From: Thermodesulfobacteriota bacterium | Lineage (GTDB): Bacteria > Desulfobacterota_D > UBA1144 > Nemesobacterales > UBA2774 | Length of the DNA stretch: 53,595 nt | NCBI GenBank assembly: GCA_021604765.1 | Contig: BQJP01000018.1 | Location: 1-53,595, forward strand | Direction of reading: 5' to 3' | Part shown: positions 1 through 53,595 of the stretch, piece after piece | Layout: every line of letters starts with the position of its first letter | How positions within the stretch are numbered: position 1 is the stretch's first letter | The notes under the pieces: generated by a model | What the model saw: the letters and a program-made list of their open reading frames with translations, nothing else | Database searches by the model: none | What the model was told of the DNA's origin: nothing | Program-made: the position numbers and the translations under genes

Positions 1-132
1 CTAGTTATCAGCCCTCCATTATCACACATCAAAGTTATGGATTTTCATAACGGCAAATCAATTGTAGAAATTGGTAGAGAGGCCGCTAAAAAAGTGTTAC
101 CTGAATTGCTCGACAAGATTAATAAGAATTAA
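1..132 (+). CDS. 3' end of a probable patatin-like phospholipase (partial)
   Basis: The window opens inside a plus-strand gene read in frame 1; 43 codons remain before the TAA at 130-132. The tail contains SPPLSHIKVMDFHNGK followed by IVEIGREAAKKVLPEL. This resembles the C-terminus of bacterial patatin-like (NTE/RssA-type) lipases, which typically end with a Phe-rich strand and an I-E-x-G-x-x-A-A helix. The catalytic Gly-x-Ser-x-Gly and Asp-Gly motifs would lie upstream, outside the window, so the call rests on the tail alone. It ends convergently with the next gene, overlapping it by 14 bases. Confidence 0.45.
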   Translation, partial: LVISPPLSHIKVMDFHNGKSIVEIGREAAKKVLPELLDKINKN

Positions 133-1573
133 TCTTGAGGTTATACCCCTTTTTCCATTCCAAAAGTAAAAGAACCCAAACAGGGACGAACTCGATCCAT
201 ATAATTAGATTAGTAAATATCTCCAGTTGATCTCTGGGCTCAAAATAATATCTCAAGTAATAAAGCGGCAAAAGAGCTGTTAATAAAAGAAGAGAAAATC
301 TAGGCTTAATTGCGAGAAGCGGAATTAACCAAGTGTAGTACCATGGGAACTGAGTTGGGCTTACTAGGAAAGCGAAAGCAACTATGTATAAACTTTTAGA
401 AAATAAATCCTGGCTCTTGAAGCTTTTTCCAAATGTTATAAACAAAATCCAGAGCGCAATAAGAGCTATTACCAAATATCTTGCAACACTATATTTGTGA
501 AACGTTTCATATCCTAATAAATCCAATCCCAGCTCTGAGATATAAATTAATATCCTGAATATAGAGTCGTTGTTCTGCCAACTCTGCCCATAAGCTATTA
601 ATCCGGAGCTACCATCTAAGCCTGATAAATAGATCGGCAAAAATAAGATCCCTATTGAGACAGCCCCTAAAACCAAAACTGAAAATAGCTGTTTAGGTTT
701 GGATAATATCGGTCGGATTATTACAGGCAATAGAAAAGCTGGCCAAAGCTTTATTCCCAATCCAATAATCAGACTAAACGTAGACCTTAAATATTTATTT
801 TGTGAAGCCAATATCAAAGAGCTTAAAACAAAAGGAAAGACTAGAACGTCAAGGTGCCCTGAGTTAAATATCTCCTTTAACAAAAGCGGATTCCACCAGT
901 AGATCAAAATAAAGGAACTAGGCAATTTTAGAATTCCTAGCGCATTAAAAATGAGCGATAGTGTAGCTAGATCCATTACTATTAATATTATCTTCCAGGT
1001 TATTAAACTCCATGAATCAACCCAGTAGGATAGTGCAAAGAATGCCTGCGCAATTGGGGGATAAATTGTTCTTACAGAGGGATGATTGATATTGTGAATA
1101 ATATCACGAGATTCTTCTGCTAGCTCCATTAGCTCTACCGGCACATCTTCTCCGCTAAGCACTTGTTCTGGAGAGTATGTGTATGGGTTAACGCCATTTC
1201 CAGTGACAGCTCCATCCCATAAATACCTAAAATAATCATCTTCAAGTATAGGAGCTGTGAATAGCATCAATACTCTCAATATGATGCCAATTGCAATTAC
1301 CCACAGGAGCTGATTCTTTCTAAAATTAGCTTTCGGAGTTTTGTAGACTGTGAATAAATAAACTACAGCTGAAAAAATTAGAACACCTACAAGAAGTAAA
1401 ACAGGTTTCTCAAGTTCTGGAATGTTTGCTGCAAATTCGGGAGAGATATATGCAACAAAACTAAAACAAATTAGAAGGAGTATTCCCGAGATTATTATTA
1501 ATAATTCTGAACTACTCCTGTTTGTTGCCAAAGATGATTCGTTATTTGAATTCTCGTCTGCAGATTTGTTCAT
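119..1573 (-). CDS. GT-C fold membrane glycosyltransferase (GT87/DUF2029-like)
   Basis: 484-residue polytopic membrane protein with about ten or more hydrophobic segments. The first loop after the early membrane helices holds EDDYFRYLWDG (residues 111-121), followed by GNGVNPYTYSP. That is the acidic first-loop motif of GT-C enzymes, which move a sugar from a polyprenyl-phosphate carrier on the outer face of the inner membrane. A later RFSLLLLTALLP-type hydrophobic C-terminus fits the same fold. Acceptor and sugar cannot be read from sequence. It starts 27 bases after trxB on the same strand, so the two may be co-transcribed, but no functional link is evident. No strong Shine-Dalgarno is visible. 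The stop overlaps the convergent upstream gene. Confidence 0.7.
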   Translation of the reverse strand: MNKSADENSNNESSLATNRSSSELLIIISGILLLICFSFVAYISPEFAANIPELEKPVLLLVGVLIFSAVVYLFTVYKTPKANFRKNQLLWVIAIGIILRVLMLFTAPILEDDYFRYLWDGAVTGNGVNPYTYSPEQVLSGEDVPVELMELAEESRDIIHNINHPSVRTIYPPIAQAFFALSYWVDSWSLITWKIILIVMDLATLSLIFNALGILKLPSSFILIYWWNPLLLKEIFNSGHLDVLVFPFVLSSLILASQNKYLRSTFSLIIGLGIKLWPAFLLPVIIRPILSKPKQLFSVLVLGAVSIGILFLPIYLSGLDGSSGLIAYGQSWQNNDSIFRILIYISELGLDLLGYETFHKYSVARYLVIALIALWILFITFGKSFKSQDLFSKSLYIVAFAFLVSPTQFPWYYTWLIPLLAIKPRFSLLLLTALLPLYYLRYYFEPRDQLEIFTNLIIWIEFVPVWVLLLLEWKKGYNLKINSY

Positions 1574-1600
1574 TACATATTCGGACTATATGATTTCGGT

Positions 1601-2554
1601 CTAATCCTCTTGTGCTTCAAGGAACTTTTCCGCATCTATTGCAGACATGCAACCGCTTCCAGCAGCTGTAATGGCTTGGCGGTATATGTTGTCCTGTACG
1701 TCACCTGCAGCAAACACTCCGGGCACATTAGTTTCAGTAGAGCCGCTCTTAGTTATTAAGTAACCAACTTCGTCCATTTCTAACTGCCCTTTAAAAAGTC
1801 CAGTATTCGGGTTGTGGCCTATGGCTACAAAGACACCTTGGGCCTCTTTGACTGTTTCTTCTCCGGTTTTAGTATTCTTGAGCCTGGCTCCTGTTACTCC
1901 GCCATCCTTGCTCCCAAGAATTTCAACTACTTCTGAATCCCAGATAAAATCCATCTTTTCATTCTTAAACGCGCGGTCTTGTACAATCTTGGATGCCCTT
2001 AACTGGTCTCTTCTGTGAACGATACTTACCTTGCTGGCAAATTTTGTGAGGAATGTAGCTTCTTCAACTGCGCTGTCTCCTCCTCCTACAACTAGAAGCT
2101 CTTTATCTTTAAAGAAGAACCCGTCACATGTGGCGCAAGTAGACACTCCGTAACCCAATAGTTCTTTTTCTGATTCAAGCCCGAGCATTCTTGCAGATGC
2201 CCCTGAAGAAATAATGAAGGTATCTGCTTCAAGCACAGTATCACCTGCAGTAATTTTGAATGGTCTTGAAGAAAAATCGACAGCTGTAATTTCCGCCATT
2301 ACCGATTTTGCGCCGAACCTGACTGCTTGCTGGCGCATGGCGTTCATCAAGTCCGGGCCCATAATTCCGTCAGGGAATCCCGGAAAGTTCTCAACATCTG
2401 TTGTTAATGTTAGCTGACCCCCTGCCTCTAGTCCCTCAAACACAATCGGTTCAAGGTTAGCTCTAGCGGTATAAAGCGCTGCCGTAAGCCCGGCAGGTCC
2501 TGAGCCCATAATCACTACCTTATGTCTTCCTTTTAGTTCTGATAAATTAGTCAT
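1601..2554 (-). CDS. trxB: thioredoxin-disulfide reductase
   Basis: Cytosolic NADPH-dependent flavoenzyme that keeps thioredoxin reduced; 317 residues, the normal length of the low-molecular-weight bacterial type. Visible motifs are the N-terminal FAD site GSGPAGLTAA (about 17-26), the redox-active CATC pair (140-143) followed by DG, the NADPH site GGGDSAVEEA (about 157-166) with downstream HRRDQLRA, and the C-terminal FAD motif GVFAAGDVQD. All are intact. AAAGGA lies just upstream of the ATG. It is divergent from the ygfZ-like gene, with about 200 bases between them, and is followed closely by the GT-C gene on the same strand. Confidence 0.97.
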   Translation of the reverse strand: MTNLSELKGRHKVVIMGSGPAGLTAALYTARANLEPIVFEGLEAGGQLTLTTDVENFPGFPDGIMGPDLMNAMRQQAVRFGAKSVMAEITAVDFSSRPFKITAGDTVLEADTFIISSGASARMLGLESEKELLGYGVSTCATCDGFFFKDKELLVVGGGDSAVEEATFLTKFASKVSIVHRRDQLRASKIVQDRAFKNEKMDFIWDSEVVEILGSKDGGVTGARLKNTKTGEETVKEAQGVFVAIGHNPNTGLFKGQLEMDEVGYLITKSGSTETNVPGVFAAGDVQDNIYRQAITAAGSGCMSAIDAEKFLEAQED

Positions 2555-2757
2555 GTTTTTTCCTTTATGAATTAATCCGATTTATACTACATTTCAGACA
2601 AACTTTTTCAAGCTGTGTACTTGTTTTACTTCTGTAACTAGGTTTAGATATCAAAATAACCGATAAAGATTCAAACCCCAATCACTCAGTGTCGCTATGC
2701 TGGTTAGGGGCCTCTTTAATAGTTATACTTAACTCATAATATATAGGAGCATTATGA

Positions 2758-3876
2758 ATGAAGAAATTGCCTTTACACGAAGTTCACCAATCATTGGGAG
2801 CTAGCTTTGAAGATTCCTCAGGATGGACAGTTCCTAGAGACTATGGAGACAAACTTTCTGAATATGAATCGGTTAGAAATAATGTAGGAATTATAGATCT
2901 CTCATCAAGAGGGAAACTTAGATTAAGCGGCAAAGACCATCTTAAATTCCTTCAAGGAATGTTGTCTAACGATGTAATGAAATTACAGGAAGGGAAAGGA
3001 ATGTATGCAACAATCCTCACAGTAAAGGGAAGAATGATTTCTGACATGAAAGTTTATAAGCAGACTGAGTCTGTTTTTTTAGATCTTGAGCCTGAGTTAA
3101 ATCACAAAGTTTCAGAATTACTAACAAAATTCAGACTGTCTTATAAAGCCAACATTGAAGATGTTACTGATACAGTTGGATTAATCTCCCTCCAAGGTCC
3201 GAATTCAAAAAAATTATTAGAAAAATTGTTAGATGAAAAAATTTCTGAGATGCAAGAATATGATTCTTTTAAGAGCGACTTCCAAGGCTCAGAAATCACC
3301 GTCGTGCTTTTAAACCGTACAGGGGAGGAAGGATTTGATCTCTATATAGATAACGAAAGTCTTCGGCCTTTATGGACAGAGCTTATAAATAAAGGTGAAG
3401 AGTTAAATATAAAACCTGTTGGGTATGATGCCTTTAACACTCTCAGGATTGAAGCCGGGATACCTAGCTACAATGTGGACATGGATGAGAATAATATCCC
3501 GATAGAAGCTGGCCTTTGGACCGCTCTTGATTTTGAGAAAGGTTGCTACGTTGGTCAGGAAGTGGTTGCAAGAATTAAGTGGAGGGGCCATGTTAATTGG
3601 CACCTGGTCGCATTTAAGTGTGACGGAGATAAAATTCCTAATCCAGGAGATGAGATCTTTAACGATGACAAAAAAGTTGGGCGAGTGACGAGCTCTACTT
3701 ACTCACCTAAGTTAAAACAACCTATTTGTCTTGGATATGTAAGAAGGGAACTTAAGGATTCTGGCACTATGTTATCAATAAAGCGCTCTGAAAGCTCAGA
3801 TATACAAGCAGAAATAGCTAAGGTGCCACTTTATGAAGGTTCATTTAAATTAGAGCAAAACTCTGCTACTAGCTGA
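2758..3876 (+). CDS. ygfZ: folate-binding YgfZ/GcvT-like protein (Fe-S cluster maintenance)
   Basis: 372 residues with the aminomethyltransferase-like fold. The distinctive mark is KGCYVGQE at residues 261-268, the K-G-C-[YF]-x-G-Q-E signature of YgfZ/IBA57 proteins; glycine-cleavage T-proteins lack this cysteine motif. Family members bind tetrahydrofolate and support assembly or repair of certain [4Fe-4S] enzymes. That would suit a genome with several Fe-S enzymes, such as the ferredoxin oxidoreductase later in this window, though this is inference. The ATG at 2758 is chosen because AGGAG sits at 2745-2749 with good spacing. It is a single-gene unit before the mre operon. A GcvT paralogue of another function is the main alternative. 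Confidence 0.85.
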   Translation: MKKLPLHEVHQSLGASFEDSSGWTVPRDYGDKLSEYESVRNNVGIIDLSSRGKLRLSGKDHLKFLQGMLSNDVMKLQEGKGMYATILTVKGRMISDMKVYKQTESVFLDLEPELNHKVSELLTKFRLSYKANIEDVTDTVGLISLQGPNSKKLLEKLLDEKISEMQEYDSFKSDFQGSEITVVLLNRTGEEGFDLYIDNESLRPLWTELINKGEELNIKPVGYDAFNTLRIEAGIPSYNVDMDENNIPIEAGLWTALDFEKGCYVGQEVVARIKWRGHVNWHLVAFKCDGDKIPNPGDEIFNDDKKVGRVTSSTYSPKLKQPICLGYVRRELKDSGTMLSIKRSESSDIQAEIAKVPLYEGSFKLEQNSATS

Positions 3877-4009
3877 AAATACTACATAAATGCTTGATTT
3901 TATTTTCCTCTCAATTATAGTATCAAGTCTGGGTAACGCTATTTTAGCGATATAGTAAATTTTGGTTGGGAATCAAATATTTATAGATTATTATAATATC
4001 TACGCCGAC

Positions 4010-4029
4010 ATATGCTGTTTTTGGCATAT
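4010..4029 (+). promoter_or_regulatory. small hairpin in the mreB leader
   Basis: A 6-bp inverted repeat (ATATGC at 4010-4015, GCATAT at 4024-4029) with a T-rich 8-base loop lies just upstream of the mreB ribosome-binding site (GGTAGGAGGG). A TATAAT hexamer occurs at 3992-3997, but I see no well-spaced -35 box. The hairpin could influence translation initiation or be chance in AT-rich DNA. Confidence 0.25.
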
Positions 4030-4050
4030 TTTGGGTAGGAGGGTGTTTAA

Positions 4051-5085
<1,035 letters not shown>

Positions 5086-5165
5086 TTGTCATAAAGACTT
5101 CAATCTCTATATCAAATAAGTCATATGTCATTCACAATTAATTATATGTAATTCAAAATGCGTCA

Positions 5166-5990
5166 ATGAAGTTCTTAAAAAATAGAGCAGTTCTAATAAC
5201 GATAGTTCTCTTTTTTGTGTCTCTACAACTTTATTCACTCAATTTTAGAGAGAAAAGTAGTCAAAATTTCATATCCAGAATTGTACTTACAGTTACTTAC
5301 TATCCACAAAAACTTATATACACCGTTTCAAATAAAGTAACAAATGTATGGCGAGATTATATGGATCTTGTAAATGTTAGACAAGAAAATATTATGCTAA
5401 AAGAAGATATTAAAAAACTTAGGGTAGAAAAGTTTGAGTTAGCGGAAGCTGGAATTCAGAACCAGCGTTTTAAGAAACTTTTAGATTTTAAGGAAATACC
5501 TTCTTATCCGATAGTCTCTGCCAATGTTATTGGTGGTAGTCCCTCGCTACTACGCTCTGAAGTTGTGATAGTTGACAGGGGCAGTCGTGATGGAATATCC
5601 CAAGGGATGCCTGTGGCATCTTCAGAAGGTATTGTAGGCAAGGTCCTCACAGTTGGTAATAAAAGCTCAGAAATACTTTTAATAACAGATCCAGTAAGCG
5701 CAATAGATGCATTTGTTCACAGGACCAGGGTTAGAGGAATAGTAAAAGGTGCGGGTGGGGGATGTACGATGGAATATATAGAGCAAAACTCAGACATTAG
5801 TGTTGGAGATAAGATTATTTCATCAGGGAAAGAGGGTTTTTTCCCAAAGGGTGTCATTGTGGGAACAGTAACTAATATTGAAACTAAAGGGAGTTTTTTA
5901 AGTGCTGAGGTCTCACCTTTTGTTGATTTAGAATCACTTGAAGAAGTTGTTATAATCCTCAAATCTAATAATATTGTATTAAATGAATAA
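5166..5990 (+). CDS. mreC: rod shape-determining protein MreC
   Basis: Periplasmic elongasome scaffold that activates PBP2. 274 residues: a single N-terminal membrane helix (about 8-27), a coiled-coil stretch (about 70-110, with heptad-like ENIMLKEDIKKLRVEK) and the beta-barrel MreC domain with the GSRDGISQGMPV and DKIISSGKEGFFPKG segments typical of the family. It is shorter than the Escherichia coli protein because the C-terminal tail is missing, which is common in the family. No clear ribosome-binding site is visible before ATG 5166, 80 bases after mreB. It overlaps mreD by 8 bases. Confidence 0.95.
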   Translation: MKFLKNRAVLITIVLFFVSLQLYSLNFREKSSQNFISRIVLTVTYYPQKLIYTVSNKVTNVWRDYMDLVNVRQENIMLKEDIKKLRVEKFELAEAGIQNQRFKKLLDFKEIPSYPIVSANVIGGSPSLLRSEVVIVDRGSRDGISQGMPVASSEGIVGKVLTVGNKSSEILLITDPVSAIDAFVHRTRVRGIVKGAGGGCTMEYIEQNSDISVGDKIISSGKEGFFPKGVIVGTVTNIETKGSFLSAEVSPFVDLESLEEVVIILKSNNIVLNE

Positions 5991-6474
5991 GTACCTATCA
6001 ATAATATTCTTAGTGCTATTATCAGTAATATTCATTACTATACAAACTACACTTCTATCTCCTCATAACCTTGGCTCTTACTACCCCGATCTAAATCTAA
6101 TACTGATAGTTTTCCTAGCAATATTTTCAGAGATAAGAGGCGGTTTCTTTTTAGCTCTTGGTAATGGATACATGATGGATGTGCTTTCGGGTAATCTGCC
6201 CGGAACTTTTGCCATATCGCGTTTAAGTGCATATCTCTTAGTTCGGAGCGGATCAAACCATGTTTATCTGAGAAAAGCCTTAGTTCAAGGATTAGTTATT
6301 TTCCTCGCAACGATTTTTACATGGATTTTTATTCTAACTATCATTAAAATAAAGAAAGGTGATAGCGCTGATATAACAGCACAGTCAATCTTAATACAAG
6401 GTATAGTTAATGCGTTGGTTGGTGTACCAATTTTTTGGATGATACATAGGATAAATGCAAGATTTCAGAAATAG
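5983..6474 (+). CDS. mreD: rod shape-determining protein MreD
   Basis: Small polytopic inner-membrane protein of the elongasome, 163 residues with about five hydrophobic segments. PDLNLILIVFLAIFSEIRGG followed by a G-x-x-x-D-x-x-x-G segment (GYMMDVLSG) is the conserved core of the family. Identification depends on weak sequence similarity plus exact position between mreC and mrdA. It overlaps mreC by 8 bases and mrdA by 20, so translation is probably coupled. Confidence 0.9.
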   Translation: MNKYLSIIFLVLLSVIFITIQTTLLSPHNLGSYYPDLNLILIVFLAIFSEIRGGFFLALGNGYMMDVLSGNLPGTFAISRLSAYLLVRSGSNHVYLRKALVQGLVIFLATIFTWIFILTIIKIKKGDSADITAQSILIQGIVNALVGVPIFWMIHRINARFQK

Positions 6475-8266
6475 ACTCCTTATAGTCACGGTGATACTAG
6501 GACTGGCTTTCTTGGTTCTAGGGTCAAGACTTTGGTACTTACAAGTACTTAAAGGGGATGAGTTTGCAAAATTCTCTATGGAAAACCATATCCGGGTTGA
6601 AAGGATTCCTGCCCCAAGGGGTAGAATACTCGACAGGTATGGAAAGGAATTAGTTATAAACAGGACATCTTTTGATATTTATGTCATACCTAAGGATGTC
6701 AAAGATATCCCCTATTTGAGCAGCTCGCTTTCTCAAGTGTTAAACCTCGATTCCAACCAGATTGAGAAAGATATAAAATCCGCATTAAGCAAAAAAAGTT
6801 TTAAGCCCGTCTTAATTACCAAGGATATAAACCGCGACCAACTTGCTTACATAGAAGCACGCAGAAGCTCGCTTCTGGGTGTCATAATCGAAATCAATAA
6901 TCTTAGGCAGTATCCGCATGGGGTTTTAGGCGCATCATTTCTGGGTTATATAGGAAAGGTAAACGATGCAGAATTACAAAATAACCCCAACATAAATAAT
7001 ACCGATTTAGTTGGAAAAACTGGTGTTGAAAAAGGCTGGGAGAGCTCTTTAAGGGGAGATCATGGCTACAAACAAAAAGTAACGGATGCCTTAGGAAGAG
7101 AAGTTGAGTCTAATTTGTTTTTAGCCGACCTCCACAATAAAAAAAGCATGCCTGGCAACGATGTTCGTCTAACAATAGATATCTCACTTCAGCAAGCGGC
7201 AGAGGAAGTCTTGGGGGAAGAATCAGGTGCTATAGTAGTCGTTGATGTAAATAGCGGCCAGGTTCTGGCGCTTGCCAGTAAACCCTCCTTTGACCCAGCG
7301 GATTTCATTAAGGGAATAGATTCTAAGACCTGGGCAAATCTTGTAAATGACAAATCCTCACCGCTGCTAAATAGAGCTACTCAAGGGCTTTATGCTCCGG
7401 GGTCTGTTTTTAAAATGGTGCCTAGCGTTGCAGCCCTGAATGAAGGGTTTATTAATGAAGAAGAACATGTGTATTGCCCAGGATATTATAAGTCTGGAAG
7501 CAGTACCTTTAGATGTTGGAAAAGGGGAGGGCACGGGAGAGTTAATCTTAGAAGCGCAATTGTTAAGTCCTGCGATGTCTATTTTTACAAGATTGCAGAA
7601 ATGATGGGAATCAATAATCTGAATAAATATATGACTGCTTTTGGATACGGGTCTAAAACAGATCTAGGCATTGAAGAGAGAGCAGGAGTGGCTCCGAGCC
7701 GTGAGTGGAAAAAGAAACGTTTTAATAAGTCCTGGTATAAGGGTGAAACAATTCTTTCTTCTATAGGGCAGGGGTATGTAAGTGTAACGCCACTTCAGGT
7801 AGCAATGATGACGGCCGCCGTTGCAAACGATGGGAAATTGTTAAAACCCTCTATTATTAAAGAGATAGTGTCTTATGGTGGAGAGGAGAAATTCAATCAT
7901 ACACCAACGGTAACCAGCAATATTCCAGTTCAAAAGCAAATGCTTGATTTGGTAAAAGATGCTATGGTGGGTGTCGTGAATGATCCGGGGGGGACTGGAC
8001 GCTCGGCAAGATTGCAGGATATGATGGTTGCCGGAAAGACCGGGACTGCACAAGTGGTTTCTCTTGATTCGCAAAGTGAAAAAAGAAAACACAGGGACCA
8101 TGCCTGGTTTACTTCTTATGCTCCAGCAGAATCCCCCGAAATAGCGGTAACGGTTTTGATAGAACATGGCGGAAAAGGTGGCGCTGTAGCGGCGCCAATT
8201 GCAAAGAAGATTCTTGAAGTTTATAAAAAGCTCAAAGAAGAGAGAGAAGCCGATGATAATGTTTGA
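6455..8266 (+). CDS. mrdA: penicillin-binding protein 2, elongation transpeptidase
   Basis: Class B PBP that crosslinks peptidoglycan during side-wall growth. 603 residues with one N-terminal membrane anchor (about 8-28), the PBP dimerisation (pedestal) domain with the R-G-x-I-x-D motif near 56-62, and a transpeptidase domain. The catalytic triad motifs are present: S317-x-x-K320 (SVFK), S372-C-D and K528-T-G-T. Four cysteines are present but no lipobox. The ATG follows AGGATAA inside the end of mreD. Its product is expected to work with RodA, encoded directly downstream. Confidence 0.97.
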   Translation: MQDFRNRLLIVTVILGLAFLVLGSRLWYLQVLKGDEFAKFSMENHIRVERIPAPRGRILDRYGKELVINRTSFDIYVIPKDVKDIPYLSSSLSQVLNLDSNQIEKDIKSALSKKSFKPVLITKDINRDQLAYIEARRSSLLGVIIEINNLRQYPHGVLGASFLGYIGKVNDAELQNNPNINNTDLVGKTGVEKGWESSLRGDHGYKQKVTDALGREVESNLFLADLHNKKSMPGNDVRLTIDISLQQAAEEVLGEESGAIVVVDVNSGQVLALASKPSFDPADFIKGIDSKTWANLVNDKSSPLLNRATQGLYAPGSVFKMVPSVAALNEGFINEEEHVYCPGYYKSGSSTFRCWKRGGHGRVNLRSAIVKSCDVYFYKIAEMMGINNLNKYMTAFGYGSKTDLGIEERAGVAPSREWKKKRFNKSWYKGETILSSIGQGYVSVTPLQVAMMTAAVANDGKLLKPSIIKEIVSYGGEEKFNHTPTVTSNIPVQKQMLDLVKDAMVGVVNDPGGTGRSARLQDMMVAGKTGTAQVVSLDSQSEKRKHRDHAWFTSYAPAESPEIAVTVLIEHGGKGGAVAAPIAKKILEVYKKLKEEREADDNV

Positions 8267-9377
8267 TAGAAGGCTACTTAAAAATTTTGGTTGGTCTCTT
8301 TTCTTAATGACTCTCGCTTTTTGTGCCATATCTCTTTTGAACCTATATAGCGCCTCATATGAAACAGGGCTTATTTCTTTTAAGAAACAGTTTATTTGGA
8401 TTGGTGTTGGGATTATTACTCTAGCGTTGGTGTCTTTCCTGAATTATAGATTCCTTAAGCAATATTCGATTTATATATATGTTTTCTCGTTATTGCTCTT
8501 ATTATACGTTCTGGTATTTGGTAAAGAAGTTTCAGGTTCAAGAAGTTGGATTGACATTGCATCAATCGCTACAATACAACCTTCTGAGCTGGTAAAGATT
8601 GCCGTAATTCTAGTTCTAGCCAGATTCTACGATAATGATTATCAAGCTACTCCTTATGGGTTTTTAGATCTGATAAAACCGATAATATTAATTGCAATAC
8701 CATTTGTTTTAATTCTCTTGCAGCCTGACCTGGGCACGGCATTAACAATGCTGTTGGTTTCAGGAAGTATGGTTCTATTTATGGGGGTGAAAAAGTGGTC
8801 GGTTGCTTTCATTCTAATAGTAATTCTAGGAGTATCTTTTTATTCCTGGCACTATACGCTCAAACCTTATCAAAAAGATAGAATAAGAACGTTTATTAAT
8901 CCTTCAAGTGATCCACTGAATGCGGGATATAATTCAATTCAATCTCAAATAGCTATTGGCTCAGGAGGAGTAACTGGCAAAGGGCTGAGATCAGGCTCGC
9001 AGACCCAACTTCGTTTTATTCCTGCTCAGCAGACTGACTTTGCTTTTTCGGTTTTGGCCGAAGAGTGGGGGTTCTTGGGCAGTATATTTGTCCTGCTTCT
9101 GTACTTTACGATCATTCTCTGGATGCTTGACACCTCAAGCCGAGCGAAGGAAAAGTTCTCAATGCTTGTCTGTTTCGGCATAGCTGCAATGTTCTTTTGG
9201 CACGTCGTAGTTAACGTGGGTATGGTAATAGGACTTCTTCCTGTAACAGGAGTTCCACTCTTAATTTTTAGCTACGGTGGGTCTTCAACACTTACGGCTA
9301 TGATTGGTATAGGGATCGTGCTAGGAATTAGAATGAGAAAGTTCTCAATGTCAGGTGAAGCTATTGATCTTGGTTAG
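8253..9377 (+). CDS. rodA: peptidoglycan glycosyltransferase RodA
   Basis: SEDS-family polymerase that makes glycan strands from lipid II for the elongasome. From ATG 8253 it has 374 residues, matching the roughly 370 of known RodA proteins. An in-frame start at 8199 would add a basic, non-membrane extension buried 68 bases inside mrdA and is less likely; ATG 8259 is a further alternative. Typical SEDS signatures are SGSRSWIDIA, the QPSELVKIA motif, the QPDLGTAL loop bearing the catalytic Asp, and the C-terminal PVTGVPLLIFSYGGSS. About ten membrane helices are predicted. It ends in a 17-base convergent overlap with the next gene. Confidence 0.96.
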   Translation: MIMFDRRLLKNFGWSLFLMTLAFCAISLLNLYSASYETGLISFKKQFIWIGVGIITLALVSFLNYRFLKQYSIYIYVFSLLLLLYVLVFGKEVSGSRSWIDIASIATIQPSELVKIAVILVLARFYDNDYQATPYGFLDLIKPIILIAIPFVLILLQPDLGTALTMLLVSGSMVLFMGVKKWSVAFILIVILGVSFYSWHYTLKPYQKDRIRTFINPSSDPLNAGYNSIQSQIAIGSGGVTGKGLRSGSQTQLRFIPAQQTDFAFSVLAEEWGFLGSIFVLLLYFTIILWMLDTSSRAKEKFSMLVCFGIAAMFFWHVVVNVGMVIGLLPVTGVPLLIFSYGGSSTLTAMIGIGIVLGIRMRKFSMSGEAIDLG

Positions 9378-10347
9378 CCTTATTTATCTTGATCTCCTGT
9401 GAACATGGAACTCCGCCTAAGCTACTAGACTGTTCAACTGCTCTAATTATTGCTTTTTGAGTGAGATCGGCGGCAATGATACCAACTAAATTAACATCAT
9501 CTTCTCTTTCTCCTGAGGAAACCGATATTACCATGTCTCCGTCTTGAACTGTATGGACAGGGGATATCACTTTTGCAAGTCCGGTTTGGGCAATATTTGA
9601 GATCCTAAGCAGTTCAGATTTTGAAAAATTAGCATCGGTAGCCACTACTGCTAGAGTGGTGTTTTGATATGTGTCAGCTCTTCTTATTATTCCTTGTTTA
9701 AATAAATTAACTGTCCCGGGAAATTCTTTTCCATTTTCACTATCCCTTACTCCCGCTATTATCTCTCCATTCTCAGATGAAACTATATCACCAAAAGCAT
9801 TTACTACTACCAATACTGCTACAGTGACCCCACTTTTTAATTTATAGCTCTCTGTGCCGATACCTCCTTTTGTAGCTTGTCTTAAGCCCATTAATTTCCC
9901 TATAGTTGCCCCTGTGCCGACCCCAATCGATCCTTCTTCCACTTGAGACGAGCGAGCTGAAAGACAAGCTTCATATCCCATTTTAGCATCAGGTCTGATT
10001 TGACCATCCCCGATTCCTAGATCAAAAATTACTGCTGTAGGGACCGAAGGTACTACCAAGCCGTGACCTACCTCAAGCCCTATGTTTCTTTCTTCCAAAT
10101 ACCTTACTACGCCGCTCGATGCATCAAGCCCATATCCACTACCACCTGTTAAAAGAATTGCATGAATCTTTCCAAATGTATTATGGGAGAGAAGCGAGTC
10201 AATTTGTCTGGTGCTGGTTCCTCCACCCCTAAGATCTACTGCGGCTATAACCGGATTTTCAAATAGCAGCACACTGCAACCGGTAATTGCTTCAAAATCT
10301 GAAGAGTGACCTACTTTTATACCTTCGATGTCAATAATTGATCCCAT
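9361..10347 (-). CDS. P1-family (DmpA/S58-like) N-terminal nucleophile peptidase
   Basis: 328 residues from the ATG at 10347, where the family's usual beginning (GSIIDIEGIKVGH) starts; an upstream in-frame start at 10446 would add 33 atypical residues. No clear ribosome-binding site supports either start. Conserved segments include DLRGGGTSTR, LTGGSGYGLDA, GSIGVGTGATIGK and VVNAFGD. The segment QNTTLAVVATDA (T230 by this numbering) matches where this family self-cleaves to free a catalytic Thr or Ser, giving alpha and beta chains. Members include L-aminopeptidase/D-esterases and beta-peptidyl aminopeptidases; the substrate here is unknown. No signal peptide is visible. Confidence 0.85.
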   Translation of the reverse strand: MGSIIDIEGIKVGHSSDFEAITGCSVLLFENPVIAAVDLRGGGTSTRQIDSLLSHNTFGKIHAILLTGGSGYGLDASSGVVRYLEERNIGLEVGHGLVVPSVPTAVIFDLGIGDGQIRPDAKMGYEACLSARSSQVEEGSIGVGTGATIGKLMGLRQATKGGIGTESYKLKSGVTVAVLVVVNAFGDIVSSENGEIIAGVRDSENGKEFPGTVNLFKQGIIRRADTYQNTTLAVVATDANFSKSELLRISNIAQTGLAKVISPVHTVQDGDMVISVSSGEREDDVNLVGIIAADLTQKAIIRAVEQSSSLGGVPCSQEIKINKANQDQ

Positions 10348-10643
10348 CTTGTAGTATTCTAAATTCAATATTGCGGATTTCCAAATTGCCTTAGTTTTAA
10401 CCATGGCTATGATACTTGACAGGAGACAGGAATCAGCTAGAATCATCCACGTTTTGAGGTTATTAGGGGTTAATTGTTTGAGATTTAGTAACCCGCAATT
10501 ATTAGTGTATTATAACTTTTACTCACCCCACATTATATGAATTAAAATAGGAAATTTATTGTTTGTAGCGGCTAAAGGTTTTATGCGTTGGGGTGACTAG
10601 AGAAAATAATTTAATTTGTCTGACGTTGTTCTGAATTATCAAC

Positions 10644-11459
10644 ATGCATAAATTGAAATTAATAGCTTCTATTGTTCTTGTTTTCACACTCTTTTCATCA
10701 GAGTTCGTTCTCGCTATTAGCGATGCAAGAGATGTGAAAGATATTGGTATCGATGAAAAGTTAGGAGATACCCTACCAGAAGACATCACCATTATCGATG
10801 AGAACAATAACCCGGCTCTATTTAAAGATTTATTGTCCACAAATACTCCTACTGTTTTAAACCTGGTTTATTATAGCTGCCCAAAGCTCTGCAACTTCGC
10901 AACAGATGGACTACTTCAAGTTATTAATGAAACTGATTCCTTAAATATTGGGAAAGATTATAAAGTGCTTACCGTAAGTTTCGATCCCGAAGATTCCACT
11001 GAGTTAGCTGCTAGTAAAGCGCTTAAATATCGTAGCAGTGTTAAGACGGGGAAACAGAGTGAAGACAGCTGGCCGTTTTTTACAGCTGATGAAGAAAATA
11101 TAGAAAAATTAACTCAATCAGTAGGTTTTAAATACAAAATTGATGGTGATGAATTCGCTCATCCAGCAGCATTAATAGTGCTTACACCTGAAGGGAGGAT
11201 TTCCAGGTACCTATACGGTATACAGCACATTCCTAATGATTTCAGGTTTTCATTATTAGAGGCTTCTAAGGGAGAGATTGGAGATTCTACTCTCTTAAAT
11301 AAAGTGTTGTTATTTTGCTATGGGTTTGACCCGGTTGGGAAAAAATACGCACTTAAAGCTTTAAATATTGTTAAAGCTGGTGGAGTAGTTACATTGTTAA
11401 CCCTGTGTGTTGGGTTAACATACTTTTGGAGAAAAGAGAAAATAGAACCTGATGAATAG
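10644..11459 (+). CDS. SCO1/SenC-family copper chaperone
   Basis: Thioredoxin-fold protein that delivers copper to, or reduces, the CuA site of cytochrome oxidase. 271 residues: N-terminal signal sequence or anchor (about 1-25), thioredoxin-like domain with CPKLC at 79-83 (the CxxxC copper site) and the third ligand H173 in EFAHPAAL, then a C-terminal hydrophobic helix (about 245-262) and a short charged tail. Unlike many SCO proteins it could therefore be tethered at the C-terminus. It immediately precedes coxB (24-base gap), which agrees with a role in CuA assembly. No convincing Shine-Dalgarno is seen. Confidence 0.93.
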   Translation: MHKLKLIASIVLVFTLFSSEFVLAISDARDVKDIGIDEKLGDTLPEDITIIDENNNPALFKDLLSTNTPTVLNLVYYSCPKLCNFATDGLLQVINETDSLNIGKDYKVLTVSFDPEDSTELAASKALKYRSSVKTGKQSEDSWPFFTADEENIEKLTQSVGFKYKIDGDEFAHPAALIVLTPEGRISRYLYGIQHIPNDFRFSLLEASKGEIGDSTLLNKVLLFCYGFDPVGKKYALKALNIVKAGGVVTLLTLCVGLTYFWRKEKIEPDE

Positions 11460-11483
11460 AGATGGAGGTTTAAAAGATAACAG

Positions 11484-12422
11484 ATGACTTGGATTCCAGA
11501 GGCGGCATCAAATCTTGCAGGCAAAGTAGATGGAGTTATTTTAGTAATAACTCTAATATCTATCTTCTTCTTTGTTCTGATTTCTGCAGTTCTAATTTAT
11601 TTTGCAGTTAAATACAGAAGAAGAAGAGATGACGAAGAAACACCTTATATCACCGGTAGTGAACCTTTAGAAATAATTTGGACTGTAATCCCCTCTATCT
11701 TATTAATACTCCTTTTTGTGTATGGATTTGTAGTATATAAAGAAATGAGAACTCCCCCCAAAGACGCTGTAGATATTACCGTTACTGGTAAGCAGTGGTT
11801 ATGGACATTTGATTATTACAATGGCAAGAAGACACTAAATGAACTATATGTAAGACAAAACAGACCTGTAAGAATGATAATGAGAGCTGATGACGTTTTA
11901 CACAGTTTCTTCATTCCACAGTTTAGAGTAAAACAGGATATCCTGCCAGGTAGATATACACAGCTTTGGTTTACACCAACTAAAGTAGGTACTTATGATT
12001 TATTCTGCGCTGAATATTGTGGCACTGGTCATTCTCAAATGTTAGCTAAAGTGATTGTGCTTAGTCCAGAAGCTTATGATATCTGGGAAAAGGGTATTGG
12101 TGTTGATGAAGGCGCCAATGTTGCCTCACTTCCGCCTGCCGAGTTGGGAGCTAAGATTTACAAAGAAAAGGGTTGTAACGCTTGCCACAGTATTGACGGT
12201 AGCGTTGTCATAGGACCTTCTTTTAAAGGACTTTACGGCAAAACCGGGGTATTCGAAGATGGTTCTAGTTATACAGCTGATGAAAATTATATTATGAAAT
12301 CAATTCTGGAACCTCAAGAAGAAATAGTTGAAGGATTTCAACCTGTAATGCCATCGTTTAAAGGTATACTAAGCGACGATGAAGTTACAGCAGTTATTGC
12401 ATATATCAAGACGTTAAAATAA
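11484..12422 (+). CDS. coxB: cytochrome c oxidase subunit II with fused cytochrome c (caa3 type)
   Basis: 312 residues. Two N-terminal membrane helices (about 18-42 and 64-85) carry a periplasmic cupredoxin with a complete CuA site: H140, C175, E177, C179, H183, M186 ([12 protein letters not shown]). A C-terminal class I cytochrome c domain follows with CNACH at 231-235 and a plausible axial Met in the PVMPSF segment. This fusion defines caa3-type oxidases, which accept electrons into the fused heme c. GGAGG at 11464-11468 is 15 bases from ATG 11484, farther than usual. Second gene of the respiratory operon. Confidence 0.97.
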
Positions 12423-12448
12423 GGTTTTTTAATTTAGGAGGAATACCA

Positions 12449-14062
12449 ATGGCAAATCATACAATTGCCAACAATGTATATGTTCCGTTCTTAGAGCAAA
12501 AAGGGTTTTTATCATGGTTTTTAACAACGGATCATAAACGGATAGGGATTTTATACCTGATTTCAATATCATTGTTCTTTTTAATAGCAGGCATCCTTGC
12601 ACTGTTAATGAGGTTTGAATTAATGACTCCAATGTCTGATTTTGTGAGTCCGCATACATATAATGTACTATTCACATTACATGGTTCGTTAATGGTATTT
12701 TTCTTTATTGTTCCGGGACTGGCGGCAAGTTTTGGAAATTTCCTCATACCTCTTATGATTGGCGCCCCTGACGTAGCGTTCCCCAAGCTTAATTTAGCTA
12801 GTTATTGGATATACTTAGTGGGAACAATCATTACTCTATATGCACTCCTATCGCCAGCTGACACAGGATGGACATTCTATACTCCATATAGTGCAACTAC
12901 TGATACTGATGTAGTTATGATTACATTTGGGGTATTTGTATTGGGATTCTCCTCAATTCTAACAGGAATGAACTTTATTGTTACTATCCATAAAATGAGG
13001 GCCCCTGGTATGACCTGGCACCGCCTGCCTCTATTTATCTGGGCGTCTTACGCAACCGCAGTACTTCAGCTTTTAGCTACTCCTGTAGTTGGTATAACAC
13101 TTCTTATGCTAATTGCAGAGAGAAGTCTTGGAGTAGGGTTCTTTGATCCAGCTAAAGGCGGAGACCCGGTATTGTTTCAGAACTTCTTCTGGTTTTATTC
13201 ACACCCTGCTGTTTATATTATGATTATTCCAGCTATGGGAGTGATATCAGAAATAATTCCAGTATTTTCCCGTAAACCTATTTTTGGTTATAAAGCTATT
13301 GCTTATTCAAGTTTAGGTATCGCGTTTATCAGTTTCTTGGTGTGGGCCCATCATATGTTTACAAGCGGTATCTCAGAGGTTGCTGCTACAATTTTCTCAT
13401 TCTTAACATTCTTGGTGGCAATTCCAACAGCGATCAAGGTTTTTAACTGGATTGCTACATTATATAAAGGCTCAATTGAACTTCATTCAGCCATGTTGTA
13501 CGCACTAGGGTTTGTTTTCTTATTTACTATAGGAGGACTTACTGGAGTTTTCTTAGGTGCGCTCGCTGCGGATATTCATCTTCACGACACCTATTTTGTT
13601 GTAGCTCACATGCACTATGTAATGATTGGCGGTACAGTGATGGGATTCTTCGGAGCACTTCATTTCTGGTATCCAAAATGGTTTGGAAAAATGTTTAATG
13701 AGTCAGTTGCAAAACTTTCTTGGTTCCTTATTTTTGTTGGTTTTAACGTTACATTCTTCCCTCAGTTTTTCCTTGGAATTCAGGGCATGCCGAGAAGATA
13801 CGCAACATATCCTGAAGAGTTTGAATCCCTTATGGCTTTATCAACTTACGGATCTTGGATCCTGGGACTAGGAGTTCTAATAATGACAGTCAATCTTATA
13901 AAAGGACTTTATAGTACAGAAAAGGCGCCTCAAAACCCTTATGGTTCGCTTTCCCTTGAGTGGCAGGTACCTTCACCACCACCAACTTTAAATTTTGAAG
14001 AAATTCCTACCGTAACCGATTGGACTTATGGTTACGGTAAAAAGAAAGAGGTGGATGCTTAA
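12449..14062 (+). CDS. coxA: cytochrome c oxidase subunit I, A2-type heme-copper oxidase
   Basis: Catalytic subunit, 537 residues, about twelve membrane helices. Heme and copper ligands are visible: H78 (TLHGSLMV), the CuB pair H301-H302 (VWAHHMF), H252 and the crosslinked Y256 within YSHPAVY, and H387/H389 in VVAHMHY. The helix VI motif is YSHP (250-253) rather than the G-H-P-E of mitochondrial-like A1 enzymes. This marks the A2 subtype, where the Tyr-Ser pair replaces the D-channel glutamate. The K-channel lysine is kept (PTAIK, K330). A strong AGGAGG precedes the ATG. It follows coxB by 26 bases. Confidence 0.98.
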
Positions 14063-14063
14063 A

Positions 14064-14675
14064 ATGGAACAGGCAAATATGGAACACGCTGAAGACCACG
14101 GCCTTCATTTGACCCCAGAGCAGGAGTACGGCATTTCTAAACTCGGTATGTGGCTTTTCCTGGGAACAGAAATAATGCTCTTTGGTGGTCTCTTTGCAGC
14201 ATATGCAATATTCAGAGCTAAGTACCCGGAACTGTTTTTAGAATCCCACCAAGAACTTAACCGTGAGATGGGAGCAGTGAACACCTGTATATTAATTTTC
14301 AGTAGTTTAACAATGGCCATTGGGGTTACCGCGATACAAAGAGGTAAACAGATGCTTGCCGGTATTATGATTCTGGTTACCATAATATGCGGTCTGGGAT
14401 TTGGAGTTGTTAAATATTTTGAGTACGGAGCTAAGTTTGCACACCACATTTATCCTGACACAAATATATTCTTCTCACTTTACTTCATGATGACCGGTCT
14501 TCATATGCTACATGTCTTTATAGGACTTGCGGTTCTTGGTGTAATAATGGTTTTAACCTTTAAGGGTAAATTTAATGAAAAGTACAGCACTCCCGTAGAG
14601 ATTGGCGGGTTGTACTGGCACTTAGTGGATTTAGTCTGGATATATCTTTTCCCATTACTATATTTAGTTGGATAA
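14064..14675 (+). CDS. coxC: cytochrome c oxidase subunit III
   Basis: 203 residues from ATG 14064, which sits one base after the coxA stop and has AGGTGG about ten bases upstream; an in-frame start at 14028 inside coxA is less likely. Five membrane helices fit the shorter bacterial form of subunit III. Typical motifs are SKLGMWLFLGTEIMLFGGLF, the central FFSLYFMMTGLHMLHV and the C-terminal YWHLVDLVWIYLFPLLY. It contributes to stability and proton uptake in the oxidase complex rather than carrying cofactors. Very short spacing to coxA and coxD implies co-transcription. Confidence 0.96.
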   Translation: MEQANMEHAEDHGLHLTPEQEYGISKLGMWLFLGTEIMLFGGLFAAYAIFRAKYPELFLESHQELNREMGAVNTCILIFSSLTMAIGVTAIQRGKQMLAGIMILVTIICGLGFGVVKYFEYGAKFAHHIYPDTNIFFSLYFMMTGLHMLHVFIGLAVLGVIMVLTFKGKFNEKYSTPVEIGGLYWHLVDLVWIYLFPLLYLVG

Positions 14676-14691
14676 AGGGAGGCATAATAAA

Positions 14692-15000
14692 ATGAGTGAG
14701 CATACACATAGCGAAGAAAAACATATAACAAGCTACAAAGCATACTTCATAGTGTGGGTAGTTCTTATGGTACTTACATTTTTGACAGTATATGTTTCTT
14801 ATTTCGACTTTGGCCAATTAAATATTGTAGTTGCAATGGTCGTAGCATCTATCAAAGCAGGAGCTGTGGCGCTATTCTTTATGCATCTTAAATTTGAAGA
14901 CCCTATTACATGGCTATATGCCCTATTTCCAATCGGACTCCTGTTTCTATTAATAGGGATGACTATCGTGGATACCTTTACAAGGATTTTCCCTCTATAG
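14692..15000 (+). CDS. coxD: prokaryotic cytochrome c oxidase subunit IV
   Basis: 102 residues from ATG 14692, preceded by GGGAGG (14677-14682) with correct spacing; the longer reading from 14668 would overlap coxC and add a polar stretch. Three membrane helices, beginning YKAYFIVWVVLMVLTFLTVY and including AGAVALFFMHLKFE. This pattern, in particular the FFMHLK segment, is usual for the small subunit IV of caa3 and related bacterial oxidases. A His-rich N-terminus (SEHTHSEEKH) is notable. Fifth gene of the operon. Confidence 0.92.
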   Translation: MSEHTHSEEKHITSYKAYFIVWVVLMVLTFLTVYVSYFDFGQLNIVVAMVVASIKAGAVALFFMHLKFEDPITWLYALFPIGLLFLLIGMTIVDTFTRIFPL

Positions 15001-15014
15001 TTGGTTAATCTTCC

Positions 15015-15869
15015 ATGATAGGTAAAATTGCCCTTGTATTACTTTTTATCCTACTAGTTTGGGGAAATTTGGTTGCGGGTCTCAAAGCAGGACTTGCGTG
15101 TCCGGATTGGCCCCTTTGTCATGGTGAGGTGATACCTCCATTTAGATGGGATATTTATGTAGAGTTTATTCACCGCGTTATAGGTGGCATAACTTCCATA
15201 TTTATCTTTATCCTATGTTACCAAAGATTTAAATCATATCTGGGTGCTATCAAAATGATACCGTTACTTGTTGTTGTCTTGCTAGTGCTCCAAATTGTTC
15301 TTGGTGGAATAGTGGTATTAATGGAACTACCTGTCGATCTTACAACCTTTCATTTTGCTAACGCAATAGTCATTTTTGCCCTAGTTGTATATATGGTTTC
15401 ATATGACGGTATTAATAATAAACCAACCTTCAGCATTTCCGGGTATAGGGGTATTTTCTTTTTGTTAAGCATATTAATTTTTGTTCAAGCGGTTTTAGGG
15501 GCTTATGTCAGACACTCGTCTTCAGGTCTTGCGTGCCCCGATTTTCCTACGTGTTTAGGGTACTGGATTCCGCCTGAAATTTCAGGGATTGTTTTAAATC
15601 ACTTCATGCACAGAGGGCTTGCATACTTAATCGCCCTTATATTTGTGATACTTCTGATTGCGTCATATTCATCTATGGTTCTAAGTAAGTACAGAAATAA
15701 GCTTTTAATATTAGTTGGTCTCATTATATTACAAATAGGTCTTGGGGCTGCTGTAGTTCTCACACAACTTAATTACGCTTTTACGGCTCTTCATTTTTTT
15801 ATAGCACTCCTAATATTAACAATTGCTCTATATACCTGGTTTCAGGGAATGAAGCAAAGTCGTGTATAA
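15015..15869 (+). CDS. ctaA: heme A synthase, COX15/CtaA family
   Basis: Inner-membrane enzyme that oxidises the C8 methyl of heme O to make heme A. 284 residues with eight membrane helices arranged as two similar four-helix halves. Each half has the heme-binding histidine pair: H53 (FIHRVIGG) and H113 (TFHFAN), then H199 (FMHRGLAY) and H260 (ALHFF). Each half also carries a cysteine pair, C29/C35 in LACPDWPLC and C174/C180 in LACPDFPTC. This agrees with an oxidase that uses heme A. It begins 14 bases after coxD. Confidence 0.96.
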   Translation: MIGKIALVLLFILLVWGNLVAGLKAGLACPDWPLCHGEVIPPFRWDIYVEFIHRVIGGITSIFIFILCYQRFKSYLGAIKMIPLLVVVLLVLQIVLGGIVVLMELPVDLTTFHFANAIVIFALVVYMVSYDGINNKPTFSISGYRGIFFLLSILIFVQAVLGAYVRHSSSGLACPDFPTCLGYWIPPEISGIVLNHFMHRGLAYLIALIFVILLIASYSSMVLSKYRNKLLILVGLIILQIGLGAAVVLTQLNYAFTALHFFIALLILTIALYTWFQGMKQSRV

Positions 15870-15909
15870 TTTGTCAGGCAATTTATTAACTAATACAGAA
15901 AAGTAAGTT

Positions 15910-16824
15910 ATGGAACAGGTAGAAAAGGCACCTTCAAATATAGTAGTATCTACAGTTCTTTTATCAAAACCGGGAATTATAGTAAGTGTTGCATTTACTG
16001 GTTTTGCCGGGATGGTTGTTGCCGCTAAGGGATTACCCTCACTAAGCCTTATTCTGCTGACAATGGCTGCTTTATTATTAAGTGCAGCTGGTTCCGCTAT
16101 CCTTAACAATGTTCTTGATAAACAATTAGATGTTCTGATGGACAGGTTGAGTAAACGTGCGCAGGCGCTTGAAGTTGTGGGTGTAAGAACAGCCATATTT
16201 ATAGCAAGCTTATTTATTGTTATTTCACTATTCATCTCCCTCTCTTATTTAAATTATATTGCGGCACTTCTAATTATCGCAGCTATTTTGAGTTATACGC
16301 TTTTATATACTTTATATCTAAAACGTAGTTCTCCCTACGGAACCATTTTAGGAGGTTTACCTGGTGCTCTTCCAGTATTGATTGGATATGCTGCTATACA
16401 GCCAAATATAGGTCTAGATGGGTATATTCTATTTGCATTTATGATGCTCTGGCAACCACCCCATTTCTGGGCATTAGCTCAAAAGTATAAATTAGACTAT
16501 AAGAAAGCTGGGGTTCCAGTAATGCCTGTTGCTATGGGCACTAAGTTTACCAATATAATGATATTAATTTACTCAATTTCACTTTTGCCACTATCTTTAT
16601 CTTTTTGGTTTCTGGGTTATGCATCAGCATATTTCGCTATATTAGCTATTATTTTTGGCGGATACTTTGAATATGTGATTATTAAGAGTACGGTAACTAA
16701 TTCAGGCTACGGAAAGGCTTTTGCAACATCAATATTCTATATGTTAGGAATAATGGCTGCTTTAATATTGGATTTATCTTTTAACTCAGGAAATACCTTT
16801 CTAATTGCACTTTCTTTCCATTGA
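15910..16824 (+). CDS. ctaB: protoheme IX farnesyltransferase (heme O synthase)
   Basis: UbiA-superfamily prenyltransferase that adds farnesyl to heme B, giving heme O, the substrate of CtaA. 304 residues, about nine membrane helices. The first Asp-rich motif is NNVLDKQLDVLMDR (about 66-79). The second conserved region includes LKRSSPYGTILGGLPGALPV and then WQPPHFWALA and DYKKAGVPVMPV, typical of CtaB/Cox10. A weak AAGTAAG precedes the ATG. The presence of ctaA and ctaB in the cox operon supplies the complete heme A pathway from heme B. Confidence 0.96.
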   Translation: MEQVEKAPSNIVVSTVLLSKPGIIVSVAFTGFAGMVVAAKGLPSLSLILLTMAALLLSAAGSAILNNVLDKQLDVLMDRLSKRAQALEVVGVRTAIFIASLFIVISLFISLSYLNYIAALLIIAAILSYTLLYTLYLKRSSPYGTILGGLPGALPVLIGYAAIQPNIGLDGYILFAFMMLWQPPHFWALAQKYKLDYKKAGVPVMPVAMGTKFTNIMILIYSISLLPLSLSFWFLGYASAYFAILAIIFGGYFEYVIIKSTVTNSGYGKAFATSIFYMLGIMAALILDLSFNSGNTFLIALSFH

Positions 16825-16846
16825 GTTATGGTCTTCAAATAAAAAA

Positions 16847-17848
16847 ATGAATATTCTCAAAAGCCTTTTAACCCTTTTTTTTCCATTTGTTTTTGTAATT
16901 AGCGTCCCGGCACATGCCGAATTATGCTTCTTCGGTTATATGGCGAATAGTGTGAGTTTGGTCAATGAAATTTATGCTGATTTTGGACTTACACCAAATG
17001 CAGGGATTGTTTTCGGTAAGGATTATAAGGAATTTAAAAAAACCGCTCAGGCTTTAAATGAAAATGAGGCGAAAGCGGTTATTATGCTCAGCGAGCTTAT
17101 CTTTGATAAACTCCCCCCAGAAGAAGGAAATTGTAGTGATTATGGCAATGCTGAGAAAGCAACTGGTCCTGAAAGTTTGCGTCTAAAAGTAGATTGGAAG
17201 GAAAGGCTTTCTGCTTTTTTGATTTCAGAAAAGGATTACTTAGATTTTGAAAATGTAATGATGTTGGGAATTTCGGATGAAGTTAACAATTTGTGTGTTC
17301 CGACTTCTGATATTGAGGCTGTGGCTAAATTTATAAAGAGTTTAGATGTGAATATCCCTCTTGCTGTAGCATATGATCTTACTGCATATGAAGATCAAAT
17401 GGCGGGAGCCAATCCTTTGCCAGAATCTTTACCCGATAATGTTGATGTAATAGGTATTTTTGAATACGGGATCTTTGATCCCAATGATCCTGAAAATCCT
17501 CTTAATGCTACTAAAGATTGGAAAGAGCGTTGGAATAATTTCAAGAGCATCCTGGGTTCACGTAAGGTTGTGTTTATCTTAAACGCATTTTGTAATAATA
17601 TACATACGAAATTAGGATGGGTTCAGAATTGTACTCCCGAATATGTAAAACCCCTTACAGTCTTATCTTACAGATGGCGAGATTGGGCCTTATCAGAGCC
17701 AGATGTTATAGGAATACTAGGTTTTACCTGGAGAAGCTGGAACTATCCTGTATGGGTTGGTACAAGGGATATGCATAAGGTTGTCCAAAACTCTCACCAG
17801 AATATAATAAACGCTATTAATTGTGAGTATAATGGACTTAATAAATAA
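16847..17848 (+). CDS. secreted protein of unknown function at the end of the cox operon
   Basis: I do not recognise this gene. From ATG 16847 it has 333 residues, starting with a clear signal peptide (MNILKSLLTLFFPFVFVISV, then PAHA before E). An in-frame start at 16805 would overlap ctaB and spoil the signal. The mature part is soluble, acidic and Trp-rich toward the C-terminus. Alternating hydrophobic strands with Asp/Glu ends (VIGIFEYGIFD, KVVFILNAFCN, VIGILGFTWRSW) look like a TIM-barrel glycosidase-type fold, but no family signature is certain. Six or more cysteines could form disulfides in the periplasm. It lies 22 bases after ctaB and probably shares its transcript; a role in respiration is not shown by sequence. 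Confidence 0.75.
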   Translation: MNILKSLLTLFFPFVFVISVPAHAELCFFGYMANSVSLVNEIYADFGLTPNAGIVFGKDYKEFKKTAQALNENEAKAVIMLSELIFDKLPPEEGNCSDYGNAEKATGPESLRLKVDWKERLSAFLISEKDYLDFENVMMLGISDEVNNLCVPTSDIEAVAKFIKSLDVNIPLAVAYDLTAYEDQMAGANPLPESLPDNVDVIGIFEYGIFDPNDPENPLNATKDWKERWNNFKSILGSRKVVFILNAFCNNIHTKLGWVQNCTPEYVKPLTVLSYRWRDWALSEPDVIGILGFTWRSWNYPVWVGTRDMHKVVQNSHQNIINAINCEYNGLNK

Positions 17849-17876
17849 ATCTGACTTTTACATCACTCTGTCTTAA

Positions 17877-19682
17877 TCACAATAATTTTTTGAGTTGCTC
17901 AAGCGGTTGTTTTAAAGTATGAATTGATTCCACCCAGAACTCAGGAGACTCAAGATCATGTCCAATACTTCTTTTCGCTACATTTTCTGCCGTATCTGAC
18001 CCACTTAATCTGAGGAATTCTTCATATTTGGGTAAGAAGTCTTCTCCCTCTTTTTTAAACATCGCAAATAATCCACGGCTCAATAAATACCCAAACGTAT
18101 ATGGGAAGTTGTAGAACGTAACTCCTGTAATATAAAAATGAAGTTTTGAAGCCCAGAAATAGGGATCTTCTCCTCCTTCCTCTAAGATATCTCCGAATAT
18201 TCTTTGCTGTGTTTCGGTCATTAGTTCTTTTAACCTGCTGACGCTCACTTCTCCCTTCTGCCTCTCTTCATAAAACGCTTTCTCAAATTCAAATCTTACA
18301 GGTATGTCCATTAAGTAGATTGCTCCATGGTTTATTTCGGTATCCAACATTAAAATTTTCTCATCGTTACTAATTGATGAGTTATGTAAAATTCCTTCTG
18401 TAAGGATCATCTCTCCAAATGTAGATGCTGTTTCAGCAAGAGTCATAGGATAGAAATGGGCATAAGGACGGATGTCTCTCATTACATAACTATGAAAGGC
18501 GTGCCCGGCTTCATGAGCAAGGGTTAGCACGTCGCCTATGGTTTCATTATAAGTCATAAAGATTCTGGATTCTTTTGTTAAAAGTGATCCAGTGCAAAAC
18601 CCACCGGGTCGTTTACCTTCTCTTGGTTCCCAGTCGACCCATTTTTTTTCAAAGGCGCTTTCTGCAAAGCTGCCTAGTTTCGTATAGGACGCTGAAAAAG
18701 AGTTTTGAACAAGGTTCTGCGCCTCTTGCCAGTCAAGCTTTTTCTTAAACTCCAAATCCATTGGGGCACCAAGGTCATACCATGCAATTTTATCTCGGCC
18801 CATTGTTTTAGCTTTGAGCCGTAGAATATTTTTTGGGACCTCAATTTCAGAATGTATAGCCTCTAGCATTGCATCAAAGGTTTTTTCGCTAATTGAAGCT
18901 TGAAACAATGCTACATCGAGAAAGTGGTTGATGCCTCTGTGTTTATTTAGTGTAAGCCTTGTTCCTGCAATAGCGTTTAGAGCTGACGCGGTAACATCCT
19001 CTATACTCTCCCAAGCTTCATTGCCCCCTTCAAATGCAGCTTTTCTAATATCCCTATCAGGTTTTTCCATTAAAGATCGCCTTTGTGACATAGGAAGACG
19101 TAGTTTTTTCCCATCAGGATACTCCATTTCGAATTCAAGCTTGCTAGATATTGTATCGTAAAGCCTTCCCCATGCTCCAATACCGTCTACCCCTAGGTCT
19201 GCTGCAAGGATTTCATTCTCCTGATCCATTCTCTTCTGAGCTTCCTCTCTTGATCTCTTTAAGTAGTAAGATGCCTCTTCAAGAGCTGATTTTTGGGTGA
19301 ATGATTTAAATGCTTCATCGTCAGCCTCCTTAAGTGAGTTTAGAAGCTCCGATGACAACTTTGAGAATTCAGCTCCTAATACAGACATTTCAGCCTCTTC
19401 TTTAAGATGATCTTCATTGTTGCTGTCTGCTGAAGCCACACAACCTACATAAGACCTGAGATGTGAATACCTAATGGTTAAGTCTTCACAATCTAAGAAT
19501 ATCTGCTCCCATTCTTCCTGATTATTTTTTTTTAAAGAGGCAATCGAGGATGCTTTTTCTGTTATTGATTGAATATCCTCTTGAAGCTGTTTCTTGAATT
19601 CTTTCATCTCTGGGCCATTAAATTTTGGGAAATAACTTGTAAGGTCCCAGTTCATATTATTTGTAGAATCGTTTTGAGACAT
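17877..19682 (-). CDS. pepF: M3-family oligoendopeptidase (PepF type)
   Basis: Zinc metallopeptidase that degrades short peptides in the cytoplasm. 601 residues, no signal peptide, mostly helical. The zinc site is HEAGH at 390-394 (LAHEAGHAFHSY), with the third ligand glutamate expected at about 417 in LAETASTFGEM. Further family motifs are the GGFCTGSLLTKESRIFMTY strand before the zinc helix and the C-terminal YFWASKLHFYITGVTFYNFP. GGAGG precedes the ATG with good spacing. It stands alone and converges with the cox operon, 28 bases between stops. Confidence 0.94.
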   Translation of the reverse strand: MSQNDSTNNMNWDLTSYFPKFNGPEMKEFKKQLQEDIQSITEKASSIASLKKNNQEEWEQIFLDCEDLTIRYSHLRSYVGCVASADSNNEDHLKEEAEMSVLGAEFSKLSSELLNSLKEADDEAFKSFTQKSALEEASYYLKRSREEAQKRMDQENEILAADLGVDGIGAWGRLYDTISSKLEFEMEYPDGKKLRLPMSQRRSLMEKPDRDIRKAAFEGGNEAWESIEDVTASALNAIAGTRLTLNKHRGINHFLDVALFQASISEKTFDAMLEAIHSEIEVPKNILRLKAKTMGRDKIAWYDLGAPMDLEFKKKLDWQEAQNLVQNSFSASYTKLGSFAESAFEKKWVDWEPREGKRPGGFCTGSLLTKESRIFMTYNETIGDVLTLAHEAGHAFHSYVMRDIRPYAHFYPMTLAETASTFGEMILTEGILHNSSISNDEKILMLDTEINHGAIYLMDIPVRFEFEKAFYEERQKGEVSVSRLKELMTETQQRIFGDILEEGGEDPYFWASKLHFYITGVTFYNFPYTFGYLLSRGLFAMFKKEGEDFLPKYEEFLRLSGSDTAENVAKRSIGHDLESPEFWVESIHTLKQPLEQLKKLL

Positions 19683-19863
19683 CTTTCCTCCGAACGTGCT
19701 TAATTTTGAGGTATAAAAGTAACATATGAATCCATAATGTAGTAGTCTGATTTACTTATATCATTCGTTGATGTACCTGTTCAGCAACCTTTTCTTATAT
19801 TAGATCATCATATTGTTTATACATCTTGCCTTTAAAGTTTAGTTGTATATTTTAGATCGTGTT

Positions 19864-20121
19864 ATGGAGAAAGGTTTGAAATTATTTTTTAAGAATTTTT
19901 TTAGACAAGAGACAGTATGGAGAGCAATAAAAGTAGCCCTAGTTGTGGGACCGGTTTTAATAATAATAAATCATTACGATTTGTTGCTCCAGTTCGAATT
20001 TAGTCACCATCTTTACTTTAAATTTCTGTTAACTTTTCTGGTGCCTTTTTGTGTATCCGCGTACTCATCTGCTCAGGCATACTGTGCTGAAGAACGAAGG
20101 TTTCATGAAAGCTCTAGGTGA
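19864..20121 (+). CDS. NrtS-like small membrane protein (putative nitrate/nitrite transport)
   Basis: 85 residues from ATG 19864; an in-frame TTG at 19843 would add seven residues. Two membrane helices. The pattern AIKVALVVGPVLIIINHYD, a short loop, then LLTFLVPFCVSAYSS matches my memory of the NrtS family (VVG-x-x-L-x-x-I-N and L-T-x-L-V-P-x-C-V-S). That family was described as paired small subunits NrtS1/NrtS2 giving nitrate/nitrite uptake in some bacteria. Here only one copy is seen and no nitrate-assimilation genes are nearby, so the function is inferred. No strong ribosome-binding site. Converges with the DUF547 gene. Confidence 0.55.
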   Translation: MEKGLKLFFKNFFRQETVWRAIKVALVVGPVLIIINHYDLLLQFEFSHHLYFKFLLTFLVPFCVSAYSSAQAYCAEERRFHESSR

Positions 20122-20143
20122 GTAACAGAAAAGAGCTCATAAA

Positions 20144-21064
20144 TTAAGATGGCGGAGAATTTGGATCTTGTTGCTCGTTTAAATGCCAATCATAGCCAAG
20201 ATATCCAATCTTTAGCTTATTCTTCATTAAATACTCTTTAGCTGTTTGTGCTTCTAAATACTGTACAGCGAAATTGAGAACCGCATTTTCTTTAAGACTA
20301 TAGTTGTTAAAAAGCACAGTTCCCCCGTAATTTTCAATAAAGTCTTCTCCAAACCACTTAAAAATCTTTGAGAGTTTTACTTTTCTCTTTTGCTCGTCTA
20401 TCTGGATACCTTTGCTTGGATTGTTTACAAAATTAATAGAAGCTTGAGTTAACTGTTGTTCAAGCGTCTCTGGAAGGTACGCTTCATTACTTAAATCCGG
20501 GCACGATATGGAAGCGCAGTTAATAGCCATGTGAATCCTGGGTTCGTTAAACTCTTTTCTAAGTATTTGATGCTCGATCTCATCAAGCGTAACCATCATT
20601 CCCACTGCTCTGAACTGGAGCTTTTTCCATACCCCTTTTATTTGCAGGATACTATTAGATGGAGCATAGAAAATACCCACTAGCGAAAAACTTCTTTTAA
20701 TAGGATAGTGGTCAATAATAGCCTTTAATGTAAAAGCATTATATGCATTAATCCAAAAGGCCAGCTTTTGTTCTTCGCTCCATCCCTCATAATCATTTTC
20801 GTTTACCGATCCTATGGTTCTAAGGAATGTCTCAAATTGCGCTCTTGAATCAATAAACCCTTGATAATTAACGCTATCTTTATCTACATACTCATTTAAT
20901 AGTGAATTGTATGTTGAGTATGAGTGGTCAAAACTATCAGATTTCACTTCTTCAATTCCATAGGAAATTATAGTGAAAGAATTTTGAGATGGTTGTATGA
21001 GTAGGGCTGCTAAGACAGTAACTAAAATTGCAAACAGTCCAATTTTGCTTAAATACTGATTCAT
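20144..21064 (-). CDS. DUF547 domain-containing exported protein
   Basis: 306 residues. An N-terminal hydrophobic segment (about 7-25) acts as signal peptide or anchor. The DUF547 domain follows, marked by LAFWINAYNAFTLKAI, then HMAINCASISCPDLSNEAY with its conserved cysteines and FKWFGEDF near the end. The family is widespread in bacteria and plants and structurally uncharacterised in function as far as I know. GAGGA precedes the ATG. The aldo/keto reductase gene lies about 100 bases upstream on the same strand and may be in the same unit. Confidence 0.88.
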   Translation of the reverse strand: MNQYLSKIGLFAILVTVLAALLIQPSQNSFTIISYGIEEVKSDSFDHSYSTYNSLLNEYVDKDSVNYQGFIDSRAQFETFLRTIGSVNENDYEGWSEEQKLAFWINAYNAFTLKAIIDHYPIKRSFSLVGIFYAPSNSILQIKGVWKKLQFRAVGMMVTLDEIEHQILRKEFNEPRIHMAINCASISCPDLSNEAYLPETLEQQLTQASINFVNNPSKGIQIDEQKRKVKLSKIFKWFGEDFIENYGGTVLFNNYSLKENAVLNFAVQYLEAQTAKEYLMKNKLKIGYLGYDWHLNEQQDPNSPPS

Positions 21065-21166
21065 TTTTTCCTCGTTTCATCTGATTGATTATATAGCTAA
21101 AGAGCTTATTTGAATATACGTATTTTATGATGATTTGGTTTTGAATTAGATTCTATTTTGGTCATC

Positions 21167-21970
21167 TTAAGAGAAGCTATCATCTAATCTTTCTATCTGA
21201 TCTGCGCTAAGGCGCCAACCAGAGGCCCCACAGTTTTCGACTGTTCTCTCAAGACTGTTTGATTTTGGAATTGCAACTACGTTTTCTCTTGATGTGCACC
21301 AGTTAAGTGCGACCTGTCCCATAGTTTTGCCTACTTCAGTAGACATAGCTTCTAGGGTATTCATTCTATCGCCCTTTATGGGATTACCTGTATTAGTTAG
21401 ATTTCCGTCATCAAGTGGGGTATATGCCATAATGGTAATCCCTTTCTCTTTACAATACGGGAGTAAATCTAGCTCAATACTTCTGTCATTTAAGTTATAT
21501 CTGACTTGATTAGAAACAATTCGGTAATTATTGAGATAAGATTGCGCTTCTTCCATTTCATCAATATCAAAATTGCTAACCCCAATAAACCTGACTAATC
21601 CTCTATCGACAAGTGCTTGCATAGCTTTCATGGTTTCTTTTATAGGATAGGAAGCGTTGGGCCAGTGGATTTGATAGAGGTCAATATAGTCTGTTCCCAA
21701 TTTATAAAGACTCTCTTCAGCTGACTGTAGAACATCATTGTAGGCTAAATGTCTTCCAGAAACTTTTGTAGCAATAAAAACTTTATCCCGAATTCCTTTA
21801 ATAGCTTCACCTACTACATCTTCGGTATAGTAGCCCTCTGCTGTATCTATTAAAGTTGCTCCCAGTTCTATGCCCGTTCTTAGAGTGTGTGCATCACCTC
21901 TATATCTCCAGGTGCCAAGACCTATTTCTGATATCATTATTCCAGTAGTTCCTAGTTCCTTTAGTTCCAT
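21167..21970 (-). CDS. aldo/keto reductase
   Basis: NAD(P)H-dependent carbonyl reductase with a TIM-barrel fold; 267 residues, typical for short bacterial members. The catalytic tetrad can be placed at D42, Y47, K69 and H102 (LIDTAEGYY, FIATKV, QIHWPN). The cofactor region near the C-terminus is AIPKSNSLERTVENC. The substrate cannot be predicted. AAGG lies upstream of the ATG at unexceptional spacing. It is divergent from the OmpA-domain gene, with about 130 bases between the starts. Confidence 0.92.
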   Translation of the reverse strand: MELKELGTTGIMISEIGLGTWRYRGDAHTLRTGIELGATLIDTAEGYYTEDVVGEAIKGIRDKVFIATKVSGRHLAYNDVLQSAEESLYKLGTDYIDLYQIHWPNASYPIKETMKAMQALVDRGLVRFIGVSNFDIDEMEEAQSYLNNYRIVSNQVRYNLNDRSIELDLLPYCKEKGITIMAYTPLDDGNLTNTGNPIKGDRMNTLEAMSTEVGKTMGQVALNWCTSRENVVAIPKSNSLERTVENCGASGWRLSADQIERLDDSFS

Positions 21971-22100
21971 ATCATTTCTACCTTTTCTTTAATTATAGCA
22001 AAGTAGCCCGGAATCAAACAAGCCACATATAAAATATATCTTGTTTTCATCAGCTTTTATCGATTATATTTAATACTCTAATACATTGAAGGAGGGAATT

Positions 22101-23072
22101 ATGAAACTTATCGCGAAATCTATAACTATATTAGTTCTAGCTCTACTTGTATCCCCAAATACATTTGCTGAAGATGTTGACGGAAGCTCGGATCATCCCA
22201 TGGTTTCCAGGTATGAGGGATCATCTATAACAGATTATGATTATAGAGAATTTGATGAGTATGAAATACTTCTTGGGAAGGTTATTCACGACCCTGAAGA
22301 TTCATCAAACAAGATTGCCAAGTTTAGTGAGGATCTTGAGGGGAAAGTGACAAAAATATCCTACTATTTACCGGAGGACCGCTCTACTCTTGAGGTTTTT
22401 AGAAATTATGAGAATGCACTTAAATCCGCGGGATTTGAGATTCTTTTTACTTGCAGTGGTAACGAATGCGGCGGCAGGAAGTTTAACCACAAGGTGGTGG
22501 AGTATAAAGCTGGATTTGGTGATAACTATTCAGAGCAAAGGTTTTTAGCGGCAAAACTAACAAGAGATGAAGGGGATGTATACGTTTCTCTCTATACCGT
22601 TAAGAATACAGGTGGTGGCGGACCGGACAGAAATCACATTTACACCCAGGTTGATGTAATTGAAGTAGCCCCCATGCAGGAGGCTATGGTAACAGTGGAT
22701 GCCAATGCCATGGCGGAAGAGATTTTTGAAACTGGCAGCATTTCAATTTACGGAATTCTCTTTGATTTCGACAAAGCTGATATAAAACCAGAATCTGCCT
22801 CTACCATAAAAGAAATTGCAACTCTTCTTAACGACAACCCAAATCTAAAGCTCTTTATTGTCGGCCATACAGATAATAAAGGAAGCTTGGATTACAATAC
22901 GAACCTATCTCAGAGCAGGGCTGAGGCCGTTGTGGGTGTTTTGGTGTCCGAACATGGAATAGCATCTTCAAGAGTCACACCAAAAGGTCTAGCATTCCTC
23001 GCGCCTGTTGCCTCAAACAGCTCAGAAGAGGGAAGGGCTAAGAATAGAAGGGTGGAGTTGGTAGAATATTAG
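22101..23072 (+). CDS. OmpA-domain outer-membrane protein with DUF4892-like N-terminal region
   Basis: 323 residues from ATG 22101, chosen because AAGGAGGG (22089-22096) sits just upstream; the in-frame TTG at 22086 would run through that site. A signal peptide (cleavage near FAEDV) is followed by a region beginning DHPMVSRYEGSSITDYDYREFDEY-like residues, which recalls DUF4892 proteins, and by an OmpA C-terminal peptidoglycan-binding domain. The latter has FDFDKADIKPES, VGHTDNKGS, NLSQSRAEAV and RAKNRRVEL. It probably links the outer membrane to peptidoglycan. No beta-barrel is apparent. Confidence 0.9.
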   Translation: MKLIAKSITILVLALLVSPNTFAEDVDGSSDHPMVSRYEGSSITDYDYREFDEYEILLGKVIHDPEDSSNKIAKFSEDLEGKVTKISYYLPEDRSTLEVFRNYENALKSAGFEILFTCSGNECGGRKFNHKVVEYKAGFGDNYSEQRFLAAKLTRDEGDVYVSLYTVKNTGGGGPDRNHIYTQVDVIEVAPMQEAMVTVDANAMAEEIFETGSISIYGILFDFDKADIKPESASTIKEIATLLNDNPNLKLFIVGHTDNKGSLDYNTNLSQSRAEAVVGVLVSEHGIASSRVTPKGLAFLAPVASNSSEEGRAKNRRVELVEY

Positions 23073-23110
23073 TTTTACTTAGCTGAGACCAGATTAGGTA
23101 ATGGCTATTT

Positions 23111-23362
23111 TTACTTAACCATAGATTCTTCCATAACCGGAGTTATAACGCATTCGCATCGTTTAAAACCTGGCATTAGGAACTGGTTTACAGCTTTCAT
23201 GCTGTCTGCTTCCACAACGTAATATACAACGTGCTCAGCAAATGCTCCGTACATTGCGCGAAGCTCAACTCCCTCAGCATCTTTATTAAACAAAACGCTT
23301 GATCCGCCTTCATCCTTTGGGCAGTTTTCAGCGCTATGACTTTGAGTGATATGAAATAACAT
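23111..23362 (-). CDS. small conserved protein, DUF3303-like
   Basis: 83 residues starting MLFHITQSHSAENCP, a beginning I associate with a family of small ferredoxin-like (alpha/beta barrel) proteins of unknown role, often labelled DUF3303-like. The predicted pattern is strand, helix, two strands (HVVYYVVEAD), helix (MKAVNQFL), strand. Two Cys lie close together near the end (RCECVITPV). A strong GGAGG precedes the ATG, so it is very likely expressed. No partner genes are obvious; it converges with the OmpA-domain gene, 38 bases apart. Confidence 0.65.
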   Translation of the reverse strand: MLFHITQSHSAENCPKDEGGSSVLFNKDAEGVELRAMYGAFAEHVVYYVVEADSMKAVNQFLMPGFKRCECVITPVMEESMVK

Positions 23363-23466
23363 ATGATTCCTCCACTTATCTCATTGATATATTAACTATA
23401 CAAACAATATCAAAAATTTTCTATGTTCTTCGATTTTTCTTATAATATTTACAAGCATGATTTAGG

Positions 23467-23497
23467 AAAAAAAAAGGGAGCCGAAGCTCCCTTTTTT
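23467..23497 (-). terminator. strong intrinsic terminator with UUCG tetraloop
   Basis: GGGAGC (23476-23481) and GCTCCC (23486-23491) form a perfect 6-bp GC stem, extended by paired A and T runs on both sides. Read on the minus strand, the loop is UUCG closed by C-G, an unusually stable tetraloop, followed by nine U residues. It lies 20 bases after the stop of the small acidic secreted protein. The A run on the opposite side means it could also terminate plus-strand transcripts. Confidence 0.9.
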
Positions 23498-23517
23498 CGT
23501 TTGCAAACTTTTTTTTC

Positions 23518-23766
23518 TTACTTAGCTGCGTCGTCTTCCATTTCGCCGCCAGGAATTTCGCCTTCAGCTGTGTCTTCTGCTGCAGGTGCATCAGCGCCTT
23601 CCGTGTTTCCTTCAGCTGCATCTTCCATCTCACCGCCAGGCATTTCGCCTTCTGGTGCTTTTTCGTGGTGCTCAGCAATAGCTGATTGTGTACCAACTAG
23701 TGAAGCTCCTCCAAAGGACAATCCCATAACCAACATTAACGCAAAAATAAATGTTACTACTCTCAT
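23518..23766 (-). CDS. small acidic secreted protein with internal repeat
   Basis: 82 residues. A signal peptide covers about 1-31 (MRVVTFIFALMLVMGLSFGG, ending QSAIA) and the mature peptide is about 51 residues rich in Glu, Gly and Ala. It contains a repeated unit, EGEMPGGEMEDAAEG and EGEIPGGEMEDDA, with Ala/Pro-rich sequence between. There are no cysteines. The mature N-terminus EHHEK could bind metal, but this is speculation. A consensus AGGAGGT ribosome-binding site and a strong terminator directly after the stop suggest high expression from a single-gene transcript. An antisense reading frame covers the same DNA but lacks such signals. Function unknown. Confidence 0.8.
   Translation of the reverse strand: MRVVTFIFALMLVMGLSFGGASLVGTQSAIAEHHEKAPEGEMPGGEMEDAAEGNTEGADAPAAEDTAEGEIPGGEMEDDAAK
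23534..23652. repeat. two 32-base direct repeats inside the acidic protein gene
   Basis: Positions 23534-23565 and 23621-23652 match at 29 of 32 bases. They encode the repeated EGEMPGGEMED-type unit of the small secreted protein. The high DNA identity suggests a fairly recent internal duplication or constraint on the peptide. Confidence 0.8.
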
Positions 23767-23930
23767 AATAAAAACCTCCTTCTTGTGATTTGCTAACGGA
23801 TTTTATCCGAATAGCATAATATTATCAATACGCTTATTTGCAATTTTCATACCATAATCCAAATCATAAATAATAAACAATCATTACAATTGCTTAGATA
23901 TTCTATCACTTTTATTCAACAATGAAAAGG

Positions 23931-23980
23931 CTGTGTAAAGTGTATTTTTACACAGTTTGTACTGTGCGAGAATACACTTT
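23931..23980. promoter_or_regulatory. two overlapping, mutually exclusive hairpins
   Basis: A 9-bp perfect inverted repeat (CTGTGTAAA at 23931-23939, TTTACACAG at 23947-23955) shares bases with a larger one. In the larger, AAAGTGTATT at 23937-23946 pairs with AATACACTTT at 23971-23980 and encloses a second stem, CACAG/CTGTG. Both cannot form at once. The element lies between the stop of the sigma-factor gene and the start of the small acidic protein gene, both on the minus strand. It could be an inefficient terminator, an attenuator or an operator. A long U run is absent on either side. Confidence 0.5.
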
Positions 23981-24014
23981 GCCCCCATATTCGCTATTTC
24001 TTTGGTTTTAATTC

Positions 24015-25124
24015 CTAGCAAAAGTTCTTTAATGTTTTTCTCATCTTAGAAACAGACATTTTTCTTAAAGCTTTCTTTTCTATTTGTCTAATTCGTTCCC
24101 TAGTAAGCTTAAATTTTTTGCCTATATCATCAAGTGTTACAGTATCCTCTCTATCAATCCCAAATCTCATTCTTAACACTTCTTCCTCTTTTTCCGTAAG
24201 AAGTGACAGGGAGTGTCTTATGCTTTGTTTTAACTCTTTATCCACAATAAGTGAGTCAGGGGAAGTGGACTCTTCATTTTCAATAAAGTCGTATAGAGTT
24301 CTTTTTTCTCCGTCTATAGGAGAATCTAAGCTTACAGAATCATTTGTAATGCTTAATATTCTCTTTACGTACTTTACTGATACTCCGCTGTGATCTGAGA
24401 TCTCTTGAGCAGAGGGGGTGCTCCCCTTTTTCTTAATAAGGATAGCTCTTGTTCTATAGACTCTGCTAGTAACTTCTAATAAGTACACAGGCACTCTCAC
24501 TACACCTTTATGAACCAGTATTGCTCTAGTAATGGATTGATATATCCACCATGACGCATATGTAGAAAATCTGTAACCCTTAGTATAATCAAACCTGTCT
24601 ATTGCTCTCATAAGCCCTATGTTGCCTTCTTGAATTAAGTCGAGAAACGGCAGTCCGTGATTTAAATATCTTTTAGCAATACTTATAACAAGCCTTAAGT
24701 TAGCATTGGCAAACCTTTTTTTTAATTCCTTAGCTTTCTCAGTGTAAGCTCTAAGAGAAGCATTTAGAATTTCAATGTCTTTGTGCCTGTCAGGGTTTTC
24801 AGATATAGATTCTAGTAATGATTTAATTTCTGCAGCTTTTGTTTCACACTTTTTAATTTTAGCGGGAATCTCTATTTCCTCTCTTATGTTAAGCAGTGGT
24901 TCGCTAGCAATATCCCTGAAGTAATTGTTCAACAACCTGTAATGATTATCTTCTGAATATTGTCCTTTCTTCTTATCTGTTGAGACGGTTTTCGCAGTTT
25001 CTTCCTCTGTTGTCTGGTGACTAAGTTCAAAATCAGCATCACCGTCTAATCCAAACTGCTCTCCAGAATTCTTATGTGTATCCGATAGGTCTTCAAATTC
25101 ATTGATTTCTAGGTGTTTCATCAT
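24015..25124 (-). CDS. sigma-70 family RNA polymerase sigma factor (short, RpoS/group 2-like)
   Basis: 369 residues. An acidic N-terminus (1-60) without a recognisable region 1.1 is followed by region 1.2 (about 61-90), a short linker, region 2 (about 137-208), region 3 and region 4 (about 300-365, TLDDIGKKFKLTRERIRQIE). The -10 element helix reads YASWWIYQSITR: the aromatic pair and Q196/T199 are kept, but Tyr195 replaces the usual Arg of WWIRQ. The absence of the long non-conserved domain makes it closer in size to group 2 sigmas than to classical RpoD; it could still be the main sigma in this lineage. AGGAG precedes tandem ATG codons. Confidence 0.88.
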   Translation of the reverse strand: MMKHLEINEFEDLSDTHKNSGEQFGLDGDADFELSHQTTEEETAKTVSTDKKKGQYSEDNHYRLLNNYFRDIASEPLLNIREEIEIPAKIKKCETKAAEIKSLLESISENPDRHKDIEILNASLRAYTEKAKELKKRFANANLRLVISIAKRYLNHGLPFLDLIQEGNIGLMRAIDRFDYTKGYRFSTYASWWIYQSITRAILVHKGVVRVPVYLLEVTSRVYRTRAILIKKKGSTPSAQEISDHSGVSVKYVKRILSITNDSVSLDSPIDGEKRTLYDFIENEESTSPDSLIVDKELKQSIRHSLSLLTEKEEEVLRMRFGIDREDTVTLDDIGKKFKLTRERIRQIEKKALRKMSVSKMRKTLKNFC

Positions 25125-25463
25125 CTTCTCCTATAGAACATTTTTAATCTGGTACTTTAAATTCTTTGCCGGAGAAAACCGAAGAAGTATTTTCGGACTC
25201 TAGCTTTTTGCTCTCTTGCTATAAATACATGCAATCACCATGCCAAATAACGCTATTTAAGAGATTATTCTTTATTTACAGTCAATTACGTTTTTAGTAG
25301 TATTTGAAGACTGGAGTTTAAATGCCGAGATGTGTAATAGCACACTATATTTTGTGGTGTTATATTGCACATTTAGGGTGTAAAGCATTTAGGATTTAAT
25401 TAATTGAGGCTCTAAAAAGAGTAAGCTTGCATTAATAATGAATCACACTGTAAAATCATATCT
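25125..25463. promoter_or_regulatory. intergenic region between the divergent sigma-factor and recG genes, with an inverted repeat
   Basis: This 339-base gap separates divergent starts. It holds an imperfect 10-bp inverted repeat: ATGTGTAATA at 25330-25339 against TATTGCACAT at 25363-25372, one G-T mismatch. Within it, GTGTAATAGCACAC is itself nearly palindromic. These spaced TGTG/CACA half-sites look like a transcription-factor operator, for either gene. No convincing -35/-10 pair could be picked and no small gene is seen. Confidence 0.35.
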
Positions 25464-27986
25464 ATGTCACAAGATCTAATAACTATCCTAACTGCACTGG
25501 AAAAGCCACTTAAATTTGCAAGTGGTAAGAATTATTCAAATCTAGATAAGATAAAAGCCTTAGATCAACACGTAGCGGATTTAACTCTGAAAGCTCTGTC
25601 TCTTCCATTATCTTCAGAACAATCTGAAGTTATAGAAAATATTCGAGGCTCGTTTAAAACCTATGAAAGTTTAGATAACCAGAAGAAAAGAGAGGTTGTT
25701 CAGAGCACTCTTGAGAAAATAGAAGAATTAAGAAGTCATGGTGTTAAATCGACTTCACAGAAGAAACAGCAGGCGAATCTAACGAAAGATAAAGTTCCAG
25801 TTAATGACTCAATTACAGATACTGAGGCTGTCGATCAGGTGCGAAGTGAAAACATCTCAGAAATCCCGATTCAGTTTGTAAAGGGAGTTGGTCCCAGAAT
25901 AGCTTCAATGTTGAAGAAGAAAGATATTGGGACAGTCGAAGATGCGCTTAATTACTTTCCGCGGGCTTATGAGGATAGAAGAACTATCAACAAAATCTCT
26001 AAACTTGTACCTGGGCAGCGGCAGACTGTTATGGGAAAAATCATGCTGGCAGGGAAGGTTAGGACGACGAGAAGAAGTCTTTATCAAGTAGTGGTCTCAG
26101 ACGACACTGGGACAGTTACATTGGTCTGGTTTCAATTTAATGAAAAATACCTAAGAACAGCTTATAAAAAAGGTTCATCGGTAATTCTAACAAGCGAAGT
26201 TACATTAGGTTACCGAGATGCACTTCAAATTGTTCATCCTAGACCAGAGGACATTGAGGTAATAGATGAAGGCGAAGAAATGGATGAAGATAATATTCAT
26301 TTTAACCGTATCGTTCCGATCTATCCTCTTACAGAAGGTCTTAAACAAAGGCGAATGAGACGAATAATGAAATCTGTTGTAGACACTTATGGCTCATCTG
26401 TAAGATCATTTCTGCCGGCAGAGATAATTAAGAAAAGAGATATCTTAGAATATGGACCAGCCTTAAAAAGAGTGCACTTTCCTAACGATCGCGATAAAGT
26501 AACAAATTTATTTGAGCAAAAATCAGTCTATGAGTCTAAACCTCACAGGACAGTCTCATATTCTGAATTTTTCTTAACAGAGATAGGGCTTGCGATTAAA
26601 AAAAGAGATGTTGCCAAGCTTTCTGGGATAGCCTTTTCTCCAACAGGTGAATTGACTGAAGATCTTCTGAGTAAACTCCCTTTTGATCTTACGTCGGCTC
26701 AGAGAAGAGTTATATCTGAAATTGAGCAGGATATGTGCGTTGAAACACCGATGAACCGTTTGCTTCAGGGAGATGTTGGCAGCGGGAAAACTATAGTTGC
26801 TTTACTATCTATTTTAAAAGCGGTTGAGTCAGGGTATCAAGCTGTACTCATGGCTCCAACAGAAATATTAGCTGAACAACACTTAGCTTCTGTCCTTGAG
26901 TATGTAAGAGGTATGGGGCTCCGTGTGGTTTTTCTAAAGAGCGGCCTTAGCAAGAGTGAAAAGAATATATATTATAAGGCCCTTATGTCAGGCGAGGCTC
27001 AAATTGCGGTAGGTACACATGCGCTTATACAGGAAAAGGTCGATTTTAAGAATCTGGGGCTTGTTGTCATTGATGAGCAGCACCGATTTGGGGTAATGCA
27101 GAGGGCAGAACTCATGAGTAAGGGGTTAAACCCAGACGTTCTTGTGATGACTGCAACTCCTATCCCGAGAACACTTGCGCTCACCGTTTACGGCGATCTG
27201 GATGTTTCTGTTTTGGATGAACTCCCTCCAGGTAGAAAAAAGATTAAGACTAAAGTTTATTATGACCAGAAAGGATCACGTGACAAGGCATATAATACAG
27301 TTCGGAAGGAAATCGAAAATGGTAGACAGGCCTATGTTGTATATCCAATGATAGAGGAATCTGAGAACCCGGATTTTAAGGATGTTAAGTATGCAACCCA
27401 GATGGCCGAAGAATTGCAAAACGAAATATTCCCTGATTACAAAGTGGGGCTTCTTCACGGAAAAATGAAGGCTGATGAAAAAGAAGCGATCATGAAGAGA
27501 TTCATATCCCAGCATTTGGACATTCTGGTTGCGACCACTGTGATAGAGGTCGGAGTGGATGTGCCAAACGCGACCGTTATGGTTATAGAAAATGCGGAGA
27601 GATTTGGTCTAACGCAATTGCATCAGTTAAGAGGTAGAGTAGGGAGGGGAGGGCATGATTCTTACTGTATTCTAATATCAAGTTTCAAGAGATCTGAAGA
27701 CGCAGAGAAGAGGCTTACTATAATGGAGAGCACGTCAGATGGCTTTAAGATAGCTGAGGCTGATCTTACAATAAGAGGACCCGGGGATTTCCTTGGCACA
27801 AAACAGTCAGGTTTACCACAGTTCAGGTTTGCCAACCTTATAAGAGACGCAAGAATATTGTCTGAAGCAAGAGAGGACGCATTTAGTCTGGTTAAGAAAG
27901 ATCCTGAGCTTAGTAAATATCCTAAACTCTTGGAACAGGTTTTAAACAAATGGGGCGGATTGCTTCAGCTAGGCGGTATATCATAG
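25464..27986 (+). CDS. recG: ATP-dependent DNA helicase RecG
   Basis: Branch-migrating helicase that rescues stalled forks and processes recombination intermediates. 840 residues, longer than the 693 of Escherichia coli because of about 140 extra N-terminal residues, a helical, Lys/Gln-rich extension common in some lineages. Next comes the wedge (OB-fold) domain with the helix-hairpin-helix-like FVKGVGPRIASML. The helicase core has GDVGSGKT near residue 435, DEQHRFG near 537, TATPIPRTL, and the RecG-specific QLRGRVGRGG and GPGDFLGTKQSG. All core motifs are intact. No strong ribosome-binding site before ATG 25464, so the exact start is less certain. Confidence 0.96.
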   Translation: MSQDLITILTALEKPLKFASGKNYSNLDKIKALDQHVADLTLKALSLPLSSEQSEVIENIRGSFKTYESLDNQKKREVVQSTLEKIEELRSHGVKSTSQKKQQANLTKDKVPVNDSITDTEAVDQVRSENISEIPIQFVKGVGPRIASMLKKKDIGTVEDALNYFPRAYEDRRTINKISKLVPGQRQTVMGKIMLAGKVRTTRRSLYQVVVSDDTGTVTLVWFQFNEKYLRTAYKKGSSVILTSEVTLGYRDALQIVHPRPEDIEVIDEGEEMDEDNIHFNRIVPIYPLTEGLKQRRMRRIMKSVVDTYGSSVRSFLPAEIIKKRDILEYGPALKRVHFPNDRDKVTNLFEQKSVYESKPHRTVSYSEFFLTEIGLAIKKRDVAKLSGIAFSPTGELTEDLLSKLPFDLTSAQRRVISEIEQDMCVETPMNRLLQGDVGSGKTIVALLSILKAVESGYQAVLMAPTEILAEQHLASVLEYVRGMGLRVVFLKSGLSKSEKNIYYKALMSGEAQIAVGTHALIQEKVDFKNLGLVVIDEQHRFGVMQRAELMSKGLNPDVLVMTATPIPRTLALTVYGDLDVSVLDELPPGRKKIKTKVYYDQKGSRDKAYNTVRKEIENGRQAYVVYPMIEESENPDFKDVKYATQMAEELQNEIFPDYKVGLLHGKMKADEKEAIMKRFISQHLDILVATTVIEVGVDVPNATVMVIENAERFGLTQLHQLRGRVGRGGHDSYCILISSFKRSEDAEKRLTIMESTSDGFKIAEADLTIRGPGDFLGTKQSGLPQFRFANLIRDARILSEAREDAFSLVKKDPELSKYPKLLEQVLNKWGGLLQLGGIS

Positions 27987-28101
27987 AGAAGCTTTAAAAT
28001 ATTTCTTTATTAAGAATCCAGCATCTTAAAGAGCCTGTATTTATCTAAACTCATAGCTGTTATCCTATTATTAAATTAGAACTTTACTGCTGAGTCATAT
28101 T

Positions 28102-28818
28102 ATGAAACTGAGCATAATAATACCAACCTTAAACGAAGCCACTTATCTGCCTCTAACTATTGAGAAAATCAATCAGAACGCAACTCTCACAGAGCCACAT
28201 GAAGTAGTCGTAGTCGATTCAGGGTCTAGTGATGAGACTTGCCAAATAGTCCTTCAATTAGGAGCTAAATTAATCAAGAGCGAAACCAAATCTTTAGGAA
28301 AGGCTTCTGTACTTAATGAAGCGGCACAGTTAGCTGCCGGAGATGTATTGTTGTTTTTAGATGCGGATACTATAGTTCCGCCGGGGTACGATCAATTTAT
28401 AGAAAGGGCTTTAGAAAATCATGCTGTTGTAGGCGGGGCTTTTGAGTTTGCCCTTGATGGGCAGGAATTTGGGCTCAGGGTAGTTGAGGTCATAAACAGA
28501 GTGCGATATAGAATACGCCAAAGATATTATGGTGATCAGGGGATATTCGTAAGGTCTCAAGTTTTCAAGAAAGTAGGCGGGTATCCGCAGATCGGTTTAC
28601 TCGAGGCGGCTTATCTGTGTAAGAATTTAAGGAAACAAGGAAAACTCACTCTTATAAAAAATGAAATGAGAACCTCCCCACGTCGGTTCTTAGATGGAGG
28701 CATCTATAAAGTCTTGGCTGGGGATATAAAAATATGGTTTTTGGACTTGATAGGAATGCCAATTGATAAATACGCTGATTCCTACTGGAAAGAAAATGAG
28801 CTAAGGTCCAAAAATTAA
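28102..28818 (+). CDS. family 2 glycosyltransferase (TIGR04283-like)
   Basis: 238-residue GT-A fold enzyme. The beginning SIIIPTLNEATYL, VVDSGSSDETCQI, then LFLDADT (DxD, about 87-92) are classical GT2 motifs. GDQGIFVRSQVF and the downstream acidic LLEAAY segment suggest the single-domain TIGR04283 subgroup, whose members include proteins named in arsenosugar or related pathways. The usual E-D is here E-A (GLLEAAYL), so the predicted catalytic acid may be displaced or missing. No membrane helix. It follows recG by about 115 bases and converges with sucB, 3 bases apart. Confidence 0.8.
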   Translation: MKLSIIIPTLNEATYLPLTIEKINQNATLTEPHEVVVVDSGSSDETCQIVLQLGAKLIKSETKSLGKASVLNEAAQLAAGDVLLFLDADTIVPPGYDQFIERALENHAVVGGAFEFALDGQEFGLRVVEVINRVRYRIRQRYYGDQGIFVRSQVFKKVGGYPQIGLLEAAYLCKNLRKQGKLTLIKNEMRTSPRRFLDGGIYKVLAGDIKIWFLDLIGMPIDKYADSYWKENELRSKN

Positions 28819-28821
28819 AAA

Positions 28822-30072
28822 TTATCCTTCTAACAGTAAAGATTCCGGATCTTGAATAAGGTCTTTTAACCTTACTAAGAATTGTACAGCTTCTCTGCCA
28901 TCTACAATTCTGTGATCATAACTAAGCGCTACATACATCATAGGCTTTATCGCAATTTCACCGTTTATCACAACTGGTCTGTCTTCAATTTTGTGTAGTC
29001 CCAATATGCCAACCTGTGGAGGATTTAGAATTGGGGTGCTCATAAGTGAGCCGAATACGCCGCCGTTTGTGATTGTGAATGTACCGCCCATAATATCTTC
29101 TAGTGATAAAGTGTTTTCTTCTGATTTAACGGCAAACTCTTTTATTTTTTTCTCTATTTCGGCAAACGACATCCCATCGGCATTTTTCAGCACAGGTACA
29201 ACAAGACCCTCACTTGCTCCTATGGCAACGCCCACATCATAGTAATGTTTTACTATCATATCATCGCCGTCTATCTCTGCGTTTATAGCAGGAAACGCTT
29301 TAAGTGCGCCAATGGAAGCCTTAACAAAAAACGAATTTAATCCTAAACTCACTCCATATTTTTCCTTAAAGGCCTCTTTACGTCTTTTTCTTAGCTCCAT
29401 CACAGCAGTCATATCTATCTCATTGAAAGTAGTGAGCATGGCGGTTGTTTGAGAAGCTTCTAACATCCTGCGTGCTATTGTACGTCTACGGCGGGACATC
29501 TTAATTCGCTCTTCTCTTACATCTCTAGTCGCAAATAATGGGTTCGATTCTTGGGTAGATATTACAGCCGGTGCATTATGCACTGGTTCTACCACTGATG
29601 CTTCTATCTCTGATTCCTCAATTTCAGTTTGCATATGTTTTTCTACGTCTTCTTTGGTAATCCGCCCACTTGGTCCTGTGCCGTCTATTTTGCTAGTATC
29701 TATCTTGTATTCTTCTACTAAGTTTTTAGCCACAGGTGTTATTTTCTCAGTCGATTGTTGTTCAGCTTGATCTGTTTGTTTAACTTCGGGAGCTTCTTCA
29801 ACTACTGATTCCTTTGGAGAAGCATTTGAAGCCGCTCCTTCTTCAAGCACTCCGAGCACTTCTCCAACTTCAACGTCGTCGTCTTCTTTTTTTATAATAC
29901 TTGTTATGATCCCTTGTTTTTCGGCTGCAACTTCAAAGTTTGCTTTCTCTGTCTCTAGTTCGAGCAGGGCCTCCCCGATTTTTACAGAATCCCCCTCGGA
30001 CTTAAACCACCTGATGACTGTAGCCTCAACAATAGACTCACCTAATTCTGGTACGACGATGTTCGTTGACAT
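28822..30072 (-). CDS. sucB: dihydrolipoyllysine succinyltransferase (E2 of 2-oxoglutarate dehydrogenase)
   Basis: 416 residues. The N-terminal lipoyl domain has its lipoylated lysine at K43 in LETEKANFEV. A charged linker rich in Glu, Ala and Pro is followed by a peripheral subunit-binding domain (LVEEYKIDTSKIDGTGPSGR) and a catalytic acyltransferase domain ending in SYDHRIVDGRE, with H387 and D391 as the active-site pair. It transfers the succinyl group to CoA. GGAG precedes the ATG. It starts 15 bases after sucA, with which it works. No gene for E3 (dihydrolipoamide dehydrogenase) is in the window. Confidence 0.95.
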   Translation of the reverse strand: MSTNIVVPELGESIVEATVIRWFKSEGDSVKIGEALLELETEKANFEVAAEKQGIITSIIKKEDDDVEVGEVLGVLEEGAASNASPKESVVEEAPEVKQTDQAEQQSTEKITPVAKNLVEEYKIDTSKIDGTGPSGRITKEDVEKHMQTEIEESEIEASVVEPVHNAPAVISTQESNPLFATRDVREERIKMSRRRRTIARRMLEASQTTAMLTTFNEIDMTAVMELRKRRKEAFKEKYGVSLGLNSFFVKASIGALKAFPAINAEIDGDDMIVKHYYDVGVAIGASEGLVVPVLKNADGMSFAEIEKKIKEFAVKSEENTLSLEDIMGGTFTITNGGVFGSLMSTPILNPPQVGILGLHKIEDRPVVINGEIAIKPMMYVALSYDHRIVDGREAVQFLVRLKDLIQDPESLLLEG

Positions 30073-30087
30073 AGTATTTCTCCGATT

Positions 30088-32901
30088 CTATACGTTTTTT
30101 ACCCATGTTATACCTAGTTCATCTAGGTTGGGAAGTTCTTTGTCGATCATAAATGCTTGCTGAATTAATGCTTGCTGATTTACTTTATGCATGGAAGATG
30201 ACCCTTCTGCAGGGCTTGAGTTACGTCGCCTTCCTATATAGTGTAGCGGGAAGCGACCATCAATTAGCTTTCTGAAAAATGGGAACATAAACATCCAAGC
30301 TCCCATTGTTTCTGGCTCTTCCTGAATCCATACAACTTCTCTCAGATTAGGATACCTGCCAATCACCTTTTTCAGCATTTCTGTTGGTATAGGGTAAAGC
30401 TGCTCTACTCTTGCAATAGCAATATCTTTTGCATTTTGTTTTCTGTATTCACTGTTGTCGAGGTCAATAAATACCTTCCCACTGCATAGTATAAGACGTT
30501 TGATCTTTTTGGCTTGCTTATCATCTATATCATCATCTATAACTGGTTGCCAGGATCCTTCAGAAAGATCACGAACAGAGGAATAAATGGAAGGGTTACG
30601 GAGCAAGCTCTTCGGAGTCAATACTATTAACGGGAGTGGGTCTTTCTCAAGAACACCCGCTTGACGTCTAAGTAAGTGGAAGTACTGAGCTGATGTTGTG
30701 CAATTTGCTATTCTCATATTTATCTCAGCTGCTGACCCCAAAAATCTAACCGGTCTTCCAGTTGAGTGGTCAGGTCCTTGTCCTTCATATCCGTGAGGTA
30801 GCAATAAGACTAATGAAGGGGTTTGTCCCCATTTAGCTCTAGCTGAAACCAAGAACTCATCAATTATAGTTTGTGCTCCGTTAATAAAATCACCGTACTG
30901 GGCTTCCCATATAATCAGTCTGTTAGGTGCCTGTATGTTGTATCCGTATTCAAAACCAATACAGGCATTTTCAGTAAGCGGGCTGTTGTGTATCTCAAAA
31001 GAAGCCTTTGCTTGAGGAATGTTTTGAAGAGGATAATAAGGCTCCCAGGTTTTTGAATCGTGAAGAACTGCATGACGATGACTAAATGTACCTCTTTGAA
31101 CATCCTGTCCGGTGAGACGAATTGGCGTGCCGTCCGCTAAAATAGTAGCATATGCCAAGTCCTCCGCTGTTGCCCAATCGATTGTTCTCTCATCCAAAGA
31201 GTCAAAAGATTTTGCTCGTCTATCCATTCCGCGTTTGAGTTTAGAATTGAGGTTAAAACCTTCTGGCAGTTCTAATAAGGAATCATTAATCTCTTTAAGA
31301 GTTTTTGCCGAGACAGATGTCTTCACTTTCTGCGCGGCTCCTGCTGGAGGGGGACTAGATTGTGCTTCATCAGGAATATCTTTAGCAGAGAGCGCCTCAA
31401 AATCGCTATGTAGTTTTTCGGTAAACTTGTTTACTATTTCTTCAGGTTCGTTTTCCCTCAATATCCCTCTTTCCACAAGTGTATTAGCCCAGAGCTCCCT
31501 GACTGTAGGGTGATTATCTATTCTCTGATACATTTCAGGCTGAGTAAATGTAGGCTCATCTGCTTCATTATGCCCATGGCGTCTATAACCTACTAAGTCT
31601 ATGAGAACATCTTTTTGAAACTTTTGCAGGTATGCAAAAGCGGTTCTGGCAGCTTCTATGCATGCTTCGGGATCATCTGCGTTGACGTGAATTATAGGTA
31701 TTTCAAAACCCTTTGCCAGGTCACTTGCATACATTGTGCTGCGGCTGTCAGAAGGAAGTGTAGTATAGCCAAGTTGGTTGTTTGTAATTATATGTATAGT
31801 ACCGCCGGTGCTGTATCCTGGAAGTCGGGATAAATTGAGAGTCTCTGATACTATACCTTGCCCGGGGAATGCAGCGTCACCGTGGACAATAATTGGCAAG
31901 GAAACAGCTGGATCGAAATTCGGCTCTCCCGCTTTCTCTGCAAATGTGCCGGCAGCCCTGGTCATACCCTGTATAACCGGATTTACCGCTTCTAAGTGAC
32001 TTGGGTTAGGTGCAAGTATAATCTCCATCTGAATCGCCTTACCGTTACTTACAGCATGACGGGCGCCGTCGTGGTATTTAACATCTCCTGTCCAACCCAT
32101 ATCGTCTCTAAAGTCCCTTTCTAAAACAGGGTCCTTAAATTTGATCAATGTGCCTTTATAGTTTTTATTCATTACATGATGCATTACATTTAAACGACCT
32201 CTGTGTGCCATGCCGAGCAAAATTTTGTGTATATCTGATTCTGCCGAAAGTCCGACAATCTCATTTAACATAGGTACAAGCGAATCCACGCCTTCTATTG
32301 AAAAACGAAATTTTCCGGGAAATATTCTGTGCAGAAATCTCTCTAATACCTCAACTTGGGTAAGACTCTCGAGAAGTAGTCTTTCGTTGATAGGGTCGTT
32401 AGGAGGCCTATAAGTTCCATACTCAGCATTGTCCCTAAACCATAATCTTTCCTCTTGAACGTTAAGATGATAAAAGTCATAGCCTATTTTTGCTGAATAG
32501 ATGGAACGTAATTTCTCAATGGCTTCAAATGCATTTGATGTCGTCTCTGCAACAGGGCCCCTTATCAAACTTGAAGGCAACTGAAATAAATCTTCATCGT
32601 TAATTTTATGTCCTGTGGGAAATAAAGCTCGATCACCAGGAGGTTCGGTTCCAAGCGGGTCTAGATCTGCATGCAAATGCCCAAAAGCTCTAATTGCTTG
32701 TGCTAAGTTGGCCGTAGCAACGATCTTTTCCATATCCTGGGGCTGAGTGTCAGTAGTAGTGGTTTCTCCCATTTCAGGATTCCACTTTTCAAATAGTGCT
32801 CTAATCTCTGGGCTTACAGATTCTGGATCATGCAGAAATTGTTCGTACAACTCGACAACATAGCCCGAGTTAGGTCCATGAAACAAATGTGAAAGGTTCA
32901 T
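30088..32901 (-). CDS. sucA: 2-oxoglutarate dehydrogenase E1 component
   Basis: Thiamin diphosphate-dependent decarboxylase of the TCA cycle; 937 residues, close to the Escherichia coli length. The N-terminal recruitment segment contains FLHDPESVSPEIRALFEKW. Later come GMAHRGRLNVM and HGDAAFPGQGIVSETLNLS (TPP/Mg region), IHVNADDPEA, RRHGHNEADEPTFTQP, and the C-terminal QTIIDEF and LLPHGYEGQGPDHS motifs. All appear intact, so the gene should give an active E1. AGGA lies eight bases before the ATG. With sucB it forms a two-gene operon. Confidence 0.97.
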   Translation of the reverse strand: MNLSHLFHGPNSGYVVELYEQFLHDPESVSPEIRALFEKWNPEMGETTTTDTQPQDMEKIVATANLAQAIRAFGHLHADLDPLGTEPPGDRALFPTGHKINDEDLFQLPSSLIRGPVAETTSNAFEAIEKLRSIYSAKIGYDFYHLNVQEERLWFRDNAEYGTYRPPNDPINERLLLESLTQVEVLERFLHRIFPGKFRFSIEGVDSLVPMLNEIVGLSAESDIHKILLGMAHRGRLNVMHHVMNKNYKGTLIKFKDPVLERDFRDDMGWTGDVKYHDGARHAVSNGKAIQMEIILAPNPSHLEAVNPVIQGMTRAAGTFAEKAGEPNFDPAVSLPIIVHGDAAFPGQGIVSETLNLSRLPGYSTGGTIHIITNNQLGYTTLPSDSRSTMYASDLAKGFEIPIIHVNADDPEACIEAARTAFAYLQKFQKDVLIDLVGYRRHGHNEADEPTFTQPEMYQRIDNHPTVRELWANTLVERGILRENEPEEIVNKFTEKLHSDFEALSAKDIPDEAQSSPPPAGAAQKVKTSVSAKTLKEINDSLLELPEGFNLNSKLKRGMDRRAKSFDSLDERTIDWATAEDLAYATILADGTPIRLTGQDVQRGTFSHRHAVLHDSKTWEPYYPLQNIPQAKASFEIHNSPLTENACIGFEYGYNIQAPNRLIIWEAQYGDFINGAQTIIDEFLVSARAKWGQTPSLVLLLPHGYEGQGPDHSTGRPVRFLGSAAEINMRIANCTTSAQYFHLLRRQAGVLEKDPLPLIVLTPKSLLRNPSIYSSVRDLSEGSWQPVIDDDIDDKQAKKIKRLILCSGKVFIDLDNSEYRKQNAKDIAIARVEQLYPIPTEMLKKVIGRYPNLREVVWIQEEPETMGAWMFMFPFFRKLIDGRFPLHYIGRRRNSSPAEGSSSMHKVNQQALIQQAFMIDKELPNLDELGITWVKNV

Positions 32902-33164
32902 ATTTTATTCCTATTATATTAAGTAATTCTCTCTGTGGATGGCGTGTAATTCTATCATTGATTTTCAATAATAATAGTAGCATAAGAATATTTCCTTCGC
33001 AATTGCGTTTGCTACGATTTTTTCTCTTTTTTTATATATAAGATGGATTTTGTCTGGAGATTGATTCTTTTAGACAGATAAGAAAGTACACTATAACTAA
33101 TTTATATCTATTCTAGTTAAATAGCTCTAAATTCAAAAGAAAGTCCCAATAAATCTTATAAGGT

Positions 33165-34046
33165 TTATCCTAAATGAGCTTTCATAAATTGGTCGTAATG
33201 TTTACGATGATCATCAAAATTACTAATATTTTGCTGAGCTGGGAGGGTTTCTTCCTTGTTAATAATAATTGATTCAAGTGAAGGATGCTCCGCTGTCAAT
33301 ATTCTTCCTATTGGAATGCGTCCCTGCTCTTTTAACTCTATGACTTTTTGAAACGCTTCAGCTCTATTTGTAGGATCAAAACTCTCATCTTCTTCTACAT
33401 TATAGACTTTAGCCCGCCATTCACGGTGTGTATCATAATATGTTACACATGGTGATAGTACTTCAAGGAACGCAAAACCCTTGCCTGACTGGGTATGTTC
33501 AATTGCGGCTTCCATTAATTGTCCTAGCTGTTCAGGATTACCACTGAAGCCTCTTGCTAAAAATGTAGTCGACAAAAAGCTAAGTCCAAGTAGGATTGAA
33601 TCTAATCCCATTTCAGAGTTGTCGTGATACCCTATAGGGCTTGTTGGAGAGGCCTGTCCTTTGGTGAGCCCATAGTTACTATTGTTCATTACAACATACA
33701 TAATGCTAGGATTGCTTTTAAAAGTATGAACTAGATGACCCGCGCCAATTGCAAAACCGTCGCCGTCACCGCCTGCGGCAATAACTGTAAGATCCGGGTT
33801 TGCAAGTTTAGCCCCTATTGTAGCTGGCAATACTCTACCGTGGAGCGCATGATAACCATAACACCTAAGGTTATTCTGAATAGTTCCAGAACACCCAATC
33901 CCTGCTAACAACATCAACTTATGAGGAGGGATTCCCATCTTATTTAGGGATTTTTCAAGCACTCCCTGTACTGCAAAATCACCACACCCTGCACACCAAA
34001 TCGGTCTTGCCGGGGTAAATGTTTTTGTGTTAGGCGGTGTTGTCAT
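33165..34046 (-). CDS. korB: 2-oxoacid:ferredoxin oxidoreductase, beta subunit
   Basis: 293-residue TPP-binding subunit. The [4Fe-4S] ligands typical of KorB are C18 and C21 (WCAGCGD), C52 (GIGCSG) and C200 (LSPCVTYY). The TPP/Mg2+ motif is GDGDGF at 94-99 with NN at 121-122. With the alpha-gamma partner it performs oxidative decarboxylation of a 2-oxoacid, or the reverse carboxylation with reduced ferredoxin. The substrate is probably 2-oxoglutarate given the paralogue type and position, but pyruvate or branched acids cannot be excluded. Its ATG overlaps the korA stop (ATGA), and GGAGG precedes it. Confidence 0.93.
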   Translation of the reverse strand: MTTPPNTKTFTPARPIWCAGCGDFAVQGVLEKSLNKMGIPPHKLMLLAGIGCSGTIQNNLRCYGYHALHGRVLPATIGAKLANPDLTVIAAGGDGDGFAIGAGHLVHTFKSNPSIMYVVMNNSNYGLTKGQASPTSPIGYHDNSEMGLDSILLGLSFLSTTFLARGFSGNPEQLGQLMEAAIEHTQSGKGFAFLEVLSPCVTYYDTHREWRAKVYNVEEDESFDPTNRAEAFQKVIELKEQGRIPIGRILTAEHPSLESIIINKEETLPAQQNISNFDDHRKHYDQFMKAHLG

Positions 34047-35848
34047 TGGGCTTTAGCCTCCTTCTTCTCATCTCTGTTAAGTTTTCCTTCCTGTTCGACT
34101 ATTTGATTAACTAAATAGCCTGGTCTATATGGAAGACCGTCGTATCTGCATATGCTAATTATCTTGCTAGCATCGGCTCCCTGGTGCATCAGTATATGAG
34201 CTAATTGACCCTGAGCGTTTAAGTCAATTACATATACGCGCTCACACTCTTCTATAAATGCAAGAGTATCATCTAGCACTGGCCAGATAGTTCTGGGCTG
34301 ATGATATTGGGTTTTGAAACCTTGCTTTTCTAGATGAGTCATTGCGTCCAGTATGACGCCGTACATCATCCCTATTCCTATAAATCCTATTGGTGCGTTT
34401 TTGTCACCAAAATGGCGTCCCTTAGGCAATTCTTTTTTTGCTTCTTCAATTTTGTGAAAACGCTTATCCATCATTTTTACGCGGTTTGTAGGATCGGTTG
34501 ATACGAGACCAAACTCGTCATGCTCATTTCCCGTAACTAGCGACATACCGCCTGGAGTTCCTGGTGCAGCAAATGCAGAAACGCCGTCCTTTGAGAAAGC
34601 ATAACGCTTATATGTGTCTAATTTTGCTACTTCTTCTGCTGTGAGTCTTTTTCCTGGCTCAACTTGTACCTGGTCCAGGTTAAAAGGTTTCACACTTGCT
34701 ATGTTTTGTGATAATGCCTGGTCCATAGCTATAAATACAGGACATTGATATTTATCTGCGAGATTAGTTGCTTCAAAAGCTAAGTAGAAACAATCTTCAG
34801 GATGTCCTGGTGTAAGCACTATTCTTGGATAATCTCCGTGTCCCCCGAATACCATAATATTCAAATCACTTTGTTCCGGTTTTGTAGGCATGCCTGTGCT
34901 TGGTCCTGAACGCTGGCAATCAACTACCACAATTGGTACTTCACCTGATCCCGCATGACCAATACCTTCTTGCATTAAAGAAAACCCTGGTCCGGAAGTG
35001 GCTGTCATCGTTCTTACGCCTGTGAGAGCTGCTCCAATGGCCATGTTAATTCCAGCAAGCTCATCCTCTGTCTGCCTTACAACTCCACCACAGCGTGGCA
35101 GCCATTTCTGAAGGGTTTCTAGCACCTCCGTTGAAGGGGTTATCGGATAGCCGGTAAAGAATCTTCCGCCGGCCACCATAAAGCCAAAAGCTATTGATTC
35201 ATTCCCCATTAATAATAGATGTTCTTCGGGTTCGGTCTGTTCTATTCTGTATTTCCCTTCGCCGTGCTTAATACCCATTTCATCAGCTAGATGAAGTCCT
35301 AATTCAAGAGCTTCGATGTTGTAGTCTAAAATTACCTGGCCCATTCTTTGAAAACGCTTAGTGAAGGTATCACGCATTGACTGATCTTCTAGTCCTAAAA
35401 TTCTTCCGACGATTCCAAACGCTATACTGTTTTTATAGAGTTCACGGCGCATCGTGCGCATTGCAATTCTATTAAATGGGGCAGCGTATAGCCTAACGCC
35501 CTCTGGCAATAATCCTGGATTAAGTGGTCCACCTGAATCATCAAAAACAACCATGCTCTTAGAATTTAATTGGTGAGCATTCTTTTCTACAGCTTCTTCA
35601 TCAAGTGCAACTAGAAGGTCAATATGGCTCCCTATACAGTGCCTATCTCCTTTGAATGCTCTCATGGTTGCCGCTGCGTGCCCGCCCCTTATTCGTGATA
35701 AAACATCTCTCTCCGTATATACGTTAAGACCTACGTTACGAAACAGATCTGCAAGCATGGTGATAACAGTTAATGAACCGTCACCTCCCTGGCCTGCGAC
35801 AATCACACTAACGTCTTCAAGTACTGGTTGGCTGTTTTTGGATGTCAT
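34043..35848 (-). CDS. korA: 2-oxoacid:ferredoxin oxidoreductase, fused gamma-alpha subunit
   Basis: 601 residues with two domains. The N-terminal gamma domain (about 10-190) begins VSVIVAGQGGDGSLTVI and contains LSRIRGGHAAATMRA. The alpha (pyrimidine-binding) domain starts near 215 with ESIAFGFMVAGGRFFTGYPITPSTE and continues through TMTATSGPGFSLMQEGIG. Gamma-alpha fusion is the normal Kor/2-oxoacid type architecture. It is coupled by 4-base ATGA overlaps to the FrhB-like gene upstream and korB downstream, implying one stoichiometric complex or pathway. No ferredoxin-like delta subunit is present as a separate gene. Confidence 0.93.
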   Translation of the reverse strand: MTSKNSQPVLEDVSVIVAGQGGDGSLTVITMLADLFRNVGLNVYTERDVLSRIRGGHAAATMRAFKGDRHCIGSHIDLLVALDEEAVEKNAHQLNSKSMVVFDDSGGPLNPGLLPEGVRLYAAPFNRIAMRTMRRELYKNSIAFGIVGRILGLEDQSMRDTFTKRFQRMGQVILDYNIEALELGLHLADEMGIKHGEGKYRIEQTEPEEHLLLMGNESIAFGFMVAGGRFFTGYPITPSTEVLETLQKWLPRCGGVVRQTEDELAGINMAIGAALTGVRTMTATSGPGFSLMQEGIGHAGSGEVPIVVVDCQRSGPSTGMPTKPEQSDLNIMVFGGHGDYPRIVLTPGHPEDCFYLAFEATNLADKYQCPVFIAMDQALSQNIASVKPFNLDQVQVEPGKRLTAEEVAKLDTYKRYAFSKDGVSAFAAPGTPGGMSLVTGNEHDEFGLVSTDPTNRVKMMDKRFHKIEEAKKELPKGRHFGDKNAPIGFIGIGMMYGVILDAMTHLEKQGFKTQYHQPRTIWPVLDDTLAFIEECERVYVIDLNAQGQLAHILMHQGADASKIISICRYDGLPYRPGYLVNQIVEQEGKLNRDEKKEAKAQ

Positions 35849-37128
35849 TTACCTTCATCTCCTCCATCCGTTGGTTTGTTGTAGTTCTTATAAAAAGTTT
35901 TTGGGTTAGTATTTCCGAGTTCTACTCTTTCCTGATATGTAGGCATTAAAGCAGGTAGCGGTTTGTTGCGTTTGATATTGGACAATCTAATTAATAACTC
36001 TTTGGCTTTGGGTTCTGACTCTTCAGGCAATATTTCAAAAAGGTCTGCATCAACAGCTTCTTGCCAGAACTTATGTCCGGCCTCTGTGCGTATAGCAACA
36101 AATGTCCATCCGCTAAGTCCAATACCTCCCACCCCAATATCGGCATGCTCGGCTGAGTAATCAAGACAGTATAAACATGCTGGGCGTGCAAAAGGATGAA
36201 ACTCCTTTAGTTTCATTATTATTTCACGTCCATCTCTTAGCTCTACTATTACTTTTCCTTTTACGTTCACATTAACTATGTCTTGAGGTTCTACATCGAG
36301 TTCTTTTGCTATGTATGAAATATGTTCGTGGGTAAAGCTTTCGGAGCAAAATAGTCCAATAGTGAGAGCTACGTTTTTCTGATACCATTTTGCAACTTCA
36401 AGACGGATACTGCTGAATTGCTGCTGTCTAACTCCATCAATTTGGCAAGGAACACCAACTACGGCTAGAGGTTTTACATCCTGCCTCATAGCTTCAACTA
36501 GAGCCATTGTGTTTGGTGAGTAAGTATATCTTGAGCCGCTGCAGTTTTTTATTTCTTCTGCAGTTGTAGCTAGTTTTTGAATTCCTACTTGTGGATTTTC
36601 TGGAAGCACATCACCTGTAACAACTCCATTTATTGACCCCTTTTCTAGAGCGTGTACTAATAATGCGCTTGTTACTCCACCGTCCTGTCCCGCTTCTAAA
36701 AATTCTTTATCCTTAGCGCGTGCAATCACAGCGTAGTTGTAAGGTCCGAATCCTTCATCTTTAACGGGTTTCTTAAAATCAAGTAGTGTCTGTAAATCTT
36801 TGTCTAGAGGTCTTAGTACTGGGCAAACATCGGCGCATAGCTCACAGAACACGCAAGCATCATTCCTAGTATCCACAGGATTTTCATCTTTGTAATCAAA
36901 AACATCTGTAGGACAAATGGTTACACAAGCTGCGCATCCTACACATTTGCCTGTATCAACGATTTCCCGCATTAGAAAATCTACAGCCTTAAAACCGCCA
37001 CGGTTAATTTCTGATCTCCAAGCATATGCCCATTCATAAGGGTCTACGCCCTCTTCAAGCATCTCATTATACTTTTTTTGAACGGCTTGGACTAGCTTTT
37101 CATCGTTACTAATCTCTTGGTTGCTCAT
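35845..37128 (-). CDS. FrhB/FdhB-like flavin oxidoreductase subunit with 2x[4Fe-4S] domain
   Basis: 427 residues. The N-terminal ferredoxin domain has two complete cluster motifs: C62, C65, C68, C72 and C92, C95, C98, C102. These are followed by the coenzyme F420 hydrogenase beta subunit N- and C-terminal domains, with DGGVTSALLVHALEKG, GVPCQIDGVRQ and a Cys-rich segment PACLYCLDYSAEHADIGVGG. The family binds FAD and iron-sulfur clusters and moves electrons between them and a carrier; F420 itself is not implied. It is the first gene of the kor operon, overlapping korA by ATGA, and a strong GAGGAG precedes its ATG. It may replace the ferredoxin subunit and pass electrons to or from KorAB. Confidence 0.85.
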   Translation of the reverse strand: MSNQEISNDEKLVQAVQKKYNEMLEEGVDPYEWAYAWRSEINRGGFKAVDFLMREIVDTGKCVGCAACVTICPTDVFDYKDENPVDTRNDACVFCELCADVCPVLRPLDKDLQTLLDFKKPVKDEGFGPYNYAVIARAKDKEFLEAGQDGGVTSALLVHALEKGSINGVVTGDVLPENPQVGIQKLATTAEEIKNCSGSRYTYSPNTMALVEAMRQDVKPLAVVGVPCQIDGVRQQQFSSIRLEVAKWYQKNVALTIGLFCSESFTHEHISYIAKELDVEPQDIVNVNVKGKVIVELRDGREIIMKLKEFHPFARPACLYCLDYSAEHADIGVGGIGLSGWTFVAIRTEAGHKFWQEAVDADLFEILPEESEPKAKELLIRLSNIKRNKPLPALMPTYQERVELGNTNPKTFYKNYNKPTDGGDEGK

Positions 37129-37517
37129 ATCAGCTCCTCTTATAATTTTTAGAGTTGACTCCTAATTTTGCCCTTCAGACTTATCACTTTTAATGACGGT
37201 CTTAGGTAGTAATTCGATTCAATTGTTATAGTATGTACTTCGTTAGTTTCTTTCGATAGATTGCTCAATTTATTTAATAATATTTGACTAATGTTGCCAC
37301 CCTAGCCTTAATTTACTCAAGTTTAATAACACAGTTAAAACCTTAAGTCAATCTTGTTAAATTACCTATAATCATACCTCAAAATAATAAATGTTAAACA
37401 GAGGCGGATAAATAGTTTGGATAAGAATTGTAGTGCGGTTATTCTATTAAAATTAATGCATTAGAATCATATAAAATCATAGTATCGGGTGTGCTAATTT
37501 AACGACTCGTGACTGCC
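37129..37517. other. intergenic region between divergent kor and ABC operons
   Basis: This gap separates divergent operons. A TATAAT hexamer at 37367-37372 and a TTGACT (37284-37289) followed 17 bases later by CTTAAT are the best plus-strand promoter candidates, both imperfect. I see no tRNA, small gene, long inverted repeat or riboswitch-like structure here. Confidence 0.35.
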
Positions 37518-38444
37518 ATGATACAAGTTCAAAATGTCTCAAAACACTATGGGCAATTGGTTGCAGTAGATAACGTATCGTTTCACTTAGAAAAAGGCGA
37601 TGTACTGGGGTTTCTAGGTCCAAACGGCGCAGGTAAGACTACAACTATGCGCATCATAACAGGCTATATGCCCCCTACAAAAGGCAGTGTTTATATAGCG
37701 GATATAGATGTATTTGAAGATCCCCAGGCTGCTAAATCCTACATAGGTTATCTACCTGAAAACCCACCTTTATATGAAGATATGGTTGTTAGAGAATATC
37801 TGGATTTTGTCGCTGATATAAAGCAAATACCAAAAAAAGAGAAAAATAACAGGATTCATTATGTAATGGAAAAATGCGGTATAACAGATGTAAGTAAACG
37901 CATTATCGGACACCTGTCCAAGGGGTATCGGCAGCGCATAGGAATCGCCCAGGCATTAATCAATGATCCAGAGGTGCTGGTACTTGATGAGCCCACAAGT
38001 GGTCTTGACCCGATGCAAATAATAGAAATTAGAGAGCTTATTCATGGGCTTTCGGGAGAGCGTACTGTTATTCTCAGCACACATATTCTGCCTGAGGTTA
38101 CAATGATATGCAGTAAAGTGGTCATAATAAATAAAGGTAAGATTGCTCTTGAAGAATCACTTGAAAGGCTCACAAATAAAATGGATGGTGTAGAAAACAT
38201 ACTACTAAAGACCCGGTATAGCGGGGAAGAGATTCAAGATCAGATAATCTCGTTGCCAAACGTATCGGATATAAGGTTGGGTCTTGAGAGTGAATTGATT
38301 ATTGAACAAAAGAAGGGCACCGATATAAGAGAGGAAATTTCAGAATTAGTAATGCGAAATGGATGGGGTCTTCTCGAGATGCGACCGGTGACTCACAACT
38401 TGGAAGAGGTGTTTTTAAGAGCTATCACTTCAGAAGGGAATTAG
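37518..38444 (+). CDS. ABC transporter ATP-binding protein (GldA/ABC-2 type)
   Basis: 308 residues from ATG 37518; a GTG at 37509 in the same frame is the alternative, and neither has a clear ribosome-binding site. Walker A is GPNGAGKT at 34-41; the signature is LSKGYRQRIG and Walker B is VLVLDEPTSGLD, with the switch His in LSTHIL. The C-terminal extension (after about 215) is of the type found in ABC-2 exporters. It powers the membrane protein encoded directly downstream. First gene of a four-gene operon with GldG-like and DUF4340 proteins. Confidence 0.95.
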   Translation: MIQVQNVSKHYGQLVAVDNVSFHLEKGDVLGFLGPNGAGKTTTMRIITGYMPPTKGSVYIADIDVFEDPQAAKSYIGYLPENPPLYEDMVVREYLDFVADIKQIPKKEKNNRIHYVMEKCGITDVSKRIIGHLSKGYRQRIGIAQALINDPEVLVLDEPTSGLDPMQIIEIRELIHGLSGERTVILSTHILPEVTMICSKVVIINKGKIALEESLERLTNKMDGVENILLKTRYSGEEIQDQIISLPNVSDIRLGLESELIIEQKKGTDIREEISELVMRNGWGLLEMRPVTHNLEEVFLRAITSEGN

Positions 38445-39197
38445 ATGAAAGACACTTATCCAATATTGAAGAGAGAACTAAGATCGTACTTCACTTCCCC
38501 TTTGGCATATGTAATTTTGGTTGTGTTCCAGGTGCTTTCAGCAATGTTCTTTTTCCTAAATTTAAAAGGTTTTCTGCAGTTGCAGTTTGATCCCAATTTT
38601 CAGTTGCTTAGAGAGCAGCTCAATCTCAATAATGCAATAGTCGTTCCATATTTTCACACCCTGAGCATAGTGCTTCTTTTCATAATTCCTTTAATCACAA
38701 TGCGGTTAATTACTGATGAAAGGAAAAGTCATACTGCAGAGCTGCTATTTACTTCGCCAATTAACCTTAGCTCCATTATTGTCGGGAAATATCTGGCTGC
38801 ACTTATTTTGCTGATCATAATGCTACTTCTTTCTTCGCTGAATATTCTTGTATTAACCCTTCATGGAAATCCTGACTTGGGTTACGTAATTTCCAGTTAT
38901 TTGGGCCTGTTCTTCTTGGGAGCCTCATTTTTGTCCATAGGGTTATTTGCCTCCTCGGTATCAAACAGCCAATTAGTAGCAGCTGTAATCGCTTTTGGTA
39001 TTCTGCTTTTTCTCTGGCTGGCAGGGGCTTCATCGGATACCGAAACTTCATTTTTCGGGTACCTGTCTTTGATCAACCATTTCAATAATTTTGGCAAGGG
39101 GATAATAGACCTGAAAGATCTAACCTACTATATCTCGGTGATGTTTATAGGGCTTTTCCTTGCTCATGCGGCTCTGTATTCGGAAAGGTGGAGATGA
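38445..39197 (+). CDS. ABC-2 type transporter permease (GldF-like)
   Basis: 250 residues, six membrane helices, starting immediately after the ATPase stop. The beginning LKRELRSYFTSPLAYVILVVF is the usual GldF/ABC-2 N-terminus, and the MRLITDERKSHTAELLFTSPI loop matches the conserved cytoplasmic coupling region. GAAGGGA lies before the ATG. Together with the ATPase it probably makes the exporter core; the substrate is unknown. Its TGA overlaps the next ATG. Confidence 0.93.
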   Translation: MKDTYPILKRELRSYFTSPLAYVILVVFQVLSAMFFFLNLKGFLQLQFDPNFQLLREQLNLNNAIVVPYFHTLSIVLLFIIPLITMRLITDERKSHTAELLFTSPINLSSIIVGKYLAALILLIIMLLLSSLNILVLTLHGNPDLGYVISSYLGLFFLGASFLSIGLFASSVSNSQLVAAVIAFGILLFLWLAGASSDTETSFFGYLSLINHFNNFGKGIIDLKDLTYYISVMFIGLFLAHAALYSERWR

Positions 39198-40552
39198 GAA
39201 GAAGAAAACTTATATACGGAACTGGAACTCTTATCTCAATTATCAGCACAATTGGAATAATAATTGCGCTGAATTATTTAATGTTCCGCACTGATATTAG
39301 ATATGATGTCACAGAGGGTAAATTCCATACCGCTTCTACTCAAACAATTCGAGTACTCAATAATGTGAAGGATACAATAGAGATAATAGGCTTTTTTAAG
39401 GATACGGGAGTTGACAGAAGCGGATTTCAGGATTTATCAAAAGAATATTCCAGAAGAAATGACAATATTGATGTAAAAATAATCAATCCCGATAAAGAGC
39501 CTGCAATAGCAAAGAAATACGGCGTGAATGAGTACGGTAGTGTAATTGTTTCTAGGGGTGATAAAGTTGTTAAACTCAGACTAACTGACCCGATAACTGG
39601 TGGAATACTAAATAATTCTGAGGAAGAGATCACTAATGCAATCTTGAAGCTTACAAGAGAATCTGAGAAAACATTGTATATCCTCACTGGCAATGGGCAA
39701 AGGGACATGGGTAATAGTGTCGACGCAGAGGGTTTAGGACTCCTTAGAAAAGCTATAATTGATGAAGGTTATAATGTGAAAGAGTTCCTCATATTAAGAG
39801 GAGAGGAGTTGCCGAGAGAGGATTCCATTCTCTTGGTTGCAGCCCCGACAAAAGCATTTTCCTTAAATGAAATACAGTATATAAAGAGTTACTTAGACAA
39901 AGGTGGTCGTGCGGTTTTCATGATTGAGCCTCGCTCTGGGAAAGAGATTGCCTCAATTTTGAAAGGTTATGGATTTGAACTTTTAGATGACGTTATCATA
40001 GATCCTAGCTCCAAACTCGAGGGCGGAGGTGATATAGCACCTATAGTCTCTGATTATCCATATCATGAAATTACTGAAGATTTTAGATTTGCAACTATTT
40101 TCCCCTACTCAAGAAGTTTGGACGTCGTGAACGGTGTTTATAAGTCTGAAGTCCTGGCAAATACCAGTGAATATAGTTGGTCAGAAACTAACTTAGAACT
40201 TTTTGATGAAGGAGTAGCTCAGAAGGAAGATTCAGATAAGCCGGGTCCTTTAGGCGTAGCCGCAATAGGCGAAAGCGGCAATAATAGCAGAATCGCTGTT
40301 TTCGGCAGCGCTGATTTTGTCTCAAATGTCTTTCTTGAGTTCTCAGGGAATAGAGATTTTTTTCTTAACACCCTTAATTGGGTCTCTGGAGATGAAAATC
40401 TAATTTCTATTAGACCTAAAACATTTAACACCGCTAATCTTGCAATAACTACTAAGCAGGTGAATTTAATTTTCATATTTACAGTAGTTGTAATTCCTGC
40501 GGTCATCTTGTTCTCTGGCTTAGCTATTTGGTGGAGGAGAAGGGTGTTATAA
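39194..40552 (+). CDS. GldG-like auxiliary protein of ABC-2 transporter
   Basis: 452 residues from ATG 39194, which forms an ATGA overlap with the permease stop; a GTG at 39188 is in frame. One membrane helix at each end (about 10-30 and 425-445) flanks a large extracytoplasmic domain of the ABC_transp_aux/GldG type: KFHTASTQTIRVLNN, GFFKDTGVDRSGF, a conserved LTGNGQRDM and FGSADFVSNVFLEFSGNRDFF. In Bacteroidetes GldFG-GldA is linked to gliding and secretion; similar sets occur in many non-gliding bacteria, so gliding should not be assumed. Confidence 0.9.
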   Translation: MRRRKLIYGTGTLISIISTIGIIIALNYLMFRTDIRYDVTEGKFHTASTQTIRVLNNVKDTIEIIGFFKDTGVDRSGFQDLSKEYSRRNDNIDVKIINPDKEPAIAKKYGVNEYGSVIVSRGDKVVKLRLTDPITGGILNNSEEEITNAILKLTRESEKTLYILTGNGQRDMGNSVDAEGLGLLRKAIIDEGYNVKEFLILRGEELPREDSILLVAAPTKAFSLNEIQYIKSYLDKGGRAVFMIEPRSGKEIASILKGYGFELLDDVIIDPSSKLEGGGDIAPIVSDYPYHEITEDFRFATIFPYSRSLDVVNGVYKSEVLANTSEYSWSETNLELFDEGVAQKEDSDKPGPLGVAAIGESGNNSRIAVFGSADFVSNVFLEFSGNRDFFLNTLNWVSGDENLISIRPKTFNTANLAITTKQVNLIFIFTVVVIPAVILFSGLAIWWRRRVL

Positions 40553-40622
40553 GATCCATTATTTTAAGACAACTATTACTATATTGTGACAAGATGTTCT
40601 TAAATTGTTTTGGTGATCAGAG

Positions 40623-41558
40623 ATGAAATACTTTTTAACAAAATTTAAAGGCGCTTTAATAACAACCGTTATTTTTATCCTACTGTTAGGTTTTATATTC
40701 TTTCGTGACACTGAAAAGTCTATCAACGTGATGAGTGATGACTCATATTCTTTTGTCGTTGATGAAGAAGTTTTGTCTGTTGAAATCTATTACTCTAACT
40801 CCTGGGTGTTGCTAGAAAAAGATGGGCAAGATTGGTTTATTGTTGATGAAGAACAAAAGTTAAATGCAGATGAAAAAGTGATAGATGATTTAATAAAAGA
40901 AATTAGAGCTACAGATATAGTCGGATCAGTTCCTATAGAGGAAGTGGATTTAGATCAGTTCGGATTAGAGAGCGCTAAAGCCGAGATAGTTGTAAATAGT
41001 GATGATAAGGAACACAGGTTTATCATCGGTGATGAGATCCCTGTTGGTTCAGGTACTTATGTTTATGTTCCGGATGAAAAATTAGTGTTAGTTGTAGAGA
41101 AAAACTATCTAAGCAAATATGTATCTCTAACTCCGATAGATTTTAGATATAAAGGGCTTTTCGATTTTGACACAAATGCAATAAGCCGTATTGCAATATG
41201 GTCAGGCAATTTTTCCACTGATATATTCAAAGAGGAGGGCGAATGGTTTGTCGAAGGAGATGATGAAATATTCGTTGATAATAAAAAAGTGGACGAAATT
41301 TTATGGATCTTTTCAAGAGCAAAAGTTCTGGATTTTGAAAATGAGCTTCCGGAAGGACTAACAAAGTATGGATTAGATGAGCCCACAGCAGAGATCAGAT
41401 TTTACGAGGATGATCAGATTCATGGCGTGGTTTTTGGTAAAAGAAAAGATGAAGACAGCTACTATATTCAATCAGATTCAGATGATGCCATTTATTCGAT
41501 ACACAAGAGTTTATTTAAAAGAGTGCCAAAGAATATTGATCAAATTAGTTCGGAATAG
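40623..41558 (+). CDS. DUF4340 domain-containing protein
   Basis: 311 residues. One N-terminal membrane helix (about 12-27) is followed by an extracytoplasmic region with two similar DUF4340 modules. Each has the pattern of a strand-rich unit, a Trp-containing DGQDWFIVDE or EGEWFVEGDDE segment, then a helix VIDDLIKEIRATDI or KVDEILWIFSRAKV, followed by the FGLESAKAEI / YGLDEPTAEI segment. The family is nearly always next to the ABC/GldG-like set, as here, but its role is unknown. It follows the GldG-like gene by 70 bases and closes the operon. Confidence 0.88.
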   Translation: MKYFLTKFKGALITTVIFILLLGFIFFRDTEKSINVMSDDSYSFVVDEEVLSVEIYYSNSWVLLEKDGQDWFIVDEEQKLNADEKVIDDLIKEIRATDIVGSVPIEEVDLDQFGLESAKAEIVVNSDDKEHRFIIGDEIPVGSGTYVYVPDEKLVLVVEKNYLSKYVSLTPIDFRYKGLFDFDTNAISRIAIWSGNFSTDIFKEEGEWFVEGDDEIFVDNKKVDEILWIFSRAKVLDFENELPEGLTKYGLDEPTAEIRFYEDDQIHGVVFGKRKDEDSYYIQSDSDDAIYSIHKSLFKRVPKNIDQISSE

Positions 41559-41607
41559 TTCTTGATAATTGACTTTTTTTATAGTGCTTTTGGTGGGCGC
41601 TGCCCGT

Positions 41608-41650
41608 AAAAAAAGGGATCCTGAACTGCTTGCTCAAGCTCCCCTTTTTT
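41608..41650. terminator. bidirectional intrinsic terminator
   Basis: AAAAAAAGGG at 41608-41617 pairs with CCCCTTTTTT at 41641-41650, and an inner stem GCTTG/CAAGC (41628-41632, 41635-41639) sits between them. It lies 50 bases after the DUF4340 stop (plus strand) and 39 bases after the lipoprotein stop (minus strand). Both strands have a run of T at the end, so it probably ends both convergent transcripts. Confidence 0.75.
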
Positions 41651-41688
41651 GATACTTATGTTTTTCTCACATTTTTTTGTAGTTCAAC

Positions 41689-43305
41689 CTATTCCGCTAC
41701 ACATACCTCGTTCATACAATCAAATCCCGCTGGACAAGTCATGCTTTCGTCACAGGGTTGAGGCACACAAACGGGCGGCATTAAATCTGTACCACATACT
41801 TGTCCCACCGGACAATCCGCATTATCTGTACATGTTGTTGGTGGTGGTGGAAGCGGCGGCACAGGGAAATTCAGGCTCCACCCAACTAGTCCACTCCCAA
41901 CATTAGGAGCAGGTATGTTGTGCAGCACACCCGGGTTTGTGGCACAGGTTATTAAAATAACTTCCAGACGAAAACCTGTTGTAATGTTGAATTGCCCTCC
42001 TGCACGTGTTGAGGAATCAGCTTTCAATTCCCACTGCCCCTGAGGCAGAAAAGAGTTGGTAGCAACTCCAAATACTGTGTTTGGGTTGGAAATATCATAA
42101 TTCCATGTGGCGTTATTCCCCGCAGGACCCTCTAAGCTTTCATTGTCAATTTGGACAGCAGAAGCAGAATATGACTGAGTATTGGAATATGTAACACTCT
42201 CGGATAGGCCTACTCCAGCTCCGTTTTCTGAAGAATAGGAGACATTTCCACCTACCATTGTGCTCAAAGTACTCGAAGTCGAAGTCGTGCCTACAGTGGT
42301 TTTTGGTTCGCTGTCCAAGTTTTGTACATTGTCGGAACTAAAATCAGTAACTATGTTGGTCGTAAAGATATTTCTATTCCCCCTTAAATCCCCGTTCCTA
42401 AAGAATGAGGGTATACCGTTTGGAGATGGTGGTTGCTGTACCTGACACGGCCAAAGGTTATCGGGTTGGACTCTTGTTAAGGTAGTATTGGGTGCAAACT
42501 CATTCTGCACCTGGAAAAAATAGAAGTCACTATTTTCACCTTCTGAATGAACGCCCCATCCTTGTAAAGTAGTTGTTGTGTGAAGAAAGTAATCCGATAA
42601 TGATCCTGTAAACATATTATTTACTTTTATCACATTAAGGCCGGATGGAAAGGAAAAGACTTTGGTGTAAGACGTGGAGTCTGCAAGCGCTGTTAATTCT
42701 GTAGTCGGAGAACCGTCTTGCCGCGTTGAGGTTGTAACCGCCGGCTGGTTAATGGCCCATGTTATTAGCCTCTCCACACGCTCTATATGGAACCTGAGCC
42801 CAGGCGGGTTATCTTCATTAACATCATCTAAAGTATCTATTGTGAAATGTCTGACGCCGCTCACATCAAACTCCCTTGAGACCGCATACAGGTCAACAGG
42901 ACGGTTGTCCTGAATCAATGGCTGAAGGCCCAGCACTACTAGTAAGTCGTTCATGTCTTGCGTCTCTGGGCTTATTAATGATACAAAAAAGCCCGACTGG
43001 TAGGCACTGTTGAGTGCGTCTTTTTCTGGTTGGGTAAGCCCGCTTACGCGGCTTCCGTTTAGGAAAATATCGCCATCAGGGTCGCCTTCCCCCCACCTTT
43101 CTAAAATAAACTCTGCCTTAATTGCAGGAACGACAGCCCCGTCAATGTTACCTATTGTACGAGCCTCCCCAGATGGGTTTGTCCCCGAGTCATTACAGCC
43201 TCCGATTAAGAAGAATGATACAATAATCAAGCAGCTAACTGCGGGTAATATTACTCTTAATTTCTTAAACCTGTTTAAGGCTTGAAAACTTGATACGTTT
43301 GTCAT
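41689..43305 (-). CDS. lipoprotein with Cys-rich C-terminal tail, function unknown
   Basis: 538 residues. The signal is a lipoprotein type: a hydrophobic stretch ending LIGGC, then NDSG. The body is rich in Asn, Ser, Thr and Gly, suggesting a beta-structured secreted domain. The last 50 residues contain ten Cys in the order TCTDNADCPVGQVCG, PPVCVPQPCDE and CPAGFDCMNEVCV. This resembles the disulfide-rich repeats on surface proteins of myxobacteria and related groups. GGGGGG precedes the ATG, and a terminator follows. I recognise no enzymatic motif. It could act in adhesion or surface binding. Confidence 0.8.
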   Translation of the reverse strand: MTNVSSFQALNRFKKLRVILPAVSCLIIVSFFLIGGCNDSGTNPSGEARTIGNIDGAVVPAIKAEFILERWGEGDPDGDIFLNGSRVSGLTQPEKDALNSAYQSGFFVSLISPETQDMNDLLVVLGLQPLIQDNRPVDLYAVSREFDVSGVRHFTIDTLDDVNEDNPPGLRFHIERVERLITWAINQPAVTTSTRQDGSPTTELTALADSTSYTKVFSFPSGLNVIKVNNMFTGSLSDYFLHTTTTLQGWGVHSEGENSDFYFFQVQNEFAPNTTLTRVQPDNLWPCQVQQPPSPNGIPSFFRNGDLRGNRNIFTTNIVTDFSSDNVQNLDSEPKTTVGTTSTSSTLSTMVGGNVSYSSENGAGVGLSESVTYSNTQSYSASAVQIDNESLEGPAGNNATWNYDISNPNTVFGVATNSFLPQGQWELKADSSTRAGGQFNITTGFRLEVILITCATNPGVLHNIPAPNVGSGLVGWSLNFPVPPLPPPPTTCTDNADCPVGQVCGTDLMPPVCVPQPCDESMTCPAGFDCMNEVCVAE

Positions 43306-43460
43306 AAGATCCCCCCTTTACCTTTGCTCTCTATAACACTATAGCCCCAATATTTTTATTTGTCATATATGCAAGATATATAATAATATATATCTTAAAC
43401 TGCTTATTCTATTTGCTTCTTAATAGGATGCAGTATATTTTGTTCAATAATGGAGGAAAT

Positions 43461-43691
43461 ATGTTTATTGAGATAGTGTCCAAAGATGGTGAATTAAGCT
43501 GGATAAACCTAAAACAAGTTCTTGTAATTAAGCTTGGCAGACCTACAGATGGTTGGGTCTGGGGTTTTTCTTACAGAAACGAGACTCTATGGTCACAGAC
43601 TTTTGAAACAAAAGAAGATGCTGACAAATGGTTAGAGCATGCTCTGGGTAACTGCAAGATTCCAGGTAGGCCTGAAATAGATCAAAATTAA
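43461..43691 (+). CDS. small hypothetical protein
   Basis: 76 residues from ATG 43461, which has GGAGG nine bases upstream; an in-frame start at 43413 lacks such a site. MFIEIVSKDGELSWINLKQVLVI and the Trp-rich middle (GWVWGFSYRNETLWSQ), then KEDADKWLEHAL give a predicted strand-strand-strand-helix layout, as in small ferredoxin- or TubC-like folds. No signal peptide or Cys pair. It is divergent from the lipoprotein gene and converges on aspS (11 bases). I do not recognise the family. Confidence 0.65.
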   Translation: MFIEIVSKDGELSWINLKQVLVIKLGRPTDGWVWGFSYRNETLWSQTFETKEDADKWLEHALGNCKIPGRPEIDQN

Positions 43692-43702
43692 TTAGTTTGC
43701 AA

Positions 43703-45508
43703 TTAAGACTCTTTCTCGTCTTTTTCCTTAATATCTAACTTTATGCCCAATTCTAGAAGCTGATTTGTATCAACTGCAGATGGGGCCTCAGTAAGAGGGC
43801 ATTGACCCTTTTGAGTTTTTGGAAATGCTATTACATCTCTTATAGATTGTGCGCCTGCAATAAGCATTATAATCCTATCTAACCCAAGAGCTATCCCACC
43901 GTGTGGAGGAGCTCCAAACTCAAGCGCTTCTAAGAGAAATCCAAATTTATCCTGAGCCTCTTCCATTGTGAGCCCAATAGCTTTAAATATTTTTTCCTGA
44001 ATATCTTTACGGTAAATCCTTATACTGCCTCCGCCTATTTCAACTCCATTTAATACTACATCGTATGCTCTAGAGCGTATCATTCCTTTTTCCCCGTCAA
44101 GTAGATGCATGTCCTCTTCGTTAGGTGAAGTAAACGGGTGGTGCATGGCAACATAGCGTTTCTCGTTATGGTCGAAATCAAAAAGAGGGAAATCCACTAC
44201 CCAGAGAAAATCAAACTTACTGTGGTCTATCATGTTAAACCTTTCCCCAAGGCTAAGTCTTAAGTGTGATAGCACCATGTTTACTGTATGAGGTGTGTCT
44301 GCACCAAAGAAAACAATATCCCCATCTTGCAAGTTTAGAGTTTCTTGAAGTTTTTCTTTCTCACCGTCGCTAAAGAATTTGACTATGGGAGACTGCCATT
44401 CTCCTTCTGCTACTCTTATCCATGCAAGCCCTTTTGCACCCAATGTTTTTGCAACTTCTGTGTAGTCATCAATCTCTTTTCTGGAAAGCTCTGAACCTCC
44501 GCCTTCTACTTTGAGCACTTTTATTATTCCGCCGTTTTTTATTGCACCGCTGAATACTTTAAACTCCGAGTTTTCAAATATTGAAGATATGTCCTGCAGC
44601 TCAAGCCCAAAACGGGTGTCGGGTTTGTCTGATCCGTACTTCAGCATTGCCTCTTCATGGTTTATCCTTTTAAAAGGAGTTTCTATCTCAATGTCTTTTG
44701 ATTCTTTAAATATTGCTTTTAGCATTCCTTCTACGACGTTCATGATGTCGTCTTCTTTTATAAAGGTCATCTCAATGTCTATTTGAGTGAACTCAGGTTG
44801 ACGGTCTGCCCTTAAGTCTTCATCTCTAAAGCATCTGACTACCTGGTAGTAACGGTCAAGCCCAGATACCATTAGTGTTTGTTTAAGAATTTGGGGAGAC
44901 TGAGGCAGGGCATAGAACTCACCAGGATTTAATCTGCTTGGGACCAAAAAGTCTCTTGCTCCCTCTGGGGTTGATCTGGTTAGATAAGGTGTTTCAATCT
45001 CCAAAAAGCCCTCACTGTTTAGATAATCCCTAGAGGCTGCTGCGACTTTGTGTCTGGTAATAATATTCTGCTTCATCCCCTGTCTTCTGAGGTCCAGATA
45101 TCTGTATTTCATCCTCAAAAGCTCATCTACATTTATATCTTCTTCTATTAGAAATGGGATAACTTTAGAGGTGTTTAGAATCCTTACCTCGCTTGCCATA
45201 ACCTCTATCTCGCCTGTTTTTAAGTTGGGATTGATAGTTTCAGGTGTGCGCTTAGATACCTTACCCTTAATAGCAATAACCCATTCATCACGAACTTCTT
45301 CACCTTTTTTATGAACTTCTTCACTATTTTCAGGATTTAACACTGCTTGAACAAGTCCCTCGCGGTCCCTTAAGTCTATAAATATTACGCCACCATGGTC
45401 TCTGTGAGATTGCACCCATCCCATAAGTACTACTTCTCGCTCAAGGTCCTCACTACCGAGCTTTCCGCAGTAATCTGTCCTTTCCCAATCTCCCATTAAT
45501 TCAAGCAT
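43703..45508 (-). CDS. aspS: aspartate-tRNA ligase
   Basis: Class II aminoacyl-tRNA synthetase, 601 residues, the usual bacterial length. An N-terminal OB-fold anticodon-binding domain (VVLMGWVQSHRDHGGVIFIDLRDREG) is followed by the catalytic core with motif 2 FRDEDLRADRQPEFTQ, the GAD insertion domain (about 295-400) and motif 3 GGIALGLDRIIML. Whether it also charges tRNA-Asn cannot be told by eye; no gatCAB gene is in the window. AAAGGAG precedes the ATG. It is probably a single-gene unit. Confidence 0.97.
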   Translation of the reverse strand: MLELMGDWERTDYCGKLGSEDLEREVVLMGWVQSHRDHGGVIFIDLRDREGLVQAVLNPENSEEVHKKGEEVRDEWVIAIKGKVSKRTPETINPNLKTGEIEVMASEVRILNTSKVIPFLIEEDINVDELLRMKYRYLDLRRQGMKQNIITRHKVAAASRDYLNSEGFLEIETPYLTRSTPEGARDFLVPSRLNPGEFYALPQSPQILKQTLMVSGLDRYYQVVRCFRDEDLRADRQPEFTQIDIEMTFIKEDDIMNVVEGMLKAIFKESKDIEIETPFKRINHEEAMLKYGSDKPDTRFGLELQDISSIFENSEFKVFSGAIKNGGIIKVLKVEGGGSELSRKEIDDYTEVAKTLGAKGLAWIRVAEGEWQSPIVKFFSDGEKEKLQETLNLQDGDIVFFGADTPHTVNMVLSHLRLSLGERFNMIDHSKFDFLWVVDFPLFDFDHNEKRYVAMHHPFTSPNEEDMHLLDGEKGMIRSRAYDVVLNGVEIGGGSIRIYRKDIQEKIFKAIGLTMEEAQDKFGFLLEALEFGAPPHGGIALGLDRIIMLIAGAQSIRDVIAFPKTQKGQCPLTEAPSAVDTNQLLELGIKLDIKEKDEKES

Positions 45509-45779
45509 AAATACGACTCCTTTTTATTTCTTTTATCTCCATTAAAACCCAAGAATGTTAACCTCTATCACCGATTTGGCAAGCAACAGCCATAGCATAT
45601 AGATGCAGACCCTATGTGGTGAGCCTAAAGGGTAATATTAAATAAGCAAAAATAACTTATAACCACTCGATTTTAGAATTAATAGTGTTATGTTCTAAAT
45701 ATTAAGGTAGTTTTCTTTTCTCAAACAATAATAACGATAAGTAGTACTAAAAAGCCACTAAACTGATATTGATCAAATA

Positions 45780-47216
45780 ATGATTTTAATACGAAACAAT
45801 TATTTATTATTACTGATTTTCTTACTTGGCTTAGCTCTTAGAATATATAACCTAGGCGCTGAAAGCGTATGGTATGATGAGGCAATTTCAATTGCAGTAG
45901 CTAAACTTGGTCTGATTGATCAGATTAGCTGGAACTTTGTGCAGAATGATAATAATCCCCCTCTATATTATCAATTCCTGCATTTTTGGGTTTGGATCTT
46001 TGGAGATTCTGAATTTGCTACGAGATTACCATCCGCCCTATTTGGTTCTTTTTCAATTATTGCAATATATATGGTAGGAAAATTAGTATTTAACAAAAAA
46101 GCTGGTCTTATTGCTGCTTTGATTTTAGCTACATCGATTTTCCATATTAAATATTCCCAAGAAGCAAGAGCATATAGCTTACTCGCCTTTCTAACCTTAG
46201 TATCATTTTACTACTATTTGAAGATCATAAGTTCTGAACGCAGGCCATATTTTTGGGGATATTTAATATCTAGTATTCTCATGATATACAGCCATTATTA
46301 TGGGTTTTTAATTTTGGCAGCACAGAATATCTTCTTCTTCGGAAATTATTTGAAGACCCACAATGTAGGCGCTCTCTCTTTAAGAAAATGGTTCACTTCT
46401 CAAATAATTCTTGGGGTTTTATACTTGCCTGGATTTGTATTATTTGCGAAACATACAGTTGCCATACAAGGAGGATTTTGGTTGCCAGAGCCCACACTGA
46501 AAGCCCTAACCACAACATTTATAATTTACTCCGGGTCAACTGTCTTGTGTTTAGTGCTGGTAATTAGTTCATTGTTATCATTCTTAATTCTCAAACCTCT
46601 AAACAGCAAGCTAGCTAAAGGCCTTAGTTTTAAAGAGCCCCCCTTGTCCGGCTCTAATCGATTGTACTTACTTCTGCTTTGGTTGTTTATACCAATTCTC
46701 TTACCATTTATATTGTCGCAGTTTTCTACCCCAATATTACTATATCGCTATATCATTGGAGCATCACTAGCATTTTACTTGCTGGCGGCTATAGGTATTT
46801 GTCTTACTGGCAGGCGGGCTGTGATGATAATCATGTCTTTCCTAATATTAGCTTTGTCTTATGTTAACCTTGAAGAATATTATAATATGGTAGATAAATA
46901 CCAGTGGAGAGAAACTATAAGTTATATAGAGGATAATGCTTCTATTGGCGATTATGTTGCTGTCTATCCAATATTTGAAATAGAATCCGCGCGTTATTAT
47001 AAGGATAGAGATGATCTTCACTATTACTCATTGAACGATGAATTAATCTCGATCACAGATATAGGGAACAAGAACCTGTGGCTAGTCTTGGCTGATCATG
47101 CGCGCACAAAAAGAAAGGCTATTGAGGACGCAATGCTACAAAGGTATGACCTAGTGGATCAAAAAAAGTATAAATTATTAAATTTGTATAAGTATCAAAA
47201 GAAAAAAGTTCAATAA
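45780..47216 (+). CDS. GT39/ArnT-like membrane glycosyltransferase
   Basis: 478-residue polytopic protein of the GT-C fold. Its first extracytoplasmic loop has the conserved acidic pair D33-E34 in VWYDEAISI. This is followed by NNPPLYYQFLHFWVWIFG and RLPSALFGSFSI, the usual PMT_2 (GT39/GT83) pattern. The last 100 residues form a soluble domain. It moves a sugar from a polyprenyl carrier to a protein or lipid acceptor, unknown here. Weak start signals. It precedes era by 35 bases on the same strand, but the association is likely fortuitous. Confidence 0.83.
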   Translation: MILIRNNYLLLLIFLLGLALRIYNLGAESVWYDEAISIAVAKLGLIDQISWNFVQNDNNPPLYYQFLHFWVWIFGDSEFATRLPSALFGSFSIIAIYMVGKLVFNKKAGLIAALILATSIFHIKYSQEARAYSLLAFLTLVSFYYYLKIISSERRPYFWGYLISSILMIYSHYYGFLILAAQNIFFFGNYLKTHNVGALSLRKWFTSQIILGVLYLPGFVLFAKHTVAIQGGFWLPEPTLKALTTTFIIYSGSTVLCLVLVISSLLSFLILKPLNSKLAKGLSFKEPPLSGSNRLYLLLLWLFIPILLPFILSQFSTPILLYRYIIGASLAFYLLAAIGICLTGRRAVMIIMSFLILALSYVNLEEYYNMVDKYQWRETISYIEDNASIGDYVAVYPIFEIESARYYKDRDDLHYYSLNDELISITDIGNKNLWLVLADHARTKRKAIEDAMLQRYDLVDQKKYKLLNLYKYQKKKVQ

Positions 47217-47251
47217 TCAAATATTTTGACTTTTGTATTAACTGGAGTTTT

Positions 47252-48148
47252 ATGAACAAAAACACTAATTTTAGATCTGGTTTCATAACTGTTATAGGAA
47301 GACCAAATGTCGGCAAATCAACACTTATTAATGCTCTGGTTGGTGAGAAAATAGCTGCGGTATCCGATAAGCCCAACACAACAAGAAATAGAATCCTTGG
47401 AATAAGAACGCTCCCTGACGCCCAGCTTATCTTTCTCGATACTCCAGGAATTCATAAAGCTAGAGGCCCACTTGGTAAAGTAATGGTTCATACTGCAATG
47501 AGTGCTGTTCAAGAAGCTGATGAGATCGTTATGATGATAGAGGTTAAAGAGCCTTTTGGTAAAGGAGACTCTTTTATTATAGAAAGTCTTCCGAAGAAAT
47601 CCATATTAGTTGTCAATAAGATTGATACTATAAAAAAGAATGAACTCCTTCCTATTTTGCAGGACTCTAAAGAATTTGAGGGCAAGTTTAAGGAGATTAT
47701 TCCGATATCAGCTATAAACGCTGACGGCACACAAGAACTTCTGGATACTATCGTGAAATATCTCCCAGAAGGTCCTAAATATTTCCCTGAAGACATGATT
47801 ACTGATCAGCCGGAGAGGTTTATTGCTGCTGAGTTTATAAGAGAGAAAATTTTTACCCTGACACAGCAAGAGATCCCATATCAAACTGCCGTAGCTATTG
47901 AAGAGTTTGAAGAAATACCCGAGAAAAATCTGATCAATATATCAGCAGTGATATATGTTGAGAGGGCTAATCATAAAGGAATCATTATCGGCAAAAAAGG
48001 GGAGATGTTAAAGCAAATAGGTACTCTGGCGAGAGGGGATATTGAGAAAATCCTTGGAACTAAAGTTTTTTTAGAGCTCTGGGTTAAGGTAAAGGATAAA
48101 TGGACTCATAGGGAAAATTTAATCAGAGAATTTGGCTATGGGGATTGA
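47252..48148 (+). CDS. era: GTPase Era
   Basis: Ribosome-associated GTPase needed for 16S rRNA maturation and 30S assembly. 298 residues: G domain with GRPNVGKST (P-loop), the switch region with NTTRNRI, DTPGIHK and NKID, then a KH domain at the C-terminus with IIGKKGEMLKQIG and the closing WVKVKDKW. All nucleotide-binding motifs are complete. GGAG lies upstream of ATG 47252. The TIR module starts 84 bases after its stop. Confidence 0.97.
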   Translation: MNKNTNFRSGFITVIGRPNVGKSTLINALVGEKIAAVSDKPNTTRNRILGIRTLPDAQLIFLDTPGIHKARGPLGKVMVHTAMSAVQEADEIVMMIEVKEPFGKGDSFIIESLPKKSILVVNKIDTIKKNELLPILQDSKEFEGKFKEIIPISAINADGTQELLDTIVKYLPEGPKYFPEDMITDQPERFIAAEFIREKIFTLTQQEIPYQTAVAIEEFEEIPEKNLINISAVIYVERANHKGIIIGKKGEMLKQIGTLARGDIEKILGTKVFLELWVKVKDKWTHRENLIREFGYGD

Positions 48149-48165
48149 GTAATAATACATTGATC

Positions 48166-48194
48166 TTGAAAATCCAATGTGCAGGTCTTAAATT
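48166..48194 (+). promoter_or_regulatory. candidate sigma-70 promoter for the TIR module
   Basis: TTGAAA at 48166-48171 and TAAATT at 48189-48194 are separated by exactly 17 bases, in the 84-base gap between era and the first gene of the TIR pair. Each box matches the consensus at four or five of six positions. This would let the pair be expressed independently of era. AT-rich DNA makes such matches common, so it is only a candidate. Confidence 0.35.
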
Positions 48195-48232
48195 AATTTG
48201 TAGAGATTTCTTTATAGGAGCTTACTAAATTT

Positions 48233-48757
48233 ATGAGTGATGAAATCAATACATTTAAAGTTTATGAGCTTCAGCCATATAATCCTTATTGCAATTTAAC
48301 TGTCATCTTAACATTGAGAAACTTAAGTTCTTTCTGGCAACTAGAATGCTTTGTGGTGAATACTGGTGAATTGTATTATGAAAGCAATAAAAGAATAATA
48401 ATGGAGCCGGTCGTCTTAAATGTAACTCCACCCGAAATTTCTATTGACTATATACACCCTCAAAGGTTGATTGAGAATTTTGATGAGTTTTTATTTAATC
48501 AAGGAAAAGAGCATATTGAGAATAGAATAATAAATGAATACTACAAAATTTTTGAAGATAATGAGACAACTCGCGTTCAATGTTTTCTGATTAAGTTAGT
48601 AGAAAAAGAGTGGTTTCATCTTATTGGTTTACATATGCGTGGATTATGCGATGATCAATTAAAAGAAGCTTATTCAAAGTCCAGAAACAGCAGCTTCTTG
48701 GAATATATAAATAAGGTTATGGATGTAGCACCATTTGATATAAAGAGACACGAATGA
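48233..48757 (+). CDS. unknown protein coupled to a TIR-domain gene
   Basis: 174 residues, no signal peptide, membrane helix or family I recognise. AGGAG precedes ATG 48233. The N-terminal half is strand-rich (YNPYCNLTVILTLRNLSSFWQLECFVVNTGELYY), and the C-terminal half looks helical, from about residue 80 (RLIENFDEFLFNQGKEHIEN) to the end. An immunoglobulin- or sensor-like fold is conceivable but unproven. Its TGA overlaps the ATG of the TIR gene (ATGA at 48754-48757), so the two products are made together. An immunity-type partner, activator or sensor of the TIR protein is the natural hypothesis. Confidence 0.8.
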   Translation: MSDEINTFKVYELQPYNPYCNLTVILTLRNLSSFWQLECFVVNTGELYYESNKRIIMEPVVLNVTPPEISIDYIHPQRLIENFDEFLFNQGKEHIENRIINEYYKIFEDNETTRVQCFLIKLVEKEWFHLIGLHMRGLCDDQLKEAYSKSRNSSFLEYINKVMDVAPFDIKRHE

Positions 48758-49659
48758 ACGATATGAAAGATGTATTTATTTGCCATGCTGGTGAGGATAA
48801 AGAAGAGGTTGTAAGGCCCCTATGTAAAGCTTTAGAAGATAACAGTATTTCCTACTGGGTAGATGAAGGTGAAATTAGATGGGGTCATAGTCTGACAGGT
48901 AAAGTTAGTGAGGGTTTAGCTAAATCGAAATATGTCATAGTAGTACTAAGTAATACATTTGTTACTAAGTCATGGCCAAAACTAGAACTAGAAGCTTCGC
49001 TAAATATGGAAGCCTCATCTGGTGATATCAAAGTCCTTCCTTTGATTGTTGGTGACCAAAGTACAAAAGATGTCATATTTGAGAAATATCCATTATTGAA
49101 TCATAAAAGATATATAATCTGGTCCGGTGAAACATCTTTTGTTATAGACGAGCTCAAAAAAGTTTTAAATTTATTCATAGAAGATGTAGCTGAAAAAGAA
49201 AATGGTGGAAATAAACGAAATATAAGAATTCCACGAATTAAGAAAGATTACACGCAATTAGAAAGAGATCGTTTTATTGAAGGTGCATTTTTAGAAATTA
49301 AGAATTATTTTAAAGAAGCAATGTCAATACTTGGAAAAGAATATGATGAGATAGATACGAATTTTTCTGAAATATCTGAATATGAATTCGTCAACAAAAT
49401 TTATCTAAATGGCGATTTAAAATGTGGTTCTAAGATTTGGATTAGTAGCCCAAATCTTATTGGTTATGTCGAGGGCGCATCGTTTCGTACGGGGACTTCA
49501 GAGGCTTTTAATGAAATGATACATCTTAATGATGAAAGTGATGAATTATCTTTGAAATTTGGTATTGGAAATTTTGGAATTATACGTGATAAAGCTATGA
49601 CACCTTTAGAAACAGCGGAAAGCTTATGGGAACGATTTACTATAAAACTCGAATCTTAA
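48754..49659 (+). CDS. TIR-domain protein with C-terminal sensor-like domain
   Basis: 301 residues. The TIR domain covers about 4-140: KDVFICHAGEDKEEVVRPL, YWVDEGEIRWGHSL, YVIVVLSNTFV and KSWPKLELEASL. In the W-x-x-x-E-L segment E78 sits where the catalytic glutamate of NAD-cleaving TIR enzymes lies, so enzymatic activity is plausible. After a basic linker (about 150-160) a second domain of about 130 residues starts with RDRFIEGAFLEIKNYFKEAM and ends LETAESLWERF. I have seen related tails on other bacterial TIR proteins. No membrane helix. Coupled to the upstream gene. It is probably a defence or stress effector, inferred from domain type. Confidence 0.88.
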   Translation: MNDMKDVFICHAGEDKEEVVRPLCKALEDNSISYWVDEGEIRWGHSLTGKVSEGLAKSKYVIVVLSNTFVTKSWPKLELEASLNMEASSGDIKVLPLIVGDQSTKDVIFEKYPLLNHKRYIIWSGETSFVIDELKKVLNLFIEDVAEKENGGNKRNIRIPRIKKDYTQLERDRFIEGAFLEIKNYFKEAMSILGKEYDEIDTNFSEISEYEFVNKIYLNGDLKCGSKIWISSPNLIGYVEGASFRTGTSEAFNEMIHLNDESDELSLKFGIGNFGIIRDKAMTPLETAESLWERFTIKLES

Positions 49660-49674
49660 TATAATGTATGATCA

Positions 49675-50463
49675 TCATTCCCCCTTAAACTCGGGCTTTC
49701 TTTTTTCCGAAAAGGCCTTCTGGCCTTCTTTATAGTCTTGGCTATTCTGTACTTTAAGGGTCATTGTTCTTATTAACTTTTCATCTTCATCACTTATTGG
49801 TCTATTTCCCAGAGCATTTGTAATTTCTTTTAAAGTTTTAAGGGATAAAGGCGCGTTTTCAGCAATTTCATTTGCCATCTCGTAAGTAAATTCTTCAATG
49901 TTCTCTTTTGATACCATGAAATTTATAAGCCCGATTTCAGTAGCTCTCTCTGAGCTTATAGGTCTGCCAATAAGAAAAAGCTCTTTTGTATATCCTGGTC
50001 CGATTAAATCTAAAAACTTTTTCATGCCACTGTAGGAGTAAACGACGCCAAGCTTTGCAGGAGGCATTCCAAATAGGCAGTCGTCAACAGTTATTCTGAT
50101 ATCACATGTTACGGCTACCTCAAGCCCTGCCCCAAAAGCGTGACCGTTCATCATCGCAATCACAGGGTAGGGGAAGCTTTCAATTGTTTTGAGAGCCTTG
50201 CCCAGAGTGTGGTCACCATCATGGTGTTTTATCATGTCGTTCTCACCGATTGCGGATATGTCGTATCCTGAAGAAAAAGCTTTATCCCCTGAACCTCTCA
50301 AAACAACACACCTGACTTTATCTTCTTGTTTTAAACGTACTAGTTCAGAATCCAATAGCTTCAATGTTGAAGGGTTGAGCAAATTCCTTTTCTCAGGCCT
50401 GTTCAGAATCAAGGTGCAAACAGCGCCGTTTTCCTCTACTAAAAGTTCTTTTAACTCTGTCAA
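49675..50463 (-). CDS. enoyl-CoA hydratase/isomerase family protein
   Basis: 262 residues, crotonase fold. Start is a TTG at 50463, supported by GGAG seven bases upstream and by the absence of any ATG before the conserved LILNRPEKRNLL. CoA-binding and oxyanion-hole segments are KAFSSGYDIS and NGHAFGAGLEVA. The first catalytic Glu (GLEVAVTCDI) is present. The second, usually PE in the FGxPE-x-x-LG motif, is Ala here (FGMPPAKLGV). It may therefore be an isomerase, decarboxylase or hydrolase rather than a hydratase. It converges with the TIR gene, 15 bases apart. Confidence 0.88.
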   Translation of the reverse strand: MTELKELLVEENGAVCTLILNRPEKRNLLNPSTLKLLDSELVRLKQEDKVRCVVLRGSGDKAFSSGYDISAIGENDMIKHHDGDHTLGKALKTIESFPYPVIAMMNGHAFGAGLEVAVTCDIRITVDDCLFGMPPAKLGVVYSYSGMKKFLDLIGPGYTKELFLIGRPISSERATEIGLINFMVSKENIEEFTYEMANEIAENAPLSLKTLKEITNALGNRPISDEDEKLIRTMTLKVQNSQDYKEGQKAFSEKRKPEFKGE

Positions 50464-50711
50464 TTTTGATCTCCAAGCTTCTTCGGTCCTACTAACAAAC
50501 TAGTATCGATATGGTGCTTAGCTTTGTCAAATTTGTATCTCTACCTTTTTTGCGAAGACGTGTTTAAGCTGGATGGCTGTGCCAAATAAGAAACCGAGTC
50601 GGAACTCCATTAAACGACCAGCGTTAGTTAGCTTAATTCTAATAGAATTATATTGGTGAGCAGTATATACTTTTGGTCTAATACTTTTATCACAAGGGAA
50701 GTGTGTATAGA

Positions 50712-51458
50712 ATGGGCAATAATAAAAATCACTCATGGCTTGGGTTACTTCTTTTAGGAGTCTTCCTTTCGGCAGGAATTATCATAGCAACTCTTGTTAT
50801 ATCAAAAACAGTTGAACGAGTAAAAACTCAGAACCAAAGGATTCAGGTTAAAGGATTTGCTGAACGCACGATCACCTCGGATATTGCTTCTTGGAGCGGG
50901 CAGATAACAACCAGGTCCCCTGAGCTTGTTACGGCGTATGACAACCTTCAAGCGGATCTTGAAAAAGTGCTCTCGTATCTTCAACAGCAAGGAATTCGTA
51001 AGGAAGATGTCTCTATACCTTCGGTTATAACAACAATTCAGTATAAGAGAACCACTCAAGGCATGTCTACAAATATAGTAGAGGGGTACATCTTAGTCCA
51101 AAGAGTAAATATCACATCCTCGAATATAGAGCAAGTTGCCGACATTGCCAACAAAGTTACTGTACTTATTAAAGAAGGCATAGAATTTGATTCTTTTTCT
51201 CCTCAATACTTTTATACGAAACTTGATGACATGAAAATAGAACTCCTTGGTGAGGCCACAAAAAACGCCGGCATGAGAGCCAAGCAGCTTGCTGAAAATA
51301 GTGGAAGCAAGGTGGGGTCTTTGAAATACGCGAGTCAGGGTGTTTTTCAGATAACCCCTGTCTACTCAACCCAGATTTCCGATTACGGAACCTATGATAC
51401 CACTACAATAAAAAAGAGTGTTAAAGCAGTGGTCACTATGGAATATTCTATTCAGTGA
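50712..51458 (+). CDS. SIMPL/DUF541 domain-containing protein
   Basis: 248 residues from ATG 50712, with AAGGGAAG ending 11 bases upstream; a GTG at 50703 would sit too close to that site. An N-terminal membrane anchor (about 10-31) is followed by an extracytoplasmic SIMPL domain: IQVKGFAERTITSDIASWSG, LSYLQQQGIRKEDVS and GYILVQRVNITSSNIEQV, then MRAKQLAENSGSKVG. The family forms oligomeric lattices or interacts with partners in diverse bacteria; its function is not established. It is divergent from the enoyl-CoA hydratase-like gene. Confidence 0.87.
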   Translation: MGNNKNHSWLGLLLLGVFLSAGIIIATLVISKTVERVKTQNQRIQVKGFAERTITSDIASWSGQITTRSPELVTAYDNLQADLEKVLSYLQQQGIRKEDVSIPSVITTIQYKRTTQGMSTNIVEGYILVQRVNITSSNIEQVADIANKVTVLIKEGIEFDSFSPQYFYTKLDDMKIELLGEATKNAGMRAKQLAENSGSKVGSLKYASQGVFQITPVYSTQISDYGTYDTTTIKKSVKAVVTMEYSIQ

Positions 51459-51650
51459 TTGTATAATTCCCCTTCTTCTATGATTTATTGCTACATCTAC
51501 TTGTAACTTTTTGAACTGATTTGCTAACGTAATTCTAATTACTTCTTAATGGGGAGCAGCACAAAGTCCAAATGTTCAGTTTGTATAAACTAGAGCAATC
51601 TTGAAAATTTAGTTATTATTACTACCTTAATAATTTAGGAGAGTGAGAAC

Positions 51651-52154
51651 ATGCCTTTATTTGAATATGAATGTGATACCTGTATGGATGGTTACAACAG
51701 GGATATAGATGCATTGGTTGAGAAACCTAATAAAACCAACGCAGCCAAAATCAAGAAGAATAATGACGGTATCCTCTATGTTGAAATTACGGATGACGAG
51801 AAGCGTAAACAGATTTTTGCCTTAGGGGAGAAAAGTAACAGACGTGGCCCAAGAAGATTTCAATATAAAATTAGCAAGAATAAAGTTCTCTATTTAGAAC
51901 TCAAGGATTTTAGGTTCAGCTCTTTAATCTTGGATGACAAAGATGAGAAAGCTTTGAGATGCCCGAATTGTAACAGTAAAAAACCACGTAGAATATTCTC
52001 AACTTTTAAAGCGATCTTTGATGATAAAAGCAAGAGAGAGCCTGGTCCTGGGGACGATCTTAGGTGGCATATGGAGTATAAAGAGCAGAAAGACGAAGAA
52101 CAGCAAAGCAACTGGGTTGGTCAGGACCATCTAAATCAGTACTTCAATAGATAA
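51651..52154 (+). CDS. FmdB-like protein with split zinc ribbon (copy 1)
   Basis: 167 residues. The start MPLFEYECDTC is the FmdB regulatory-protein beginning, where a second CPxCG normally follows within about 35 residues. Here the CxxC pairs are at C8/C11 and C104/C107 (RCPNCNSKKPRRIFSTF), so an insert of about 90 residues separates the two halves of the ribbon. The insert is charged and mixed alpha/beta (ILYVEITDDE, VLYLELKDFRFS). The C-terminal tail is polar and disordered-looking. A strong AGGAG precedes the ATG. Next to a paralogue with the same architecture; a nucleic-acid- or metal-related role is only inferred. Confidence 0.82.
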   Translation: MPLFEYECDTCMDGYNRDIDALVEKPNKTNAAKIKKNNDGILYVEITDDEKRKQIFALGEKSNRRGPRRFQYKISKNKVLYLELKDFRFSSLILDDKDEKALRCPNCNSKKPRRIFSTFKAIFDDKSKREPGPGDDLRWHMEYKEQKDEEQQSNWVGQDHLNQYFNR

Positions 52155-52181
52155 TTGTTGAAAATCAGGAGGAGTTAAATA

Positions 52182-52667
52182 ATGCCGCTTTTTGAATATG
52201 AATGCACAGTATGCAGGAACAACGTAGATAATTCTTTAAAGCAGATATCGAAAAATGTTACTAAGAAAGCTATATCAGATTTAGTAAAGAAACATGACAA
52301 TATCAATCATATAGTTGTAGTTGACCTTGAGAAAGAAGAGGTAGTTGCTGAGCATGGAAAGCGTGATGAGGAATGTGTGGATCTGAATTTTTACTTAAAC
52401 GAGGGAACCATCCTCACATTTTTCAATTTACAAAAGAACTACCGTTTTTCAGAACTTATCTATGAACCAAGTGATGAAAAGAAAATAAAATGCCCATATT
52501 GCGAGACAAAGAAAGTTGAGAAAGTAGTATCAAGTTTTGCTTTTACGAGTGATCTATCTACAGATATGCCAAAGCCGGATTTGTCAGGTCTGCCGCCATC
52601 TGTAAGAAAAAACACTGCTCTCGGCGACTATATTGAAGAAAAAGACAGACCCAAGAAAAACAGATAA
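52182..52667 (+). CDS. FmdB-like protein with split zinc ribbon (copy 2)
   Basis: 161 residues starting MPLFEYECTVC, with CxxC pairs at C8/C11 and C104/C107 (KCPYCETKKVEKVVSSF), exactly the same spacing as in copy 1. The insert sequences are highly diverged, but both keep a hydrophobic IVVVDLEKEE/LYVEITDDE-like strand and the RFSELI / RFSSLI segment before the second pair. The tail after the ribbon is Pro/Asp/Lys-rich. GGAGGAG precedes ATG 52182, 27 bases after copy 1. The pair is evidently an old tandem duplication, most likely co-transcribed. Confidence 0.82.
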   Translation: MPLFEYECTVCRNNVDNSLKQISKNVTKKAISDLVKKHDNINHIVVVDLEKEEVVAEHGKRDEECVDLNFYLNEGTILTFFNLQKNYRFSELIYEPSDEKKIKCPYCETKKVEKVVSSFAFTSDLSTDMPKPDLSGLPPSVRKNTALGDYIEEKDRPKKNR

Positions 52668-52733
52668 TGTCTCTAAGTTTGAAACAGGAAAAGTTGTTAG
52701 GTCATCCAAGCTTAGGCAGTTGATATAATAACT

Positions 52734-53396
52734 TTAAGACTCCTGCCTATAAGCTTCTTTAGGTTTTCCAAATCTTCTACCAAGCTCTTCGTAAATATCA
52801 TTCGGTGTGATTCCAAAATAGGATAGTACAATCATAGAATGGAACCATAGGTCTGCAGTTTCATAGATTACTTCTTTTTTGTCTTCGTTTTTGGCGCCAA
52901 TAATTGTTTCCCCGGCTTCCTCCCCGATCTTCTTTAAAATCTTGTCGAGTCCTTTTTCAAAAAGCCCGCTTACATAGGAGCCATCTTTTGGATTAAGTTT
53001 CCTATCAAGTATCACTTCATAAACCTCATCAAGGGTTTTTGATGAATTTGATGATTCAAAGGTAGGGGCTTCTTTGTTGCCATCAAGTGATCTGTAAAAG
53101 CAAGTCCTTTCACCGGTGTGGCAGGCAACCCCTGTCTGTTCTACTAGATATAGCATAGTGTCCATATCGCAGTCGTAATAGACTTCTTTTATGTCCTGTA
53201 CATTTCCTGATTCTTCGCCCTTCATCCATAATTTCTCACGGGAACGGCTCCAAAAATGAGACTTGCCGGAGTCTATAGTTTTTTGTATTGCGTCTTTGTT
53301 TGCATATGCCAGCATTAATACCTGCCCGCTTCTCTTGTCCTGCACAATTACAGGTACCAGACCGCTTTCATTAAATTTAATTTGCTCTAAATCCAT
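52734..53396 (-). CDS. hisIE: bifunctional phosphoribosyl-AMP cyclohydrolase / phosphoribosyl-ATP pyrophosphatase
   Basis: Catalyses two early steps of histidine synthesis. 220 residues from ATG 53396, chosen because AGGAG precedes it; an in-frame TTG at 53414 would place that site inside the gene. The N-terminal HisI domain (about 1-115) has SGKSHFWSRSREKLW, DCDMDTMLYL with the metal-binding Asp set, and the zinc cysteines in GVACHTGERTCFY. The C-terminal HisE domain has LNPKDGSYVSGLF and EEAGETIIGAKN with its conserved acids. Both domains look complete. No other his gene is in the window. Confidence 0.96.
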   Translation of the reverse strand: MDLEQIKFNESGLVPVIVQDKRSGQVLMLAYANKDAIQKTIDSGKSHFWSRSREKLWMKGEESGNVQDIKEVYYDCDMDTMLYLVEQTGVACHTGERTCFYRSLDGNKEAPTFESSNSSKTLDEVYEVILDRKLNPKDGSYVSGLFEKGLDKILKKIGEEAGETIIGAKNEDKKEVIYETADLWFHSMIVLSYFGITPNDIYEELGRRFGKPKEAYRQES

Positions 53397-53451
53397 TATT
53401 ATTCTCCTGGGCAATATATTAACATATTCATCTCTCTACCCTATGCAGTGC

Positions 53452-53510
53452 TTGAACTAACAGTCTTTACTTATATGATTTCATGCCTTATATTAATACA
53501 GAAATCATAT
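53452..53510 (+). promoter_or_regulatory. candidate rpoZ promoter overlapping an inverted repeat
   Basis: TTGAAC (53452-53457) and TATGAT (53474-53479) with 16 bases between form a plausible sigma-70 promoter. A perfect 10-bp inverted repeat, ATATGATTTC at 53473-53482 and GAAATCATAT at 53501-53510, overlaps the -10 box and ends 18 bases before the rpoZ ATG. It could be an operator or a hairpin in the leader. Confidence 0.4.
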
Positions 53511-53528
53511 TAAAGGGAGTGTTCCATA

Positions 53529-53595
53529 ATGGCAAGGGTAACTATTGAAGATTGTTTAGAGAAAGTTGTAAACAGATTTGCTCTTTCGGTGGCTG
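53529..53595 (+). CDS. rpoZ: RNA polymerase omega subunit (5' end, partial)
   Basis: The window ends 22 codons into this gene. MARVTIEDCLEKVVNRFALS is the highly conserved start of RpoZ, which helps fold and assemble the beta-prime subunit. AAAGGGAG precedes the ATG at 53529. It is divergent from hisIE, 132 bases between the starts. Confidence 0.92.
   Translation, partial: MARVTIEDCLEKVVNRFALSVA

Follow-up and report, generated by a model that had tools for sequence, protein, structure and literature searches.

The window, i.e. the whole stretch of 53,595 nt that was analysed, contains two adjacent genes on the + strand, A and B, with a gap of 27 nt between the stop of A and the start of B and a good ribosome-binding site in front of each (Table 1). 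Both proteins start with MPLFEYEC and carry CxxC pairs at residues 8-11 and 104-107, as the sequence-only reading had described. In profile searches, positions 22-46 of TIGR02605 corresponded to residues 97-119 of A and positions 18-49 to residues 93-122 of B. A promoter scan gave no score exceeding those of shuffled sequences.

Table 1. Features of the A/B locus in the window.
Feature	Coordinates	Strand	Basis or remark
Shine-Dalgarno-like AGGAG	51637..51641	+	9 nt 5' of A; read from sequence
Gene A (167 aa), conserved tail and nested domain in an FmdB-type ribbon	51651..52154	+	ORF, profile matches, orthologues
A residues 1-11, ribbon strand 1 with the first CxxC (C8, C11)	51651..51683	+	PF09723 positions 1-11
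A residues 12-87, nested alpha2-beta4 domain	51684..51911	+	AlphaFold2 at moderate confidence; insert profiles of A and B match
A residues 88-115, ribbon strands 2 and 3 with the second CxxC (C104, C107)	51912..51995	+	TIGR02605
C-terminal tail of A (RIFSTFKAIFDDK...WVGQDHLNQYFNR), predicted to be poorly ordered	51996..52151	+	Constraint; mostly low pLDDT
Shine-Dalgarno-like AGGAGGAG	52167..52174	+	7 nt 5' of B; read from sequence
Gene B (161 aa), nested domain in the second FmdB-type ribbon	52182..52667	+	ORF, profile matches, orthologues
B residues 1-11, ribbon strand 1 with the first CxxC	52182..52214	+	PF09723; C8/C11 invariant
B residues 12-87, nested alpha2-beta4 domain	52215..52442	+	AlphaFold2 pLDDT; insert absent from L017, L018, L054
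B residues 88-115, remaining ribbon and second CxxC	52443..52526	+	TIGR02605
B C-terminal tail (SSFAFTSDLSTDMPKPDLSGLPPSVR...YIEEKDRPKKNR)	52527..52664	+	Kept in long and insert-free B

Distribution and synteny

The A/B pair was found in 53 out of 58 genomes of the phylum Dadabacteria, in a few of them as a partial pair at a contig end. The five genomes without the pair also lack hisIE, the next gene. True absence was therefore rejected; the gaps look like assembly gaps, and the region is probably unassembled in these genomes. In G040, where the pair is missing, a close match to the enoyl-CoA hydratase lies at a contig end. Outside the phylum, no A/B match was obtained at 1e-5 among 137 genomes, and none in three other phyla that were taken whole (40, 291 and 132 genomes); a fourth phylum was represented in the search by one genome only. 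Relatives of A/B were not found in the viral contigs and plasmids searched either.

In most families, the genes follow one another as enoyl-CoA hydratase (-), A (+), B (+), hisIE (-), and era lies farther upstream. Family f7 has different upstream genes and retains A, B and hisIE. Across the phylum, A and B form a unit of two genes that is inherited vertically. Four loci (L004, L005, L016 and L019) are labelled Deltaproteobacteria or Thermodesulfobacteriales, yet carry the Dadabacteria locus; since those of them that were included in the A tree cluster within the phylum, their titles look mislabelled.

The neighbourhood in the window holds further genes. A TIR-domain gene (48754-49659) and a preceding 174-aa gene without a Pfam match, possibly a defence pair, lie between era and the enoyl-CoA hydratase gene and together occupy 48233-49659. 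They look recently acquired because era and enoyl-CoA hydratase are direct neighbours in near relatives (L005, L007). A SIMPL (DUF541) gene (50703-51458) is located between enoyl-CoA hydratase and A, where near relatives carry no gene at all.

Family placement and boundaries of the insert

PF09723 (Zn_ribbon_8) and TIGR02605 match A and B in two pieces flanking an insert. A scored 26.7 bits with PF09723 (cut-off 34.4) and 29.5 bits with TIGR02605 (cut-off 31.3), below both cut-offs, while B scored 31.6 and 38.6 bits, respectively, below the former and over the latter. Both proteins have the N-terminal MPxxEYxC and the first CxxC at about residues 8-11 that characterise FmdB. The second CxxC, which in FmdB follows about 17-20 residues after the first, is 92 residues apart from it in A and B of the window. 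The ribbon halves of A and B descend from FmdB; as the family-defining spacing is absent and A stays below the cut-offs, the two proteins are classed as a split form of FmdB, rather than as plain members. Ordinary FmdB proteins are also encoded elsewhere in the source genome, and the sequences of two of them were inspected. FmdB ribbons are widespread, but to our knowledge their function is unexplained and their biochemistry nearly unknown, and the open-access papers searched contained no study on the function of FmdB zinc ribbons or of the A/B pair.

The boundaries of the insert could be set by natural orthologues of B that do not have it. At three loci (L017, L018 and L054), B is replaced by a gene that adjoins A, bears B's tail and encodes only 87 aa. 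Its product is a canonical FmdB protein with CxxC at residues 8 and 30 (MPLYEYECLKCKHKFSEIIY...CPKC...) and a CxxC-to-CxxC distance of 18, and it scores 47-51 bits with PF09723 and 54-57 bits with TIGR02605, over both cut-offs given above. F89 of the window's B corresponds to F15 of the short form, which gives a net insert of 74 residues instead of the roughly 90 first estimated. The insert lies between C11 and the strand RFSELIY of the window's B, within residues 12-87. The RFSxLI segment, which had been counted as part of the insert, thus belongs to the second strand of the ribbon (KFSEIIY in the insert-free B). The C-terminal tail is the same in long and insert-free B. Given that these orthologues are built from the same two halves, the halves are regarded as one ribbon.

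The insert and the whole proteins were compared with Pfam, NCBIfam, PHROGs and PDB sequences, and the insert remained without a family. A match to a common known domain, which would have spoken against a new one, was not seen in Pfam, NCBIfam or PDB sequence families.

Cysteines and putative metal site

Every row, 50 of A and 45 of B, has C8 and C11, whereas the spacing of the second pair varies (CxxC, CxC, Cx5C, CC and once Cx5H). Two possible ligands (Cys, or Cys and His) are present at the second pair in all rows except two, one being a truncated fragment and one being masked in places. The persistence of two possible ligands through these spacing changes favours a retained, putative metal site. 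In each protein, the four cysteines likely form one predicted zinc site. At L034-L047 (family f7) and the f8 loci L060-L070, the second knuckle has become CxC in many B proteins and Cx5C or CxCx3C in the A proteins of f8, so the second half of the ribbon is drifting while the first is invariant.

Homology of the inserts and order of events

The inserts of A and B had been said to have little else in common than length and one short segment. This holds for the pairwise comparison, with 29% identity, but not for the profiles: with all rows of the phylum, 70 of 75 columns aligned collinearly (P = 4.1e-7) with a score of 37.4, compared to 14.5 for the best of 40 column-permuted controls and 10.4 for the reversed profile. 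With a smaller set of rows, the comparison reached only E = 0.0014. The B-insert profile also matched A inserts in two deep-branching genomes. Midpoint rooting of the A tree puts its deepest split at family f8, and the insert is present in both copies there. Since the inserts are homologous, the insertion preceded the duplication. The assumption of a constrained additional domain that was placed inside an FmdB-type ribbon and then duplicated is supported by the homology and by the presence of both inserts in this deepest split.

All rows with a short B (g6, g9) or a broken B (g10, G006/L016) fall into one clade in the tree of A with a support of 99/89. It is nested in family f2, and its sister is a genome with full-length B. 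The broken B (L016 5001-5439; G006:C57:11671-12118), which comes from a MAG, has its frame disrupted inside the insert, of which a part is missing, and in L016 reading resumes ahead of RFSELIF in a different frame; either ongoing decay or an error in the assembly may explain this. The insert of B is dispensable in one clade, as it was lost there while A retains its own. Two other histories were rejected, namely, independent insertion into A and into B, as the inserts are homologous, and insert-free B as the ancestral form, as it sits within a clade where its sisters are full-length.

Constraint

Within genus, pN/pS was 0.15 (A) and 0.20 (B) for the inserts and 0.05 (A) and 0.15 (B) for the tails. 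The mean column identity was 0.67 (A) and 0.60 (B) for the inserts and 0.83 (A) and 0.78 (B) for the tails. Constraint on the proteins is thus strongest in the tail. Conservation of the tandem across the whole phylum and the pN/pS of its inserts show that it is not a chance arrangement. The divergence of A was below that of Era (0.58 vs 0.70) and of HisIE (0.57 vs 0.67) in the same genomes, and A and B can therefore be considered as slow, core-like genes. In the mirror-tree analysis, A and B correlated with 0.91-0.93, which is not above the values for hisIE, ECH (enoyl-CoA hydratase) or era, and thus no excess of coevolution was detected.

Predicted structure

The AlphaFold2 model of B had a mean pLDDT of 80.5, with values >90 in blocks covering residues 11-90. 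It contains helices at residues 9-24 and 28-37 and strands at 41-48, 53-59, 66-72 and 77-83, and the ribbon strands at 3-8, 88-92 and 112-115. The model of A has the same elements at moderate confidence (mean pLDDT 69.6). The models are not independent because their input alignments mixed A and B. The tails have low pLDDT (A mostly low). The insert is thus predicted to be a compact alpha2-beta4 lobe flanked by three ribbon strands.

Foldseek against the PDB gave nothing reaching E 0.001 for either model. The top match for both was the Cache domain of KinD (E 0.033 for B and 0.16 for A), followed by CqsR, DraK, MglB, LAMTOR and Rag C-terminal domains. At these E values and with no Pfam match, neither the fold nor the sequence matched a Cache/PAS-like sensor significantly. 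The Roadblock/LC7 topology (alpha-beta-beta-alpha-beta3-alpha) was not found either, as the predicted alpha2-beta4 order is without its second helix and E was at least 0.2. No credible match was present in a viral fold library.

Discussion

The data lead to the following history. In the common ancestor of A and B, an alpha2-beta4 domain of about 74 residues entered the ribbon behind the first CxxC and ahead of the second strand. Tandem gene duplication then took place ahead of the radiation of the phylum, and later the domain was cleanly removed from B in one sub-clade. We hold this anatomy and history, with insertion, duplication and loss, with high confidence; the homology of the inserts, the synteny and the constraint are likewise regarded as shown.

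Concerning the role of A and B, we infer zinc binding, docking through the tail and an adaptor role. The ribbon would close round one zinc ion and provide a rigid platform, with the nested lobe displayed on one side and the long conserved tail on the other. The tail would be disordered alone and dock on a partner found throughout the phylum, e.g. a core machine, while the lobe, alone or paired with that of the other protein, would offer a second binding surface. To serve as adaptors or regulators in this way would be the likeliest role of A and B. Judging from the insert-free orthologues and the conserved tails, the basic working unit seems to be ribbon and tail, the lobe being an added surface that most lineages retain in both copies and that was dropped from B in one lineage. 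The adaptor mechanism alone is a tentative proposal, held at less than even confidence; the explanation as a whole, history and mechanism together, is slightly favoured. It would be speculative, and is rated as unlikely, that A and B are a phylum-defining two-protein regulator with a new alpha2-beta4 domain nested in a minimal zinc-ribbon scaffold, both proteins being core, probably essential factors whose tails dock on the machinery for transcription or translation in Dadabacteria.

Other explanations were weighed against the adaptor reading. The nested domain might sense a small molecule or the redox state in the manner of Cache/PAS or Roadblock domains and relay ligand binding to the ribbon, which would make A and B one-component cytosolic sensors. 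KinD Cache ranks first among the PDB folds for both models, and the alpha-alpha-beta4 order is compatible with Cache/Roadblock-type sheets. Nevertheless, no match had E ≤ 0.001 (best 0.033 for B and 0.16 for A, with about 58 residues aligned), the lobe is without the middle helices of Cache/PAS/Roadblock folds, and the insert is less conserved (0.60-0.67) than the tails and shows no evident invariant pocket, so that a sensor seems improbable. That A and B form an obligate heterodimer via their nested lobes, as complementary halves after duplication, would agree with their homologous inserts and with the fact that they are always paired in a fixed order, with no single-copy genome where the locus is intact. 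Such a lobe-to-lobe dimer is disfavoured because B has lost its lobe in one sub-clade while A keeps its own there, and the mirror-tree correlation of 0.91-0.93, not exceeding that of hisIE, ECH or era, also speaks against it; its probability is considered low.

The insert could as well be a structural ornament that tolerates change and contributes little, with ribbon and tail doing the work in both proteins. The insert-free B of g6 and g9, from which it was cleanly lost, the frame-breaking deletion within it in g10 and the tails being conserved above the inserts point in this direction, but it was kept in all A and nearly all B lineages of a deep phylum with a pN/pS of 0.15-0.20, and a mere ornament is accordingly doubtful. 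Far less probable is that the halves are not one ribbon and each CxxC is a separate metal binder or thiol site. The pairs are 92 residues apart and the spacing of the second varies widely in B; still, the insert-free orthologues are canonical ribbons made from the same two halves, and the model restores three ribbon strands round the lobe.

A domain nested within another domain is an old general idea. Nesting in so small a ribbon, fixed in a phylum, duplicated and cleanly reversed in one copy, is unusual, and no paper on the nested-domain arrangement of A/B was found among the open-access papers searched. The sister lineages provide a natural set of one protein with and without its nested domain and with an unchanged tail. 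A zinc ribbon of 40 residues was able to host, and then to lose, a domain of nearly twice its size, and the conserved tail is indicated as the functional end of both proteins. Dadabacteria are a little-known phylum, known almost wholly from metagenomes, for which A/B is a conserved marker pair.

Comparison with known systems

Cache domains (KinD, CqsR; PDB 4jgq, 9niv) resemble the lobe in having two consecutive helices and then antiparallel strands, and about 58 residues superpose at 2-3 Å. Unlike them, the lobe is nested, cytosolic-looking and without the remaining Cache fold, the E values are 0.03-0.3 and a sequence match is absent. Roadblock/LC7 proteins (MglB, LAMTOR and Rag C-terminal domains) were listed for the model of A, but differ by a large rmsd (E at least 0.2), by the helix between the second and third strands, which the lobe does not have, and by the lack of a sequence match. 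The Cache and Roadblock matches may be read as weak hints of a shared alpha/beta sheet in the models, not as family assignment. With the FmdB family, A and B have in common the MPxxEYxC start, two CxxC knuckles and the FxEx strand, and like its members they are small, cytosolic-looking and tail-bearing. They differ from it by 74 additional residues between the first knuckle and the second strand, by a profile match in two pieces and by long tails of their own kind.
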